From contig NZ_SCVC01000006.1 of the NCBI RefSeq assembly GCF_004297405.1, forward strand, positions 806,001-870,000: a DNA stretch of 64,000 nucleotides, read 5' to 3'. Numbering within the stretch: position 1 is the first letter of the stretch; every line of letters begins with the position of its first letter. Position numbers and translations under genes: made by a program. Under the pieces are notes generated by a model. It did no database searches. It was not told the DNA's origin and saw only the letters and a list, made by a program, of their open reading frames with translations. The stretch comes from Reyranella sp. (GTDB taxonomy: Bacteria > Pseudomonadota > Alphaproteobacteria > Reyranellales > Reyranellaceae). Positions 1 through 64,000 of the stretch are shown piece after piece.

Positions 1-145
1 CATGCAGGGAGAGCGAATCGAAGCGGCCGTAGAGATTGTCGGGAATGCCGCAGGTCTCATAGAGCTCGGGCGTCCGCGACTGCTCGGCCGTACGCTTGTA
101 AACGGAAGCAGCAAACTCCTCCTCCGGCTTCCTGCGACGAAACAC
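1..145 (-). CDS. Ubiquinol-cytochrome c chaperone (CBP3-like), 5' part
   Basis: Only the first 48 codons lie in the window; the gene runs off the left edge. It starts at a GTG at 145-143 behind a strong ribosome site (GGAGGA) about 8 bases upstream. The N-terminus is basic, followed by Y-K-R-T-A-E-Q-S-R-T-P-E-L-Y and I-P-D-N-L-Y-G-R-F-D. This matches the opening of the ubiquinol-cytochrome c chaperone family, which assists assembly of the cytochrome bc1 complex. Divergence from bamE is a common alphaproteobacterial arrangement. The family call rests on this short piece and on context. Confidence 0.75.
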   Translation of the reverse strand, partial: MFRRRKPEEEFAASVYKRTAEQSRTPELYETCGIPDNLYGRFDSLSLH

Positions 146-245
146 GATCGTTCCTCCCCCATTACCTGTGCCTCGGCCGGTTGACCGGCGTCGCGCATCA
201 CGACATGTTGTGGCCCCTCTTTCTCGCGAAGCCAAGAAACCGTCC

Positions 246-746
246 ATGCGTCGCACCGTCCCGCTTGCCCTGGCGAGCGCCCTCCTCGCACCCGCCGTCA
301 TCCTCGGCGGCTGCAGCAATGTCGTCGACCAGCGCGGCTTCACGCCGACACCGGGCTCCGTCGAAAAGCTCGAAGTCGGCACGCAAAGCCGCGAAGACGT
401 CGTGCGCGTCGTCGGATCGCCATCGGCTGTCGCCACGTTCAATCCGAACATCTGGTACTACATCAGCGAGACCCAGGAGTACTGGGCCTTCACCAAGCCG
501 AAGATCACCGAGCAGAAGGTCATCCAGGTGACCTTCAACGATTCCGGCCGCGTCGAAGGCATCAAGAATTACGACCTGAAGGATGCGGAGGACATCGCGA
601 TGGTCCAGCGCACGACTCCGACTTCGGGCAAGCAGCTCACGGTTCTCGAGCAGATCCTGGGCAACGTCGGTCGCTTCAGCGGTCCCCGCCAGTCGGGCAA
701 CCCCGGCGCTCCGACCAGCGGCGGCGCTCCGACAGGCGCCCCCTAG
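246..746 (+). CDS. bamE: Outer membrane protein assembly factor BamE (SmpA/OmlA lipoprotein)
   Basis: Encodes a 166-residue lipoprotein of the BAM complex, which inserts beta-barrel proteins into the outer membrane. The N-terminus is a lipoprotein signal peptide with the lipobox L-G-G-C, placing the acylated cysteine at residue 23. The SmpA/OmlA fold follows, with the typical segments V-G-T-Q-S-R-E-D-V and V-G-S-P-S and a Y-Y-I-S-E-T strand. The C-terminal 25 residues are rich in Gly, Pro, Ala and Ser and are probably disordered. I chose the ATG at 246 because it sits just before the signal peptide; longer in-frame versions starting near 168 add an implausible leader. A terminator follows directly. 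Confidence 0.9.
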   Translation: MRRTVPLALASALLAPAVILGGCSNVVDQRGFTPTPGSVEKLEVGTQSREDVVRVVGSPSAVATFNPNIWYYISETQEYWAFTKPKITEQKVIQVTFNDSGRVEGIKNYDLKDAEDIAMVQRTTPTSGKQLTVLEQILGNVGRFSGPRQSGNPGAPTSGGAPTGAP

Positions 747-774
747 AGACAGCCCGAAACAGGCAGCCCAACGA

Positions 775-807
775 AAAAACCCCGGTCCTTCGACCGGGGC
801 TTTCTCT
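775..807. terminator. Bidirectional rho-independent terminator between bamE and hppA
   Basis: An 8-bp perfect stem (CCCCGGTC at 780-787 paired with GACCGGGG at 792-799) closes a CTTC tetraloop. An A-run precedes it and a T-rich tract (TTTCTCTTT) follows, so the hairpin can stop transcription in both directions. It lies between the convergent ends of bamE (746) and hppA (827). Confidence 0.9.
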
Positions 808-826
808 TTGTGGAGACTTCAGCAGC

Positions 827-2935
<2,109 letters not shown>

Positions 2936-3089
2936 ATTTTTATTAACCCGTTGTTTTCACAGCGCTTCCGGCGCATCGCGGCCCGGGTGCGTATCTCCCC
3001 CGGCGCGAAGGCGGCCAAAAAATGACAGATGCGCCCTATCGGCGCAACACGCGACTAGGCAAAAACCACGTCACGTCAAAGGGTTGGCG

Positions 3090-4322
3090 TCAGGCGCGTG
3101 ACGGGTGGCGCAGGCGGAAAACGGCGATGACGACGAACGCGATCAGCACCAGAACCAGCGCCACATAGTTGAGGGTCGCCCAGCCCTCCAGTTCCAGCAC
3201 GACGCTCGCCATCAAGCTGGATACGGTCGTCACGCCGAACACCATGAAGTCGTTGAATGCCTGGGCTTTGCCGCGCTCCGCCTGGCGGTAGGTCGTCGTC
3301 AGCAAGGTCGTGGCGCCGACAAACAGGAAGTTCCACCCCACCCCGTTCAGGCTGAGCGCGCCCCGGAAGTGCCACTCGGTGACACCCATCAGCGCGACGG
3401 CCACGCCCGCCACAAGCAGGACGATGCCCGCGATCATCATGTTGAAGACGCCGAACCGGGCAATCAGGTGTCCCGTGAAGAACGACGGCAGAAACATGCC
3501 CATGACGTGAACGAAGATCGTGACCGGCGCTTCGGTCTTGTCGAGGCCGCACTGCACGATGGCCAGCGGCGAAGCGGCCATCACGAACGACATCACGCCA
3601 AAGGCGATCATGCCGCCGGCACAGGCCACCATGTAGGTCGGCTGGGTCACGATCTCGAGCAGCGGCCGCTGCGGACCGGCTGCCTCGTCGGTCTTCACCG
3701 ATGGGAACTCGATGAAGCCCAGAACGATGAAAACCAGGATGTGGACGACGACCACCGCCACGAAACTCGCCTGGAATGTCGGCAGCCAGAGATCAGGGGT
3801 AAAGCGCGCCAGGGTGGGTCCGATGATGCCAGCCAGCACGCCGCCGGCCGTCACATAGGAGATCGCCTGCGCGCGGTAGTGCCCCGGCGCCAGCTCGACG
3901 GCGGCAAAGCGGTACAGCTGCATGTTGGCAATGCCGTAACCCAGGAAGATGCCGCCCAGGCACATGACCGGAAAGCTGCCGATGCCGAGGCCGATCGCGG
4001 CGCACGAGGCACCCACCATGCCCATGATCGAGCCGCTGCGGAAACCGAACTTGCGGCCGCGGCGCATCATCAGCAGCGAAGCCGGGAAGACCGAGAGCAT
4101 GACGCCCAGATGCTGCATAGTGACCGGCAGATTGGCCCACATGCGCATGTCCGGTGTGACGATGGTCAGCACCGCCAGCGCCGAGGAAGCGAACATCAGC
4201 GTGTTGCTGCTTTGGGTAAGCGCCTGACACATCGCCAGCAGGGCGATGTTGCGCATCGAGCGCGGCGGCATGCCGCCGCTGGTCGCCGCCGTCGTTTCCT
4301 GCACCTTGATCGAACCGTCCAT
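3090..4322 (-). CDS. Major facilitator superfamily transporter
   Basis: A 410-residue membrane protein with about 12 predicted hydrophobic segments after a short polar N-terminus. A basic loop M-M-R-R-G-R-K-F-G near residue 85 fits the loop 2-3 signature of MFS carriers. The substrate cannot be read from sequence; drug or metabolite efflux is the usual assignment for such single-component carriers. It lies 78 bases downstream of thiL on the same strand and may be the last gene of the riboflavin/thiamine operon, although the larger gap would also allow its own promoter. Confidence 0.8.
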   Translation of the reverse strand: MDGSIKVQETTAATSGGMPPRSMRNIALLAMCQALTQSSNTLMFASSALAVLTIVTPDMRMWANLPVTMQHLGVMLSVFPASLLMMRRGRKFGFRSGSIMGMVGASCAAIGLGIGSFPVMCLGGIFLGYGIANMQLYRFAAVELAPGHYRAQAISYVTAGGVLAGIIGPTLARFTPDLWLPTFQASFVAVVVVHILVFIVLGFIEFPSVKTDEAAGPQRPLLEIVTQPTYMVACAGGMIAFGVMSFVMAASPLAIVQCGLDKTEAPVTIFVHVMGMFLPSFFTGHLIARFGVFNMMIAGIVLLVAGVAVALMGVTEWHFRGALSLNGVGWNFLFVGATTLLTTTYRQAERGKAQAFNDFMVFGVTTVSSLMASVVLELEGWATLNYVALVLVLIAFVVIAVFRLRHPSRA

Positions 4323-4400
4323 TGGGCGCGCACTCTAGTCGGCAAGGCTGTGCGCGGCCATTCCAGTGGTGCGACTCAGCTACGCCGGGGACGCGTATCA

Positions 4401-5387
4401 CTAGAAGTGAACGTAACCCTTGCGCGTCACCGCCGCTGGTCTTCCGCCGATCGTGAGCTGCACGCCGGCACCGCGCACGAAGCGGCCGATCCGGGTCACC
4501 TCGATCCCCGCCGCATGTGCCGCCTTGAGCAGCCCGGCCCGCTTGCGCGGCGGGATTGCGATGGCGAGTTCGTAGTCGTCGCCGCCGCCCAGCACATTTG
4601 CCCAGAGCTTCGGCTCGGCCGCCACGGCAGCGCGCGCCGCCGCCGACAACGGCACGGCATCGCGCTCGACACTCACCGCCAGCCGCGAGGCTTCGGCGAT
4701 ATGGCCAGCGTCAGCCAGCAGGCCATCTGAAACGTCGGTAGTCGCGCTCGCGATCCCGATCAGGCGAGAGCCCAGCGCGGAGCGCGGCTGCGGCAGGCGA
4801 TAACGCTCCTCGAGCGAGGCACCCTGTCGAGGCGTGATGCCTCGCAATTGCCCGCGCGCCGCCAGAAGGCCGAGCGCACCATCGCCGACCGTGCCACTCA
4901 CCCAGAGTTCGTCGCCCGCCCGTGCCCTGTCACGACCGAGGCCCTTGCCACGCGCGACCTTGCCGAAAGCCGTGATCGTTACGGTGAGCGGCCCCGGCGT
5001 CACGACCGTATCGCCGCCGCAGAGCACCACGCCGTAGCGACGCTGGTCCGCCGCCAATCCCTTCGCGAAACCAGTGATCCAGCTTTCGCGCCAAGCTGCC
5101 GGCAGGGCGAGCGAGAGCTGATAGACGAAAGGCGTCGCACCGCCGGCCGCGAGGTCGGAAAGGCAGACGCGCAGCGCCTTCGCTCCGACACGCTCGGGCC
5201 GCTCATCGGCCAGGAAATGAACGCCGGCCACGATCGTGTCGGTCTTCACCACGAGATCGTGGCGCGGATCGGCGGGCAGGAAGGCGTTGTCGCTCTTGAG
5301 GCCGCCGGCGCCGTCGAAGCCGCGGGCGAGCGGCGCGAAATAGCGGGCAATCAACTCGAACTCGCCGATACGCCGGCGCGGCGCCAC
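4401..5387 (-). CDS. thiL: Thiamine-monophosphate kinase
   Basis: A 328-residue ATP-dependent kinase that converts thiamine monophosphate to the diphosphate cofactor. Family features are present: G-E-F-E-L-I near the start, V-K-T-D-T-I-V-A-G-V-H-F, the glycine-rich L-C-G-G-D-T-V, the D-V-S-D-G-L segment and G-G-G-D-D-Y-E-L near the C-terminus. The start is a GTG at 5387, six bases beyond the nusB stop, so translation is probably coupled. nusB followed by thiL is a widespread pairing in proteobacteria. Confidence 0.95.
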   Translation of the reverse strand: MAPRRRIGEFELIARYFAPLARGFDGAGGLKSDNAFLPADPRHDLVVKTDTIVAGVHFLADERPERVGAKALRVCLSDLAAGGATPFVYQLSLALPAAWRESWITGFAKGLAADQRRYGVVLCGGDTVVTPGPLTVTITAFGKVARGKGLGRDRARAGDELWVSGTVGDGALGLLAARGQLRGITPRQGASLEERYRLPQPRSALGSRLIGIASATTDVSDGLLADAGHIAEASRLAVSVERDAVPLSAAARAAVAAEPKLWANVLGGGDDYELAIAIPPRKRAGLLKAAHAAGIEVTRIGRFVRGAGVQLTIGGRPAAVTRKGYVHF

Positions 5388-5393
5388 GGCGTG

Positions 5394-5861
5394 CTACTTC
5401 GCCAGATCGGCCGAGCGCGACTGGCGCGCTACGCGGTCGAGCACGGAGTTCACGAAGTTCGGCTCGCCCTTGCCATAGAAGGCGTGCGCGATCTCGACAT
5501 ACTCGTTGATCACCACGCGTGCCGGCACGTCGTGACGATGCACCAGCTCGTAGGTGCCCGCCAACAGGATCGCCCGCACGAGCCGGTCGACACGCGCCCA
5601 GGTCCAGTCCTGCGCCAGCGCATCCGAAACGGTTTTCTCCAGCTCGAACTTGTGCGAGGCGGTTCCTTCGACGACGTCCTTGAATAGCGGACGGTCGGCA
5701 TCGCGGCGCATCCCGCCCTCGCCCGTCTCGCCCGTCCGAACCTTCAGGAACTGCTCGACGATCTCGGCCGGAGCGTCCTGTCCTTCCTGCCACTGATAGA
5801 GCGCCTGAACCGCCGCCAGCCGCGCAGCCTGGCGACGGCTGGGCGCGGGCTTGTCGCTCAC
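5394..5861 (-). CDS. nusB: Transcription antitermination factor NusB
   Basis: A 155-residue all-helical RNA-binding protein that with NusE (S10) binds boxA and supports antitermination of rRNA transcription. It has the basic N-terminus (R-R-Q-A-A-R-L-A-A-V-Q-A-L-Y), the conserved V-D-R-L-V-R-A-I-L stretch and the terminal F-V-N-S-V-L-D motif. The start is a GTG at 5861 that overlaps the ribH stop codon (GTGA). An acidic and glycine-rich insertion around residues 42-55 (G-E-T-G-E-G-G) is slightly longer than in E. coli NusB. Confidence 0.95.
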   Translation of the reverse strand: MSDKPAPSRRQAARLAAVQALYQWQEGQDAPAEIVEQFLKVRTGETGEGGMRRDADRPLFKDVVEGTASHKFELEKTVSDALAQDWTWARVDRLVRAILLAGTYELVHRHDVPARVVINEYVEIAHAFYGKGEPNFVNSVLDRVARQSRSADLAK

Positions 5862-6346
5862 GAGCTCTTCCAGCGGCGGCCGAGTGCCACCATGGCGAGG
5901 CAGGCATGAGCAGCGTCGCCGCCCTTGTCGCCGCGGTCGATGAAGGCGCGCGCCTCGGCCTGCTCCATCGTGTTGACTGTCACGATGCCGTAGCCGATCG
6001 CCAGCTTCTTCTGAATGGAGAGGTCCATCAGTCCACGCGCACTCTCGCCGCAGACATAGTCATAGTGCGAGGTCTCGCCGCGAATGACGCAGCCCAGCGC
6101 GACATAGCCGTCGTAGCGCTTGCCCTTCTTCGAGGCGGCCAGAGCGATGGCGCCGGGAATCTCGAAGGCGCCCGGCACGGCGACGCGCTCGACTTTGGCA
6201 CCGTTCTTCTTGATCTCGCGCTCCGCGCCCGCGACCAATGCCGCAGCGATCTCCGTATAATAAGGAGACTCGACGATCAGGATGCGTGCGCCCTTGACGC
6301 CGGCGACTGCCGGCCGCGCCGTCGGCGTTTCCGTCCGTGTCGACAT
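5858..6346 (-). CDS. ribH: 6,7-dimethyl-8-ribityllumazine synthase
   Basis: A 162-residue enzyme that condenses 5-amino-6-ribitylaminouracil with dihydroxybutanone phosphate, the penultimate step of riboflavin synthesis; the family forms 60-mer or pentameric shells. The P-G-A-F-E-I-P motif (58-64) and G-E-T-S-H-Y-D-Y, carrying the proton-transferring histidine near residue 94, are intact. I chose the ATG at 6346, two bases past the ribB stop. The frame is open further upstream, but that part lies antisense-in-frame over ribB and has no family similarity. Confidence 0.95.
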   Translation of the reverse strand: MSTRTETPTARPAVAGVKGARILIVESPYYTEIAAALVAGAEREIKKNGAKVERVAVPGAFEIPGAIALAASKKGKRYDGYVALGCVIRGETSHYDYVCGESARGLMDLSIQKKLAIGYGIVTVNTMEQAEARAFIDRGDKGGDAAHACLAMVALGRRWKSS

Positions 6347-6348
6347 GG

Positions 6349-7500
6349 TCAGATCGCCGTGCGGCCGGGTACCGGCCTCTGGCCGACCACCTTGAGGCCG
6401 AAACCTTCGAGACCGACGATGCTCTTCTTGCTGTTGGTGAGCAGGATCATCTCCTTGACGCCAAGATCGATCAGGATCTGGGCGCCGACACCGTAGTCGC
6501 GCAACTCCTGGCCCGATGGCGGGATCGGTTCGCCGGCGCGACGGCGCTGTTCGGCGAGGACGACCGTGAGCGGTTCGCGTATCAGCACGATCACGCCCCT
6601 GCCCTCCTTGGAGATCTCGCGCATCGAGGCTTCGATCTCGCCACCGCGACCGCCGCTCCTCTGGCCGAGTGTATCGGTGAAGAGGTTGACGGCATGCATG
6701 CGCACCATGATCGGACCGCCCGTCGCCGGGTCGCCCTTCACCAGCGCAACGTGCTGCGCCATCGTCACCTTGTTCACGTAGACGACGCAGCGGAAATCGC
6801 CGCCGTAGGTGCTGTCGAGATGGGTCTCGCTGATGCGCTTGATGATCGAGTCGTAGCGCCGGCGATAGGCGATCAGGTCGGCGATGGTGCCGATCTTGAG
6901 GCCATGCCGCTGAGCGAAGGTAATGAGATCGTTGCGACGGGCCATCGTGCCGTCGTCGTTCATGATCTCGCAGATCACACCGGCCGGTGTCAGGCCGGCA
7001 AGACGCGCCAGATCGACGGCGGCCTCGGTGTGGCCAGTGCGCTCCAGCGTGCCGCCATCGCGCGCCACCAACGGGAAGACGTGGCCCGGGGTCACGATAT
7101 CCTGAGGGCCGCAGGACGGATCGATCGCGACAGAAACGGTTCGGGAGCGATCGGCTGCCGAGATGCCGGTGGTGACACCCTCTCGCGCTTCGATCGACAC
7201 AGTGAAGGCGGTCGCATGGCGCGTACCGTTGTTCTGGGCCATCAGCGACAGGCCAAGCTGCTCGACCCTCTCGCGCGTCAGCGCCAGGCAGATCAGGCCG
7301 CGCGCATGCTTGGCCATGAAGTTGATCGCTTCGGGCGTCGCCCATTGCGCCGGGATGACGAGGTCGCCCTCGTTCTCGCGGTCCTCGTCATCGACGAGGA
7401 TGAACATCCGGCCCTTGCGGGCTTCCTCGATGATGTCCTCGGCCGCGGCCTTCACTTCCGAGAAGGTGATCCGCCAAGCGTCCTTTTCGAGCGCGCTCAT
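6349..7500 (-). CDS. ribB: 3,4-dihydroxy-2-butanone-4-phosphate synthase with degenerate GTP cyclohydrolase II-like domain
   Basis: A 383-residue two-domain protein. Residues 1-205 form an apparently active dihydroxybutanone phosphate synthase, with D-D-E-D-R-E-N-E-G-D (37-46), T-P-G-H-V-F-P-L (137-144) and R-T-G-H-T-E (154-159). Residues 206-383 align with GTP cyclohydrolase II, but the zinc- and substrate-binding cysteine motif is gone: the expected V-R-V-H-S-x-C region reads V-R-M-H-A-V-N-L-F-T-D-T at 266-277 and the following C-D-C is also absent. The second half therefore cannot be a normal cyclohydrolase. Such RibBX-type fusions are known in alphaproteobacteria. It overlaps ribE by four bases. 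Confidence 0.93.
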   Translation of the reverse strand: MSALEKDAWRITFSEVKAAAEDIIEEARKGRMFILVDDEDRENEGDLVIPAQWATPEAINFMAKHARGLICLALTRERVEQLGLSLMAQNNGTRHATAFTVSIEAREGVTTGISAADRSRTVSVAIDPSCGPQDIVTPGHVFPLVARDGGTLERTGHTEAAVDLARLAGLTPAGVICEIMNDDGTMARRNDLITFAQRHGLKIGTIADLIAYRRRYDSIIKRISETHLDSTYGGDFRCVVYVNKVTMAQHVALVKGDPATGGPIMVRMHAVNLFTDTLGQRSGGRGGEIEASMREISKEGRGVIVLIREPLTVVLAEQRRRAGEPIPPSGQELRDYGVGAQILIDLGVKEMILLTNSKKSIVGLEGFGLKVVGQRPVPGRTAI

Positions 7501-8099
7501 GTTTTTCCGTGCTCCAACAATCGCGCAACGTAACGCGCGAGCATATCCACCTCAAGGTTGACCTGCTGGCCGACCTTTGCCTGCCCCAGCGTCGTGACCG
7601 CCTGCGTGTGCGGGATCACGTTCACGCTGAAACGATTGCCATCCACTTCATTGACCGTGAGTGAAATGCCGTCGATCGTGACCGAGCCCTTGGACGCCAC
7701 GAAGCGCGCGACATCGCCCGGCGCTTCGAAGTCGAAGCGCATGCTGCCACCGACCGGCGTCATCGAAACGATCTTGCCGACGCCGTCGACATGGCCATAG
7801 ACCAGATGGCCGCCGAGTTCGTCGCCGAGCTTCAGCGACAGTTCCAGGTTGAGCTTGCCGCCAGCCTTCCAGCCGCCGAGATGGGTCTTGGACAGGCTCT
7901 CGTCGGACACGTCGACGGCGAACCGGCCGTCGCCCTTCTCGACCACGGTGAGGCAGCAGCCCGAGCAGGCGATCGACGCGCCGATGGGAACCGCCGTCAG
8001 GTCGTGTTTCGTCGCGATGACAAAGCGCCGGTCGCCCGCATTGCCGCCTGCATCGACCGAGACGATTTCACCGATGTCGGTGACGATACCCGTAAACAT
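7497..8099 (-). CDS. ribE: Riboflavin synthase, alpha chain
   Basis: A 200-residue enzyme that dismutates two molecules of 6,7-dimethyl-8-ribityllumazine to riboflavin. It opens with the family hallmark M-F-T-G-I-V and contains two tandem lumazine-binding barrels: C-S-G-C-C-L-T-V with G-G-H-L-V-Y-G-H-V-D in or at the end of the first, and S-V-T-I-D-G-I-S-L-T-V-N in the second. The gene sits between ribD (9-base gap) and ribB (ATGA overlap). No FMN riboswitch precedes any gene of this operon, because the junctions are too short. Confidence 0.96.
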   Translation of the reverse strand: MFTGIVTDIGEIVSVDAGGNAGDRRFVIATKHDLTAVPIGASIACSGCCLTVVEKGDGRFAVDVSDESLSKTHLGGWKAGGKLNLELSLKLGDELGGHLVYGHVDGVGKIVSMTPVGGSMRFDFEAPGDVARFVASKGSVTIDGISLTVNEVDGNRFSVNVIPHTQAVTTLGQAKVGQQVNLEVDMLARYVARLLEHGKT

Positions 8100-8108
8100 G
8101 GCCGTTCC

Positions 8109-9200
8109 TTAAGCCTCCCGCCGCCAGGTTTCCAGCGTGTCGCCGTCCAGTTGCCGGGCCGAACCCAGCCGGAACCGGGGCGCGAAACCCAGCCGCTCCA
8201 GGCCCAGTGGCCCGACCGCAGAGCGGCTGTCGCCGCCCAACAGAAGCCCTGCCCGGTAACTGGAGATACGGTCGACGAGGCCTGCCTTCAGGAACGAGGC
8301 CGCCACCTGTCCGCCGCCTTCGATCAGGACGCGGGTCAATCCGCGCGCGCCCAATAGCTGGCCGGCGGCGGCCACGTCGATGCGACCATCCGCGCCAGCC
8401 TCCACCTCGATGATCTCGACGCCCTGCCTGGCCAGCGCGTCGCGTGCCGCCGGCGACGCGGCCTTGGTACAGAGCAGCCATACCGGACGTTGCCCCGCCG
8501 TCGTTGCCAGCTTGGACTGCGGCGACAGTCGGGCTTTTGAATCGAGCACGAGGCGGACCGGCGATCGCTCGATAAGGCCGGGCAGCCGACACCCGAGATC
8601 GGGGTCGTCGGCCAAAGCCGTCTCGACGCCGACCAGGATCGCGTCGTGGGTGGCTCGCAGGTGGTGGCCGTGCAGGCGTGCCGCCGGGCCGGTGATCCAC
8701 TTGCTCTCACCCGACGCGGTCGCAATGCGGCCATCGAGCGAACTGGCAACTTTGAGATGAAAGAGCGGCCGTCCCTCCTTCACGCGCGTCAGGAAGCCGG
8801 CGTTGATCTCCGCAGCCTCGGCCGCGCCGTCGCCAACGACGACGTCGATGCCCGCTGCCCGCATCCGCTCGTGCCCCCGCCCCTTCACCCTCGGATCGGG
8901 ATCCTCGAGCGCCGAGACGACCCGCGCGACGCCGGCTCCCACCAGCGCATCGGCGCAGGGCGGCGTGCGGCCATGATGTGAACAGGGTTCGAGCGTGACG
9001 CAGGCCGTGGCGCCCTTCAGCGACAGGCCCTGGGCCGCCGCCTGGGCGATGGCGTCGGCTTCGGCGTGCGGCCGGCCGCCATCCTGCGTTCGGCCCCGCG
9101 CGATCACCTGGCCGTCGCGCACGATCACGCAGCCGACAGCAGGATTGGGCCAGGTGCGCCCGAGCGAGCGGCGCGCCAGCGCTAAGGCCGCGCGCATCAT
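8109..9200 (-). CDS. ribD: Bifunctional riboflavin deaminase/reductase
   Basis: A 363-residue protein with two domains. The N-terminal cytidine-deaminase-like domain has H-A-E (45-47) and P-C-x8-C (Cys73, Cys82), the zinc site. The C-terminal domain is the NADPH-dependent reductase (H-L-K-V-A-S-S-L-D-G and I-E-G-G-G). Together they make 5-amino-6-ribitylamino-uracil phosphate. I chose the ATG at 9200, the first of a double ATG five bases past the nrdR stop. The frame is open about 120 bases further upstream, but that part lies inside nrdR and shows no similarity. Confidence 0.95.
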   Translation of the reverse strand: MMRAALALARRSLGRTWPNPAVGCVIVRDGQVIARGRTQDGGRPHAEADAIAQAAAQGLSLKGATACVTLEPCSHHGRTPPCADALVGAGVARVVSALEDPDPRVKGRGHERMRAAGIDVVVGDGAAEAAEINAGFLTRVKEGRPLFHLKVASSLDGRIATASGESKWITGPAARLHGHHLRATHDAILVGVETALADDPDLGCRLPGLIERSPVRLVLDSKARLSPQSKLATTAGQRPVWLLCTKAASPAARDALARQGVEIIEVEAGADGRIDVAAAGQLLGARGLTRVLIEGGGQVAASFLKAGLVDRISSYRAGLLLGGDSRSAVGPLGLERLGFAPRFRLGSARQLDGDTLETWRREA

Positions 9201-9204
9201 CGGG

Positions 9205-9669
9205 TCAGTCCTTGAAGTTGGTATCGGCGAGGTCGGAGATGAATTCCTCGAAGTCCTTTGCCTCGCGGAAATTGCGATAGACCGAGGCGAATCGCACATA
9301 GGCCACCGGGTCGAGCGCACGCAGTGCGTCCATCACCAGTTCGCCGATCTGCGTCGAGGGGATCTCGCTCTCGCCCGAACTCTCGAGGCGGCGCACGATG
9401 CCGTTCACCACGCGCTCGGTGCGCTCGGGATCGACCGGCCGCTTGCGGCAGGCGACCTGGATCGAGCGCGCGAGCTTGTCGCGATCGAACGCCACGCGCT
9501 GGCCATTCTTCTTCACCACCGTCAGCTCGCGCAACTGGACGCGCTCGAAGGTCGTGAAGCGAGAGCCGCAGGACGGACAGTAGCGCCGCCGGCGAATCGC
9601 CGAATTGTCGTCAGTCGGCCTCGAGTCCTTAACCTGGGTGTCCTCGTGACCGCAGAATGGACAGCGCAT
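9205..9669 (-). CDS. nrdR: Transcriptional repressor NrdR
   Basis: A 154-residue regulator of ribonucleotide reductase genes. The N-terminal zinc ribbon has cysteines at 3, 6, 31 and 34 (M-R-C-P-F-C and C-P-S-C), and an ATP-cone domain follows from about residue 49 (V-V-K-K-N-G-Q-R). It binds NrdR boxes in response to dATP/ATP. Its place between glyA and ribD is typical of alphaproteobacteria and links nucleotide status with one-carbon and flavin synthesis genes. Confidence 0.97.
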
Positions 9670-9704
9670 CTATTCCCCCTGTTATTTTCTAGATTGGCGC
9701 GTTG

Positions 9705-11012
9705 TCAGTCGCGGTAGATCGGAAAGCGGGCGCAAAGCGCGTGCACCTTGGCGCGCACTTGCGCTTCGACCTGGGCATCGCCGTCCGGGCCGTTCTTGGC
9801 GATGCCGTCGAGCACGTCGGCGATCAGATGGCCGATCTGGCGGAATTCGGCGACGCCGAAGCCGCGCGTCGTGCCGGCCGGCGAACCGAGCCGCACGCCC
9901 GAAGTGATCGTGTACTTCTCTGGATCGCCCGGAATGCTGTTCTTGTTCACCGTGATGCCGGCACGATCCAACACCTTCTCGGCCGACACGCCGGTCGCCT
10001 TCTTCGGACGCAGATCGACCAGCATGACGTGGCTGTCGGTTCCGCCCGAGATGATATTCAAGCCACGCTCGGTCAGCGCCGAGGCCAGCGCGCGCGCATT
10101 GTCGATGACGTTCTGCGCATAGACCTTGAAGTCCGGTCGCAGCGCCTCACCGAAGGCCACGGCCTTGGCGGCGATGATGTGCATCAACGGCCCGCCCTGC
10201 AGGCCGGGGAACACTGCCGAGTTGATCTTCTTGCCGAGATCGACATCGGTCGACAGCACCATGCCGCCGCGCGGGCCGCGCAGCGTCTTGTGCGTCGTCG
10301 TCGTCACGACATGGGCGTGTGGCAGCGGGCTCGGATAGACGCCGGCCGCAACGAGGCCGGCATAGTGCGCCATGTCGACCATGAAATAGGCACCGATCTC
10401 GTCGGCGACCTTGCGGAAGCGTGCCCAGTCGATGGAGCGCGAGTAGGCGGAAGCGCCGGCCACGATCAGCTTCGGCTTCTCCCGGCGTGCCACCTCTTCC
10501 ATCTGCTCGTAGTCGATCAGATGCGTGTCGGGCTTCACGCCGTAGGACACGACCTTGAACCACTTGCCCGACTGGTTGGCCGGCGAGCCGTGCGTGAGAT
10601 GGCCGCCCTGGTCGAGCGCCATGCCCATGAAGGTATCGCCCGGCTTCAAGAGCGCCATGAAGACGGCCTGGTTGGCCTGCGCACCAGAATGCGGCTGCAC
10701 GTTGGCGAAGGAGCAGTCGAACAGCTTGCAGGCGCGCTCGATCGCGAGCTGCTCGGCCTTGTCGACTTCCTCGCAGCCGCCGTAGTAGCGCCGGCCGGGA
10801 TAGCCCTCGGCATACTTGTTAGTGAGCACCGAACCCGCCGCTTCGAGCACGGCGCGCGATACGATGTTTTCAGAGGCGATCAGCTCGATCTGCTCGCGCT
10901 GGCGGTGCAGCTCACCCTTGAGGACTGCCTCGATTGCAGGATCGGCCTCGGCAAGGCTCTTGGTGAACATCGGCAACGGCGACTCACCGGACTTGGCAGC
11001 AGCTTGGCTCAT
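9705..11012 (-). CDS. glyA: Serine hydroxymethyltransferase
   Basis: A 435-residue PLP enzyme that interconverts serine and glycine and charges tetrahydrofolate with a one-carbon unit. The PLP lysine is Lys242 in [18 protein letters not shown] near residue 47 and Y-P-G-R-R-Y-Y-G-G are also conserved. I chose the ATG at 11012 (M-S-Q-A-A-A-K), five bases after the rpiB stop; 19 further in-frame codons upstream overlap rpiB and do not look like protein. Length is normal for the family. Confidence 0.97.
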
Positions 11013-11017
11013 CTCGC

Positions 11018-11458
11018 TCAACCCTTTGAAAGCTTTTCGACACGGCCGGCATGGCGACCGCCGGCCCATTCGGTAGACAGAAAGACCTGGAGCGCTTCGC
11101 GCGCCGTCTCGACGCCAATCAGACGTTGGCCAAAGGCGATCACGTTGGCGTCGTTGTGCTCGCGCGACAGCCGCGCCGAGGTCACGTCGTGCGCCAGCAC
11201 CGCCCGGACCTTGGGGTTGCGGTTGGCGGCAATCGAAATGCCGATACCGCTGCCGCAGACCAGCACGCCGCGTGCAGCTTTGCCTGAAGCGATGGCGTCG
11301 CCCATCGCCTTGCCGAAGTCTGGATAGTCGACAGATGCGGTCGAATTGGTGCCAAGATCGAGCACCTCGTGACCCGCTTCCTGCAGGTCGCGCTTCAGAA
11401 TTTCCTTCAGGTCGAAGCCGGCATGATCCGACGCGACCGCGATGGCGCCCCCCGGCAT
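11018..11458 (-). CDS. rpiB: Ribose-5-phosphate isomerase B
   Basis: A 146-residue isomerase of the pentose phosphate pathway (RpiB/LacA family), interconverting ribulose 5-phosphate and ribose 5-phosphate. The S-D-H-A-G-F-D-L-K phosphate-binding start and the catalytic cysteine at residue 68 in L-V-C-G-S-G-I-G are clear. It is the first gene of the long minus-strand rib/glyA operon, so the promoter should lie within 11459-11570. Confidence 0.95.
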
Positions 11459-11572
11459 GTCGACGATCGATCCCCTCTAGCTGTTGAGCCCCCTGCTACC
11501 ATATTCGGGGCCGTAATGTCACCGTCCCCCAAAATCGTGGGAACCCACCTACAAGACGTTGAACTGGAACGA

Positions 11573-11600
11573 AAAAGGCCCGGCGCTGGCCGGGCCTTCC
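11573..11600 (-). terminator. Rho-independent terminator of the liv operon
   Basis: Read on the minus strand, a 10-bp stem (11575-11584 with 11589-11598) around a four-base loop is followed by a T-run. It lies about 20 bases past the livK stop. The rest of 11459-11619 holds no gene and probably carries the rpiB promoter. Confidence 0.85.
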
Positions 11601-11619
11601 TCGCGAATGGCTGGGTCGC

Positions 11620-12732
11620 CTACTTGGTCGACGGGTAGGACTTGCCGTCCTTCCAGACGTAGATGTCGTAGACCGCGTTCTTGATGTCGCCCTTGGCGTC
11701 GAATTCGAGGACGCCGACGGCGGAGTCATACTTGCCGGAGCGCAGCGCCGCGGCGACCGCGGCTGCATCGGTCGACTTCGCCTTGTTGGCAGCGTCGGCC
11801 CAAGCCTTCACCGCGGCGTAGCTGAACAGCGTGTAGCCTTCCGGATTGTACTTGGCGTCGCGGAACTTCTTCACGAGTGCCGCATTCTTCGGGTCGTCCT
11901 CGGCCTTCGGCGGGAACGACATCAGCACGCCGTTGGTCGCCGCACCGCCCAGCTGGGCGAATTCGGCGGTCTCCAGCGAGTCGAAGCCCATCATCTGGGC
12001 CATCAGCCCCTGCTCGCGCGACTGCTTGATGATCAGCGCGCCCGCCGTGTGGTAGCCGCCGAGCACGATGATGTCGATCTTGGCCTGCTTCATCTTGTTG
12101 ACGAGGGCCGCGAAGTCCTTGTCGGTGTCGTTGTAGGCCTCGTACATGGCCTCGCGCAGACCACCCTTGTTCAGAGCCTTCTTGGTCTCGTCAGCCACGC
12201 CTTTGCCGTAGGGCGACTTGTCGTGGAGGATCGCGACCCTGGCCGTCTTGTGGTTCTTCAGGATGTAGTTGCCGACCGTCGTGCCCTGCACGTCGTCACG
12301 GCCGCAGGTGCGGAACACGGTCGTGTTGCCCTTGGTGGCCGCATCCTCGGTCAGCTTCGGGTTGGTCGAAGCCGGCGTGATCTGGAGGATCTTACCTTCC
12401 TTGTAGATGTCCGACGCCGGGATCGAGGAACCCGAGCAGAAATGCCCGGCCACGAACACCACCTTGTCGGAGACCATCTTGTTGGCCACGGCCGTCGCCT
12501 GCTTCGGGTCGCAGGCATCGTCACCGATTATGAGCTCGAGCTTCTGGCCGTTCACGCCGCCGGCGGCGTTGATGTCTTCCACTGCCATCTGCGCGCCGCG
12601 CTTGAGCTGCTCGCCGAAGGCCGCGTTCGAACCTGTCATCGGACCGGCCGAGCCGATCTTGATCTGGGCAAGCGCCGGTGTCGCCATGAGCGCGACGGCG
12701 GCGACGGCCAGGGTGCCGTATAACTTCTTCAT
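11620..12732 (-). CDS. livK: Branched-chain amino acid ABC transporter, periplasmic binding protein
   Basis: A 370-residue periplasmic receptor of the Leu/Ile/Val-binding family. The signal peptide ends with A-L-A before Gln23. The mature protein begins I-K-I-G-S-A-G-P-M-T-G, as is typical, and the G-D-D-A-C-D-P-K-Q-A and H-F-C-S-G-S-S motifs match the ligand-binding lobes. A ribosome site (AAGGGAG) precedes ATG 12732. It is the last gene of the livHMGF cluster; its own stem-loop upstream may help set a higher level than the membrane subunits. Confidence 0.95.
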   Translation of the reverse strand: MKKLYGTLAVAAVALMATPALAQIKIGSAGPMTGSNAAFGEQLKRGAQMAVEDINAAGGVNGQKLELIIGDDACDPKQATAVANKMVSDKVVFVAGHFCSGSSIPASDIYKEGKILQITPASTNPKLTEDAATKGNTTVFRTCGRDDVQGTTVGNYILKNHKTARVAILHDKSPYGKGVADETKKALNKGGLREAMYEAYNDTDKDFAALVNKMKQAKIDIIVLGGYHTAGALIIKQSREQGLMAQMMGFDSLETAEFAQLGGAATNGVLMSFPPKAEDDPKNAALVKKFRDAKYNPEGYTLFSYAAVKAWADAANKAKSTDAAAVAAALRSGKYDSAVGVLEFDAKGDIKNAVYDIYVWKDGKSYPSTK

Positions 12733-12756
12733 CCCTAGTCTCCCTTATTGAGCCCC

Positions 12757-12772
12757 CTCCGCTGGTGCGGAG
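12757..12772 (-). other. Small stem-loop just upstream of livK
   Basis: CTCCGC (12757-12762) and GCGGAG (12767-12772) form a 6-bp stem with a TGGT loop in the 53-base gap before livK. There is no T-run on the minus strand, so it is unlikely to be a full terminator. It could be an mRNA processing or stability element that separates livK expression from the upstream genes. This is inference only. Confidence 0.4.
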
Positions 12773-12785
12773 CATGGCGGTTACA

Positions 12786-13148
12786 TTAGTGCCGCTCCTC
12801 CCAACCCAGCAAGCCTTTGCGCCGATAGAGCCAGGGATACTGGTGAACCATCTGACGCGCGCGTGTCAGGCGATAGGCGAAAGCCGCGATGGCGAGTTGC
12901 ACAGCCCAGCCAAGCACGAAGCCGCCGATCGACCACAGCTCGCCATTGGCCAGCGCGTAGTCGAGGAAACGCAGCGTCGCGGCGAGAAGCGCGGTGTAGA
13001 AAACGATCTGCGGCCAAGGCCGCCAGATCAGCGCCACCGCGTGCCCCGCGGCAAACGACGCCGGCCCGACCAGGACGAGATTGAACAGCACGACGTTGAA
13101 CAGCGTGTCGCCGAACCAATCGAACATGAAGGTGTCGAGTGGGCTCAT
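12786..13148 (-). CDS. Small integral membrane protein of the liv cluster
   Basis: A 120-residue protein with about three hydrophobic segments (roughly 15-40, 48-62 and 70-92) and a basic, aromatic C-terminal tail (H-Q-Y-P-W-L-Y-R-R-K-G). I recall similar small proteins (DUF6867) sitting between livF and livK in alphaproteobacteria, but I could not verify that. No transporter role is established. Its position 10 bases past livF implies co-expression with the importer. Confidence 0.75.
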   Translation of the reverse strand: MSPLDTFMFDWFGDTLFNVVLFNLVLVGPASFAAGHAVALIWRPWPQIVFYTALLAATLRFLDYALANGELWSIGGFVLGWAVQLAIAAFAYRLTRARQMVHQYPWLYRRKGLLGWEERH

Positions 13149-13158
13149 GAGGGCGGGC

Positions 13159-13887
13159 TCATCCGTGACCGCCTTCCAGATAGGCGGCGCGGACTTCCTG
13201 GTTTGCCAGCAGTTCGCGGCCGGTGCCGCTCAAGCGCACCCGTCCGTTCGCCAGCACATAGCCGCGATCGGCGAGCCTCAGCGCATGGAACGCATTCTGC
13301 TCCACCAGGAAGACCGTGACGTTCTCCTCACGGGCGATACGGCCGACGGCATCAAAGATCTGACGCACGATCAACGGCGCAAGGCCAAGTGACGGCTCAT
13401 CGAGCAACAGCAGCCGCGGCCGGCTCATCAGCGCCCGGCCGATCGCCAGCATCTGCTGCTCGCCACCCGACAGCGTACCGCCGCGTTGCGTCCGCCGCTC
13501 GGCGAGCCGAGGGAACATCGTGAAGACACGATCGAGATCGCTGCTGAAATGCGCAGGATCGGCGAGCGTCGCCCCCATCTGCAGGTTCTCGAACACGCTC
13601 ATGCGCGGGAAGATGCGTCGGCCTTCCGGCACCTGCGCCACGCCACGCCGCACAATCTCGTGCGTCTGAAGCGACGTGATCTCCTCGCCGTCGAACCGGA
13701 TGCTGCCTGAGCGCGCCCGCGGATTGCCACAGATCGTCATCAGCAAGGTCGACTTGCCGGCTCCGTTGGCGCCGATCAGGGTCACGATCTCGCCGCGCGC
13801 GACGTCGAGGTCGACACCATGCAGGGCCTGGATCGCGCCATAGAAGGTGGTCAGTCCCTTCACCGACAGGATCGACGTCTCAGCCAT
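13159..13887 (-). CDS. livF: Branched-chain amino acid ABC transporter ATPase LivF
   Basis: A 242-residue ATPase subunit. It has Walker A G-A-N-G-A-G-K-S-T, the ABC signature L-S-G-G-E-Q-Q-M, Walker B L-L-L-L-D-E-P and the LivF-typical E-G-R-R-I-F-P after the Q-loop region. I chose the ATG at 13887, which overlaps the livG end by eight bases. The frame is open about 90 bases further upstream, but that is livG sequence in another frame. Confidence 0.95.
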   Translation of the reverse strand: MAETSILSVKGLTTFYGAIQALHGVDLDVARGEIVTLIGANGAGKSTLLMTICGNPRARSGSIRFDGEEITSLQTHEIVRRGVAQVPEGRRIFPRMSVFENLQMGATLADPAHFSSDLDRVFTMFPRLAERRTQRGGTLSGGEQQMLAIGRALMSRPRLLLLDEPSLGLAPLIVRQIFDAVGRIAREENVTVFLVEQNAFHALRLADRGYVLANGRVRLSGTGRELLANQEVRAAYLEGGHG

Positions 13888-14701
13888 CGATCGCCTCGTC
13901 GTCGGTGCCGAGGTAGGCGCGAATGACTGCCGGGTCGTTCTTGATCGCCGCCGGGTTGCCCTCGGCGATCTTGCGGCCATAGTCGAGCACGACGATGTGG
14001 TCGGATATGTTCATGACCACGCTCATGTCGTGCTCGATCAGCAGCACGCCGATACCGTCGCGATCGCGGATCGAGACCAGGAGTTCGTTGAGCTCTGCAG
14101 ATTCGCGGGGATTGAGTCCGGCCGCCGGCTCGTCGAGGCAGAGAAGCTCGGGCTCGGTACACATGGCGCGGGCGATCTCGAGTCGCCTCTGCGCTCCGTA
14201 AGGGAGTTCGCCCGCCGGCCGGTCGGCGTCGGCGAGAAGCCTGATGCGCTCCAGCCAGCTTCGTGCCAATTCGACCGCAGCCTTCTCGGCATCGCGGTAA
14301 CGCGCAATCCCCAGCAGGCCCAGGATGCTCCAGCCGGAGGCGCGCATCAGCTTGTTGTGCTGCGCGACCAGCAGATTCTCCAGCACGGTCATGCCGGGAA
14401 AGAGCCGGATGTTCTGAAAAGTCCGCGCCACCTTCGCGCGCTGCCCGATCTCATGGCCCAGCATGCGCTCCAGCAGGAATTCACCCCTGCCCCCGCGCAG
14501 CGTCAGCCGCCCGACGGTCGGCTTGTAGAAGCCGGTGATGCAGTTGAACACCGTGGTCTTGCCGGCGCCGTTGGGCCCGATGATCGCGGTGATCTCGCGC
14601 GGGCGGGCGGTGAAGGAGACATCGTCGATCGCCACCAGACCACCGAAGCGCATGGTCAGATGTTCGACCTCGATGAGCGGTGTGGCGGTAGCCACGCTCA
14701 T
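13880..14701 (-). CDS. livG: Branched-chain amino acid ABC transporter ATPase LivG
   Basis: A 273-residue ATPase subunit that pairs with LivF. It has Walker [10 protein letters not shown], the Q-loop R-T-F-Q-N-I-R-L-F, a modified signature (L-P-Y-G-A-Q-R-R) and Walker [13 protein letters not shown], all usual for LivG. The ATG at 14701 (M-S-V-A-T-A-T-P) overlaps the livM stop by four bases. A longer frame reaching 14842 lies inside livM and was rejected. Confidence 0.95.
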
Positions 14702-16113
14702 CCGCTGCCTCCCGATCCGGCGGGATGCAGGCGAATGGAGGGTTCGCGATGGGCGATCAGTCCGCGCGGGCGGAATACCATGATCAGCACCATCGCCATT
14801 CCAAAGGCGAGCATGCGGTAGTTGCCGAGATCGCGGAACCACTCCGGCAGGCCAATCAGCAGGACCGCGGCCAGCACCACGCCGATCTGGCTGCCCATGC
14901 CGCCCAGCACCACGATGGCGAGGATGATCGCCGATTCGATGAACACGAAGCTCTCGGGGCTGATGAAGCGCTGCTTGGCGGCAAAGAACGACCCAGCGAA
15001 GCCCGCGAACATCGCGCCGATGGCGAAGGCCGTGAGCTTGGTGTTGGTCGGGTTGATGCCTAGCGCCCGGCAGGCGGTTTCGTCCTCACGCAACGCCTCC
15101 CAGGCGCGACCGACCGGCAGGCGGCGCATGCGTTGGGTGAACACGTTGGTGATCAGCGCCAGTACGAGGATGATGTAATAGAGGAAGATCAGGCGATGAT
15201 TGCCGTCGAACGGAATGCCGAGCATTTCCGACACGGTCTGTTTGCCGGCCGGCGCCGTTTCGGCGAACACCGCTCCAAACAAGGTCGGCCCCGGAATTGA
15301 GCCAATGCCAGCCGGCCCGTTAGTCAGGTCGAACCAATTGAGCAGGATCAGGCGGATGATCTCGCCGAACCCCAGGGTCACGATGGCGAGGTAGTCGCCG
15401 CGCAGCCTGAGCACCGGGAAACCCAGCAATATGCCAAACAGCGCCGCCATCATGCCGGCGAGCGGCAGCACCGACCAGAAACCAAGGCCGTGCTGTGTGC
15501 TCAACAGCGCATAGGAATAAGCGCCCACCGCGTAGAAAGCGACGTAACCGAGATCGAGCAGGCCCGCGAGGCCGACGACGATGTTAAGCCCCCAGCCCAG
15601 CATCACGTAGGTCAGGATCAGCACGCCGAGATCCATCGTCTTCTGGTCGGCAAAGGGCGTGAACGGCATCACAACCGCCCCCGCCAGCAGCAACCAGCCG
15701 AACCATTTGGTACCGGCCGTGGAGAGTGCTCGCCCCGAGGGTGTGCGCGCCGCTTCGTTCACTGCACTGTTGGCCCAGGGCCAGATGGCGCGGATCACCA
15801 GGAGCACGCCGCCCAGCGCCACGAACCAGTGCAGGAAGCTCGAGGGCAGTTGCATCGGCGAGGCGCCCGCTGCGATCATCACGGCCCCTAGTGCAATCGC
15901 GGGCCACCGCAGGCCGTTCGCCGCCAGCGACAGGCCGAGACGTCCCACGAAGATCACGACGACAGCCACCGCGAGGTCGACGAGGTGGTAGTCGAAGGTA
16001 AGTCCGCGACCGATATCGACGGTACGGAAGCCAACGATGAAGATGCCGAGTGCCGCTCCGACGAAGGCGGTAAGGCCCGCGTCCTTCAGCATCTGGGGCA
16101 GACGCGAACCCAT
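14698..16113 (-). CDS. livM: Branched-chain amino acid ABC transporter permease LivM
   Basis: A 471-residue inner-membrane permease, longer than the approximately 320-residue core because of an N-terminal extension of about 150 residues with three or four extra hydrophobic segments. The conserved core begins at [13 protein letters not shown] and contains the coupling helix region [11 protein letters not shown]. The start at 16113 lies four bases after the livH stop. Confidence 0.95.
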
Positions 16114-16117
16114 GCGT

Positions 16118-17032
16118 TCAGACCTTCTCGATCTCCGGTTTGCCGAGCAGTCCGGTCGGCCGGAAGATCAGCACCAGGACCAGGATCGCGAAGGCGGCAA
16201 CGTCCTTGTACTCGCTGGAAAAATAGCCGGCCCAGAAGACCTCGATCAGGCCGATGAGCAGCCCGCCCAGCATGGCGCCCGGCAGCGAACCGATGCCGCC
16301 CAGCACGGCGGCGGTGAAGGCCTTGATGCCGGCGAGGAAGCCAATGAAGAAGTCGATGACGCCGTAGTACATCAGGAACAGCATGCCGGCGACGGCCGCC
16401 AGAGCAGCGCCCAGCACGAAGGTGAGCGAGATCGTGCGGTCGACATTGACGCCGAGCAGTGACGCCATCTTCATGTCCTGCTCGCAGGCTCGCTGCTGAC
16501 GCCCGAGCGAGGTGCGCGCAATCAGCCAGGTGAAGCCCGCCATCAGCACGATCGTCACCACGACGATGATGATCTGCAGCCAGGTGACGCGAACGTCGAA
16601 GCCATCATCGGTGAAGAGATTGAATCCGCCCGAAACGATCTGCCCGCCCGGCTTGGGCCGCGCGCCCTGGGCGAGCTGCACGTAGTTCTGGAGGGCGATC
16701 GACACGCCGATGGCGGAGATCAACGGTGCGAGACGGAACGAACCGCGCAATGGTCGATAGGCCGTGCGTTCTATCGACCAGCCGTAGACGGCGGAAAAGG
16801 CCATCGCCAGCAACAGCACGAGGAGGATCGCGACCGGCGCCGAACCGATCCCCAGCATGCTGCAGATCATGAACCCGATGAGCGAGATGAACGCACCGAT
16901 CATGAAAACTTCGCCGTGCGCGAAATTGATCATGCCGATGATGCCATAGACCATCGTGTACCCGATGGCGATCAGGCCGTAGATGGCGCCCAGCGTGATG
17001 GCGTTGATCAGCTGTTGCGTGAAGTACGCCAT
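16118..17032 (-). CDS. livH: Branched-chain amino acid ABC transporter permease LivH
   Basis: A 304-residue permease with about eight hydrophobic segments, first gene of the liv operon. The family motifs [16 protein letters not shown] near the N-terminus and [10 protein letters not shown] in the coupling loop are present. It is divergent from the enoyl-CoA hydratase gene; the 89-base gap 17033-17121 must hold both promoters. Confidence 0.95.
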
Positions 17033-17121
17033 GTCTTGCTCTGACTCCCTGCCCTTGCGACGTACGATGCTTTCGCGGGCACTGGCAAGCGGTGTATTGA
17101 ACGAACCTTGGGAGGAAATGG

Positions 17122-17898
17122 ATGGACGATCTCAAGATGATCCGGGTGCAAATCGCGGACCACATTGCCGTCGTGACGATGGACAACCCGCCGGTGAATG
17201 CACAGAACGCCGAACTACAGGATGAGATGATCCGCGCCTTCGACCGGATCTCCGACCTCGACGAGGTGCGGGTCGCCGTCCTTACGGGCAAGGGCAAGTG
17301 CTTCTGTGCCGGCGTCGATATCAAGGCCCGCGCCGGCGCCCAGCGCGGACCGGGCGATGCCTGGCGCGGCATGCGCTATGCCCGCGAGTGCTTCCACGCC
17401 ATCATGGAATGCAAGAAGCCGGTAATCGCCGCCATCAATGGCCCCGCGCTCGGCGCGGGCCTCGCGGTCGCGGCTTCCTGCGATATTCTCGTCGCCGGCG
17501 AGAGCGCCTCGGTCGGCCTGCCCGAGATCGATGTCGGCCTGATGGGCGGTGGACGCCACGCCATGCGCCTGTTCGGCCATTCGCGGGCGCGGCGCATGAT
17601 GCTGACGGGCTATCGCGTGCCGGGCCCCGAGCTCTATCGGCTCGGCGTGGTCGAGGCCTGCGTGCCCGACGACAAGTTGATGGACACCGTGATGGACCTC
17701 GCCCGCCAGATCGCCGCCAAGAGCCCGATCGCCAGCGTCACGGCCAAGCATGCGCTGAACACGATCGAGGAGATGACCCTGCGCGACGGTTATCGCTTCG
17801 AGCAGAACATGACGGTGAACCTGCAGGGCACCGAGGATTCGAAGGAGGCGATGCGCGCCTTCATCGAGAAGCGTAAGCCCGTGTTCAAGGGCCGATGA
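17122..17898 (+). CDS. Enoyl-CoA hydratase/isomerase family protein
   Basis: A 258-residue crotonase-fold protein acting on an acyl-CoA. The oxyanion-hole segments are K-C-F-C-A-G-V-D-I-K and N-G-P-A-L-G-A-G-L-A. The usual catalytic glutamate region reads P-E-I-D-V-G-L-M-G-G. A ribosome site (GGAGGA) precedes the ATG by five bases. It is the first plus-strand gene before the redox cluster and only 36 bases separate it from the flavoprotein gene, so co-transcription is possible. The exact substrate is unknown. Confidence 0.88.
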   Translation: MDDLKMIRVQIADHIAVVTMDNPPVNAQNAELQDEMIRAFDRISDLDEVRVAVLTGKGKCFCAGVDIKARAGAQRGPGDAWRGMRYARECFHAIMECKKPVIAAINGPALGAGLAVAASCDILVAGESASVGLPEIDVGLMGGGRHAMRLFGHSRARRMMLTGYRVPGPELYRLGVVEACVPDDKLMDTVMDLARQIAAKSPIASVTAKHALNTIEEMTLRDGYRFEQNMTVNLQGTEDSKEAMRAFIEKRKPVFKGR

Positions 17899-17934
17899 GC
17901 CCTCTAGGGTGACGGCGATTTAGGTAAAGGATAC

Positions 17935-18804
17935 ATGGCACCTCCCTCCCACGACGTGATCGTCATCGGCGCCGGCCCCGCGGGCCTCACTGCCGCCACC
18001 GAAGCCGCGCGAGCCGGCCTCAAGGCCTTCTGCCTCGACAAGCTCGCGCCGGGCGGCGAGCTCGTGAATCTGGGCGAACTCCACGACTTCGAGGAGATGT
18101 TCAACGGCACCGACATGGCCGCGCGCCTCACCGACGATGCAGTCGTGGCGGGCGTCGAGATCGGCTTCGGCGAGGTGACGTCCATCACCGGAAGCGGCCC
18201 GTTCACCATCGAGACGGCGGACGGCGAGCAGCACGAAGGTCGCGCCATCGTCGTGGCGACTGGCCTGAACAAGGGCAAGCTCGGCGTCCCCGAGGAAGAA
18301 AATTACGAAGGCCGCGGCCTGTCGCACTGCGCGATCTGTGACGGCCCGCTTTATGCCGGCCAGTCCGTCATTGTCGCCGGCGCCACTGGCTGGGCGCCCT
18401 ACGAGGCGGCGGCCCTCGTCGGCATCGCCAGCGACGTGACCCTGCTCGGCACGCCGGACGGCAAGGTCGCCGACGGCATCAAGACCCTGCCGGGCCGTAT
18501 CGTCGGCCTTGGCGGCAGCAACGGTCTGGAGTCGGTGACCATCGAAAACGACGGCGCGCGAAACGACATTTCGGCCAACGCGGTGTTCGTCTATGTCGGC
18601 CAGTCTCCCGCTGCGGAATTCGTGCCGGATTCGCTTGCACGCGACGCCACCGGGCATATCGTTGTCGACGAACAGGGCCGGACCTCGGCGCCGCTGATCT
18701 TCGCGGTGGGTGACGTTCGGGCCGGAGCACGGCATTACATCGCCGACGCGATCGCCGACGGCCAGAAGGTGGCCAGGGAGATCGTGGCGGCGCTCAAGCC
18801 ATAG
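17935..18804 (+). CDS. Thioredoxin-reductase-like FAD flavoprotein with CxxC but no canonical NADPH site
   Basis: A 289-residue two-dinucleotide-domain flavoprotein, shorter than typical TrxB (about 315-320). The FAD site is intact: V-I-G-A-G-P-A-G at 10-17 and a C-terminal G-D-V near 235. The redox pair is C-A-I-C-D-G with Cys132 and Cys135. The second dinucleotide motif is altered to G-A-T-G-W-A, and the H-R-R-x3-R loop that binds the 2'-phosphate of NADPH is missing (L-L-G-T-P-D-G instead). It probably takes electrons from NADH or another donor. It lies 17 bases upstream of the selenoprotein gene, so I infer it reduces that protein. Confidence 0.85.
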   Translation: MAPPSHDVIVIGAGPAGLTAATEAARAGLKAFCLDKLAPGGELVNLGELHDFEEMFNGTDMAARLTDDAVVAGVEIGFGEVTSITGSGPFTIETADGEQHEGRAIVVATGLNKGKLGVPEEENYEGRGLSHCAICDGPLYAGQSVIVAGATGWAPYEAAALVGIASDVTLLGTPDGKVADGIKTLPGRIVGLGGSNGLESVTIENDGARNDISANAVFVYVGQSPAAEFVPDSLARDATGHIVVDEQGRTSAPLIFAVGDVRAGARHYIADAIADGQKVAREIVAALKP

Positions 18805-18821
18805 CGGTGAGGAGCACGGGC

Positions 18822-19337
18822 ATGCGTATCATCAACCCGACCTTTGGACTGGCGGCTGCCGGTGGCGCAAAGGTGGCGCTGAAACCCGTCAACTGGGCGA
18901 CCGACGCCATCGCGCTCGTTTCCAACTCCAAGCCGAACGCCCGCGAACTGCTGTCCGGCATCCGCGACAAGCTCGGCGCGTTCCGAACGGTCGACAATAT
19001 CGACTTCCTTTCCAAAAACAGCGCCAGCCAGCCGGCGCCAAAGGATCTGCTTCAGGAGGTCGCCGCGAAGTATCGCGGTGCCCTCCTCGCCATAGCGGAT
19101 TGAGGAAGCTGTTCATCGTGGAGTTTCCACGACAGCATCGAACTCGAGAAGCTCGGCATCACGGCCTACGTGATCGCCACTGAAACTTTCAAGCCGCTGG
19201 TCCTCGCCCAGGCGAAGGCCCGCAAGGTCGAACCACGGCTGATCGTGGTGAAGCATCCGATCGGTGGCCTCAACGCGGAAGAGCTGCGTGAGCGCATCGA
19301 AGCGGCGACCAAGGGACTGAGCGAGGCGACGAAATGA
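18822..19337 (+). CDS. UGSC-motif selenoprotein (TGA at codon 94 read as selenocysteine)
   Basis: The frame opens at ATG 18822, seven bases after TGAGGAG, and meets an in-frame TGA at 19101-19103. Beyond it the same frame stays open to a TGA at 19335-19337, giving 171 residues. The codons around the first TGA read D-[TGA]-G-S-C-S-S-W-S-F-H-D, the U-G-S-C motif after which a (seleno)protein family is named. A stem-loop suited to a bacterial SECIS follows at once. The final stop overlaps the next start (ATGA), as expected for an intact gene. I infer a small Sec/Cys thiol-redox protein. A conventional gene caller would report only a 93-residue product. An inactivating stop or sequencing error is the alternative but would not explain the motif, hairpin and overlap together. 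Confidence 0.88.
19101..19103 (+). other. Selenocysteine codon (in-frame TGA)
   Basis: Codon 94 of the UGSC-family gene. The next three codons specify Gly-Ser-Cys, so the recoded product carries Sec94 and Cys97, a pair suited to a selenenylsulfide. Recoding would need SelB, tRNA-Sec, SelA and SelD from elsewhere in the genome; none is in this window. Confidence 0.87.
19108..19136 (+). promoter_or_regulatory. Bacterial SECIS-like stem-loop
   Basis: GCTGT (19108-19112) pairs with ACAGC (19132-19136), and CGTGGA (19117-19122) pairs with TCCACG (19126-19131). The loop is GTT and TCAT is bulged on the 5' side. The loop starts 20 bases after the TGA, has G in its first position, and sits on a 6-bp upper stem. 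From memory these fit the published bacterial SECIS rules (G in the first two loop positions, loop about 16-37 bases from the UGA). The hairpin lies wholly inside the coding region, as bacterial SECIS elements do. Confidence 0.82.
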
Positions 19338-20371
19338 AGGATATCGCCGAGCAGGAAGTGATCGACCTCGACGATATGGACGTCGAGGCGTTCAACGACT
19401 TCGCCACCGAACAGGGCTGGAGCGACGGCATGCCGCTCTATGTCCCGACCGAGGCCAAGGTCGCGAAGTTCGTCGAGACGGTGCGGGGCGACAACCGCCC
19501 CTACCCGCCCGTGCCGCCGCGCCAGATCGTGCCGACCCTGCAGGCGCTCGCGGCCAACGCCGTGATGGCCGGCTGCAAGCCGGAGTATTTCCCGGTCGTG
19601 ACCGCAGCGCTGCGGGGCGTCCTCGATCCTGACTACAATCTCCACGGAACGCTCGCCACGACGCACTCCTGCGCGCCCATGGTGATGGTGAGCGGACCGG
19701 TCCGTCACGAACTCAAGATCAACTGCGGCTCGAATTGCTTCGGCCAGGGCTGGCAGGCCAATGCCACTATCGGCCGGGCACTCGGCCTCATGCTGCTGAA
19801 CGTCGCCGGAGCCAAGCCGGGTGAGATGGACCGCTCGACCCAGGGCAATCCCGCCAAGTTCACCTTCTGCTTCGGCGAGAACGAGGAAGAGAATCCCTGG
19901 ACGCCCTACCACGTCCAGCGCGGCTTCGCGCCGACCGACAGCGTGGTCACGGTCATGTCGGGCGAAGGCCCGCATAACCTCAACGACCATGGCAGCACCA
20001 GCGGCGACGGCCTGCTGACGACTTTTGCCGGCGGCATGGCGACGCCCGGCGCCAACACGATCTACGGCAAGGGCCCGATGTTCGTGATCATCGGCCCCGA
20101 ACATGCCGCGACCTTGAAGCGCGACGGCTTTACGATCGAGAGCATCCGGCAGGAGCTTTTCGCTCGCTCGCGCGTCCATGTCTCGCGGATCTCGGCCGAG
20201 AACCAGGACACCTACATCAGCACGGGCCACAAGCCCGATGGGGACTGGTTCACGATTGCGCGGGCGCCGGAAGACATCCACATCACGGTGGCCGGCGGAC
20301 CGGGCAAGCACTCGGCCTTCATCCCGTCCTTCGGCGGCACTACGGTCGCCTGCACGCGCATTGCGCGATGA
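19334..20371 (+). CDS. Conserved cysteine-containing protein of the selenoprotein cluster (paralog A)
   Basis: A 345-residue, apparently soluble protein of unknown function. Its ATG overlaps the stop of the selenoprotein gene and its own stop overlaps the next start, so three genes are translationally coupled. It aligns along its length with the downstream gene: G-W-S-D-G-M-P-L, A-G-C-K-P-E-Y-F-P-V-V (Cys81), a Cys at 113, and N-C-G-S-N-C-F-G-Q-G (Cys135) all have counterparts. An extra cysteine, Cys131, is specific to this copy. No signal peptide or membrane segment is evident. I infer that it is a partner or substrate-binding subunit of the Sec redox protein. Confidence 0.8.
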   Translation: MKDIAEQEVIDLDDMDVEAFNDFATEQGWSDGMPLYVPTEAKVAKFVETVRGDNRPYPPVPPRQIVPTLQALAANAVMAGCKPEYFPVVTAALRGVLDPDYNLHGTLATTHSCAPMVMVSGPVRHELKINCGSNCFGQGWQANATIGRALGLMLLNVAGAKPGEMDRSTQGNPAKFTFCFGENEEENPWTPYHVQRGFAPTDSVVTVMSGEGPHNLNDHGSTSGDGLLTTFAGGMATPGANTIYGKGPMFVIIGPEHAATLKRDGFTIESIRQELFARSRVHVSRISAENQDTYISTGHKPDGDWFTIARAPEDIHITVAGGPGKHSAFIPSFGGTTVACTRIAR

Positions 20372-21339
20372 CGGAGTGGTGCGGCTGGCCGGTCGTCAGT
20401 GAGCAGACGAGCTGGGAAGACGCACAGCAGATCCTGACGGATGCCGAACTGTCGGACGGCCTGCCGTTGGTGCCGCCGACCGGCCGACGCCTCGACGCGA
20501 TGGTCGCCGGCATCAAGGATCGCAGCGAAGCCCGCGGACTGATGCCGCCGATGTTCGGGGAAGTCAGCCCCGATGCCGTCGCCTATCAATGTGTCCTGGC
20601 TGGGTGCCGCCCTGCCGAATTGCCGGTCGTGCTGGCTGCTGCCGAAGCGACTCTCGAACCGGGCTTCAATCTCCTGGGCATCGCCACCACCACCGGCACT
20701 GCATGCGTCGCCCTCTGCCTGCACGGCCCCATAGCGCGCAAGCTGGGCGTAAATGCCGGCACCAACTGCCTCGGCCCCGGCAATCGCGCCAATGCCAGCA
20801 TCGGGCGCGCGCTGCAGCTCGTCATCCGCAACATCGGCGGCGCACGTTCTGACGTCGGCGACATGGCGACCATGGGACAGCCGGGCAAATACAGCTTCTG
20901 CTTTGCCGAACGACACGACGGCCCCTTCCCCACGCTGACCGCTCGCCGTGGCCTCGGCAGCGACGCCAGCGCCCTCACCATCATGGGCGTCTCGGGCACG
21001 GCGGAGATACTGCCAGGCGACGGCGAAGGCGCGACGCCGGAAGCGATCCTCTCGCCAATTGCCGCGGGCATGCGCGCTGCGATCGTAATGTCGGGGATCA
21101 GCCGCAAGAACGAGCGTGGCGAACAGGTCGTCCTCCTGCCGCTGGAAATGGCCGAGAAGATCGTGCGTCACGACGCCTGGGACCTCGCGCGCGTGCAACG
21201 CCATCTCTTCGATGAGGGCCAGGGCGTCGCGCGTGCGCCCGAGGCGATCCATGTCATCGTGACCGGCGGCGCCGGTTACAAGATGAGCTATCTGCCGATC
21301 TGGGGCGGCGGCTCGGAGACGGTCACGCGTCCCCTCTAG
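20368..21339 (+). CDS. Conserved cysteine-containing protein of the selenoprotein cluster (paralog B)
   Basis: A 323-residue paralog of the preceding gene, starting in an ATGA overlap with it. Shared elements include L-S-D-G-L-P-L-V-P-P, A-G-C-R-P-A-E-L-P-V-V (Cys80), T-A-C (Cys113), N-A-G-T-N-C-L-G-P-G (Cys134) and A-N-A-S-I-G-R-A-L. Its N-terminus is different (M-T-E-W-C-G-W). The pair looks like an old tandem duplication kept as a heteromeric unit. Function is not known to me. It ends the cluster with a TAG at 21337-21339. Confidence 0.8.
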   Translation: MTEWCGWPVVSEQTSWEDAQQILTDAELSDGLPLVPPTGRRLDAMVAGIKDRSEARGLMPPMFGEVSPDAVAYQCVLAGCRPAELPVVLAAAEATLEPGFNLLGIATTTGTACVALCLHGPIARKLGVNAGTNCLGPGNRANASIGRALQLVIRNIGGARSDVGDMATMGQPGKYSFCFAERHDGPFPTLTARRGLGSDASALTIMGVSGTAEILPGDGEGATPEAILSPIAAGMRAAIVMSGISRKNERGEQVVLLPLEMAEKIVRHDAWDLARVQRHLFDEGQGVARAPEAIHVIVTGGAGYKMSYLPIWGGGSETVTRPL

Positions 21340-21345
21340 GCTCTG

Positions 21346-21549
21346 CTACGCTTCGGAGAAACGCCCCATCCGCTTGGCCTCAGCCATCATCCGGCTTCTC
21401 ATCCGGGCAACCTCGATGGCCTTAGCTTTCGCCGCGATCGCGGGCTTGGCCACGCGGCTGCTCGTTCGACCAGCCGTCAGCGACTGCTCCACAGGCAGAC
21501 GCCGAGGCTGCTTTTGCCACAGCGGGACGGTACGCTTGGTGCCAAGCAT
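21346..21549 (-). CDS. Small basic protein coupled to the amidohydrolase gene
   Basis: A 67-residue frame whose ATG (21549-21547) overlaps the upstream TGA as TGATG, with a GGAGG ribosome site five bases before it. The product is strongly basic and helix-prone in its C-terminal half (A-K-A-K-A-I-E-V-A-R-M-R-S-R-M). I do not recognise the family. The coupling and ribosome site are the main support; composition alone would not be enough. It would be the last gene of the minus-strand catabolic operon. Confidence 0.45.
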   Translation of the reverse strand: MLGTKRTVPLWQKQPRRLPVEQSLTAGRTSSRVAKPAIAAKAKAIEVARMRSRMMAEAKRMGRFSEA

Positions 21550-22385
21550 CAGATCCTCCATCCGATCCACTCACATATGCCACGGCCCACCACCCATTCG
21601 AGGTCATGGCCTTTGAGCCACGGCAATTCCTCCGTAAACATGGTGACGCCCTGGCGGTAGTTACAAGGCAGACGCGACCAATCGGTTCCCCAAAAAGTAC
21701 GCTTTGGTCCAAAGGCATCGAGTACGCGCTCGATATGTGCGTGTAGCGATTTGAAAGGATAAGCCTTGTCGTCCGCGTAGCACGGCAACGCTGAAACCTT
21801 GGCCGCCACATTCGGTCGCTTCGCCAATGCCAACACGTTGTCGAGCGTCGCGAAATTCGACGCCTCCGTGACGCCCTTGCCGCTCTTCAGCCCGAGATGA
21901 TCGAGCACCAAGCGCAGCCCTGGATAACGTTCGGCGATGCCATCGGCGAGGTGCATGTACTCGTGATGAAACAGCACCATGGCGGGAATGCCTGCCTTCT
22001 CCATCTCGCCCCAGACCCAGTCGAAGCTGCCGTCGAGCAATGGCTTGCGCAGGATCTCCGTATGGAAAGTGAAACGCATGCCGAGCATGCCCTTCTGCTT
22101 CTTCCAGCCCGCGACCTGGCCGCGCGCGCCCGGCGCTTCGGGATCAAAGCGGCCCATGACGGCGAAGCGATCTGGGTGGTGCACCGCTGCATCGAGGGCG
22201 AGATCATTGCGATCGCCCTCCCACGATGGCGGCACCAGGATCACGCGATCGACGCCGGCCTTGTCCATCTCGGCCAGCAGCTCGTCCTTGCCCAACGGCG
22301 CGCGGTGAGGCTCGGCGCGGGCCGGCCACGGACGCTCAGGCGTATTGGCTGCCCAGATGTGCACCTGGGCATCAGCGATCAGCAT
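21549..22385 (-). CDS. Amidohydrolase 2 family metal-dependent hydrolase
   Basis: A 278-residue TIM-barrel hydrolase. It opens with D-A-Q-V-H-I-W-A-A-N-T-P-E-R-P-W-P, the usual start of this family. It also has L-V-L-D-H-L-G (second metal or proton-shuttle histidine) and the C-terminal F-G-T-D-W-S-R motif with the conserved Asp. Members hydrolyse lactones or decarboxylate cyclic acids. The ATG at 22385 was chosen because residues upstream in the frame lie in the gap and the next gene. Eighth gene of a nine-gene operon with an enolase-superfamily enzyme and a DHDPS-like aldolase, so a lactone or dicarboxylate intermediate is likely. Confidence 0.85.
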   Translation of the reverse strand: MLIADAQVHIWAANTPERPWPARAEPHRAPLGKDELLAEMDKAGVDRVILVPPSWEGDRNDLALDAAVHHPDRFAVMGRFDPEAPGARGQVAGWKKQKGMLGMRFTFHTEILRKPLLDGSFDWVWGEMEKAGIPAMVLFHHEYMHLADGIAERYPGLRLVLDHLGLKSGKGVTEASNFATLDNVLALAKRPNVAAKVSALPCYADDKAYPFKSLHAHIERVLDAFGPKRTFWGTDWSRLPCNYRQGVTMFTEELPWLKGHDLEWVVGRGICEWIGWRI

Positions 22386-22401
22386 TGAGACGACTCCCGT
22401 T

Positions 22402-22830
22402 CTAGCGCCAGCCGAGCGCTCGTCGCAGCAGACCGACGAATACCCACATCCCGAAGCCCCAGAAGGCATAGACGATCGGCACCACGACGACGCCGGGCAG
22501 GTTGAATCCGTTGCCGACTGGCAAACCCTTGATCGGCAGCACGATGAACCAGTTGACCAGGGTCACCACGATCCCAGCGAACAGGATCCAGCCGGTTGGG
22601 CCGTCCAGCCACACCGGCAGGCGCGGCACGATGTAGGCACCGACGATGCCCCACAGGCCGCCCCAGAACGCCGCCGACAGGATCAGGGGCACGCCGAACG
22701 GTGGCACCGGCCGCATGTTGTAGATGACGGAGCGGCCGAACCCGAGCTCGGTGGCGATGAAGAAGCCGAGCTGATGGAAGATCAGCACACTCAGGAAGCC
22801 CGCGATGAAACCCACGATGATCGTGCGCAT
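22402..22830 (-). CDS. Small polytopic membrane protein
   Basis: A 142-residue protein with about four hydrophobic helices (roughly 2-26, 44-65, 79-98 and 108-136). I do not recognise its family. Start ATG 22830 has no plausible alternative and lies 16 bases from the amidase end. Its presence inside a catabolic operon could point to a transport or membrane-sensing role, but nothing in the sequence shows that. Confidence 0.75.
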   Translation of the reverse strand: MRTIIVGFIAGFLSVLIFHQLGFFIATELGFGRSVIYNMRPVPPFGVPLILSAAFWGGLWGIVGAYIVPRLPVWLDGPTGWILFAGIVVTLVNWFIVLPIKGLPVGNGFNLPGVVVVPIVYAFWGFGMWVFVGLLRRALGWR

Positions 22831-22846
22831 CTCGTCTTTCCTTCGG

Positions 22847-24265
22847 TTACGCCTGCAGAGGTGGCCGTCGCTCGCGCCATGAACGCGCCTGTTCGAGCTG
22901 GGCTGCAAGCGAGAATAGCATCTCCTCCGCGCCAAGGCGGCCTACGAAATGCATACCTATCGGCAGCCCGTCGCCCGTCCACGCGAGCGGGACCGACATC
23001 GCTGGCACACCCGTCATGTTGCAGACGGACGTGAACGGCACCATCGGTGCCAATCCCTCCTCGTAAAGCGCGAGGCTGCCGTCCATGCGCACGGTCCCGA
23101 GCGGCAGATGCGTGCGCGCCACTGTCGGCGAAAGGAGGATATCGTAGCGCTCGAAGAAGCTGCCGAGCTGCCGGCCGGTGCGATGGAACGTCTGAACGGC
23201 GCGGATATAGGTATCTGCGCTGATCTTGCTGCCCGCTTCGGCGGTGAGCCGGGTCGCCGATTCGAGATCGCCCGCCCCCGGCACGCGGCCGTTGGCGCGT
23301 AGCTGAATGTTGGTGAATGTGTTGGCGGCCATGACCGTTCCGAACGCCGCACCCATCGCCGCGCCATCGAGTTCGGGCTCAGCTTGCTCGACATGATGGC
23401 CGAGCTCGCTCAACAGGGCTGCCGTCTGCTCGACACCTGCGACCAGCGCCGGATCGAGCGGCACTCTGCCTTTGAGCGCATGCATGAAGGCGATCCGCAG
23501 CCGCCCGGGCGGCCGTTGGGTGGCGTCAAGGAAGCTGCCACTGGCAGGAGGCGTGCTGTAGGGATCGCCGGGCGCATCGCCGGCAATGGCATCGAGCAGC
23601 GCTGCGCTGTCACGCACCGAGATCGAGACGCCGAGTTGCGCGCCTGCCCCGGCAAGAGTCTCGCCGAGCGGCGCCAGGCTCACGCGGCCACGCGATGGCT
23701 TCAGGCCGAACAAGCCACAAAGTGATGCCGGAATGCGGATCGAACCACCACCATCCGTGGCATGCGCGACAGGCAGAGCCCGCGCCGCAACGACGGCCGC
23801 GGAGCCGCCTGACGATCCGCCGGGAGAAAGGTCGTCGCGCCAGGGACTCACCGTTGCGCCGCCAAAGGCCGGCTCAGTCGTGGGCGCCAGGCCGAACTCG
23901 CTGGTGTTGCTCCGGCCCACAATCACAAGGCCAGCCCGACGCATCCTCGCGACCGCCGTACTGTCGGCGGCTGCAACGGGCTCCTTGGCGAAGAACCTCG
24001 AGCCCAGGGTGGTTGCCGTCCCGGCACAATCGGCCATGAGCTGCTTGACCACGAAGGGAATGCCCTGAAACGGCCCCTCGCCGGCCGCGGCAATCGACCG
24101 TTCGAGCAGATCGCCTTCGTAGAAATCCGTGATCGCGTTCAGCCTGCCGTTGACGGCGCGCAATCGCGCGAGCGTGGCGTCCAGCAGTTCACGCGCGCCG
24201 ACCTTCCGGGTCTTGATCAGATCCGCGACGGCGAGCGCATCGAGCGTCGCAAATAGGTTCTCCAC
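22847..24265 (-). CDS. Amidase (amidase-signature family)
   Basis: A 472-residue hydrolase with the complete Ser-cisSer-Lys triad: Lys74 in F-V-V-K-Q-L, Ser151 in P-G-G-S-S-G-G-S and Ser175 in G-G-G-S-I-R-I-P-A. It cleaves an amide, substrate unknown. The preferred start is a GTG at 24265 just past the stop of the DHDPS-like gene. An in-frame ATG at 24337 would give 24 more residues but lies inside that gene. Its place in the operon suggests that the pathway's substrate or an intermediate carries an amide bond. Confidence 0.87.
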   Translation of the reverse strand: MENLFATLDALAVADLIKTRKVGARELLDATLARLRAVNGRLNAITDFYEGDLLERSIAAAGEGPFQGIPFVVKQLMADCAGTATTLGSRFFAKEPVAAADSTAVARMRRAGLVIVGRSNTSEFGLAPTTEPAFGGATVSPWRDDLSPGGSSGGSAAVVAARALPVAHATDGGGSIRIPASLCGLFGLKPSRGRVSLAPLGETLAGAGAQLGVSISVRDSAALLDAIAGDAPGDPYSTPPASGSFLDATQRPPGRLRIAFMHALKGRVPLDPALVAGVEQTAALLSELGHHVEQAEPELDGAAMGAAFGTVMAANTFTNIQLRANGRVPGAGDLESATRLTAEAGSKISADTYIRAVQTFHRTGRQLGSFFERYDILLSPTVARTHLPLGTVRMDGSLALYEEGLAPMVPFTSVCNMTGVPAMSVPLAWTGDGLPIGMHFVGRLGAEEMLFSLAAQLEQARSWRERRPPLQA

Positions 24266-24269
24266 GACG

Positions 24270-25343
24270 TCAGTTCCGCCAGCGCTCGATATTGGCCGCG
24301 ACGAAGGCATCGTCATGCAATTCGGGATAGGTCGCATAGAGCCGGTCGATGCCGGCGCTTTGCCCTTCGCTCAGCTTCTCGTGCGGATCGAGGCATTCGA
24401 TCGACGTCAGCAACCCCTGCCGCCGCAGGATTTCGTGGCAGCCCGGAATGCAGCCGGCGAAGTCGTGATCGACATCGAAGACGACGCTGTTGCAGTCGGT
24501 CACGAAGGAATCGAGCGCCAGCACTTCGGGAGGAATGGCGCCGGCCGAAACCGACAGCTTCAGCCGCTCCAGCATCTTCACTGCCCCGCGTGTCCAGACA
24601 CTCCAGTGCCCCAGCAAGCCGCCCTGGAAACGCAGAGTGACCTCGCGATTGCCAGTGCGTACGACCATCGGTGTCACGAGATCAGCGACGATGTGATCGT
24701 CATTGCCGGTGTAGAGCGTGATCCGATCCTCGGCCTGCGCCGTTGCAATGCCGAAGCAGACATCGAGGGTGCGGTAGCGATTGAAGGGCGCGACCTTAAT
24801 CGCCACGACATTGTCGATCGCGGCAAAGCGAGCCCAGAAGGCGCGCGATAGCGGAATGCCACCCACCGCCGTCTGCAGGTAGAAGCCGATCAGCGGCATT
24901 TCCCTGGCCACGGCCGTGCAATGCTCGATCAGCTCGTCCTCGCTCGCACCCTTCAAGGCGGCGAGCGACAGAAGAACGGCGTGATAGCCGAGCGAGCGAG
25001 CGGTCCGTGCCTCCTCGACCGCCTGCGCGGTCTTGCCGACAGCGCCTGCGATCATCACCAAGGGCCGGTCGGTCCAGTCGCGCGCCGTCTCGATGGCGAG
25101 TTCCAGCACCGGCTTGTAGAGCCCGACCTCGCGAATCGCGAACTGGGTCGAATGCACGCCGACCGCCAGACCGCCGGAACCGGCATCGAGGTAGTAGCGG
25201 CTGATGGCACGTTGCGAGCGCTGGTCGAACTTGCGGTCGGTGTCGAGCGCCAGCGGGTGCGCCGGGATCACCGTGCCTTGCCGCAGGAGAGACAGGACAG
25301 GCGCCGGCAGGTCGCGCCAGTGGAGAGCCTTGTCGGTCGTCAT
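24270..25343 (-). CDS. Dihydrodipicolinate synthase family aldolase or lyase
   Basis: A 357-residue TIM-barrel protein, longer than the approximately 300-residue classical DapA. The Schiff-base lysine is Lys183 in V-V-A-I-K-V-A and the catalytic tyrosine is probably Tyr155 in I-G-F-Y-L-Q. N-terminal G-T-V-I-P-A-H-P-L-A-L-D replaces the usual G-x-x-x-P-x-x-T-P-F. The C-terminal 60 residues (T-D-C-N-S-V-V-F-D) are an extra segment. These features argue for a sugar-acid dehydratase or aldolase rather than lysine synthesis. It follows the GNAT gene by nine bases. Confidence 0.85.
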   Translation of the reverse strand: MTTDKALHWRDLPAPVLSLLRQGTVIPAHPLALDTDRKFDQRSQRAISRYYLDAGSGGLAVGVHSTQFAIREVGLYKPVLELAIETARDWTDRPLVMIAGAVGKTAQAVEEARTARSLGYHAVLLSLAALKGASEDELIEHCTAVAREMPLIGFYLQTAVGGIPLSRAFWARFAAIDNVVAIKVAPFNRYRTLDVCFGIATAQAEDRITLYTGNDDHIVADLVTPMVVRTGNREVTLRFQGGLLGHWSVWTRGAVKMLERLKLSVSAGAIPPEVLALDSFVTDCNSVVFDVDHDFAGCIPGCHEILRRQGLLTSIECLDPHEKLSEGQSAGIDRLYATYPELHDDAFVAANIERWRN

Positions 25344-25352
25344 GATCGTATC

Positions 25353-26222
25353 CTAACCCAGTTCCGGACCGGCGAGAGCAAAGACATGGCCGGGATCGTC
25401 GAGCCCCTTCGCCTCGCCCAAGGTCATTCGCATATAGCCTCGCGGCGACGTTGCGCCCTGCGCCTCGAGCCATTCCCGCACTGCGCGATGCGCGTCCGGT
25501 ACGTCGATGATGAAAGGACCAGGCGCCGCCGCTGCGGCCTTCGATATCAACGCCAGCGCGACGGCTTCGCTGTCGGCCACGACAGGGCCCAACGATGTGG
25601 CCGTCCTGCCTTCGCGTCCCAGCACGAAGCCCACGATCTTGCTGGCCGCATCCTCGGCGATCCACGCCCGCGCCGGCTGGCGCAGCGCGAGATGCACCAG
25701 GATGGATGGCCGCTCCATGCCGGTGAGCGGTCGGTCGTAAGTCGCGAGGCGTGGCAGGTCTGCGTGGGCAATCGGCCGAACCGTGACGCCCTGGGGAGGC
25801 GCCACCGCCCCGCCCGCCGCACGGTCGAAATGCCAGCGGGCGATGCGATAGAGATCGCGGAAGCCGAGGCCGAGATAAATCGGCCGGCCCTGATCAGTCG
25901 CATCGAGACCGGCGACGGCACCGGCCGAGCGGACCTCCTCGATGCAGCGTTTCAACAGCTCCGTCCCGACTCCACCCCGGCGCCGCGCCTGCGTGACCAG
26001 CACCATGCTGATCCAGGCGAGTTTCTGTCCCAGCGGCAGGACCAGCGAACTCGCCTGCCATGTGCCGTCGGCGCCGGTACAGCCGAAACCGCGACCGGCA
26101 CCCAACATGAAGCGCCAGTCGGCGATGTTCTGGTTCCAGCCGGCTTCGATCGACAGCGGCCATACCGCGTCGCTTTGCTCCGGCGCGATCGGCCTGACGT
26201 CGAGCGCGTCAGTATTTGCCAT
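25353..26222 (-). CDS. GNAT family N-acetyltransferase
   Basis: A 289-residue protein. The N-terminal half is a GNAT domain with the acetyl-CoA loop region [10 protein letters not shown] near residues 78-87. The C-terminal half resembles the second domain of two-domain GNAT proteins of the Acetyltransf_18 type. Substrate unknown. It overlaps the epimerase gene by 14 bases and is thus firmly in the catabolic operon. Confidence 0.83.
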
Positions 26223-27240
26223 CGCGCACCTCGTAATGCGTCGGCTTGTTCAAGGTGACCATGTCGCGTTCCAGCCAGTCCGCCGTCCACTCGATCATCT
26301 TCGACAGCGGTACGCTAGGCGGCCCGAACTCCTTGGCCATGCGGCTGGCATCGTTCAGCCAGCCGGTCGGCGCTTCCTTGCCGGTGAGCGTCGGGATCTT
26401 GCCTAAAAGCTTGCCGAACTCCGCGGCAAGCCAGCGGATCTCGATGGTTTCGAGGCCGGTCACGTTGATCGGCGTGGTCGGCGTGGTGGCGCGCGCGAGG
26501 CAGCGCAGCGCCACGGTGTTGGCATCGCCCTGCCAGATCACATTGACATGGCCCATCGAGAGATCGATCGGTTCGCCATCGCGCACTTTGCGGCCGACGT
26601 CGTGCAGCACGCCGTAGCGCATGTCGATGGCGTAGTTCAGCCGGAACAGCCGGCCCGGCGTGCCATGTTGCGCGGAGAAGTACTCGAACATGCGCTCGCG
26701 GCCGACGCAGGAGTTGGCGTAGTCGCCCGACGGCGGCACGGGCGCCACGTCCTCGGTCGCCCCGCCGCTTTCGACGGGCACGAAGGGATAAACGCAGCCC
26801 GTCGAGAAGACGACGATGCGCGACTCCCTGAAGACCTCCGCCACCATGGCTGGCACCTGGACGTTCATTGCCCAGGTGAGCGGCACATTGCCCGTTGCGC
26901 CGAACTTACGGCCGGCCATGAAGACGACGTTGGTAGCCTTCGGCAGTTGCTCCAGTGCAGCACGATCCAGCAGGTCGGCGGCGATCGGCTCGACACCCGC
27001 CTTCTCCAGCGCCTCGCGCACGCCGGGCTCGCTGAAACGCGCGACGCCCATCACGCGCTTGGTTGGCGCGGCGCGCTTGGCCATGCGGGCAAGGGTCGGA
27101 CCCATCTTGCCACCGACGCCCAGAACCATGATGTCGCCCGGCGTCGCGGCCAGGTCGGCCACGAGTTCGGCCGACGGCGCGGTCATGAAATCCTCGACCG
27201 CCTCGACGCTTGCGAAGCCGGCGGGAAGATTGGCGCTCAT
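26209..27240 (-). CDS. NAD-dependent epimerase/dehydratase (extended SDR)
   Basis: A 343-residue Rossmann-fold protein. The nucleotide motif [10 protein letters not shown] lies near residues 41-50, after a 35-residue N-terminal extension. The conserved S-T-G-C-V-Y-P segment supplies the active-site serine/threonine region, while the usual Y-x3-K reads less clearly as [10 protein letters not shown], so catalysis may differ. It overlaps the enolase gene by four bases. A sugar or sugar-acid substrate is likely from context. Confidence 0.82.
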
Positions 27241-28682
27241 GTCTTGCCTCCGGGATGGGCGGGCTGCAGCCGGTCCTTAGGCGCCGCCGGCATCGCCCGC
27301 AACGCTGCAAAGTCGAGATCGACGCCGACCGCGAAGCCCGGACATCCCAGCGAACCCAGCGCCAGTTTGCCTCCCTTGGCACGCAGTCGCGCCGGCCGGC
27401 CGGGCTGCCGCTCGTAGAGATCGGGATGGGCCTTCACGAAGGCCGTCTGCTCCGCCTCGGAGGCCGACGACATGCCGTCGATGAAGTGATGGGCGTTGCG
27501 CTCGACATGCGTGAGGCCGAGCAGCGAGACCAGGGCCAGGTCCTGCTGGACGCTGACGCCGGGTTGCGTCGTCAGGTCCTCGGCCGACATGAAGTAGCCC
27601 GGCCCGAGCTTGGCCACGCGGGCGCCGTTCAGGATCGACTTGTAGAAGCCCTTGCAGTTCTTGCTGGAAACGCCGGCATAGCCGAGCTTGAGCGCCTGCG
27701 GGAACGTCGAGAGTTCACCGTCGGATTCGTCGATGATCACCGGGCGGTACTTTGCCAGTGCCGTGACCGGGCGGCTCAACGCCGCCTGACGCTTGATCGG
27801 CTGCTCGATGAACAGCGTCGCCTTCACCATCTTCGCCAGCGCCGGCGTCTCCTCGACCTTGCGCCAGAGCTCGACGATGCCGTCGACGTCGTCGTACTGC
27901 TCGTTGCCGTCGAAGGTGACGCGATAGTCGCCGGCGCCGGCATCGAGGACGGCGGCGATGCGGGTCAGCCGGTCGAGATCGGCACGGACATCGCCGCCGA
28001 CCTTCAGCTTGTAGTAGCGGCCGCCATAGTACGACACGACCTCTTCCAGCGTTTCCGGCAGGCCGTCGTTCACCCGCTCCGACGCCGGCCGCTCGGCCGT
28101 CGTCAGCGGATCGACGAGGCCCACGGTATGGCGAAGATCGATGGACGTGCTCGGCTTCAGGCCTGCCAGGAAAGCGGCCAGATGCGTGGCGTCGATATCG
28201 GGCGTGAGGTCGGTCGCCTCGATGCCCGGCACGTTCGCCGCGATCATCTGGGCAAAGGACTGGCCGGTGATCTTGCCCAAGGCGTCGATGATCGCCCGAT
28301 CCAGCAGCGCCGGACCATAGGAAGCGACCAGCGGGTTCAATCCCAGCTCGGCGCCGCGGGCGATCTGCTGGCGGTAGGCGCCGGCATAGAGACCGAACGG
28401 CGTGGCGAAGCCCTGCGCCGTGTAGTGCTCGATGGCGAGCTGCAACGCCTGGCGAAGCTGGTCGAGGTTCTGGGCATCGGAGAACTCGGGGCTCTTCTCG
28501 AACCACTTGGCGCCCAGCGCTTCCGCCGCGACGCCCTCGCCGGTCCGGCCGTCCTCCAGCGCGATGCGCACGCGGATGATCGCCTGGATGCCCTGGGTGA
28601 CCGTGATCACGCCGAAGCGGAACGGCAGACGCAGGCGATGATCGCGCTCGAACCGATCGACCGCCTCCAGTTTCACTTTCAT
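27237..28682 (-). CDS. Enolase-superfamily (mandelate racemase-like) enzyme
   Basis: A 481-residue enolase-superfamily protein, about 80-100 residues longer than most. The barrel is recognisable: Y-K-L-K-V-G (Lys225/Lys227), D-G-N-E (Asp258), F-I-E-Q-P (Glu293) and I-D-E-S-D (Asp318) give a Lys base and three Mg ligands, and S-S-K-N-C-K-G offers a second lysine (Lys341 or Lys344). These enzymes remove an alpha proton next to a carboxylate. The extra length lies mostly between residues 100 and 220. ATGA overlaps join it to both neighbours. The substrate is not deducible. Confidence 0.85.
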
Positions 28683-29497
28683 ACGTCTTGCTCCAGCAGC
28701 CCCTGCACATAGCCGATCATGCGCGCCGCGCAGGTCGGCCCGTCGGGCTCGTAGATAAAGGGTTCCATGGCGACCCAGCCGGTATAGCCGGTCTCGCGCA
28801 ACGCGCCGACGACGGAAGCGAACCTATCGTCGCCCTGCCCCGGCCCCCGCTTGTTGCGGTCGTTGAACTGCACGTGCGCCATCAGGCCCGTCGGCATCCA
28901 GCGCCGGATGGCGTCGGCCACCGGCTCCTTCTCTTCCAGGCTGCTGGCGAGTGTGTCGACCATGATCCTGAAAGCAGGGTTGGCGATGCGGCGCGCCACA
29001 GCCGCCCCTTCGGCCAGCGTATTGACGAAGTTGCAGTCCGGCCGGGCGAGCGGCTCCAGGCAATAGACCACGCCTGCTTTTTGCGACGCCTCGGCAGCCT
29101 TGGCCCAGGCCTCCTCGGCGCGCTTGCCATCGTCGGTGTCCGTCACCCGGCGCTGCGCTGGCGAACCATGGACAAGGTAGGCGCCGCCCAATTCCGCGCA
29201 GAGGTCGACCAAATGGCACAGGACATCGACGCTTCGTTGCCAGACCACCTTGTCGGCGGTGGTGATCGACAGGCCTGTCGGCGCCGCCAGCAGCCAGTGC
29301 AGTCCACTCACCTCGATCCCGGCATCGCTGCAAGCGCGCCGGATCTCGCTGCGCTTCGCCGCCGGCATCTGCCAGGCATCGTCGCCCAAGGTGAAGGGCG
29401 CGACTTCGAGGCCGCGGTAGCCGAGGCTCGCCGCCAACACACATTGACGCTCGAAAGAGAGTTCGCGGATCACTTCATTGCACAGAGAGAGCTTCAC
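28679..29497 (-). CDS. Sugar phosphate isomerase/epimerase (xylose-isomerase-like TIM barrel)
   Basis: A 272-residue TIM-barrel protein of the AP-endonuclease-2/hydroxypyruvate-isomerase fold. Metal-ligand regions are recognisable as Y-C-L-E-P-L, I-M-V-D-T, H-V-Q-F-N-D and A-M-E-P-F. It begins L-S-L-C-N-E-V and is the first gene of the minus-strand operon. A divergent ABC importer starts 108 bases away, and a 12-bp palindrome lies between the two. Confidence 0.87.
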   Translation of the reverse strand: MKLSLCNEVIRELSFERQCVLAASLGYRGLEVAPFTLGDDAWQMPAAKRSEIRRACSDAGIEVSGLHWLLAAPTGLSITTADKVVWQRSVDVLCHLVDLCAELGGAYLVHGSPAQRRVTDTDDGKRAEEAWAKAAEASQKAGVVYCLEPLARPDCNFVNTLAEGAAVARRIANPAFRIMVDTLASSLEEKEPVADAIRRWMPTGLMAHVQFNDRNKRGPGQGDDRFASVVGALRETGYTGWVAMEPFIYEPDGPTCAARMIGYVQGLLEQDV

Positions 29498-29546
29498 GGA
29501 CGATCCTCGCCTTGACGGGCAAATCCGCGTTCGCCAGTCTCACATC

Positions 29547-29558
29547 ATGTGCGCACAT
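29547..29558. promoter_or_regulatory. Perfect 12-bp palindrome in a divergent promoter region (candidate operator)
   Basis: ATGTGCGCACAT lies midway in the 108-base gap between the epimerase gene and the ABC permease gene. Its length and position fit a dimeric repressor such as a GntR-type regulator. No regulator gene is adjacent, so the protein that binds it would be encoded elsewhere. Confidence 0.45.
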
Positions 29559-29605
29559 ACTAACAGCGAGACAAAACCGGTGAAGCGATTCATCGCTGCC
29601 AGCGC

Positions 29606-30373
29606 ATGACGAAATTTTCGAGCCTCAGCCGACAATACTGGCCAACGATCGCCCTGTTCGCCTTCCTTTTAGCCTGCTGGCAACTCGCCGTGAGCCTGGG
29701 CGGCATCCGCGAATACCTCCTGCCCTCGCCGCTCTCCGTCTGGAATGCGCTGTGGCACAGTGAGATCGGCTGGTCCCAGCATCTGTGGACGACGACGATC
29801 GAGATCATCGGCGCCTTTCTGCTGGCGGCCGTCGTTGGCGTGGCACTTGGCGTGGCAATTGCCTGGTCACCGCTGATTGCCAATGCACTGGTGCCCTTCC
29901 TGGTGTTCGTGAACACGCTGCCCAAGGTGGCGATCGCGCCCCTGTTCCTGATCTGGATGGGCTACGGCATCTTTCCCAACATGCTGATGGGGGCACTCAT
30001 CGGCTTCTTCCCGGTGGTCATCAACACCGCTGTCGGCTTGAGCCAGGTCGAAGCCGACATGCTCGACCTCGGCCGCGTCTTCAACGCGCCGAAATGGAAG
30101 ATCTTCGCCAAGATCCGTATCCCCAACGCCCTGCCCTACATCCTGAGCGCGCTCAAGATCACGGCGACCGCCGCCGTCGTCGGCGCCATCGTCGGCGAGT
30201 TCGTCGCCTCGCAGAAGGGCCTGGGCTACGTCATCACCACAACGCAGAGCAGTATGAATACGGCTGTGGCCTTCGCCGCGCTGATCTGGATATCGATCGT
30301 CGGACTGCTGCTCTATGGCGCCGTCGTCCTGCTGGCGCAGCTTTGGGCGCCGTGGGCCGAGGGCGTCGACTGA
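29606..30373 (+). CDS. ABC transporter permease (SsuC/TauC/ThiX type)
   Basis: A 255-residue inner-membrane permease with about six hydrophobic helices. It has the binding-protein-dependent transport domain, including the EAA-like loop around G-L-S-Q-V-E-A-D-M-L-D-L-G-R-V-F-N-A. It is first in a permease, receptor, ATPase operon on the plus strand. The family imports sulfonates, taurine, pyrimidine precursors and other small organics. Confidence 0.92.
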   Translation: MTKFSSLSRQYWPTIALFAFLLACWQLAVSLGGIREYLLPSPLSVWNALWHSEIGWSQHLWTTTIEIIGAFLLAAVVGVALGVAIAWSPLIANALVPFLVFVNTLPKVAIAPLFLIWMGYGIFPNMLMGALIGFFPVVINTAVGLSQVEADMLDLGRVFNAPKWKIFAKIRIPNALPYILSALKITATAAVVGAIVGEFVASQKGLGYVITTTQSSMNTAVAFAALIWISIVGLLLYGAVVLLAQLWAPWAEGVD

Positions 30374-30401
30374 TTACGGGGAAGGGTAAAGGGAGAAAAT
30401 C

Positions 30402-31397
30402 ATGAAGAGGACATTGTCGTTGGCCCTGGCCGCGCTGATCGCGGGCACGGGCACTGCCTCGGCGCAGGAGAAATTCACGTTCGCGCTGAACTGGTTCGCC
30501 GTCGGCGACCACGCGGCCTACTGGGTCGCTCTCGACAAGGGCTACTACAAGGCCAAGGGCCTCGACGTGACCTTGGAGAACTCCAAGGGCTCCGGCGATT
30601 CGATCGCCAAGGTCGATACCGGCCGCGCCGATGCCGGTCTGGCCGATGCTGCCGTGGTGATCGCCTCGATCGGCCGCGGCACTACGATCAAGACCGTGGG
30701 CATGGTGTTCGACAAGACGCCGCTCAACATCTTCAGCCTGAAGGACAAGCCGCTCACCAAGCCCAAGGATCTCGAGGGCAAGACCCTGGGCGCCCCTCCG
30801 GGCGACAGCCAGCGTCAGATGTTCCCGGCTTTCGCCAAGGTGAACGGCATCGACGTCAGCAAGGTCTCATGGGTGAACATCGAGCCGGCGGCCAAGATCG
30901 CCGCCGTCGCCGAGAAGCGCATGGACGGCGTCGGCGATTATTCGACCGGCCTGCCGCTCTATGAGAAGGCCGCCGGCAAGGGCAACGTGGTGATGATGCC
31001 GTGGGCCGATTTCGGCTTCGACATGTACTCGATGTCGATCATTGCCAGCGCCAAGACGATGAAGGATCGCCCGGCCGTGCTGAAGGCCTTCCTCGAAGCC
31101 TCCTACATGGGCTGGCGCGATGTGATGGCCGATCCGAAAGCGGCCATGGAGATCTTCAAGAAGCGCGTCCCCGAAGTCGATGTCGAGGTGATGACGCCCA
31201 ACATGCTGATCGGGCTCGGCCTGATGAAGACCGAACGCTACGCCAAGAACGGCATCGGCTGGATCGACTCGAAGAAGATGTGCGACTCGGTCGATCTCGT
31301 GAACACCTACATGGGCTTGCCGAAGAAGGTCGAGTGCAAGGACACCTATTCGACCGACTTCTTCACCAAAGTCGCGATGCCCAGCACCAGCAACTGA
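30402..31397 (+). CDS. ABC transporter substrate-binding protein (NMT1/THI5-like)
   Basis: A 331-residue periplasmic binding protein. The signal peptide ends T-A-S-A before Gln22. The mature protein starts with F-A-L-N-W-F-A-V-G-D-H-A-A-Y-W-V-A-L-D-K-G-Y-Y, the NMT1/THI5 opening, in which the tryptophan and the Y-Y-K lysine region contact the ligand. The ligand cannot be predicted. The divergent catabolic genes suggest it brings in their substrate. Confidence 0.9.
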   Translation: MKRTLSLALAALIAGTGTASAQEKFTFALNWFAVGDHAAYWVALDKGYYKAKGLDVTLENSKGSGDSIAKVDTGRADAGLADAAVVIASIGRGTTIKTVGMVFDKTPLNIFSLKDKPLTKPKDLEGKTLGAPPGDSQRQMFPAFAKVNGIDVSKVSWVNIEPAAKIAAVAEKRMDGVGDYSTGLPLYEKAAGKGNVVMMPWADFGFDMYSMSIIASAKTMKDRPAVLKAFLEASYMGWRDVMADPKAAMEIFKKRVPEVDVEVMTPNMLIGLGLMKTERYAKNGIGWIDSKKMCDSVDLVNTYMGLPKKVECKDTYSTDFFTKVAMPSTSN

Positions 31398-31415
31398 TCC
31401 AGGCGTTCGCGTAGC

Positions 31416-32219
31416 GTGACCAAGGTACTGATCGACCTCGACCAGGTCGGCATGACGTATGAGGCGGCGAGCGGCCCTGTCGAGGCCCTCGCCGGCATCA
31501 CTTCTGCCATCGGCGCCGGCGAGTTCGTCTCGCTGGTCGGCCCGAGCGGCTGCGGAAAGTCGACTCTGCTCAGGATCGTGGCCGGGCTGCGACCCGCCAC
31601 ATCGGGCACGGTCGCGGTCTCCGGCCGGGCGGTAACGCAGCCGATCCCCGACATCGGCATGGTCTTCCAGGCGCCGATCCTGCTGAAATGGCGGTCGATC
31701 CTGGAGAACGTGCTGCTGCCGGCCGAGCTTGCCGGCAAGGATGCCAAGGCGCTGCGACCTCGGGCCGAGCAGCTTCTCGAGATGGCCGGTCTCGGCGGCT
31801 TCGGCCCCAAGCTGCCGCGCGAATTGTCGGGCGGCATGCAGCAGCGTGCCGCGCTCTGCCGCGCCCTGCTGCTCGATCCCCCGCTCCTCTTGATGGACGA
31901 GCCGTTCGGCGCCCTGGACGCCATGACACGGGACGACATGGCGCTCGAGCTGCTGCGCATCTGGGGTGAGAAGGACCTGGCCCAGGAGGCCCGCAAGACG
32001 GTCCTGTTCGTCACCCATTCGATCCCCGAGGCCGTGTTCCTGTCCGACCGTGTCCTCGTCATGTCGGCCCGGCCCGGCCGCATTGCCGCGGACCTGCGCA
32101 TCGACCTGCCCCGCCCGCGCACGGTCGAACTCCGGGCCTCCGAGGCCTTCGGCAAACTCACCCTGGAGATTTTCCGAGCCCTGACAGGCCGCACCGAAGG
32201 TGCAGCCGGAACCGCCTGA
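31416..32219 (+). CDS. ABC transporter ATP-binding protein (SsuB/TauB type)
   Basis: A 267-residue ATPase with Walker A G-P-S-G-C-G-K-S-T at about 42-50, the Q-loop G-M-V-F-Q-A-P, the signature E-L-S-G-G-M-Q-Q-R, Walker B L-L-L-M-D-E-P-F-G-A-L-D and the switch histidine in F-V-T-H-S-I-P-E-A-V. GTG start at 31416. Completes the importer with the two preceding genes and ends eight bases from the convergent acetyltransferase gene. Confidence 0.93.
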   Translation: MTKVLIDLDQVGMTYEAASGPVEALAGITSAIGAGEFVSLVGPSGCGKSTLLRIVAGLRPATSGTVAVSGRAVTQPIPDIGMVFQAPILLKWRSILENVLLPAELAGKDAKALRPRAEQLLEMAGLGGFGPKLPRELSGGMQQRAALCRALLLDPPLLLMDEPFGALDAMTRDDMALELLRIWGEKDLAQEARKTVLFVTHSIPEAVFLSDRVLVMSARPGRIAADLRIDLPRPRTVELRASEAFGKLTLEIFRALTGRTEGAAGTA

Positions 32220-32226
32220 GATCCGC

Positions 32227-32652
32227 CTACAGGTCGCGTCTCATGAAGTGCGACGTGGCAGAGAGCCCGTAGCCAATACGCTCGTAGAAGGCCCGGGCGG
32301 CGTCCCGGTCAGTACGGGTATACAGGACCACCGACGCCAGGCCCCGATCGCGCGCCCAAGCCTCGGCTTCTTGCATCAGGGCCGCACCCACCCCGTTACC
32401 GCGCAGGCCGGCGTCCACCACGAGTGACTGGACAACCGCCTCGCAAGGCTTCTCCAGGGCAGGCCGCTCGAAAACATGCAGCAGCCCGACAATCTTTCCA
32501 TCGACAACGGCTACTCTGACGCTGTGATCCGATGCTTTCCGGACGCGATCGAGGCGCCCACGGACCTCCTGCTCGTCGAGTTCGTAGCCGAGCTGGCCCA
32601 GCAAAACGGCTACCGCCGACAGGTCGGCTGGTTGAACATCGCGAACGATCAT
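32227..32652 (-). CDS. GNAT family N-acetyltransferase
   Basis: A 141-residue single-domain acetyltransferase. The acetyl-CoA loop reads G-L-R-G-N-G-V-G-A-A-L near residues 87-97 and the terminal strand carries F-Y-E-R-I-G-Y. I chose ATG 32652 (M-I-V-R-D-V-Q-P-A-D), the natural start of the domain; the frame stays open upstream into the acyl-CoA dehydrogenase leader but without GNAT similarity. Substrate unknown. Confidence 0.88.
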   Translation of the reverse strand: MIVRDVQPADLSAVAVLLGQLGYELDEQEVRGRLDRVRKASDHSVRVAVVDGKIVGLLHVFERPALEKPCEAVVQSLVVDAGLRGNGVGAALMQEAEAWARDRGLASVVLYTRTDRDAARAFYERIGYGLSATSHFMRRDL

Positions 32653-32743
32653 TGCGTATTTGTACTGCCAGGACCCTTCGCCGCAACGGTTGGCGTGGCC
32701 CGCCTCGCCTGTTAAGACGCCGCGGAAATAGCCAGGAGAAGAT

Positions 32744-33979
32744 ATGGCCACCGCCGCGACCCCGATGAAGAGTGCCGCCAAGGGCATTTCCGCCGACGCC
32801 AAGCCGTTCGACTGGGAAGATCCCTTCTTCCTCGACGACCAGCTCACCGAGGAGGAAGTCGCGATCCGCGATGCCGCGCGCGACTACTGCCAGGACAAGC
32901 TGATGCCGCGCGTGCTGCTGGCCAATCGCAACGAGAAGTTCGACCGCGAGATCATGAACGAGTTCGGCGCCCTCGGCCTGCTCGGCTCGACGATCCCCGA
33001 GAAGTACGGCTGCGCCGGCGCCAACTACACGACCTACGGCCTGGTGGCGCGCGAGGTCGAGCGTGTCGACTCCGGCTACCGCTCGGCGATGAGCGTGCAG
33101 TCCTCGCTGGTCATGCATCCGATCTACGCCTACGGCAGCGAAGAGCAGCGCATGAAGTACCTGCCCAAGCTCGCGACCGGCGAGTGGGTCGGTTGCTTCG
33201 GCCTCACCGAGCCCGATCACGGCTCCGACCCCGGTGGCATGAAGACCCGCGCCGTGACGGTGCCGGGCGGCTTCAAGCTCTCCGGCTCCAAGATGTGGAT
33301 CACCAATTCGCCAATCGCCGACGTGCTGGTGATCTGGGCCAAGCTCGACGGCGGCGCGATCCGCGGCTTCATTCTGGAGCGTAGCTGGAAGGGCATCGAG
33401 ACGCCCAAGATCGAAGGCAAGTTCAGCCTGCGCGCCTCGACGACCGGCGCCATCATGCTCGACGAGGTCTTCGTGCCGGTCGAGAACCTGATGCCCAACG
33501 TCTCGGGCCTCGGCGGTCCGTTCGGCTGCCTCAACAACGCCCGCTACGGCATTGCCTGGGGCGCCATGGGCGCTGCGGAGTTCTGCTGGAAGCAGGCGCG
33601 CAACTACACGCTCGACCGCAAGCAGTTCGGCCGGCCGCTGGCCGCCAACCAGCTCATCCAGAAGAAGCTCGCCGACATGCAGACCGAGATCGCCATCGGC
33701 CTGCAGGCCTGTCTGCGCGTCGGCCGCCTGAAGGACCAGGGCCACGCCCAGCCGGAGATGATCTCCCTGATCAAGCGCAACAACTGCGGCAAGGCGCTGG
33801 ATATCGCCCGCGTCGCCCGCGACATGCACGGCGGCAACGGCGTGTCGGACGAGTATCACGTGATCCGCCACGTCATGAACCTCGAGGCGGTGAACACCTA
33901 CGAGGGTACGCACGACGTGCATGCACTGATCCTCGGCCGCGCCATGACCGGCATCCAGGCGTTCAGCGCCGGAGCGTAA
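32744..33979 (+). CDS. gcdH: Glutaryl-CoA dehydrogenase
   Basis: A 411-residue FAD acyl-CoA dehydrogenase that oxidises and decarboxylates glutaryl-CoA to crotonyl-CoA in lysine and tryptophan breakdown. It shows the GcdH-specific opening [10 protein letters not shown] and the stretch [16 protein letters not shown]. The catalytic base is Glu387 in N-T-Y-E-G-T-H-D. Length and motifs match the family closely. Preceded by a good ribosome site (AGGAGA). Confidence 0.94.
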
Positions 33980-33984
33980 CCGGC

Positions 33985-34731
33985 GTGGATCTCCCTCCCC
34001 CCGGCGACATCGCAATCGTCGTCGCCGGGGCACTGGCTGCGGGTTTCGTCAACGGATTGAGCGGCACCGGCTATGCGCTGGTGGCGCTGGGCTTCTGGCT
34101 GCAGGCCATGTCGCCGCTGACTGCCGCCCCCCTGACCGCCCTCTGCAGCGTCGCCGGCCACATACAATCGCTGCCGCGCATCTGGAGCGGGATCCGCTGG
34201 CCGCGGCTCTGGCCTTTTCTCCTCGCCGGAGCGATCGGCGTGCCGATCGGCACCATGCTCCTCGAAGATGTCCGGCCGCAGCCGCTGAAGGTTGGCGTCG
34301 GCATCCTGCTGATCGTCTACAGCGCCTGGATGGCCTTCGTGCGCCGCCCGCCCATCGTCACCGGTGGCGGCCGCGTCGCTGACGCCGCGGTAGGTCTGGT
34401 CGGCGGCGTGCTGGGAGGCATGGCGAGCCTGAGCGGCCCCGCCCCCACGATCTGGGCGCAGCTTCGCGGCTACGGCAAGAACGAGCAGCGCGGCGTCAAC
34501 CAGCCCTTCAACATGAGCGTGCTCTTCCTCGCGTTGATCTCCGCCGGCATCGCGGGCTTTCTCGATCGGACCTTCTTCATCTGGGCGGCGATCTGCGTGC
34601 CCACGACCTTGATCGGGGCGCGGATCGGCCTCGCCCTCTACGGCCGCATCGACGATACGCAGTTCCGCCGGATCCTGCTTGCGCTGCTGGCCTTCTCGGG
34701 AGCAACGCTGATCGTATCGTCGCTGCGATGA
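33985..34731 (+). CDS. TSUP (TauE/SafE) family sulfite/organic acid permease
   Basis: A 248-residue membrane protein with about eight hydrophobic segments and two related halves, each opening with a small-residue motif (A-A-G-F-V-N-G-L-S-G-T-G and V-G-G-V-L-G-G-M-A-S-L-S-G). The family exports sulfite, sulfoacetate or related anions. It starts at a GTG five bases past gcdH, so it is probably co-transcribed; a link to glutarate metabolism is only contextual. Confidence 0.85.
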   Translation: MDLPPPGDIAIVVAGALAAGFVNGLSGTGYALVALGFWLQAMSPLTAAPLTALCSVAGHIQSLPRIWSGIRWPRLWPFLLAGAIGVPIGTMLLEDVRPQPLKVGVGILLIVYSAWMAFVRRPPIVTGGGRVADAAVGLVGGVLGGMASLSGPAPTIWAQLRGYGKNEQRGVNQPFNMSVLFLALISAGIAGFLDRTFFIWAAICVPTTLIGARIGLALYGRIDDTQFRRILLALLAFSGATLIVSSLR

Positions 34732-34738
34732 CGGGGCG

Positions 34739-35737
34739 TTAGCCCGCCAGGCCTTTCAGGCAGCCGCTCTCGGCAAGTATCGGCTCCAGTCCTGCAGCGC
34801 CTTTGGCAGCAGCATACTTGCGTCGGATCTCCGCGAGTGACCGCGCATGGTACTTCTGCGGCTCCTGCGTCCACTCCGAGCCACCGAGCGTCGTCGTGAA
34901 GCTCTTGTCGCCGCGTTCGATCGCCTGGGCGTTCGCCTGCGACCACGGCAGGAAGAGATCCGCCACTTCCTCCTTGAGTAGCGGCATCAGGGTCGGCGAA
35001 AGCGCCGCCAACGTCTCGAAGGAACCCTCGACCTTGGGCGACAGCATGCGCTTCACCCAGGCCATCACATGCGGCGCCGACGCCCGCAGGAGCGCGCCCG
35101 GCGTCGGATCGGTCGCGGCCTCGTAGAGCTGACCCCACAGACCGAAGTCCGCCATCGCCGGCCGGCCGCCCAGAACATAGGGTCGTGTCGCGAGATGAGC
35201 GTCGAGCAGCGCCGCCGCCTTCTTGAACGAGGCTTCGATCAACGGCTGGGTCTTGTCGTTCGAGCCGACGAAGCCCCGGCGGCCCAGCATGCGCTCGGCG
35301 ACGGCGGCCCGCGCCTGCGCAACGGCCAGCGTACCCTCCGCCCCTATCATCTGCTGCGCAATGCGTTCCGCGGTCGACCAGGCATCCGGCTGGTAGCGCC
35401 AGCGATAGTGGAACATCCATTTGTTGCCCCACTCGTCGCCATACTCCTCCAGCAGCGCCGAGACGAAGGCGAGCGCGGGATCGTCCGGTATCACCGAGGG
35501 GTCGCCGTGCTTGGCCTCGATGCGCTCCAGGATCGGTGTGGAATCCTGGAGGCCTTCGTCTTCGGGCGTCACAACCAGCGGAACCAGCGGCAGCTTGGCG
35601 TATTTCTGGAACTCGGCCTGTACGGCCGGCGAGCGCGGAATCCAGGTGTGCTCGATGCCCTTGAAACGGAAGAAGGAGCGCACCTTCACCGAGTATGGCG
35701 ACAGCTCGGAGCCGAAAATACGATAGGCGTTCGTCAT
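34739..35737 (-). CDS. Glutathione S-transferase family protein, long form
   Basis: A 332-residue protein. An N-terminal thioredoxin-like GST domain (S-P-Y-S-V-K-V-R-S-F-F-R-F-K-G-I) is followed by a helical C-terminal domain and a further 90 residues ending in a basic segment. The long form suggests a GST of the microsomal prostaglandin-synthase-like or Ure2-like kind rather than a classical detoxifying enzyme. Convergent with the TSUP gene, with seven bases between their ends. Confidence 0.8.
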   Translation of the reverse strand: MTNAYRIFGSELSPYSVKVRSFFRFKGIEHTWIPRSPAVQAEFQKYAKLPLVPLVVTPEDEGLQDSTPILERIEAKHGDPSVIPDDPALAFVSALLEEYGDEWGNKWMFHYRWRYQPDAWSTAERIAQQMIGAEGTLAVAQARAAVAERMLGRRGFVGSNDKTQPLIEASFKKAAALLDAHLATRPYVLGGRPAMADFGLWGQLYEAATDPTPGALLRASAPHVMAWVKRMLSPKVEGSFETLAALSPTLMPLLKEEVADLFLPWSQANAQAIERGDKSFTTTLGGSEWTQEPQKYHARSLAEIRRKYAAAKGAAGLEPILAESGCLKGLAG

Positions 35738-35741
35738 CGCT

Positions 35742-36809
35742 TCAGATCCACCGCTTGCGTTTCAACCAGAAGAAGATGCCGCCCACGACCATGACGACCA
35801 TGAACCAGAAGAAATAGTAGCCGTATTTCCAGCCCAGCTCCGGCATGTTGCCGACGTCGCGCTCGAAGTTCATGCCGTAGATGCCGGCGAGAAAACTCAG
35901 GGGCATGAAGAAGACGGTGATGATCGCCATCGTCTTCATCACCTCGGACATGCGGTTCGAGGAGTCCATCAGATAGACTTCCATCAGGCTGTTCGTCATT
36001 TCGCGATAGCTCTCGACCAGTTCGAGCACGGCCACCGCATGGTCGAAACAGTCGCGCAGGTAGGTGCGCGTCTCCGGCATGATGAACGGCACGTCGGGGC
36101 GCATCACCGCGAGCACCGTCTCGCGCTCCGCCCACTGGATGCGATGGAAGGCGACCAGCGCGCGTCGTGCCTGATGGATGTGATAGAGCGTGTCCTGCGT
36201 CGGACGTTCCAGCGCCTCGTCCTCGAGCTGTTCGAGATGGTTCGACACCGCCTCGATCAACGGGAACTTGCGGTCGACCACGAGATCGATCAGCGCATAG
36301 ACGAGATAGTCGATGCCGAAGGTCCGCAGCCGCGAGCCCGCCGTCTGGATGCGGTCACGCACCGGCTTGAACATGTCGACCTTGTGATCGTGGAAGGAGA
36401 TCACATAGTTGTCGCCGAAGAAGATGCTGACCTGCCGAGAGGTCAGCGCGCCGTCCTCGTAGCTCGGGTCGTTGAGGACGATGAAGCCCTGCCCCTCGTA
36501 GAGATCGAGCTTGCTGCGCTGGTTGGCGTGGAAGACGTCTTCCATGGCCAGCGGATGCAGGTTGAAGGCCATGCCGAGGTTGCGCAGCATCTCGGAACTC
36601 GGTCGGCCGGCAACGTCGATCCAGGTATGGCCGGGCGTGCCGAGATGGAAGCGACATTCGTCGACCTCCACCCCATGCACGACCTGGACATCATCCGGGG
36701 TGTACTCGACCAAAGTGAAGTCGAGTGCCTCGTCGGGGACCGGCGCACGGCCGGCTAGCGTTCCAGGAGCGGTGCCCGGCTTGGTGTGCCGGTGGATGAT
36801 GCCGTCCAT
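35742..36809 (-). CDS. corA: CorA family Mg2+/Co2+ channel
   Basis: A 355-residue divalent cation channel. A long cytoplasmic domain with helical arms precedes two C-terminal transmembrane helices. The signature Y-G-M-N (GMN at 312-314) closes the first helix and the protein ends with the basic tail L-K-R-K-R-W. It lies four bases upstream of the GST gene. Confidence 0.95.
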   Translation of the reverse strand: MDGIIHRHTKPGTAPGTLAGRAPVPDEALDFTLVEYTPDDVQVVHGVEVDECRFHLGTPGHTWIDVAGRPSSEMLRNLGMAFNLHPLAMEDVFHANQRSKLDLYEGQGFIVLNDPSYEDGALTSRQVSIFFGDNYVISFHDHKVDMFKPVRDRIQTAGSRLRTFGIDYLVYALIDLVVDRKFPLIEAVSNHLEQLEDEALERPTQDTLYHIHQARRALVAFHRIQWAERETVLAVMRPDVPFIMPETRTYLRDCFDHAVAVLELVESYREMTNSLMEVYLMDSSNRMSEVMKTMAIITVFFMPLSFLAGIYGMNFERDVGNMPELGWKYGYYFFWFMVVMVVGGIFFWLKRKRWI

Positions 36810-36841
36810 GCGTCCCCCAGGCTTTCCCCGAGTTCAGGGTC

Positions 36842-37126
36842 TCAGACTTCTTCCATCACCTGCACGTCGGGACGGCCGGCAAGGTAGTCACCGAGCTTGC
36901 GGCCGAGTTCCTTGAAGTGCGGCGCTGCCCGATGGGCTTCGAGCGCTGCCTGGTTTTCGTAGCGTTCCAGCATGACATAGACATTAACGTCGGCCGTCTT
37001 GTGCAGGGCGTAGAGCTTGTTGCCCGGCTCGTCGGCCTGCACCTTGGCCTGCAGGGCCTTCATCGTCGCCTCGAAGTCGGCATTGGTACCGGGCTTGATG
37101 GTGAGCTTCGCGATAACGCCAATCAT
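36842..37126 (-). CDS. Antibiotic biosynthesis monooxygenase (ABM) family protein
   Basis: A 94-residue ferredoxin-like fold protein similar to YgiN-type quinol monooxygenases. It has I-A-K-L-T-I-K-P-G near the start and the conserved H-x3-P-H-F segment (H-R-A-A-P-H-F-K-E-L). I chose ATG 37126 with GGAGGAGA just upstream; the frame continues upstream into the MaoC end. Substrate unknown; quinone metabolism or oxidative stress is common in the family. Confidence 0.85.
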   Translation of the reverse strand: MIGVIAKLTIKPGTNADFEATMKALQAKVQADEPGNKLYALHKTADVNVYVMLERYENQAALEAHRAAPHFKELGRKLGDYLAGRPDVQVMEEV

Positions 37127-37143
37127 AGTCTCTCCTCCGTCGG

Positions 37144-37635
37144 CTACTGCGGCCGCTTTTTGACAAGGTACTTGTGCTCGCCGTCGCACACCAGCTCGCC
37201 CGACTGGTTATGGATGGTGAGCTTCAGGATGGCCACGCCGGTGGTGCGACCGGGCTTGAGCTCGGTGATCTCCAGCATGGGATAGAGCGTGTCGCCGACA
37301 TAGACCGGCTTCAGGAAGCGCGACGACTGCTCCAGGAAGCCGATCAGCGACTCGCCCACGATATGGGGGAAGATGCCTCCGCCCGCCGCGCCCTGGATCG
37401 CGACCTGCAGACCGTGTGCCAGCATGTCCCGATGGCCCAGCGCCTTGCAGTATTCGCGGTCGTAATGGATCGGATGGTTGTCGCCGCTGGCCAGCTGGAA
37501 GGCCGAGAACAGCGCCTCCGTCTGGGTGCGCGAGTTGATGTAGAACTTCTGCCCGACCTTCAGATCCTCGAACCAGTGCGCCGGCCCGAAGCGATGCTCG
37601 GCCGGATCGAAGGGTTTGGTATTGGCGTCCGCCAT
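37144..37635 (-). CDS. MaoC-like dehydratase
   Basis: A 163-residue hot-dog fold protein. The hydratase-2 motif is A-S-G-D-N-H-P-I-H-Y-D with the Asp-His pair near residues 52-54, followed by A-H-G. It probably hydrates or dehydrates an acyl-CoA. It lies 29 bases downstream of a GST gene and close to the valine-degradation genes. Confidence 0.87.
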   Translation of the reverse strand: MADANTKPFDPAEHRFGPAHWFEDLKVGQKFYINSRTQTEALFSAFQLASGDNHPIHYDREYCKALGHRDMLAHGLQVAIQGAAGGGIFPHIVGESLIGFLEQSSRFLKPVYVGDTLYPMLEITELKPGRTTGVAILKLTIHNQSGELVCDGEHKYLVKKRPQ

Positions 37636-37664
37636 CGGATGTCTCCTCTTTACCTTAGCTTCCG

Positions 37665-38351
37665 TCAGGCGGCCTTGGCCTTGCGGCCCATCCCGTCGAA
37701 CTGGTCGAACATGCGTTCGCGCCAGCTATGTACGGGATCGTCGTTCTCCAGCAGCACCAGCGGGCTGGTCGCATAGGCCCACATGAAGGTGCCGAACAGG
37801 GCGTAGTCGGCATAGTTGGAGGTCGCGCCGCCCAGGAACTTCTGCTCGCGCAACACGCGACGCGCCGGCTCCAGCGCAGTCCTCAGGGTCGAGACCCCCT
37901 TCTCCCGCGCTCGCGCCTGGAAGCCCGCGAAGTCCGCAGTCCCTAAGCGCTTGCCGCGCGACTCGATGATGTAGGCCTTGTCCTCCGGGCGCACGCGATC
38001 CACCAGATCGGCGACCACCAGCGGGAACACCTGGGCGTTGATCGTCACGTCCGTCCAGCCGTTGGTGAACTGCCCCGCCAGCCGCTCCTGCTCGTTGGCG
38101 AACAGCGGCTTGTCTGGATAGGCCTTGTCGAGATGGCAGGCGATCGCCCAGCTATCCTTCACCGCCACTTCGCCATCCTTGATCACCGGCAGAAGCTGGG
38201 CATCGGCGAAGGCGATCTTGTGCTTTTCGGTGAAGCCCGTCGGCTCGTCTTTCCACGCCAGCCCCTTGTGGGCCAAAGCGAACTTGGCGCGCCAGCAGAA
38301 CGGGCTGGGGCGGCGGTCATTCTGAAAGACGAGGTCATAAAGCGTGATCAT
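37665..38351 (-). CDS. Glutathione S-transferase family protein
   Basis: A 228-residue two-domain GST: thioredoxin-like N-terminus (I-T-L-Y-D-L, then R-P-S-P-F-C-W-R-A-K-F-A-L with a cysteine at the usual active-site position) and an all-helical C-terminus. The L-L-P-V-I-K-D region supplies the cis-proline. It lies 19 bases downstream of another GST of similar length (38371-39054). Confidence 0.88.
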   Translation of the reverse strand: MITLYDLVFQNDRRPSPFCWRAKFALAHKGLAWKDEPTGFTEKHKIAFADAQLLPVIKDGEVAVKDSWAIACHLDKAYPDKPLFANEQERLAGQFTNGWTDVTINAQVFPLVVADLVDRVRPEDKAYIIESRGKRLGTADFAGFQARAREKGVSTLRTALEPARRVLREQKFLGGATSNYADYALFGTFMWAYATSPLVLLENDDPVHSWRERMFDQFDGMGRKAKAA

Positions 38352-38370
38352 CTACACTATCCGTTGAACT

Positions 38371-39054
38371 TTACGCGTGACTGGGAGCGTTGAGGCGTTG
38401 GCTCCAAGAGTAGAGCGGATCGTCTGTTTGAAGCAGCGCAAATCGGCTCGACTGCTCCGCCCAATGGAACGCCGCAGCGACCATGAAATCCGCCATGCCC
38501 GGCGTCGCGCCATGCAGGTTGCCGTTCTGCTTCACCGTGAGACGCAAGGGATCGAGTGCCTTCTGAAAAGCCGGCAATCGCGCCGCGCGCGTCTCGTTCA
38601 ATTTCTCTAGCGGCCCGAAGCGTGGTGCGCGCGTGCGGCGGATGTAGGCGCGATCTTCCTCATCGATATGGTCGAGCATGTCGAACAGGATGAAGCTCGC
38701 GATCTCCGGCGTGAGCCAAAGGCCACACCAGTTGTTAAAGTAGCGTGCGAGCGCGCGTCCCGCGTCGCCGCCGAACAGTGACGGCCGGTCGGGATAGGTC
38801 TCTTCGAGATGGTTGGCGATGCGCCAGGAGTCGACCACGACCTTGTCGCCATCGACCAGCACCGGGACGGTCTGCGACTTGGCGAAAGCGATTGCCTCCT
38901 TGTCGACAAAGCGCACCAGCTCAATGCGGTCGACAGCGAGGCCCTTGTGCCTGAGAGCAAGATGGACGCGTTGGCCGAACGGGCTGAGCTGACGCCCGTC
39001 CAGCGACTTCAGATCGTAGAGGGTGCGACCCCCTGCCCGTGGATTACTTGCCAT
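38371..39054 (-). CDS. Glutathione S-transferase family protein
   Basis: A 227-residue GST related to its downstream neighbour: both begin L-Y-D-L, have a Pro-Phe near the active site and share the K-G-L-A segment. Here the active-site segment is L-S-P-F-G-Q-R-V-H-L-A-L, lacking the cysteine. The start ATG 39054 overlaps the mmsB stop by 11 bases. Two tandem GSTs with different active-site residues suggest division of labour after duplication. Confidence 0.87.
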   Translation of the reverse strand: MASNPRAGGRTLYDLKSLDGRQLSPFGQRVHLALRHKGLAVDRIELVRFVDKEAIAFAKSQTVPVLVDGDKVVVDSWRIANHLEETYPDRPSLFGGDAGRALARYFNNWCGLWLTPEIASFILFDMLDHIDEEDRAYIRRTRAPRFGPLEKLNETRAARLPAFQKALDPLRLTVKQNGNLHGATPGMADFMVAAAFHWAEQSSRFALLQTDDPLYSWSQRLNAPSHA

Positions 39055-39925
39055 CCAGCATCTGAACGATGCCGGAGAAATCCTTGCCGCCGTGGCCCGA
39101 GTTGACGAACAGGTTGAAGAGCTGAGCGGCTTCGGCACCGAGCGGCGTGCTGGCGCCGGCGGCATTGGCGGCCTGCTGGGCCAGCACCAGGTCCTTCAGC
39201 ATCATCGCCGCCGTGAAGCCCGCCTGGTAGTCGCGGTTGGCGGGCGACGTCGGCACGGGGCCCGGCACTGGGCAATAGTTGGTGAGCGACCAGCACTGGC
39301 CCGACGAGGTCGAGGCTACGTCGAACAGCTTTTGCGCATCGAGGCCCAGGCGCTTGGCCAGCATGAAGGCTTCGCTGACGGCGATCATGGAGACGCCCAG
39401 CACCATGTTGTTGCAGATCTTGGCCGCCTGGCCGTTTCCGCTGCCGCCGGCATGAACGATGTTCTTGCCCATCTTCTCCAATACAGCTTTGGCCTTGGCG
39501 AAGGCGCCGTCCTTGCCGCCGACCATGAAGGTGAGCGTCCCGGCAGTGGCGCCGCCGACACCACCCGACACCGGCGCGTCGATCATCTCCATGCCGGCCT
39601 TGTCGGCGAGCGCGGCGACATGACGGGCGCTGTCGACATCGATGGTCGAGCAGTCGATCAGGAGCGTGCCCTTGGCGACGTTGGGCAGTACGTCCTTCTC
39701 ATAGACCTCGCGCACATGCTTGCCGGCTGGCAGCATGGTGACGACGATCTCGGCTCCCTTCACCGCCTCGGCGGCGGAGGCCGCCTTGTGCGCGCCCTTC
39801 TCGACCGCCGTGTTGAGCGCCGCGTCCGACAGGTCGAACGCCGTCACATGATGCTGTGCCTTGGCCAGATTGGCGGCCATCGGGCCGCCCATGTTGCCGA
39901 GGCCGATGAAGGCGATTTTCGCCAT
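39044..39925 (-). CDS. mmsB: 3-hydroxyisobutyrate dehydrogenase
   Basis: A 293-residue NAD-dependent beta-hydroxyacid dehydrogenase, oxidising 3-hydroxyisobutyrate to methylmalonate semialdehyde in valine breakdown. It has the Rossmann motif G-L-G-N-M-G-G-P-M-A, the substrate loop D-A-P-V-S-G-G-V-G-G-A and the catalytic lysine in G-N-G-Q-A-A-K-I-C-N-N. The next upstream genes encode the two preceding pathway steps, which makes the substrate assignment firm. mmsA, the next enzyme, is not in this window. Confidence 0.93.
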   Translation of the reverse strand: MAKIAFIGLGNMGGPMAANLAKAQHHVTAFDLSDAALNTAVEKGAHKAASAAEAVKGAEIVVTMLPAGKHVREVYEKDVLPNVAKGTLLIDCSTIDVDSARHVAALADKAGMEMIDAPVSGGVGGATAGTLTFMVGGKDGAFAKAKAVLEKMGKNIVHAGGSGNGQAAKICNNMVLGVSMIAVSEAFMLAKRLGLDAQKLFDVASTSSGQCWSLTNYCPVPGPVPTSPANRDYQAGFTAAMMLKDLVLAQQAANAAGASTPLGAEAAQLFNLFVNSGHGGKDFSGIVQMLDGK

Positions 39926-39947
39926 GGTTTCCTCCCTCTTTGGCCGC

Positions 39948-41018
39948 TCAGTCGAAGAACAGGTCGTTCGACACCGGCCGGAAATGCTCCTCCACCATCG
40001 CCGCGGTCACGCCTTCGATGGTCGGCGGATTCCAGACCGGCTTCTGGTCCTTGTCGATCAGCAGCGCGCGCACGCCCTCGAAGAAGTCGTGGCCCTTCTG
40101 CATGCAGCGCTGCGACATACGGTATTCGATGGTCATCGTGTCCTCGAACGATCGATTCGCACAGCGGCGAAGCTGCTCCAGCGTGATCGCCATGGACAGC
40201 GGCGAGAGCTTCATTAGCGCCGCGAGCTGCTTCTGCGAAAACTCGCTGTTCGACTTCTTGAGCTTGGCCACGATCTCCTGCAGCGTCTCAGCCGAGAAGC
40301 AGCGGTCGATCTCGGGCATCAACGACGGCAGCGTCGCCTCACCCGGATCGGCCGTGAACTTGGCGATCACCGCATCGACCTTCTCGTTGGCGCGCGGCCC
40401 CGAGAGATCGGCCGCGCCCAGCGCTGCCTGCAGGTCGTTGATCTTGGCACTCGGCACATGCGCCTGCACTATGCCGGCCCACAGCGCGTCAGCCACCTTC
40501 AGCCGGTAGCTGGTGAGTGCCAGGAAGGTTCCGAGCGCGCCCGGCAGGCGCGTCAGGAAATAGCCGCCGCCGACGTCGGGAAAGAGCCCGATGGTCGTTT
40601 CCGGCATGGCGAACAGGAACTTCTCGCTCGCCACCGAGTGCGAGCCGTGCGCCGAGAGGCCCACGCCGCCGCCCATGTTGATGCCGTCGATCAGCGAGAT
40701 CCACGGCTTGGCGTAGCGATAGATGCGGCGGTTGACGATGTACTCGTCGCGGAAGAAGTCGCGGCGCAGGGTGCCCGCAGGATTGTCGCGCATCTCGCGA
40801 TAGAGGCCGGCCACGTCGCCGCCGGCGCAGAAGGCGCGATCGCCGGCGCCGCGCAGGATCACCGCCTTGACCGCGGGGTCCTTCTCCCACTGCGGCATCA
40901 TCCGTTCCATTTCCTGGATGATGTTGTGCGACAGGGAATTCAGGACCTTGGGACGGTTCAGCGTCATCACGCCCAGGCCGTCTTTCACCTCGAACAGAAT
41001 CTCTGCTTCAGACATCAC
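39948..41018 (-). CDS. 3-hydroxyisobutyryl-CoA hydrolase
   Basis: A 356-residue crotonase-family protein, longer than hydratases and of the length usual for 3-hydroxyisobutyryl-CoA hydrolase. It has R-A-F-C-A-G-G-D-V, G-I-N-M-G-G-G-V-G-L-S-A and the P-E-T-T-I-G-L-F-P-D-V-G-G active-site region with Glu and Asp. The extended C-terminal helices include M-S-Q-R-C-M. It releases CoA from the valine intermediate and lies between the acyl-CoA dehydrogenase and mmsB. Confidence 0.92.
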   Translation of the reverse strand: MMSEAEILFEVKDGLGVMTLNRPKVLNSLSHNIIQEMERMMPQWEKDPAVKAVILRGAGDRAFCAGGDVAGLYREMRDNPAGTLRRDFFRDEYIVNRRIYRYAKPWISLIDGINMGGGVGLSAHGSHSVASEKFLFAMPETTIGLFPDVGGGYFLTRLPGALGTFLALTSYRLKVADALWAGIVQAHVPSAKINDLQAALGAADLSGPRANEKVDAVIAKFTADPGEATLPSLMPEIDRCFSAETLQEIVAKLKKSNSEFSQKQLAALMKLSPLSMAITLEQLRRCANRSFEDTMTIEYRMSQRCMQKGHDFFEGVRALLIDKDQKPVWNPPTIEGVTAAMVEEHFRPVSNDLFFD

Positions 41019-41070
41019 AACTCCAAAAGAAAAACCGCGCCGCGAAGAGGCCGTGCCGGCGGCGCCCTCA

Positions 41071-42210
41071 TCATCCCATCAACAGTCTGCGCGAGATGAT
41101 CACCCTCATGATCTCGTTGGTGCCTTCGAGGATCTGGTGGACGCGCAAGTCGCGGAGATAGCGCTCGATGGGGAAGTCCTTCAAGTAGCCGTAGCCGCCA
41201 TGCAATTGCAATGCGTCGTTGACGACACGGAAGCCCACGTCGGTGGCGAAGCGTTTGCCCATGGCCGCGGCCTGTGTCGCCTCCGGTGACTTGGCGTCGA
41301 GCAGTGACGCCGCCCGCCAGATCATCAGCCGCGCCGCGTCCAGTTCAGTCGCCATGTCCGCGAGCTTGAACTGCGTCGCCTGGAAATCGGCGATCGGCTT
41401 GCCGAACTGCTTGCGCTCCACGACGTAGCGCGACGCCGTCTCGAGGCAGGCGCGCGCGCCGCCCAGCGAGCAGGCGCCGATGTTGATGCGGCCGCCGTCG
41501 AGACCCGTCATCGCGATCTTGAAGCCGTGGCCTTCGGGTCCCAGCCGGTTGGCGACCGGCACCTTGCAATTGTCGAAGATCACCGCCGCGGTCGGCTGGC
41601 TGTTCCAGCCGAGCTTGTTCTCCTGCTTGCCGAAGGAAAGCCCCGGCGTGCCCGCCTCGACCACCAGGGTCGAGACACCGCCCGCCCCCGGCCCGCCGGT
41701 GCGCAGCATCACAACATAGATGTCGCTGCGGCCGCCGCCCGAAATGAAGGCCTTGGTGCCGTTCAGGATGTAGTGATCGCCACTCAGCTCCGCGCGCGTG
41801 GCGAGTGCTGCCGCATCCGACCCGGCGCCTGGCTCGGTGAGACAGTAGCTCGCGAAATGCTCCATCGAGCAGAGCTTGGGCAGGAAGCGCTTGCGCTGCT
41901 CGTCGTCGCCAAAGCCGTCGATCATCCACGCCGCCATGTTGTGGATGGAGATGTAGGCCGCCGTGCTGGGACAGGCCGCGGCCAGCTCCTCCATGATCAG
42001 GGCCGCGTCGAAGCGCGAGAGGCCGCTGCCGCCGACATCGTCCTTCACATAGATGCCGCCGAACCCCAGCGCCGCCGCCTCGCGCAGGACGTCCTCGGGA
42101 AAGATCTTCTCGGCATCCCAGCGCGCAGCCTCGGGCAGCATCCGCTCCGTCGCGAATTGCCGCGCCGTGTCGCGGAAGGCTTGTTGGTCTTCGGAAAGCG
42201 AAAAATCCAT
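41071..42210 (-). CDS. Acyl-CoA dehydrogenase, probably isobutyryl-CoA dehydrogenase
   Basis: A 379-residue FAD enzyme. It has [12 protein letters not shown] and the C-terminal [14 protein letters not shown] signature, where E-G-T-N-E contains the glutamate found at the catalytic position in short-chain members. Family likeness plus the downstream hydrolase and mmsB point to isobutyryl-CoA, so the three genes form a valine-degradation operon. A dedicated hydratase for the intermediate step is not adjacent; another crotonase gene could supply it. Confidence 0.9.
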
Positions 42211-42288
42211 GCGCGGCGGATCATATCTGGGGGTCTCCCCCGGTCAACCGCGATGGCAACCGCAGGGGCGGAGCCCTACACTTGCGCG

Positions 42289-42726
42289 ATGAGTTGGCGC
42301 ACCCTGAGTGAGGACGAAGCCGCAGTGCTTCCCGAGGCCCGGCTGGGTGGCGCCCTGCTCTGGCTCGTCGTTGCCGCGTCGGCTGTTTGCCTTGTGGCAC
42401 TCCTGGGCTCGGTGCTGGCATTCGACAGGCTGCGCGAACTCGGTCTGCGATACATGCTCGCCGTGGGCTTCGTCACCGTGTGGTCGCTCACCTTCCTCGT
42501 GATGACCCTCCTGCGTTGGCGCGGAACGCCCCTCGTCGCGAGTGCCGGGCTCCTACTCTGGATCGCCGGCCGCGCCGGCATCGTGATCTCCGGAGGCGCG
42601 CTATCGCACTGGCCGCTGCTGGTCGATCTCACTGCAGAGGCCGCCCTGGCTGCTGGCTTCTGCGGCTATATGGCCGGCGCGGTGCGACCCAATGCCTATT
42701 ATCGCCGTCGCCTACCCACGGCCTGA
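42289..42726 (+). CDS. Four-helix integral membrane protein
   Basis: A 145-residue protein with four hydrophobic segments (about 21-44, 56-74, 82-99 and 105-128) and polar ends. It may belong to the DUF2569-like small membrane proteins, but that is uncertain. Start ATG 42289 gives the natural N-terminus M-S-W-R-T-L-S-E-D-E; a much longer open frame upstream runs antisense through the acyl-CoA dehydrogenase. Followed 19 bases later by hemB. Confidence 0.75.
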   Translation: MSWRTLSEDEAAVLPEARLGGALLWLVVAASAVCLVALLGSVLAFDRLRELGLRYMLAVGFVTVWSLTFLVMTLLRWRGTPLVASAGLLLWIAGRAGIVISGGALSHWPLLVDLTAEAALAAGFCGYMAGAVRPNAYYRRRLPTA

Positions 42727-42736
42727 GCGGCTATAA

Positions 42737-43756
<1,020 letters not shown>

Positions 43757-43765
43757 TCGCCCCGC

Positions 43766-44254
43766 ATGATTGAGCGTCCATCGGCCCGGCTGATCCTGCT
43801 CGACCCGCAGGACCGCCTCTTCCTGTTCAACGTGCACGACCCCGCGGTGTTCGATCCCGCCCAGCCGTTCTTCGATCCGTTCTGGGTGATGATCGGCGGC
43901 CTGGTCGATCCCGGCGAGGATTTCGCCGAAGCCGCGGTTCGTGAGGCCGGCGAAGAAACCAAGCTGCCGGTGATCGACGAGCCCCGCTGGGTCTGGACGC
44001 GTGAGCGGCGCATGAGCTGGCGCGGCAAGGATGTGATGCACAAGGAGCGCTTCTTCCTGGCGCGCACCGACCGCACCGAGATCGACACGTCCGGCCTCGA
44101 CGAGAAGGAACGGAGCTGGACCCGCGGCCATCGCTGGTGGACCGCCGACGAGATCGCCGCGTCCGGCGAACGCTTCGAGCCGCTCGACCTCGGCGCCCGT
44201 CTCGGGACGCTGCTGCGCGACGGCCCCCCGGCGGAGCCCGTCGTCCTCGGCTAA
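43766..44254 (+). CDS. Nudix hydrolase
   Basis: A 162-residue Nudix protein. The Nudix box runs from Gly45 to about residue 67 (G-L-V-D-P-G-E then R-E-A-G-E-E), with the metal-binding R-E-x2-E-E intact and a Lys at the usual Gly before the last position. Substrate unknown. It starts nine bases after hemB and overlaps the convergent gene by four bases. Confidence 0.9.
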   Translation: MIERPSARLILLDPQDRLFLFNVHDPAVFDPAQPFFDPFWVMIGGLVDPGEDFAEAAVREAGEETKLPVIDEPRWVWTRERRMSWRGKDVMHKERFFLARTDRTEIDTSGLDEKERSWTRGHRWWTADEIAASGERFEPLDLGARLGTLLRDGPPAEPVVLG

Positions 44255-45075
44255 CCCGCAGCGAGCATCTTTCGCACGTCTGCGAAGGCCATCATCTCGC
44301 GCATCCAGGCGAACGACCCCTGCTCCTTCATCGCACGGCCGGCATCGACGAAGGCCGCCAGCGCGAGGCGTGAGAGCGCGCCGCCGACGCTGATGCGCTT
44401 GGCGCCGGCCTCGGCGAGCTGCGCCACGGTGACGTCGGGATCGAGCCAGCCCGTGACCACGTTGAACGGACGCTTCACGGCGCCGACGAACTCGCGCACT
44501 TCGGCCACGTTGCGCAGGCCCGGCGCGTAGAGCACGTCCGCACCGGCGGCTTCGTAGGCCTGCAGCCGGCGGATCGTGTCGCCCTTGTCGTTGCGGCCGT
44601 GCAGCAGGTTCTCGGCACGGGCGGTCAGCATGAACGGCACCGGCAACGCCCGCGCTGCCTCCACCGCGGCACGCACGCGCGCTACGGCGAGGTCGAAGTC
44701 ATAGATCGGGTTCTTCGGATCACCGGTCGAATCCTCGATCGAGCCGCCGACGGCGCCGGCTTCTGACGCAAGACGGATCGCCTCGGCCGCCGCTGCGGGC
44801 TCGTGTGCGAAGCAATTCTCCAGGTCGACGTTCACCGGCAGGTCGGTCGCTTCGGCAATCGCCCGGCAGTTGGCGATCACCTCGGCTCGGCTCACCTTGC
44901 TGTCGGCGCGGCCGAGCATGTTGGCGAGGCCCAGGCTCGTGGTCGCCAGCGCCTCGAAGCCGATGGCCGCGAGCAGCTTCGCCGTGCCGGCGTCCCACGG
45001 ATTGGGAATGACGAAGGCGCCCGGCCGCTCGTGCAGGGCGCGGAACGTCGAGGCTTTGTCGGCTTGGCTGGGCAT
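44251..45075 (-). CDS. Isocitrate lyase / PEP mutase superfamily protein
   Basis: A 274-residue TIM-barrel protein of the PEP mutase/isocitrate lyase superfamily. Family features: N-P-W-D-A-G-T-A-K-L-L near the N-terminus, V-D-L-E-N-C-F and G-G-S-I-E-D-S-T-G-D. The K-x2-C-G-H catalytic motif of isocitrate lyase is absent, so it is likely a carboxyvinyl-phosphonate mutase-like or oxaloacetate-hydrolase-like enzyme. It is divergent from a LysR gene that may control it. Confidence 0.87.
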   Translation of the reverse strand: MPSQADKASTFRALHERPGAFVIPNPWDAGTAKLLAAIGFEALATTSLGLANMLGRADSKVSRAEVIANCRAIAEATDLPVNVDLENCFAHEPAAAAEAIRLASEAGAVGGSIEDSTGDPKNPIYDFDLAVARVRAAVEAARALPVPFMLTARAENLLHGRNDKGDTIRRLQAYEAAGADVLYAPGLRNVAEVREFVGAVKRPFNVVTGWLDPDVTVAQLAEAGAKRISVGGALSRLALAAFVDAGRAMKEQGSFAWMREMMAFADVRKMLAAG

Positions 45076-45111
45076 GCGCCCCTCCCTGGATGTCGTTAGT
45101 GGGTCGCCGTG

Positions 45112-45149
45112 ACAATTGCCGGTTCGCCAATCATTGTGAAATGCATTGT
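45112..45149. promoter_or_regulatory. Candidate LysR-type operator
   Basis: The divergent gap holds ACAAT at 45112-45116 and two direct CATTGT copies (45132-45137 and 45144-45149), with the inverted pair ACAAT and ATTGT forming a spaced dyad. LysR regulators often bind such spaced half sites between their own gene and a divergent target. The assignment is by position and pattern only. Confidence 0.35.
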
Positions 45150-45179
45150 TCTTACAGTTTCCATCAGGATTACTGATCC

Positions 45180-46106
45180 ATGGATATCGATGAGATCCAG
45201 ACCTTCGTCGCCATCGCCGAACTCGGCGGCTTCACCCGCGCCGCTCAGCGATTGCACCGCTCGCAGCCCGCCATCAGCCGCCGCCTCGGCCTGCTGGAAC
45301 AGGAGTTGGGCGCGCCGCTGTTCGAGCGCATCCGCGGCCATGCCCGCCTGACCGAGGCCGGCCGCGCTTTCCTGCCTCATGCCGAGGCCGCCCTCGCCGC
45401 TCTCAAGGATGCGCGCGAGGCCGTACGCACCCTGCAGACCGGCCTGCAGGGCGCGATCTCGCTGGCCCTGGTCGGCACGCTGGCCGACACGCACATCGTC
45501 GACGTGCTGCGCCGGTTCGCGCGTCGCTCGCAGGATGTCCGGCTCGAACTGCGCACGGCGTCGAGCGCGGAGATCACGGATCTCGTGCGCCGCGGCGAAG
45601 CAACGTTAGGCTTGCGCTACTTCGCCAGCGAACGGCCGGAACTCGTCTCGCTGGACGCCGGCGGCGAGGCGATGCTGGTGGTCGCCGCTCCCGGTCACCG
45701 CCTGGCTGGACGCCGCATACGCGACGCGCGTGCGCTCGCCGGCGATCGCTGGATCGGCTTTCCGCCGGTGCAGGGCGAACGCGACTCCTCGGGTCATATT
45801 CTCGCGCGGCAGTTGATCAGGGCCGGGCTGGATGCGGCCGACCTCACCCTGATCGACAGCCTGACGGCCCAGAAGCGTCTCACCCAGGCGGGCTTTGGCC
45901 TCGCGCTGGTGCCGGAGAGCAGCGTGCGCGACGAGCTGCGCCAAGGTTTGCTGGTCGCGCTCGATGTGCCGGCGATACGGACCACCATCCCGATCATCGC
46001 GCTCCATCGCCGCAACGGCTATCTCAGCCCCGCTGCCAAGGCTCTGCTGGCCTTGCTGACGGGCGGTACGCTGCGCCTGAAGCCGCGCCGCGCGAAGGGC
46101 TCGTGA
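45180..46106 (+). CDS. LysR family transcriptional regulator
   Basis: A 308-residue regulator. An N-terminal winged helix (M-D-I-D-E-I-Q-T-F-V-A-I-A-E-L-G-G-F-T-R-A-A, then L-H-R-S-Q-P-A-I-S-R) is followed by a linker helix and a periplasmic-binding-like effector domain from about residue 90. It probably regulates the divergent PEP-mutase-family gene and itself. Confidence 0.93.
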   Translation: MDIDEIQTFVAIAELGGFTRAAQRLHRSQPAISRRLGLLEQELGAPLFERIRGHARLTEAGRAFLPHAEAALAALKDAREAVRTLQTGLQGAISLALVGTLADTHIVDVLRRFARRSQDVRLELRTASSAEITDLVRRGEATLGLRYFASERPELVSLDAGGEAMLVVAAPGHRLAGRRIRDARALAGDRWIGFPPVQGERDSSGHILARQLIRAGLDAADLTLIDSLTAQKRLTQAGFGLALVPESSVRDELRQGLLVALDVPAIRTTIPIIALHRRNGYLSPAAKALLALLTGGTLRLKPRRAKGS

Positions 46107-46181
46107 ATCGCGCCTAACCTTGCCGGACGGTGCCAGCATCGCTAGTCGACTTCGGCAGGATACCAAGGAGGGTATGCAGCG

Positions 46182-46622
46182 ATGACGATGGCTTCGGCGG
46201 AATACTTGGCCCTCGCTCGTGCAATCGATTGCACGAACTATCACTTTGACCGCTGCATCGCCGTGGCCGGTGGAGAGCGATGCGGCCTGTTCCTGCACAA
46301 GCTCCTGCGGTGGCACCGATACACCAAGGTCACCCGCAACGGATACAAGTGGGTGACGCTGACGCGCGCGGAATGGCAGGCGGAACTGCACTGCACGCCC
46401 AAACAGATCCGTCTCGTTCTCGAAAAGATGACGGCCCTCGACTTCATCGTGCGCGAACAGCACTTCTTCAGCGGCAACAAGCCATCGCTGTTCGTGCAAC
46501 CGACGGGAACGCTCTTCCTTGCCCTGACTGGCGAAGGGCCCACCCAGGCAGGCCCTCCGGGGCCCAGCCAGGATGGCCCTTTAGGGCCATCCCTATATGT
46601 AAACCTTCATAGTAAACTCTAA
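46182..46622 (+). CDS. Orphan winged-helix protein with a collagen-like tail
   Basis: A 146-residue protein preceded by AAGGAGG nine bases before ATG 46182. Residues 35-105 have the pattern of winged-helix domains seen in phage and plasmid replication or regulatory proteins (W-V-T-L-T-R-A-E-W-Q-A-E-L, then K-Q-I-R-L-V-L-E-K-M). The tail has G-P-P-G-P-S-Q-D-G-P-L-G-P-S repeats coded by GC-rich imperfect repeats, then ends in an AT-richer stretch. It has no functional neighbours and contains two copies of a repeated palindrome. It may be the remnant of a mobile element; this is inference. Confidence 0.65.
   Translation: MTMASAEYLALARAIDCTNYHFDRCIAVAGGERCGLFLHKLLRWHRYTKVTRNGYKWVTLTRAEWQAELHCTPKQIRLVLEKMTALDFIVREQHFFSGNKPSLFVQPTGTLFLALTGEGPTQAGPPGPSQDGPLGPSLYVNLHSKL
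46217..46236. repeat. 20-bp perfect palindrome, first copy of a repeated site
   Basis: TCGTGCAATCGATTGCACGA is fully self-complementary and lies inside the winged-helix gene near its 5' end. The first 19 bases recur with one change at 46675-46693, and a 14-base relative is at 46490-46503. It could be an operator used by this gene's product or a conserved recombination or replication site. Confidence 0.7.
46490..46503. repeat. Half copy of the repeated palindrome
   Basis: GTTCGTGCAACCGA is shared exactly with 46674-46687, then the sequences diverge, so only one arm of the dyad is present. It is within the coding sequence (around F-V-Q-P-T), so it may be chance or an ancestral copy. Confidence 0.45.
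46571..46592. repeat. Perfect inverted repeat in the winged-helix gene
   Basis: GGATGGCCCT (46571-46580) and AGGGCCATCC (46583-46592) form a 10-bp stem with a two-base centre near the end of the gene. There is no T-run, so it is not a standard terminator. The surrounding GGGCC-rich segment codes the collagen-like tail. Confidence 0.6.
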
Positions 46623-46674
46623 TTAGAAACTAAGATTGCGGTCGGCTTCGCCGCCGCGGCCCCTCTCCCACAGT

Positions 46675-46693
46675 TCGTGCAACCGATTGCACG
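46675..46693. repeat. Second copy of the repeated palindrome
   Basis: TCGTGCAACCGATTGCACG differs from the first copy at one central base. It lies in the gap between the winged-helix gene and the small membrane-peptide gene, about 460 bases from copy one. The two copies flank most of the winged-helix gene as direct repeats that are also dyads. Confidence 0.7.
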
Positions 46694-46711
46694 CGCTGAG
46701 AGGTGCATCGG

Positions 46712-46852
46712 TCAGTGGCGATCCCGTTCCTTCTCGCGCTTGCGTTCCTCGTGTTCAGCCGAAGCGCCGCGGTAAGCGCGCCAGGCGAGCACGAGAGCAA
46801 CCAGCGAGCAGGCCAAACCGACGATCAGAGCCATGGGTTCGATGTTAGTCAT
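46712..46852 (-). CDS. Small single-pass membrane peptide (46 residues)
   Basis: Translated from the minus strand, an ATG at 46852 gives M-T-N-I-E-P-M-A-L-I-V-G-L-A-C-S-L, then a continuous hydrophobic helix to about residue 26 and a strongly charged tail (E-E-R-K-R-E-K-E-R-D-R-H). It lies nine bases past the stop of the alpha/beta hydrolase gene and on its strand, so co-transcription is likely. One helix with a charged cytoplasmic tail is typical of real small membrane proteins. Function unknown. Confidence 0.55.
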   Translation of the reverse strand: MTNIEPMALIVGLACSLVALVLAWRAYRGASAEHEERKREKERDRH

Positions 46853-46861
46853 ATCGGGACC

Positions 46862-47836
46862 TCAGCGGTCGAAAAACCTCGCGACGGCCGTGTCGCTCCA
46901 GGGGCGCCGGCTACCAACGCCGTGGAAACCGACATGTCCGCCATACCGCGACAGCAGCGGCGTCAGCGACGGGCTGCTGGCCCAATCATAGCCGCTGTAA
47001 AGCGCGCCGGGAATCCAGGGATCGTCGAGGGCGGCGATCACAAGGGTCGGCACCCGGATACCGCCCATGAAGCGCAGCGGCTTGCAGCGCTCGTAATAAT
47101 CCTCGGCACCGGCAAAGCCGTGGCGCGGGGCGATGAAGACCTCATCGTAGTCCCACACCGAGCGCGAGCCGAGAATTGCGGCGCGCTCCACCGCCGTCAC
47201 CTCCGCACCCGCAGCCGTCGCCTCGATCTTCATCTGGCCCAGGATGTGACGATGATAGAGCGTGTTGCGCGGCCGCATCATGTTGCGGCACGTCACCGAA
47301 AGGTCGATGGGCGCGGAGATGCTGGCCGCCGCCGCCAACGGGCAGGCGCTGCCCTCCTCGCCCAGGTACTTCAGCAGCATCGCGGCGCCCAGCGAGTACC
47401 CCGCCGCGACCATCCCCTCGCGCGTCAGCTCGTCCGGCAATCCGGCCAACAACGCGCGAAAGTCCTGGCTGCGGCCAGCATAGTATTGCCCCTTGCAGCT
47501 CGGCCGCGACGGACCGGCACCGCGCAGGTTCACGCGCAGCACGCGCTGCCCGCGCTCCAGCATCGTGCGGGCCATGCTGTAGATGTAGTGACTTTCCTGC
47601 GAACCCGTCAGGCCGTGGATCAGGATGACGAGCGGCGTTCCCGGCCTCGGCGTCTGCGGCCGGTCGAGCGTGCAGACCAGCGTATCGCCGGTGCCGTCGT
47701 TCAAGGCGATGGGCAGCCGCTCGCTCGCATGAGGCGCCAGATCGCAACGAGGCGGCACCAGGACATTGGCGACGGTCTGCAGATCGCCACCCCACCAGGG
47801 AAAGCGCGGACGAAAGGGCGGCGGATCGAGGCTCAC
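46862..47836 (-). CDS. YheT-like alpha/beta hydrolase (copy 2)
   Basis: A 324-residue hydrolase of the YheT/EMB8 family. The N-terminal signature P-P-F-R-P-R-F-P-W-W-G-G-D-L-Q-T is conserved, and the nucleophile elbow is G-Y-S-L-G with Ser148. L-I-H-G-L-T-G supplies the oxyanion loop. Its upstream neighbour is a clear paralog, nine bases away. Substrate unknown; lipid or ester hydrolysis is usual. Confidence 0.9.
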   Translation of the reverse strand: MSLDPPPFRPRFPWWGGDLQTVANVLVPPRCDLAPHASERLPIALNDGTGDTLVCTLDRPQTPRPGTPLVILIHGLTGSQESHYIYSMARTMLERGQRVLRVNLRGAGPSRPSCKGQYYAGRSQDFRALLAGLPDELTREGMVAAGYSLGAAMLLKYLGEEGSACPLAAAASISAPIDLSVTCRNMMRPRNTLYHRHILGQMKIEATAAGAEVTAVERAAILGSRSVWDYDEVFIAPRHGFAGAEDYYERCKPLRFMGGIRVPTLVIAALDDPWIPGALYSGYDWASSPSLTPLLSRYGGHVGFHGVGSRRPWSDTAVARFFDR

Positions 47837-47845
47837 ACCCCGATA

Positions 47846-48874
47846 TTAGCAAGCCGAACCGGCAAGCTGATCGAAGAATTTCTCCACCGCGAGATCGCAC
47901 CAGGGCTGCTCGCTGTCGTGGGCATGGAAGCCGATATGACCGCCCGCCGGCGGCATCACCGGCAACAGCCAGGGATTTTCCGCCCAGTTGATTTCCCGAT
48001 AGTACTCGACCGGAATCCACGGATCGTCGCAGGAGGCGATGACCATGCTCGGCACGCGAATCTCCGGCATGAAGGCCATCGGCGAGCAAAGCTCGTAGTA
48101 GTCCTCAACGCCACGGAAACCGTAGCGCGGCGCGAGGAACTTGTCGTTGAAGTCCCATACGCTGCGCGCCGCCCGGATGATCTCGCACTCCTCCGCCGTG
48201 TTCGACGCGCCATCGGCCAGCGCCTCGGCCTTCATGTCGTTCAGCAGATAGGCGTGATAGAGCCAGTTGCGCGGGCGCATCATGTGCTTGCAGTTGCGCG
48301 CCAGATCGATCGGCGCGCAGATCGTCGCCGCACCACGCAAGGGCGAGAAAGCCCCCTCCTCGCCGAGATACTTCAGCAGCATCGCGCCGCCAAGCGAATA
48401 GCCCACGGCGACGATGCCGTTGTTGGTGAGATCGTCGGGAATCTGCGACAGCACACGCCGGAAGTCGGCGGTGCGGCCGAGGTGATAATGCTCCCGGCAA
48501 TAGGGCCGCGACGGTCCGCTGCCGCGCAAGTTGAGTCGCAGCACGCAGTAGCCACGATCGAGAAGATGGCGTGCCGTGTTGAGCATATAGGCGCTGTCTT
48601 CGCTGCCCGTACATCCGTGAACCAGCAACGCCAGCGGCCGCCCCGCAACCGTTTCCGCCGGCCGGTCGAGCATGCCGAGGAGAATGTCGCCGGTGCGATC
48701 GGCCATCGGAAAGGCCAGCCGCTCGCTGGTGTGCGGTGCAAGATCGAGCACGCGCGACGAGGTCAGCCGGATGGCGATCGTCTGGAGATCAGCCCCCCAC
48801 CAGGGAAAACGCGGCCGAAACGGCGGCAGGTCGAGAGAATCGATGGACGGGGGCACGTCGGAAACCGTATTCAT
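47846..48874 (-). CDS. YheT-like alpha/beta hydrolase (copy 1)
   Basis: A 342-residue paralog of the next gene, with the same P-P-F-R-P-R-F-P-W-W-G-A-D-L-Q-T opening and G-Y-S-L-G elbow (Ser160), plus an N-terminal extension of about 15 residues. Most of the alignment is co-linear, indicating tandem duplication. It is divergent from the EamA exporter gene, 12 bases apart, so promoters must overlap the coding starts. Confidence 0.9.
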   Translation of the reverse strand: MNTVSDVPPSIDSLDLPPFRPRFPWWGADLQTIAIRLTSSRVLDLAPHTSERLAFPMADRTGDILLGMLDRPAETVAGRPLALLVHGCTGSEDSAYMLNTARHLLDRGYCVLRLNLRGSGPSRPYCREHYHLGRTADFRRVLSQIPDDLTNNGIVAVGYSLGGAMLLKYLGEEGAFSPLRGAATICAPIDLARNCKHMMRPRNWLYHAYLLNDMKAEALADGASNTAEECEIIRAARSVWDFNDKFLAPRYGFRGVEDYYELCSPMAFMPEIRVPSMVIASCDDPWIPVEYYREINWAENPWLLPVMPPAGGHIGFHAHDSEQPWCDLAVEKFFDQLAGSAC

Positions 48875-48886
48875 TTGTTCTTCAGG

Positions 48887-49762
48887 ATGAAAACGTCGAA
48901 TACCCTGCCAAGTTCCGCGCTGCTTGGCGCCCTCTACGCCGTCAGCGCCGCGATCGCTTTCAGCACGGCTGGTGTCATTGTGCGGCGCATCGATCTTCCC
49001 GCATGGGATGTATCGTTCTGGCGCAGTGCATTGTTGGTTGTCACGATGTTGCCATTAATGATCTGGCAACGCCGCGCCATCCTGATCGATTCGCGCAATG
49101 CCGGCCTGGCTCTTGTGATGAGTGCGGTGTTGCTGGCAGGTAGCTTCGTCAGCTTCATTCTCGCGCTGGGTCTCGCACCTGTCGCCAACGTGCTCATCAT
49201 GTTCGGCGCGACGCCGTTCATCACCGCCATCGCTGCACGAATCTTCCTCGGTGAACGCCTGCACAGTCATACGATTCTGGCCATGGGCGTCGCCGTAATC
49301 GGACTCGCCATCAGCGTTGCAGGGTCGCTGCAGGCCGGTGCGCTCGCCGGCATGGCGGTCGCCTTCATTGTCGTGCTCTGCATGAGCGGCAACTACGTGG
49401 TCGTGCGCCATCGTCGCGATGTCGGCATGGCGCCGGCAATCTGGTTGGCTGGCCTCATCTCCGGCCTGGTGGCCCTGCCTTTTGCGCATCCCGAAAATGT
49501 TACCTGGGCGCAGCTTCCCTGGCTGTTTGCGCTCAGTCCCGGCCAGCTTGCCGTCGGGCTGATGCTCTACATGGCGAGCCTCAAGCGCATTCCGGCAGGC
49601 CGTGCAGCCTTGCTTGGCCTGCTGGAACTGGTCCTCGGTCCCATCTGGGTATGGCTGTTCGATGGCGAAAAGCCGGGCGATCTCACCTTGATCGGCGGCG
49701 CCATCGTGATCAGTGCGGCTGCGGCCAACGTGTGGCTGGATTCGCGCCGACCCTCTGGCTAA
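48887..49762 (+). CDS. EamA family drug/metabolite transporter
   Basis: A 291-residue exporter with about ten transmembrane helices in two EamA repeats (A-I-A-F-S-T-A-G-V-I-V-R-R and the second near L-C-M-S-G-N-Y-V-V-V-R). G-L-L-E-L-V-L-G-P-I-W near the C-terminus matches the conserved helix 9 motif. ATG 48887 is the natural start; the frame is open for over 2 kb upstream, but that is antisense to the two hydrolase genes. Confidence 0.88.
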   Translation: MKTSNTLPSSALLGALYAVSAAIAFSTAGVIVRRIDLPAWDVSFWRSALLVVTMLPLMIWQRRAILIDSRNAGLALVMSAVLLAGSFVSFILALGLAPVANVLIMFGATPFITAIAARIFLGERLHSHTILAMGVAVIGLAISVAGSLQAGALAGMAVAFIVVLCMSGNYVVVRHRRDVGMAPAIWLAGLISGLVALPFAHPENVTWAQLPWLFALSPGQLAVGLMLYMASLKRIPAGRAALLGLLELVLGPIWVWLFDGEKPGDLTLIGGAIVISAAAANVWLDSRRPSG

Positions 49763-49771
49763 GAACTTGAT

Positions 49772-50929
49772 ATGACCCAGAATACGAAAGGCCCACTGTC
49801 GGGCATCACCGTCGTCGATCTCTCCCGCATCCTCGCGGGCCCCTACTGCACCCTGCTGATGGCCGAGATGGGCGCACGGGTGATCAAGGTCGAACCGCCC
49901 AAGGGCGGCGACGATGCGCGCGCCTACGGTCCCTTCGTCAACGGCAAGTCGACCTATTTCGCCTCGGTCAATCGCGGCAAGGAGAGCATCGCGCTCGACC
50001 TCAAGGCCGAGGGCGACCGCAAGATCTTCGAGAAGCTGCTCGAGAAGGCCGACGTCGTGGTCGAGAACTTCCGGCCCGGCACGATGGAAAAGCTGGGCTA
50101 CGGCTGGGAGACGCTGCACGCCAAGTATCCGCAGCTCATCTACGCTTCGGCTTCGGGCTTCGGCCATACCGGCCCGAACTCCAAGGACCCGGCGTATGAC
50201 ATGGTCATGCAGGGCATGGGCGGCATCATGAGCATCACCGGCAACGAGGGCCAGCCGCCCAGCCGCGTCGGCATGTCCGTCGGCGACATTGGCGCCGGCC
50301 TCTACACCGCCGTCGCGGTCAACGCCGCAATCGTCCATCGCCTCAAGACCGGCGAATCGACCAAGGTCGACATCGCCATGTTCGACTGCCAGCTCGCGCT
50401 GCTCGAGAACGCGATCATGCGCTACACGGTCGAGAAGGAAATCCCCGGCCCGCTCGGCGCGCGCCATCCGACCATCACCCCCTTCGAAGCTTTCGCCACG
50501 TCCGACGGCTCGATGATCATCGCAGCGGGCAACGACAGCCTGTTCATCAAGATGTGCGAGGCCCTCGGCCGGTCCGACATGGCCACCAACCCCGAGTACA
50601 AGTCGAACGCACTGCGCCAGAAGAGCCAGAAGAAGCTGAAGCAGGAAATCGAGTCCGTGCTGAAGACGAATACGACCGATCACTGGATTGCCGTCGTGTC
50701 CAAGGGCGGCGTGCCCTGTGGCCCGATCAACAACATCGCCCAGGCGATCGCCCATCCGCAGGTCGCGGCGCGCAACATGCTGGTCGAGGTGCCGGACGGC
50801 AGCGGCGGCACTCTGAAGCTCGCAGGCAACCCGCTCAAGATGTCGGCCTTCGCCGATCCGTCGACACGGGCGGCCGCACCCGATCTCGACGCCGATCGCC
50901 AGGCGATTCTTTCCTACATCGGCGGCTGA
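49772..50929 (+). CDS. CaiB/BaiF family CoA transferase
   Basis: A 385-residue class III CoA transferase. It begins G-I-T-V-V-D-L-S-R-I-L-A-G-P-Y-C-T-L, and the acyl-carrying aspartate lies in V-D-I-A-M-F-D-C-Q-L-A-L-L. V-E-N-F-R-P-G is also conserved. Substrate acid unknown. It follows the exporter by nine bases and precedes a penicillin-acylase gene by four. Confidence 0.93.
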   Translation: MTQNTKGPLSGITVVDLSRILAGPYCTLLMAEMGARVIKVEPPKGGDDARAYGPFVNGKSTYFASVNRGKESIALDLKAEGDRKIFEKLLEKADVVVENFRPGTMEKLGYGWETLHAKYPQLIYASASGFGHTGPNSKDPAYDMVMQGMGGIMSITGNEGQPPSRVGMSVGDIGAGLYTAVAVNAAIVHRLKTGESTKVDIAMFDCQLALLENAIMRYTVEKEIPGPLGARHPTITPFEAFATSDGSMIIAAGNDSLFIKMCEALGRSDMATNPEYKSNALRQKSQKKLKQEIESVLKTNTTDHWIAVVSKGGVPCGPINNIAQAIAHPQVAARNMLVEVPDGSGGTLKLAGNPLKMSAFADPSTRAAAPDLDADRQAILSYIGG

Positions 50930-50933
50930 GATC

Positions 50934-53369
50934 GTGCGGGCGTTGCTGCGTATTGCCGCCGGCCTGGGCAAGTTGCTGGTCGGCGCCGTGTTGGCGCTCG
51001 CCGTCCTCCTGCTCGGCACGTACTTCCAGGTGCGCGGTGCGTTGCCGGTCTACAATGGCCACCTCGATGCGGCCGGCCTGAAAGCGCCGGTCGAAATCCA
51101 GCGCGACAAGAACGCCGTACCGCACATCATCGCGGGCTCGCTCGAGGATGCGGCTTTCGCACTCGGCTATGTCCATGCACAGGATCGCTTCTGGCAGATG
51201 GAGCTGATGCGGCGGCTGGGTCAGGGCCGTCTCGCCGAACTCGTGCCGCCAGCGCTCGTCGGCGGTGGCCTGGTCGAAAGCGACCGCACGATGCGCGGGC
51301 TCGGCGTCTATCGCAAGGCATCCGATAGCGTGAATGCGCTCTCGCCCACCATGCGCGCGCAGATCGAAGCCTATGCCGCGGGCGTCAACGCCTGGATCTC
51401 CAACGAGGACCAGCAGTTTGGCCTCGAACTCACGGTGGTGAAGCTCCTGTCCGGCGGCCGCTACCGGCCCGACCCGTGGCGGCCGGCCGATTCGCTGGTC
51501 TGGGCCAAGCTGATGGCGCTGGGTCTCGACGGCAACTGGCGCGCGGAACTCCTGCGACTGCGGCTCGCCAACAAGATCGGCGATGATGGCGTGAAGTTCC
51601 TTATCGAGCCGGCTGGTGAGAGTCGTGACTCCACGCTCTCGCTGGTGACGCAGGCAGTGCGGGGCATCGATCTCGATCGGCTCTATCGCGAGACCGACAA
51701 TGTCGCCACGCGCAAGCGCGAGGCGTCCAACGAATGGGTGCTGTCCGGCGCCCATGCGGTGTCGGGCAAGCCGCTGCTCGCCAACGACCCGCACCTCGGC
51801 TTCTCCTTCCCCGGCGTCTGGTATCTCGCTCGTCTGGTCGGGCCAGGGTTCGACATTCGCGGCGCCACCTCGCCCGGCTCGCCGGCCGTCGTGCTGGGCC
51901 ACAACGGCACGATCGGCTGGGGCTTCACCACCACCAACCTCGACAGCCAGGACGTGTTCGTCGAGCGGGTCGATCCTACCGATCCCAACCGTTACATCAC
52001 GCCGGACGGCGCCCGCTCCTTCGGCGTGCGCGAGGAGACGATCAACGTCGCCTGGGGCGATCCCGTCACGATGCGCGTGCGCGAGACGCGGCACGGGCCG
52101 GTGATCGACGATTTCATCCGCCGCACCGAAGGGCTGCCGCCACAGGGGCACGTGCTGGCGCTGCAGGCGACTGCACTCGACGGGGCGGACACGTCAGCCG
52201 AAGGCTTCGGCCGCCTCGGCACGGCGCAGAACTGGGAAGAATTCCTCGCGGCGGCGCGGCGCATCGGCTCGCCGATGCAGAACATGGTCTATGCCGACAC
52301 CTCCGGGAACATCGGCCTGATCGCGCCGGCCAAGGTGCCGATCCGCCGCAAGGGCGATGGCTCGATGCCGGTGCCGGGCTGGACCGGTGAATTCGACTGG
52401 GCGGGCTTCGTGCCGTTCGATGAGCTGCCGCGCGTCTACAATCCGCCGGCCGGGCTCATCGTCAACGCCAATGCGCGACTGGTGCCCGACGACTACCGCC
52501 ACTTCATCAGCAAGGACTGGGCCGAGCCCTATCGCCAGCGCCGCGCCAACCAGCTCCTGCGCGAAGTCGAGCGCCACCCGGTCTACGGCATGATCGTCAT
52601 GCAGGCCGACAATCTCTCGCTCGACACCAACGACATCCTGCCGTTCCTGCTACGTGGCACGGCGCGCAATGCCCGCGCTGCCCGGGCACATGAGATGCTG
52701 GGCCGCTGGAACCGCTTCATGCTGGCGAGCCGGCCCGAGCCGCTGATCTACACCGCCTGGATCACCGAACTGCAGCGTGGCCTGCTGGCCGATGAACTGG
52801 GAGCAAGCCTCTTCGATGCCCTCGCCGCGCCCAACGTCCCTCTGATGGTGCGTATCCTGCGCGACAAGCCCGGCTGGTGCGACGATGGCGGCACCATACA
52901 GACGGAAACCTGCGACGATGCCATCGCGCTCGCGCTAGAGCGCGCACTGGACTGGATCGCGCGACGGCACGGACCGGACATGTCCACATGGCAGTGGGGC
53001 AAGGAGCATCTTGCCGTGCATCGCCATCCCCTGTTCGACCGCATCCCGCTGCTCAGCAACTTCGCTTCGGTGCGTTTCACGTCGGATGGCGGCAGCCAGA
53101 CGCTCAACCGCGCCTCGCCCTCCTATCGAGGCAACCGGCCGTTCGACGCGGTGCACGGTGCCGGCTATCGCGGCATCTACGATTTCAGCGACCTCGAGAA
53201 CAGCCGCTTCGCCATGCCGCTCGGCCAGTCGGGCAACATGCTCTCGCCCTGGGCGCGCAACTTCGTCGAGAGCTGGCAGAACCTTTCCTACATCGGGATT
53301 GGCGGCACGCGCGCCGAGACGGCCCGCACCGCCATCGGCACGATCACCCTGGCGCCACCGCAACGCTAG
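50934..53369 (+). CDS. Penicillin acylase family (Ntn-hydrolase) protein
   Basis: An 811-residue precursor with an N-terminal signal anchor (about 11-28) and GTG start. The autocatalytic Ser that becomes the new N-terminus is Ser265 in R-E-A-S-N-E-W-V-L-S-G, following the alpha chain and linker. N-D-P-H-L-G-F contains the usual Asn/His region. Homologues hydrolyse penicillins or acyl-homoserine lactones; which applies here is unknown. Export to the periplasm is likely. Confidence 0.92.
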   Translation: MRALLRIAAGLGKLLVGAVLALAVLLLGTYFQVRGALPVYNGHLDAAGLKAPVEIQRDKNAVPHIIAGSLEDAAFALGYVHAQDRFWQMELMRRLGQGRLAELVPPALVGGGLVESDRTMRGLGVYRKASDSVNALSPTMRAQIEAYAAGVNAWISNEDQQFGLELTVVKLLSGGRYRPDPWRPADSLVWAKLMALGLDGNWRAELLRLRLANKIGDDGVKFLIEPAGESRDSTLSLVTQAVRGIDLDRLYRETDNVATRKREASNEWVLSGAHAVSGKPLLANDPHLGFSFPGVWYLARLVGPGFDIRGATSPGSPAVVLGHNGTIGWGFTTTNLDSQDVFVERVDPTDPNRYITPDGARSFGVREETINVAWGDPVTMRVRETRHGPVIDDFIRRTEGLPPQGHVLALQATALDGADTSAEGFGRLGTAQNWEEFLAAARRIGSPMQNMVYADTSGNIGLIAPAKVPIRRKGDGSMPVPGWTGEFDWAGFVPFDELPRVYNPPAGLIVNANARLVPDDYRHFISKDWAEPYRQRRANQLLREVERHPVYGMIVMQADNLSLDTNDILPFLLRGTARNARAARAHEMLGRWNRFMLASRPEPLIYTAWITELQRGLLADELGASLFDALAAPNVPLMVRILRDKPGWCDDGGTIQTETCDDAIALALERALDWIARRHGPDMSTWQWGKEHLAVHRHPLFDRIPLLSNFASVRFTSDGGSQTLNRASPSYRGNRPFDAVHGAGYRGIYDFSDLENSRFAMPLGQSGNMLSPWARNFVESWQNLSYIGIGGTRAETARTAIGTITLAPPQR

Positions 53370-53424
53370 GGACTTTCCGTCTCGACTTGATCTGCTCGGA
53401 CAGGCAGCATCACTTCGGTCGGCA

Positions 53425-54321
53425 ATGTCGGAAAGCTCGCTCTTCATCCACAGCGATCTCCTGGGCCACGTGCCCAACCCCGGATTCAGCGGACCCGGGG
53501 TTGGCCGTTCATTCCACACGATCGATGCCGATGGCCTTCGATTCAGCGGAGAGAGGCCGGTATCGAGCGAAAGGCCGATCCTGACCGTTGGCGATTCCTA
53601 TACCTACGGCGACGAGGTCCGCGACGAAGAGGCGTGGCCCGCACAATTGCAAAGGATCATGGGCCGCCCGGTGCTCAACGGCGGCGTGACCGGCTACGGC
53701 TTCGACCAGACGGTCCTGCGCGCCGAACAGCTTGTCGACCGCCACGATCCGTCGGTCGTCATCGTCGGCTTCATCACGCACAATATTCAACGCGCCGAAA
53801 TGCGCTGCATGTGGTGGCGCAACAAGCCGTGGTTCGCGATCGAGGGCGATCTACTGGTGCTGAAGGGCGTGCCGGTGCCGAACCGGAACAGTCAGGCGCG
53901 ACTGCCCGTCCACATCCAAAGGCGAATCGACACCGCCTTGCTCGCCCTGCCGCCGTTTCTGCAACATCTGTTCGGCTACCACAGGCGCGCCCATCGCGCG
54001 GGCTTCGGATTGGAGATCTCCAAGCGGCTCATCGAGCGCTTGGCCCGTATGCAGGCCGAGCGCGACCTCAAGGTCATCCTCCTGGCGCAGTATCCGCCCG
54101 ACACCTGGATCAACAGGGGATACCTCAATCAACAACGCCGTTTCGTGCAGGCGTTGTTCGATTGTGCGGCAGCCCACGGGATTGCCACCGTAGACACCTT
54201 CCGCCGACTTGCTACCGAACCCAAGCCGCAGGATTTCTACGCGAACGCACATATGAATGCGCGCGGCAATTCGATGATCGCCAGCCTCCTAGCGGCCACC
54301 TTGCCGACCTTGATTAAATAG
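53425..54321 (+). CDS. SGNH/GDSL-like hydrolase family protein
   Basis: A 298-residue protein. The nucleophile motif is V-G-D-S-Y-T-Y-G-D-E with Ser58. The late D-x5-H pair is Asp270 and His276 (D-F-Y-A-N-A-H). No signal peptide is evident, so it is probably cytoplasmic. Substrate unknown. The ATG at 53425 gives the best domain fit; an upstream open frame overlaps the penicillin acylase gene. Confidence 0.85.
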   Translation: MSESSLFIHSDLLGHVPNPGFSGPGVGRSFHTIDADGLRFSGERPVSSERPILTVGDSYTYGDEVRDEEAWPAQLQRIMGRPVLNGGVTGYGFDQTVLRAEQLVDRHDPSVVIVGFITHNIQRAEMRCMWWRNKPWFAIEGDLLVLKGVPVPNRNSQARLPVHIQRRIDTALLALPPFLQHLFGYHRRAHRAGFGLEISKRLIERLARMQAERDLKVILLAQYPPDTWINRGYLNQQRRFVQALFDCAAAHGIATVDTFRRLATEPKPQDFYANAHMNARGNSMIASLLAATLPTLIK

Positions 54322-54339
54322 CCTTCCGCTGGCTGCCCC

Positions 54340-55656
54340 CTAAGCCTCGTCGATCGGCGGCACTTCCCGGTGGGCAAGGAGCTTGTCGATGCGCCGGCCA
54401 TCCATGTCGACGATCTCGAAGGACCAGCCTTCGTAGGTGAACTTTTCACCGGCGACCGGCAGGTGCCCGAGCTGAGCCAGCGCAAAGCCCGCGATCGTAT
54501 GGAAGCGGCCGCTGCCGGACGGAGCCGCAAGGGCCAGCCGATTGAAGATGTCAGCGGCCGGCGCCATTCCGTCGATCAGGAGCGAGCCGTCGTTGCGTAC
54601 CTGGACGTCCGGCCTGTCGCCATCCGCCTCCGGCAGTTCGCCGGCCAGCGCCTCCAGAAGGTCGGCCTGGGTGACGATGCCCTCCAGCCCGCCATACTCG
54701 TCGACGACCACGGCCAGCCGCACCGGCGCCTGCTTGAACTCGTCGAGCACCTTGAACACGGGTGTGGCCTCGTGGACCAGCAGCGGCTTGCCGATGACGG
54801 CTTCGAGATCGAGCGGGCTGCCGGCCAGGAGCTGGTTCAGGAGATGCTTCTTGGACACCGCCCCCATCAGCTCGTCGACGCTGCCGCGGCTCACGATGAG
54901 CTGCTCGTGCCGGCTCTCCCGGAGCGTCTTCACGATGTCTTCGTAACTGTCGTCGAAATCGATCCAGTCGACTTCGGTGCGCGGGGTCATGATGTCGCCG
55001 ATACGCCGGTTGCCGGCGTCGAGGGCGCGCATAACGACCTCTTCCTGCGCCGCCTGCAGGAGGCCGGCATCCTGGCTGGCGGCGACCAGCAGCTTCAGCT
55101 CGCTCGCCGAATGCAGCGATCCTTCACCGGTGCCAGGCCGAAGCCCGCAAAGCCGCAGCACCAGATTGCCCAATCCGTTCAGCACGAAGATGGCCGGCCG
55201 CAACAGCCACAGGAACACCGCCAGCGGCCGCACGATCCAGAGGGCCGTCCCTTCGCTGCGTTGCAAGGCGAGGCTCTTCGGCGCCAATTCGCCCAGCACG
55301 ATGTGAAGGGTGGTGATCACGATGAAGGCGAGCGCAACGGCGATGGTGTAGCTGGTGATCCCCGCCCACGCCCCCATGGTGTCGCCCAGCAGCGGCTGGA
55401 TCAGGTGAGCCAACGCCGGCTCGCCGACCCAGCCCAGTCCCAGCGAGGAGATGGTGATGCCGAGCTGGGTAGCGGCCAGATTGGCATCGAGGCTGCCCAG
55501 TGCCTTATCGAGTGCCTTGGCATTCATCCGGCCCGCCGCCACCAGCTCGACCACACGGCTGCGGCGAACGGCAACGAGGGAGAATTCTGCAGCGACGAAA
55601 AATCCGTTGGCGGCGACGAGGACGAGAACAGCGATCAAACCGCCAATATCGGACAT
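54340..55656 (-). CDS. CNNM/CorC (HlyC) family CBS-domain membrane protein
   Basis: A 438-residue protein with an N-terminal DUF21 transmembrane domain (residues 1 to about 190), a pair of CBS domains (about 210-340) and a C-terminal CorC_HlyC domain. M-T-P-R-T-E-V-D-W-I-D marks the first CBS domain. Members export Mg2+ or help resist cation stress. Length is normal. Confidence 0.92.
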   Translation of the reverse strand: MSDIGGLIAVLVLVAANGFFVAAEFSLVAVRRSRVVELVAAGRMNAKALDKALGSLDANLAATQLGITISSLGLGWVGEPALAHLIQPLLGDTMGAWAGITSYTIAVALAFIVITTLHIVLGELAPKSLALQRSEGTALWIVRPLAVFLWLLRPAIFVLNGLGNLVLRLCGLRPGTGEGSLHSASELKLLVAASQDAGLLQAAQEEVVMRALDAGNRRIGDIMTPRTEVDWIDFDDSYEDIVKTLRESRHEQLIVSRGSVDELMGAVSKKHLLNQLLAGSPLDLEAVIGKPLLVHEATPVFKVLDEFKQAPVRLAVVVDEYGGLEGIVTQADLLEALAGELPEADGDRPDVQVRNDGSLLIDGMAPAADIFNRLALAAPSGSGRFHTIAGFALAQLGHLPVAGEKFTYEGWSFEIVDMDGRRIDKLLAHREVPPIDEA

Positions 55657-55681
55657 TATCTGCTCCAGCTCAGGGTCGTCG

Positions 55682-56518
55682 CTATCTAGGTTTGTCGCCG
55701 GCGAGCGTGATGCGGTGCATGACGCGGCGATAGCCGTGATAGTCGTTGATCGGGTTGTGCATGGCCGCGCGATTGTCCCAGAAGGCGAGCGACCCTGCCT
55801 CCCAGCGGAACCGGCAGGTGAATTCAGGCCGGGTCTGGTGCTCCCACAGGAACTTCAGCAACGGCAGGCTCTCCTTCTCGGTCCAGCCCTTGATGTGCGA
55901 GGTATGGGCGTCGGACGTGTAGAGCGCCTTACGGCCGGTCTCGGGATGCGTGCGCACGATCGGATGCTCGGCCGTCAGCTCCTTGAGCTCGGCCCCCGCC
56001 GCCTTCATGCGATCTTCGCGGGTCTTCGAGACATCGGCCTTGGCCGAGGAGCTGATGCCGATCAAACCATCGAGCGTCGCCCTCAGTCCCTCCGAGAGCG
56101 CCTCGTAGGCGAGATACTGGTTGGCGAACATCGTGTCGCCGCCGTAGGGCGGCACCTCGCGCGCCAGCAGCATGCTGCCCATCGGCGGGACCGGCAGATA
56201 GGTCGTGTCGGAGTGCCAGATGCCGCCGAAATTGTTGCGCTCGTGTTCGAGCTTCACCACTGGCGTGATCATCTGCGATTCCGGCAGGCCCTTGAGCTGC
56301 GGATATTCGATCGGCTCGCCAAACTTGCGCGCGAAGGCAAGCTGCTGCAGCGGCGTCACGGTCTGCCCGCGCAGGAAGATCACGAGATGGTCGAGCAGCG
56401 CCTGGCGCATCTCGGCGACGATATCGGCTTCGAGGTCGCGCGACATGTCGATGCCATGGATCTCCGCGCCCAGTGCACCGGCGATCGGCCTGACCTCGAT
56501 GTGGCGATAGTTACGCAT
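55682..56518 (-). CDS. TauD/TfdA family 2-oxoglutarate dioxygenase
   Basis: A 278-residue Fe(II)/2-oxoglutarate enzyme. The iron ligands are His102 and Asp104 (G-I-W-H-S-D-T) and His268 (V-M-H-R-I-T); F-W-D-N-R-A-A-M-H-N is the conserved late motif. Substrate could be taurine, a phenoxyacetate or another acid. ATG 56518 fits the domain start; upstream codons in frame overlap the next gene. Confidence 0.9.
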   Translation of the reverse strand: MRNYRHIEVRPIAGALGAEIHGIDMSRDLEADIVAEMRQALLDHLVIFLRGQTVTPLQQLAFARKFGEPIEYPQLKGLPESQMITPVVKLEHERNNFGGIWHSDTTYLPVPPMGSMLLAREVPPYGGDTMFANQYLAYEALSEGLRATLDGLIGISSSAKADVSKTREDRMKAAGAELKELTAEHPIVRTHPETGRKALYTSDAHTSHIKGWTEKESLPLLKFLWEHQTRPEFTCRFRWEAGSLAFWDNRAAMHNPINDYHGYRRVMHRITLAGDKPR

Positions 56519-56529
56519 GTGCCCGCTCC

Positions 56530-57333
56530 CTATCCTTTGCGCCAAGATGGCGACGTCTTGGCCTTGAACGCCTTGATCCCCTCTGCCGCCTGCGGCCGTC
56601 GCAGCAGGCTGACCAGACTTTCCGCCGCGGCGTCGAGGACCGTGCGATCGTCTTGGGTCGCACACGACAGTACCAGACGCTTGGCCGCCGCGAGGGCTGC
56701 CGGTTCCATCTTGAGAATGTCGTCGAGCAGGGCCTGGAGTGTCGCCTCGACTTCCTCGGCGGTTCCACAGAGGTAACGTCCCACGCCCAGCCGATGGGCC
56801 TCGGCCGCGTCGATGACGCGGCCCGTCACGGCGAGGTCACGCATCGGCCCCTCGCCCAGGCGTCGCACCAGAAACGGAATGATCTGCGAGGGGATGAATC
56901 CCACCTTCGGTTCCGGCACACCGAAATGCGCACTCTGGTGCAGCACCACGACGTCGGAACAGCAGGCCATGCCGAAGCCGCCGCCGACGGCCGAGCCCTC
57001 GACGACGGAGATCGTCGCCTGTGGCAGCGCATCGAGGGCGAGCAGCGCGTTGCCGAACTGCCGGTACGCCGGCAGCAGCGGATCCTCGGCGCCGTTCGCC
57101 GGCCGCGGCGGCATGTCGGCCATCGCGTCGAGATCACCACCGGCGCAGAAGTGCCCGCCCGCGCCGCGGATCACCAACACCCGGCAAGCCGCATCGTCGC
57201 GGACGCGTGCGAAGACGTCTTCGAGTTCCAGCATCATGCCGTGGGTCAGCGCATTGCGGCGCTCCGGCCGGTTGAGCGTCAGCCATGCGACGGCGTCGCG
57301 GCGGTCGAGCTTCAGGAAGACATAGTCGGCCAT
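56530..57333 (-). CDS. Enoyl-CoA hydratase/isomerase family protein
   Basis: A 267-residue crotonase protein with G-A-G-G-H-F-C-A-G-G-D-L and G-S-A-V-G-G-G-F-G-M-A. The usual catalytic glutamate region reads P-E-P-K-V-G-F-I-P. ATG 57333 was preferred to a TTG two codons upstream. It is divergent from mepA. Substrate unknown. Confidence 0.9.
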   Translation of the reverse strand: MADYVFLKLDRRDAVAWLTLNRPERRNALTHGMMLELEDVFARVRDDAACRVLVIRGAGGHFCAGGDLDAMADMPPRPANGAEDPLLPAYRQFGNALLALDALPQATISVVEGSAVGGGFGMACCSDVVVLHQSAHFGVPEPKVGFIPSQIIPFLVRRLGEGPMRDLAVTGRVIDAAEAHRLGVGRYLCGTAEEVEATLQALLDDILKMEPAALAAAKRLVLSCATQDDRTVLDAAAESLVSLLRRPQAAEGIKAFKAKTSPSWRKG

Positions 57334-57370
57334 GGGCAAAGTCTTAACGAGCGACTATCCTGCCAACAAG

Positions 57371-58201
57371 ATGATGCGTTTCGTCATTCCGCTGCTCGCG
57401 GGCTTCCTGTTGATGGCTGCCGAAGCGGCGGCGAACGATTGGGCCGATGTCGCCACGCCGGCGCCCGGCCCACCCCAATCCATCGGCTTCTACACTGCAG
57501 GTTGTCTGCAGGGCGCTCAGGCGCTTCCGCTCGACGGTCCGGGCTACGAGGCGATCCGGATCAGCCGCAATCGCTACTGGGGACAGCCCGTCACCGTCGA
57601 TTTCATCACGACCCTCGCCGAGAAGATGCGCGCCGCCGGCCAGGCGCATCTCTACATCGGCGACCTCGGGCAGCCGCGCGGCGGGCCTGCTCCCTCGGGC
57701 CATGCCAGCCATCAGGTCGGCCTCGATGCCGACATCTGGTTCGAGCGCCAGCCCGGCGCGCGACGCGCGCCTGCGGAGCGCGAGAACCCGCGGCTGCGTT
57801 CGCTGCTACTTCCCAACGACAGCGGCATCGACGACACGGTGTTCTCCCAGCAGCACGTGCTGTTGCTGCGCACGGCCGCCGAGATGCCGAACCTCGACCG
57901 CATGTTCGTGAACAAGTGGATCAAGCAGCGGATCTGCAACACGGCCACCGGCAATCGGAGCTGGCTGCGCAAGCTCGTGCCCTGGTACGGGCATGACGAG
58001 CATTTCCACGTCCGGCTCTACTGCCCACCCGGCAATCCGCAGTGCCAGCCGCAAGCCGCCTACTCTGACGACGATGGCTGCGGCGAAGCGCTGGAGTCGT
58101 GGTTCCGCAAAGCGCCACCCACGCCACCGCCTCCGGGCCCGCCGAAGCCCTATCGCCCCAAGCTGCCCGCCGCCTGCCAGGCCGTACTCAACGCGCGCTA
58201 A
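57371..58201 (+). CDS. mepA: Penicillin-insensitive murein DD-endopeptidase MepA
   Basis: A 276-residue periplasmic zinc peptidase that cleaves D-Ala-meso-DAP cross-links in peptidoglycan. A signal peptide (M-M-R-F-V-I-P-L-L-A, ending near Ala21) precedes the mature enzyme. Zinc ligands are in S-G-H-A-S-H-Q-V-G-L-D-A-D (His114 and Asp121 by spacing) and the final H-D-E-H-F-H-V-R. The C-terminus is a proline-rich linker. I start at 57371 so that the signal peptide is intact; 57332 would add 13 residues. Confidence 0.93.
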   Translation: MMRFVIPLLAGFLLMAAEAAANDWADVATPAPGPPQSIGFYTAGCLQGAQALPLDGPGYEAIRISRNRYWGQPVTVDFITTLAEKMRAAGQAHLYIGDLGQPRGGPAPSGHASHQVGLDADIWFERQPGARRAPAERENPRLRSLLLPNDSGIDDTVFSQQHVLLLRTAAEMPNLDRMFVNKWIKQRICNTATGNRSWLRKLVPWYGHDEHFHVRLYCPPGNPQCQPQAAYSDDDGCGEALESWFRKAPPTPPPPGPPKPYRPKLPAACQAVLNAR

Positions 58202-58732
58202 ATGTCCGGCTCGTTCAGGATCACCCGCCTCCAACCCTCCGACGCCGAGGCGTTCCGGACCATTCGCTTGGCCGCGCTACGGACTGCACCGGAGGCGTTT
58301 GGCTCGACATACGAGATCGAGGCGAACCGGCCTCTGAGCACCTTTGCCGAACGGCTCTCTTCCTCTGCCGTTTTCGGCGCCTACGACGGCCAGCAAGTTG
58401 TCGGCATGGCCGGTTTCATGCAGGAAGCCGGCCCGAAAGTCTCCCACAAGGCCTTCGTCTGGGGCTTCTATGTCGAGCCGGCGTGGCGTGCACGAGGCGC
58501 AGGATCGGCTCTCGTCGCCGCACTGATCGAGGCGGCCCGCGATGTCGTGGAACAGCTCACCCTAACGGTCGTCGAGGGTAACGACCCCGCGATCGCCCTC
58601 TACACGAAGTTCGGATTCACCACCTATGGCGTGGAGCCTCGCGCCCTCAAGACATCGGCCGGCTACGTCAATGAAGTCTTGATGACGTTGCGCCTGCCGA
58701 GTGGAGCAGATGCGAAGCCAAAGGGCACATGA
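58202..58732 (+). CDS. GNAT family N-acetyltransferase
   Basis: A 176-residue protein of the RimI/ElaA kind. The acetyl-CoA loop is A-W-R-A-R-G-A-G-S-A-L near residues 97-107 and Y-T-K-F-G-F-T near the C-terminus is usual. It starts directly after the mepA stop and overlaps the methyltransferase by four bases, so all three are co-expressed. Confidence 0.9.
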   Translation: MSGSFRITRLQPSDAEAFRTIRLAALRTAPEAFGSTYEIEANRPLSTFAERLSSSAVFGAYDGQQVVGMAGFMQEAGPKVSHKAFVWGFYVEPAWRARGAGSALVAALIEAARDVVEQLTLTVVEGNDPAIALYTKFGFTTYGVEPRALKTSAGYVNEVLMTLRLPSGADAKPKGT

Positions 58733-59541
58733 CGATCGGCCAAGATTTCGACGTCCTACTGGAAGAAGCAGAACGGCGGCCCTTCGTCGGGTGGGATGTC
58801 TCCTATGACCAGCGCATACGGATCACACCACCCTGGGATTTCGGAGCGATCGTCGACGCCCATGCCCGTCTCTCGGCCGACTTGCTGGACCTCGGCACTG
58901 GCGGTGGCGAATGGCTGAACGAGCGGCCGCATCTTCCGACACGAACGGTCGCAACGGAGGGGTGGGCGCCCAACGTTCCAGTGGCACGCGCCCGACTCGA
59001 ACCACGCGGGATCGATGTGATTGCCGTGCACGGCGCACCCGACAATGTCGATCTAGAAGATTTCACGGCAGAGGGCGTCCTGCCCTTTCCGGCGGCCGAC
59101 TTTCACCTCGTCATCAGCCGCCACGAATCCTACGTGCCGAGCGAGGTGCTGCGGGTGCTCGCGCCAGGTGGGATATTTCTCACCCAGCAAGTCGCCTCGG
59201 GTGGCGCCAACGATTTCTATCGCCTCTTCGACGCGCCTCCTCCGTCGGTTCCGATCGCGTGGAACCTCGCCTTTGCGGTTCGGCAGCTCGAAGGTGCCGG
59301 TTTCACTGTCACGGAGAAGGCCGAGGGCTTCGAGATTATCGAGTTCGCCGATGTCGGTGCCCTCGCCTGGTACCTGAAGAACCTGCCGTTTGTTTATCCT
59401 GATTTCACCATTCCCGCGGCTCGCCAGAAACTGCGGCGCCTCCACGCCGACAATCGTCGAGCCGGATCAATAACGATCCGGCAGCCGTTGTTCTGGCTGA
59501 AAGCGGCGGCGCCTGGAGCGACAGGCCCTCAACGGCCTTAG
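58729..59541 (+). CDS. SAM-dependent methyltransferase
   Basis: A 270-residue class I methyltransferase. Motif I is L-L-D-L-G-T-G-G-G-E near residues 45-54, followed by E-G-W-A-P-N-V-P-V-A and H-L-V-I-S-R-H-E. The substrate is not known. ATGA overlap with the GNAT gene. Its end overlaps the convergent lipoprotein gene by four bases. Confidence 0.87.
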   Translation: MTIGQDFDVLLEEAERRPFVGWDVSYDQRIRITPPWDFGAIVDAHARLSADLLDLGTGGGEWLNERPHLPTRTVATEGWAPNVPVARARLEPRGIDVIAVHGAPDNVDLEDFTAEGVLPFPAADFHLVISRHESYVPSEVLRVLAPGGIFLTQQVASGGANDFYRLFDAPPPSVPIAWNLAFAVRQLEGAGFTVTEKAEGFEIIEFADVGALAWYLKNLPFVYPDFTIPAARQKLRRLHADNRRAGSITIRQPLFWLKAAAPGATGPQRP

Positions 59542-59912
59542 GCCGTACCGCCGCAGCGGTTGGCGCGCTCGCGGGCCTGGACGTCGAGCCAGTCGAGGCC
59601 GCCGACACTGCCCAGCCGCTGCCAGCTCACCTGGAGGGTGCCGTCGGGCACGCGGCTCACGAGATAGCGCGATTCGGCCTGCGGAGCGCTGCGCGGCACG
59701 AAGGAGATCGCGGTGACGCCCGGCTGCGGCGACGGCGTCTGGGCGACCACGAAGCCCTCGCCAGCCGGTTGCGACAGGCAGCTCACCATGTAGTCGAGCG
59801 GCACGGTGTAGATGCTCGTCCACGCCGGCGTCGGCGGCGTCTGGGAGGTCGTCGTGACACAGGCTGCGGCGGCAAGCGCGATCAGGATGGGCAACACAGC
59901 ATGCTTGGACAT
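59538..59912 (-). CDS. Small lipoprotein of unknown function
   Basis: A 124-residue protein with a clear lipoprotein signal (L-A-A-A-A-C, cysteine 18) and then T-T-T-S-Q-T-P-P-T-P. The mature part has no recognised domain; two further cysteines (near 45 and 120) could form a disulfide. Likely outer-membrane anchored, as Asp is absent after the cysteine. Confidence 0.78.
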   Translation of the reverse strand: MSKHAVLPILIALAAAACVTTTSQTPPTPAWTSIYTVPLDYMVSCLSQPAGEGFVVAQTPSPQPGVTAISFVPRSAPQAESRYLVSRVPDGTLQVSWQRLGSVGGLDWLDVQARERANRCGGTA

Positions 59913-59942
59913 CTCTCACCTCGGTGAACGGTCGATCCTACC

Positions 59943-60740
59943 CTACTCCCCCTGTCCCAGCAGAGACCCTGCCCGGCGCGAGGACCGGAAGAACCACTGG
60001 AATACCTGGAAGCCTACGATCAGATAAACGATCGACAGGCCGAAGGCGAACGCCATCAGATCCCAGTGCACGGTCCCTTCCGCCAGGATCGAGCGCATGC
60101 CCTCGAAGACATAGGAGGTCGGCACGCCCCAGGCGATCACCTGCAGCCAGTGCGGCAAGACAGAGATCGGATAGTAGACGCCGCTCACCGGCATCAGGAT
60201 GAAGACGGCGGCCCAGGCGAAGGTCTCCGCACTCTGGCCGACCCTCATCACCAGCCCGGACATGGCAAGCCCGATCGACCAGGAGAACATCTGCAGGATC
60301 ACGAAGAAGGCGATCAGTGGCAGGCCGAGTGTGTAGATCGAGTAGCCGAAGAAGGCCCAGGCCAGCAGCGACACCGGCACCATGCCCAGCAAGGTGCGCA
60401 GCAGCGCCACGATCACGATGCCGGCCGCCATCTCCCAGGAACGGATGGGACTGACGAAGAGATGGCCGAGGTTGCGCGACCACATCTCCTCCAGGAAGGC
60501 GATGCTGAGCGAGAGGTTGCCGCGCACCACGAGTTCCCATAGCAGCAGGCCGGCCAGCAGCACGCCGGCGGCATGGCCGACATACGTGGTCTGGTTCGCC
60601 AGGAACTGGGTCAGGAAGCCCCACATCACCATCTGCACGGCCGGCCAGTAGATCGAATCGACGATGCGCATCACCGACCCGCTCCACAGGTGAATGTGGC
60701 GCATGACCAGGGCGAAGATCCGGCGCAGCGAACCGCTCAT
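59943..60740 (-). CDS. ABC-2 type transporter permease
   Basis: A 265-residue permease with six hydrophobic segments and the ABC-2 domain (M-P-V-S-G-V-Y-Y-P-I-S-V-L-P-H-W-L-Q typical of the family). Its start overlaps the ATPase gene by four bases. The exported substrate is unknown. It resembles NodJ/DrrB-type exporters. Confidence 0.9.
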   Translation of the reverse strand: MSGSLRRIFALVMRHIHLWSGSVMRIVDSIYWPAVQMVMWGFLTQFLANQTTYVGHAAGVLLAGLLLWELVVRGNLSLSIAFLEEMWSRNLGHLFVSPIRSWEMAAGIVIVALLRTLLGMVPVSLLAWAFFGYSIYTLGLPLIAFFVILQMFSWSIGLAMSGLVMRVGQSAETFAWAAVFILMPVSGVYYPISVLPHWLQVIAWGVPTSYVFEGMRSILAEGTVHWDLMAFAFGLSIVYLIVGFQVFQWFFRSSRRAGSLLGQGE

Positions 60741-61510
60741 GGCGTCGTCCCCTGTTTCTTCAGAGCGTCGAGCCCACGGCCGCGGCCGCGCGCCATGTCG
60801 AGGAACACCTCCTCCATGTCCTCGCGGCCGAACCGTTCGATCAGCTCGCGCGGGCTGCCACGCTCGAAGACCTTGCCCGCTTGCAGCAGGATCACGTCGT
60901 CGCAGAGGCGCTCGACCTCGCCCATGTTGTGCGAGGCCAGCAGGATCGTGGCGTGCGTCTCGTGCTGATACTCCTCGAGATAGCCGCGTACCCAGTCGGC
61001 CGTGTCCGGATCGAGCGACGCCGTCGGCTCGTCGAGCAGCAGCACGTCGGGCTTGTTGATCAGCGCCTTGGCCAGCGCCACGCGCGTCTTCTGCCCGGCC
61101 GAAAGCTTGCCGGCCTGACGGTCGAGGAACGGCTCAACCTGCATCTGGCGCGCCACCTCGATGATCCGCGCCTTGAGGTCCTTCACGCCGTAGAGGCCGC
61201 CATAGAACATCAGGTTCTGCCGTACCGTCAGCCGGTGCGGCAGGTCGACGTAAGGCGAGGAGAAGTTCATGCGCGGCAGGGCCGCATAGCGGCGCTTCAG
61301 CATATCGATGCCGAGAATGCTGATGCTTCCCGCCGTCGGCTCGAGCAGGCCCAGCAGCATGGCAATCGTCGTCGTCTTGCCGGCGCCATTGCCACCCAGC
61401 AGGCCGAGCACCGTGCCGCGCGGCACGGAGAAGGTCAGGTCGTCGACAGCGACGACCTCGCCATACACCTTGCGGAGGTGCTGGACCTCGATGGACGGGA
61501 CATTCGACAT
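60737..61510 (-). CDS. ABC-2 transporter ATP-binding protein
   Basis: A 257-residue ATPase (CcmA/DrrA type): Walker A G-G-N-G-A-G-K-T-T, signature L-S-A-G-Q-K-T-R, Walker B V-L-L-L-D-E-P-T-A-S-L-D and H-loop L-A-S-H-N-M. It pairs with the permease downstream. ATG 61510 gives the standard N-terminus; the frame is open another 120 bases upstream but overlaps the aminotransferase gene. Confidence 0.93.
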   Translation of the reverse strand: MSNVPSIEVQHLRKVYGEVVAVDDLTFSVPRGTVLGLLGGNGAGKTTTIAMLLGLLEPTAGSISILGIDMLKRRYAALPRMNFSSPYVDLPHRLTVRQNLMFYGGLYGVKDLKARIIEVARQMQVEPFLDRQAGKLSAGQKTRVALAKALINKPDVLLLDEPTASLDPDTADWVRGYLEEYQHETHATILLASHNMGEVERLCDDVILLQAGKVFERGSPRELIERFGREDMEEVFLDMARGRGRGLDALKKQGTTP

Positions 61511-61517
61511 GCTTGCA

Positions 61518-62747
61518 TCAAGATGCCTTGATCGCCGCTTCGATGCGATCGAGACCTTTGCTGAGCCGCTCTGCGCTGGAGGCGAAGCAGAGGCGAACAT
61601 TGCCCTGCCCGCCCGGCCCGAACGCCTCACCCGGCGCGAGACCGACCTTGTGCTTCTTCGCCAACGTCTTGCAGAAGGAGAGCGTGTCCGTCACGCCGTC
61701 GACCGAGAAGAAGGCGTAGAACGCCGCCTCCGGCCGCGAAATCGTGACCCGCGGCAAAGCCGACAGTCGCTGGAATACGAGCTCGCCGCCGGCGCGGCAG
61801 CGCTCGACCATCTCGGTGACGAAATCATCGCCCTTCTCGACCGCGGCGATGCCGCCGCGCTGCAGGAAGCTCGGCACACCGGACGTATTGATCTGGACCA
61901 GCTTGGCGAACTGCTCGCCGAGCTGCGCCGGATGCGTCAGCCAGCCCAACCGCCAGCCGGTCATCGCCCAGGGCTTCGAAAAGCTGTTGAGCACGATCAG
62001 CGGATCGTCGGGTCCCGCGAGTTCGAGGAAAGACGGCGCGACCTGCCGGCCATCGGGGCGCTTGGTGTAGATCAGGCGGGCATAGACCTCGTCGGCCATG
62101 ATCCAGACGCCGCGCTTCTTCGCGAAGTCGAGCAGTGCCCGTTGCTCATCGGCCGTCATCGTCCAGCCCGTCGGGTTGCCCGGCGAGTTAACGAAGATCG
62201 CGCGCGTGCGCGCATCGACGGCGTCGAAGACCTTCTGGAGATCGAGCTTCCAGCCGCCGTTGGGCGTCCGATCCAGGGCGACATACTTCGGCTCACCGCC
62301 GACCAGCTTGGTGGCGGAAGTGATGTTCGGCCAGATCGGCGAGACGATCACGATGTTGTCGCCGGGATCGAGCAAGAGCTGGCAGGTCAGCAGGATCGCC
62401 TGCATGCCGCCCGTCGTCACCGTGACGCGGTCGGGTGGACACTTGATGCGATAGAGCCGTTCGGTATAGGCCGAGAGCGCCGCCCGAAGCTCGGGAATGC
62501 CGCGCTGCCAGGTATAGAAGGTCTCGCCGGCTTGCAGCCCCTTGGCCGCAGCATCGCGCACGAAATCGGGCGTCACGAGATCGCTTTCGCCGAACCACAG
62601 GGGCACGACCTCGGGATCGCCAAACACAGACATGGACACTTCGGCAATGGGGGTATCGGGCATGCCGGCAGTGGCGCCGCTCAGCGAGGCAGCAATGCCC
62701 GGCGCGACAAATCTGGTCTGATCTTGCATCCTTCCGACGTAGCGCAT
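61518..62747 (-). CDS. PLP-dependent aminotransferase, class I/II (AspC/AAT type I fold)
   Basis: A 409-residue aminotransferase. The PLP lysine is Lys258 (S-F-S-K-P-W-A-M-T-G-W-R-L-G) and S-P-G-N-P-T-G lies near 188-194. The Arg that binds the substrate carboxylate is probably in V-R-L-C-F-A. Start is uncertain: the ATG at 62747 lacks a ribosome site, and another ATG six codons on (62729) has GGAAGG immediately before it. Amino donor unknown. Confidence 0.9.
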   Translation of the reverse strand: MRYVGRMQDQTRFVAPGIAASLSGATAGMPDTPIAEVSMSVFGDPEVVPLWFGESDLVTPDFVRDAAAKGLQAGETFYTWQRGIPELRAALSAYTERLYRIKCPPDRVTVTTGGMQAILLTCQLLLDPGDNIVIVSPIWPNITSATKLVGGEPKYVALDRTPNGGWKLDLQKVFDAVDARTRAIFVNSPGNPTGWTMTADEQRALLDFAKKRGVWIMADEVYARLIYTKRPDGRQVAPSFLELAGPDDPLIVLNSFSKPWAMTGWRLGWLTHPAQLGEQFAKLVQINTSGVPSFLQRGGIAAVEKGDDFVTEMVERCRAGGELVFQRLSALPRVTISRPEAAFYAFFSVDGVTDTLSFCKTLAKKHKVGLAPGEAFGPGGQGNVRLCFASSAERLSKGLDRIEAAIKAS

Positions 62748-62853
62748 CGTCTGGAATTGCGCCAGACGTCCACCTGCCCGACAATTGTTGGCGGCGAGGC
62801 CAAGCCTGACTAATCGCCTGTCATGTCGGCCTCATCCTCTGATGGAGAAGGAG

Positions 62854-63165
62854 ATGAAACACCCTATCGCTTTGCTATCGACCGCTTTGCTCGCCGTCCT
62901 GTTGGGCGCCTGTGTGCATGGCGACAACGTCGAGCGGCTGCACGCCGGCATGAGCCGCGACCAGGTCCAGGCCATCCTGGGCCCATCGGAAAGCTCGACC
63001 CATTCGCCGGGTAAAGAGTGCGCCTATTACACAGTGTTGAAGGACTTCTGGCAGCGCACGCCCTGGACCATGTCGGACCGCTACTACGTTTGCTACACCG
63101 ACGGAAAGGTCGAGACCTTCGGACGGGCCGACCGGCCTGATGTTGCACAGGTGACAGCGCAGTGA
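62854..63165 (+). CDS. Small SmpA/OmlA-like lipoprotein
   Basis: A 103-residue lipoprotein: signal peptide with lipobox L-L-G-A-C (cysteine 20), then a short BamE-like domain with H-A-G-M-S-R-D-Q-V-Q-A-I-L-G-P-S, the motif also seen in BamE. GGAG six bases upstream supports ATG 62854; a start 12 bases earlier is possible. Probably an outer-membrane accessory rather than a second BamE, which is at 246. Confidence 0.8.
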   Translation: MKHPIALLSTALLAVLLGACVHGDNVERLHAGMSRDQVQAILGPSESSTHSPGKECAYYTVLKDFWQRTPWTMSDRYYVCYTDGKVETFGRADRPDVAQVTAQ

Positions 63166-63196
63166 CTGCGAGATACCTTGCACCTAGGGAGCAAGA

Positions 63197-64000
63197 ATGC
63201 ATCAACACCATCAAGACGGCCAGATCGCGACCTGGCTGGGCGAACGTCAGGCAAGCACCTACGCGGACGGACGCCGTTGCGACGAGATAGGCTATCTCCA
63301 GTGCAAGTTGATCCTGAAGCCTGACCGTTTCACCTCGGCGCACGTCTTCAAGGAGTTCGCGGCCCTGGTACAGCGCGCCGCCGAGACGACCGGCGTCGGC
63401 TTCCAGCATACGCCGAAGTTCATGCAGCGGCCCGAGGTGCGCGAGGTCCTGTTCCTCGATACCGGCGCCTATCACCTCTACAACAATGCCTTCATCGTCC
63501 GCCGGCGCATCGCCTATCAGGACGGCTTCGCCATCGGCGATCCGGAGATCGTCTTCAAGTACCGCAGCGACGACATGGTAAAGGCGCAGGCGCTGGACGT
63601 GCGGCCGCGCATCGATGGCAAGTACAAGATCAAGTTCAAGCTCGAGGTCATGCCGCTCAAGGAGAAGATCGGCGGCCTGCGGCGATTGCTGTCCCACAAC
63701 GTCGAGTTTGGCCTCAGCCAGGCACCAGAGGCAGCTCGCATCGTCATGTCGTCGCTCGGCCACATGTCGCTGCCCGAACTCACCAAGATCTTCCCGGCCC
63801 TCTCGTCGATCTCGTGCGATGGGCCGGATGACGTCTCGCTGGTCAACCAGACCATCGTCGAGGAACTGCTGCAGGACATCTGCACGCTGGACTTCGGACA
63901 TCACACGGCCGCGACGGCCAATCTCGGCCTGTGGCGTGCACGCGGCGACCATCATGCCTTCGTCGGCGAGTTCGCCTTCCAGCTCCGCTTCACCGGGCCG
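63197..64000 (+). CDS. Hypothetical protein with CYTH-like features, 5' part
   Basis: The frame opens at ATG 63197 and stays open past the right edge (268 codons seen). It starts M-H-Q-H-H-Q-D-G-Q and includes R-E-V-L-F-L-D-T-G-A-Y-H-L-Y, F-I-V-R-R-R-I-A-Y and E-I-V-F-K-Y-R-S-D-D. These alternating basic and acidic strands resemble triphosphate-tunnel (CYTH/TTM) enzymes, but I am not certain. Function unknown. It begins 31 bases after the lipoprotein gene. Confidence 0.7.
   Translation, partial: MHQHHQDGQIATWLGERQASTYADGRRCDEIGYLQCKLILKPDRFTSAHVFKEFAALVQRAAETTGVGFQHTPKFMQRPEVREVLFLDTGAYHLYNNAFIVRRRIAYQDGFAIGDPEIVFKYRSDDMVKAQALDVRPRIDGKYKIKFKLEVMPLKEKIGGLRRLLSHNVEFGLSQAPEAARIVMSSLGHMSLPELTKIFPALSSISCDGPDDVSLVNQTIVEELLQDICTLDFGHHTAATANLGLWRARGDHHAFVGEFAFQLRFTGP

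Follow-up and report, generated by a model that had tools for sequence, protein, structure and literature searches.

Background

Between positions 18,822 and 19,337 of a 64,000-nucleotide stretch of a Reyranella sp. genome (hereafter the window), a short reading frame is closed by a TGA and continues, in the same phase, up to the start of the next gene. The locus thus raises two questions: whether the two halves form one gene in which the TGA is read as selenocysteine (Sec), as a preliminary description of the sequence had proposed, and, if so, what the protein does. Its motif, UGSC, names a protein family that has been in print since 2008 (PMC2398784) and is also treated in PMC13188914 and PMC9312934; in the portions of these sources available to us, it is listed without a function. 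A search by title of the open-licence literature returned no paper on the selenoproteins of Reyranella.

The features discussed below are the following (window coordinates):
11620..17032, minus strand: branched-chain-amino-acid-type ABC transporter genes, divergent (Pfam; context only)
17122..17898, plus strand: enoyl-CoA hydratase/isomerase family gene (NF005073, 425.6 bits, cut-off 296)
17935..18804, plus strand: thioredoxin-reductase (TrxR)-like flavoprotein of 289 aa (Pyr_redox_2), whose residues 132-135 are CAIC
18822..19337, plus strand: predicted UGSC-family selenoprotein gene, 171 aa, with Sec94 (UGSC) and Cys97; stop at 19335-19337
19101..19103, plus strand: TGA predicted to encode selenocysteine 94 (sequence, TGA of relatives, Sec machinery of the same genome)
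19116..19132, plus strand: apical hairpin of bacterial SECIS type, 7-bp stem TCGTGGA/TCCACGA, 3-nt loop GTT
19334..20371, plus strand: P345 (345 aa), from a partner family without a name; its ATG shares an ATGA with the UGSC stop
20368..21339, plus strand: P323 (323 aa), another, diverged protein of the P345 family; its ATG likewise shares an ATGA with the P345 stop

The predicted selenoprotein gene and its family

The frame is laid out as first described. From the ATG at 18822, 93 sense codons lead to the TGA at 19101-19103 and 77 further codons follow, beginning GGA AGC TGT TCA TCG TGG (Gly-Ser-Cys-Ser-Ser-Trp); the closing TGA (19335-19337) overlaps the ATG of the next gene (19334-19336) in an ATGA. 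A possible Shine-Dalgarno sequence, AGGAG, lies upstream at 18810-18814. Assignment to a known family, also claimed at the outset, is borne out by Pfam: the recoded frame matches the UGSC family PF24696 with 119.5 bits (cut-off 25) over residues 3-164, and a match that spans both sides of the TGA is more than chance. Against the NCBIfam model NF041046 it scores 111.5 bits (E 3.5e-32, residues 29-166), narrowly missing the cut-off of 125, and we therefore use the Pfam name and not that of the NCBIfam equivalog; both scans covered residues 1-170, leaving aside K171. Motif columns 94-97 are invariant or 90% conserved in a 47-row alignment. The UGSC rows closest to the window gene belong to Reyranella and to related bins of Alphaproteobacteria, pointing to a Reyranella relative as the source of the window. 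The window gene is a further member of the already known UGSC family.

Ordinary gene calling had been expected to truncate such a gene, and this is what the protein database holds: 118 of the 120 best listed among 390 relatives found are 93 aa long, and in two whose translations were read (P0003 and P0017) the last residue is the one before the TGA. Public databases thus mostly contain the N-terminal stub of this UGSC subfamily. Two other entries, P0001 and P0002, read GGSC or WGSC, with Gly or Trp in place of Sec, and P0002 extends beyond the usual end; these variants are likely sequence or translation artefacts.

Selection was assessed on seven of nine sequences tried (L083 and L085 were left out), all seven of which, the window included, have TGA at the Sec codon. 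Pooled pN/pS is 0.277 before the TGA and 0.170 after it, so the downstream part is under purifying selection; together with the conservation past the TGA, this contradicts any suspicion of a pseudogene. Since orthologues in independently assembled genomes have the TGA too, sequencing error, which the preliminary description had named as a possible refutation, is implausible. Cys-coded homologues, sought for the same reason, do exist: TGC or TGT occupies the Sec codon at 10 of 127 distinct UGSC sites, aligned across the TGA. In a tree built from few columns for 125 UGSC genes, of which ten are Cys-coded and none is from the two TAG-coded rows, parsimony counts at least eight changes between Sec and Cys, of which at least four are forced by well supported branches.

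Selenocysteine decoding

All components asked for by the preliminary description, selA, selB, selD and a tRNA-Sec, are present in the genome to which the window belongs (6.46 Mb, 98.8% complete). Profile searches recovered selB with 460.6 bits (cut-off 242), selA with 559 (cut-off 268) and selD with 287.6 (cut-off 125); the tRNA-Sec has anticodon UCA and shares one contig with selB and selA, and a second, weaker match to the tRNA-Sec model reaches 52.7 bits. UGSC genes number four in the same genome, and exactly one in-frame TGA interrupts each of them. Inside the window, on the minus strand, positions 4620-5198 (within a 328-aa frame at 4401-5387) match the selD profile weakly, at 47 bits against the cut-off of 125, and were rejected as selD on that score.

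The association extends to other genomes. In a class sample of 385 genomes, UGSC occurs in 38 and selA exceeds its cut-off in 56; 35 of the 38 UGSC genomes have selA (Fisher P 1.6e-31). Three UGSC genomes lack selA: G011, which has four TGA forms and is 77% complete, G326 and G363, the latter two with one UGSC match apiece, free of TGA; G246 has only a TGA-free match, yet selA is present. One in-frame TGA is found in 95 of the 100 UGSC matches in this sample, and one of the five others (in G313) is a partial match that ends before the Sec position. TGA-coded relatives occur in several phyla.

For tRNA-Sec, 11 named genomes were picked by UGSC codon type among 80 named loci. A tRNA-Sec(UCA) was found in all four tested genomes with a TGA-coded UGSC. 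Both tested genomes with a TAG-coded UGSC have a tRNA-Sec-model match of 65-67 bits with anticodon CUA, labelled Pyl by ARAGORN. In the five tested Cys-coded genomes, the best matches reach 37-51 bits, four of the five exceeding the 47-bit gathering score, and ARAGORN identifies them as tRNA-Ser or tRNA-Leu. The two TAG codons, L096:5729-5731 (Blastococcus) and L098:5738-5740 (Geodermatophilus), are followed by the same hairpin as the TGA codons; UAG-coded selenoproteins with the UGSC motif have already been reported from Geodermatophilaceae (PMC5330540, section 17).

A hairpin of bacterial SECIS type

According to the legend of Fig 2 in PMC13188914, a bacterial SECIS has a loop of 3-9 nt with G in its first two positions and a stem of 4-16 bp, lies 16-37 nt from the UGA, and has a minimum free energy of at most -7.5. 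The window hairpin satisfies these constraints: its loop sits 19 nt 3' of the TGA, and the two stretches folded gave -15.2 and -16.6 kcal/mol. Taken alone it is only moderately unusual, with z -2.63 for positions 19101-19150 (1 of 200 dinucleotide shuffles equally stable) and z -1.50 for 19095-19145 (13 of 200).

Comparison among relatives is more telling. We compared 127 distinct UGSC sites conforming to the motif pattern (115 TGA, 2 TAG, 6 TGC and 4 TGT). The loop codon is AGT at 94 of the 117 Sec-coded sites, against a background AGT share of 5% among Ser codons; the remaining loop codons are GTG (11), TGT (9), ACC (2) and AGC (1). The third bases of codons 6 and 8 after Sec form a stem pair at 114 of the 117 (G-C 67, C-G 47), and when the sixth residue is Trp (TGG) instead of Cys or Ala (TGC, GCC), the third base of the eighth codon shifts to match. 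Among the ten Cys-coded sites, AGT is found in none and the third-base pair is kept in five. When synonymous codons were redrawn using background codon usage from P345 genes, Sec-coded sites formed on average 6.44 of the 7 stem pairs, where the redrawn sets gave 4.45 ± 0.12; Cys-coded sites, with 4.50 against 3.65 ± 0.35, are slightly above simulation too.

This version replaced a first synonymous-shuffle test, which was too strict because its codons were drawn from the SECIS region itself; it gave mean z values of -1.26 for TGA (115), -0.82 for TAG (2), -0.94 for TGC (6) and +0.68 for TGT (4), and -0.64 for the window's own stretch. At the Sec-coded sites of L134, L143 and L148, the hairpin is missing at its usual place. 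Across the 127 distinct sites, the comparative evidence for a recoding signal is nonetheless strong: the predicted SECIS-type hairpin is one that covaries across the 117 Sec-coded relatives, and the Cys-coded ones mostly lose its marks. As far as computation goes, profile match, hairpin and Sec genes support the original proposal of a selenoprotein.

The partner family P345

Downstream of the UGSC gene lie P345 and P323, names coined in this analysis for two paralogues with 30% identity over 332 columns (E 6e-46). Neither matches a Pfam or NCBIfam family at E 0.01; a scan of 57 P345 rows gave each Pfam family at most one matching row (lowest E 0.007), and P345 shows no relation to a known catalytic family. 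Residues D31, G32, P34, G121, R148, N156, E182 and G321 of P345 are invariant. The P345 family is large, with 6,910 matches among 7,997 candidates scored. Its profile, A3, has 57 rows taken mostly from loci beside UGSC and is therefore biased towards finding such pairs; with it, P345 and UGSC occupy the identical 38 of 385 genomes in the class sample and, in a second sample, the identical 5 of 398, two of these five being also in the first sample. Up to eight UGSC and five P345 candidates were scored per genome, so weak members of either family could be missed.

With a narrower profile (A1), named genomes yielded 567 P345 loci, the best 80 of which carry the labels Pseudomonadota, Chloroflexota, Actinomycetota, Rokubacteria, one haloarchaeon and others. 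UGSC is present in 74 of these 80 loci chosen for P345, and P345 in all 23 longer loci chosen for UGSC (L026-L028, L059-L078). Of the six loci with P345 and no UGSC, four are cut at an edge: L091, L106 and L124 start at or just before P345, and L100 ends just after it. L133 and L153, which are complete, have P345 with no UGSC within about 6 kb and are true exceptions, possibly users of another redox partner; a lax UGSC search of all six P345-only loci found nothing. Conversely, L046, with the best UGSC of genome G065, is the sole locus lacking P345 among 29 short loci (L030-L058); no P345 lies within its 3.5 kb, and one is found on another contig of that genome.

Physical linkage is close. A same-strand P345 gene accompanies 124 distinct UGSC genes, at most 300 bases away in 119 of them, with UGSC first in 88 pairs and second in 36. 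In 27 of the 124, UGSC and P345 share one frame with no stop outside the UGSC part, and three of these fusions (L062, L134 and L158) are Cys-coded and entirely open. Fusion of UGSC to an unnamed domain, Unknown_1, was noted in 2008 (PMC2398784). In the titles and abstracts of the open-licence literature found, neither a partner protein nor a link to PrdB is described for UGSC.

Two further observations concern the family's variety. A Chloroflexi contig has three tandem UGSC-P345 units (L141:5431-10753), with a TGA in each. Several P345 proteins (L027, L043, L072 and similar ones), the window's not among them, end in a Cys-x-Asp-Cys or Asp-Cys tail, possibly an extra redox relay.

The flavoprotein neighbour and the gene surroundings

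UGSC is the third of five same-strand genes, in the order enoyl-CoA hydratase, TrxR-like, UGSC, P345 and P323. The flavoprotein scores 196.3 bits against TIGR01292, missing the cut-off of 343.45, and is therefore called TrxR-like only. Its CxxC is kept in the window protein and in all 23 homologues from related loci. Of 103 related loci, 23 have such a gene, which in 16 of them immediately precedes UGSC; in two actinobacteria the TrxR-like and UGSC parts form one open frame with no stop besides the Sec-codon TAG: L096 at about 4613-5926 (Blastococcus) and L098 at about 4679-5935 (Geodermatophilus). We predict that the flavoprotein is the electron donor.

The divergent ABC transporter comprises a binding protein, two ATPases and two permeases; an amidase and an amidohydrolase also lie around the locus. 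Neighbours at 104 places were clustered by greedy frame picking, antisense frames included, and ten cluster representatives were checked with Pfam, so that each family name rests on one scanned representative per cluster. The named families are TctC, the tripartite tricarboxylate receptor (22 loci), branched-chain-type ABC ATPase (15), CoA-transferase III (11), MmgE/PrpD (7) and AMP-binding enzyme (7). These gene clusters fit the catabolism of an imported organic acid.

Predicted structures

The AlphaFold2 model of UGSC (mean pLDDT 91.6) has five strands alternating with five helices, an element order that looks Rossmann-like, with residue 94 placed just ahead of helix 95-110. Searches of the PDB returned generic Rossmann and flavodoxin-like folds only, and the fold therefore gives no function. 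Thioredoxin-like proteins are absent among the listed Foldseek/VIA matches, an absence that still allows a thioredoxin fold. For P345 (pLDDT 91.6) there is no convincing structural match, which falls short of proving a new fold; a weak Foldseek match is to fumarate hydratase (E 2.7e-3, TM 0.25).

A possible distant relation to PrdB and GrdB

PrdB is the Sec subunit of D-proline reductase and GrdB that of glycine reductase; PrdA and GrdE are their pyruvoyl-type partner subunits. Profile-profile alignment (hhalign) of UGSC (126 rows) with 20 PrdB-like sequences places Sec on Sec over 80 columns, with probability 90.4, P 1.4e-6 and score 48.6. The highest score among 200 column shuffles was 23.9 and the reversed profile gave 13.2; with the Sec and Cys columns masked, the score is 39.5 and the probability 70.9. 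Among 28 clusters compared with UGSC, some of them antisense, five contain UGSC itself as stubs or fused frames and were excluded as controls, and the 23 other neighbour clusters scored at most 34.2 (an amidohydrolase cluster).

Direct searches gave no such match: neither TIGR04483 nor PF07355 matches the window UGSC at E 0.01, and the 18 families that 47 UGSC members match at E 1 do not include PF07355. The GRDB Pfam model has matches in 21 of 25 genomes searched, out of the 38 with UGSC; the window's own genome has no PF07355 match. All 20 GRDB-matching loci fetched have an in-frame TGA in the motif, which is UPxC in 19 and UPLD in L185. Three such proteins, from L174, L191 and the L076 copy of L176, score 30.7-51.2 bits with GRDB, over its cut-off of 22, and 102.9-160.8 bits with the PrdB model TIGR04483, below its cut-off of 300. 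On the minus strand of L076, a PrdB-like UPxC selenoprotein gene (6295-6981) directly follows UGSC, which makes two Sec proteins in one cluster. P345 has no sequence relation to the PrdB-like proteins (profile score 14.1). The profile alignments are suggestive of a distant relation of UGSC to PrdB/GrdB, a lead to function and not to membership.

Interpretation

At this locus, homology continues across the TGA, recoding signals and Sec machinery are present, and UGSC is linked to P345 and elsewhere fused with it. With a probability of about 0.6, we read the split frame as one Sec-containing UGSC gene whose protein is the redox subunit of a Sec-dependent reductase formed with P345, because the UGSC members examined nearly always adjoin P345 or are fused to it. 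Reaction chemistry, electron path and substrate class we infer as follows. Electrons would pass from NAD(P)H through FAD and the CxxC (CAIC) of the TrxR-like flavoprotein to the Sec94/Cys97 pair; the reduced Sec94 selenolate might then attack a substrate held by or with P345, and the resulting selenenylsulfide would be reduced again, closing the cycle. If the distant PrdB/GrdB relation is a guide, this step would cleave the substrate reductively, perhaps at a C-N bond, and would belong to the breakdown of a small organic or amino acid taken up by the cell.

A more specific form of this reading is offered tentatively, at somewhat less than even odds: UGSC-P345 would be an uncharacterised, multi-phylum selenoenzyme of the glycine/D-proline reductase kind, in which a trimmed PrdB/GrdB relative works with P345, replacing the pyruvoyl subunit in a catalytic or substrate-binding role, and with a dedicated TrxR-like flavoprotein. 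Against the reductase reading in general counts that only some of the loci (23 of 103) have a TrxR-like gene at all.

Among the alternatives, the one that survives best, though we consider it unlikely, takes UGSC for a general thiol-disulfide or peroxide-type oxidoreductase with a thioredoxin-like role, P345 being a client or regulator and not part of a joint enzyme. The UxxC motif and the TrxR-like neighbour with its CxxC speak for such a role, as does the Trx-like fold proposed for UGSC in the 2008 survey (PMC2398784); the predicted five-strand, five-helix model, however, looks unlike thioredoxin, and the co-occurrence with P345 and the 27 fusions among 124 pairs seem tighter than such a relationship would lead one to expect. 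Still less probable is a non-reductive enzyme, for example one acting as isomerase or lyase within a CoA-linked pathway, with Sec as nucleophile only, a view to which the CoA-transferase III, MmgE/PrpD and AMP-binding (acyl-CoA synthetase-like) families in neighbouring clusters, the enoyl-CoA hydratase in the window operon and the weak fumarate hydratase match of P345 would lend themselves. That the TGA is an ordinary stop, ending a truncated 93-aa protein or a decayed pseudogene, agrees with where gene callers stop in 118 of 120 listed relatives and is contradicted by purifying selection past the TGA, by a hairpin with synonymous-site constraint, by TGA in relatives of several phyla and by the Sec machinery in the genome, and we give it almost no credence.

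New here are the co-occurrence of UGSC and P345 in genomes, their adjacency and fusions, the fusion of UGSC to a TrxR-like protein, and the suggested distant link to PrdB/GrdB. The interest lies in the UGSC-P345 module more than in the single gene: now that a constant partner has been named for it, together with a likely donor and a remote relative among enzymes, UGSC becomes a testable enzyme, and natural Cys-coded and fused versions need no selenium machinery.

Comparison with known systems

With the UGSC family (PF24696/NF041046), the window gene shares a profile match across the Sec position, the UGSC motif and a UGA-coded Sec with a SECIS-type hairpin. It differs in falling below the NCBIfam cut-off and in having Trp (UGSCSSW) where many members have a later Cys (UGSCxxC).

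PrdB (TIGR04483) and GrdB (PF07355) resemble UGSC in the UxxC motif, in the alignment of Sec on Sec between profiles and in having a dedicated partner protein. Unlike them, UGSC lacks a direct HMM match to their models, and its partner is unrelated by profile to PrdB-like proteins; the PrdB/GrdB partner is of pyruvoyl type, whereas no pyruvoyl group is known for P345. For UGSC the likely electron donor is TrxR-like, whereas PMC13188914 associates PrdB with PrdC; PrdB is treated in PMC1088965 as well.

The UAG-coded UGSC proteins of Geodermatophilaceae, finally, belong to the same family as the window gene and have the hairpin at the same position; they differ in their Sec codon, UAG, in the tRNA anticodon, CUA, and in being fused to a TrxR-like part.
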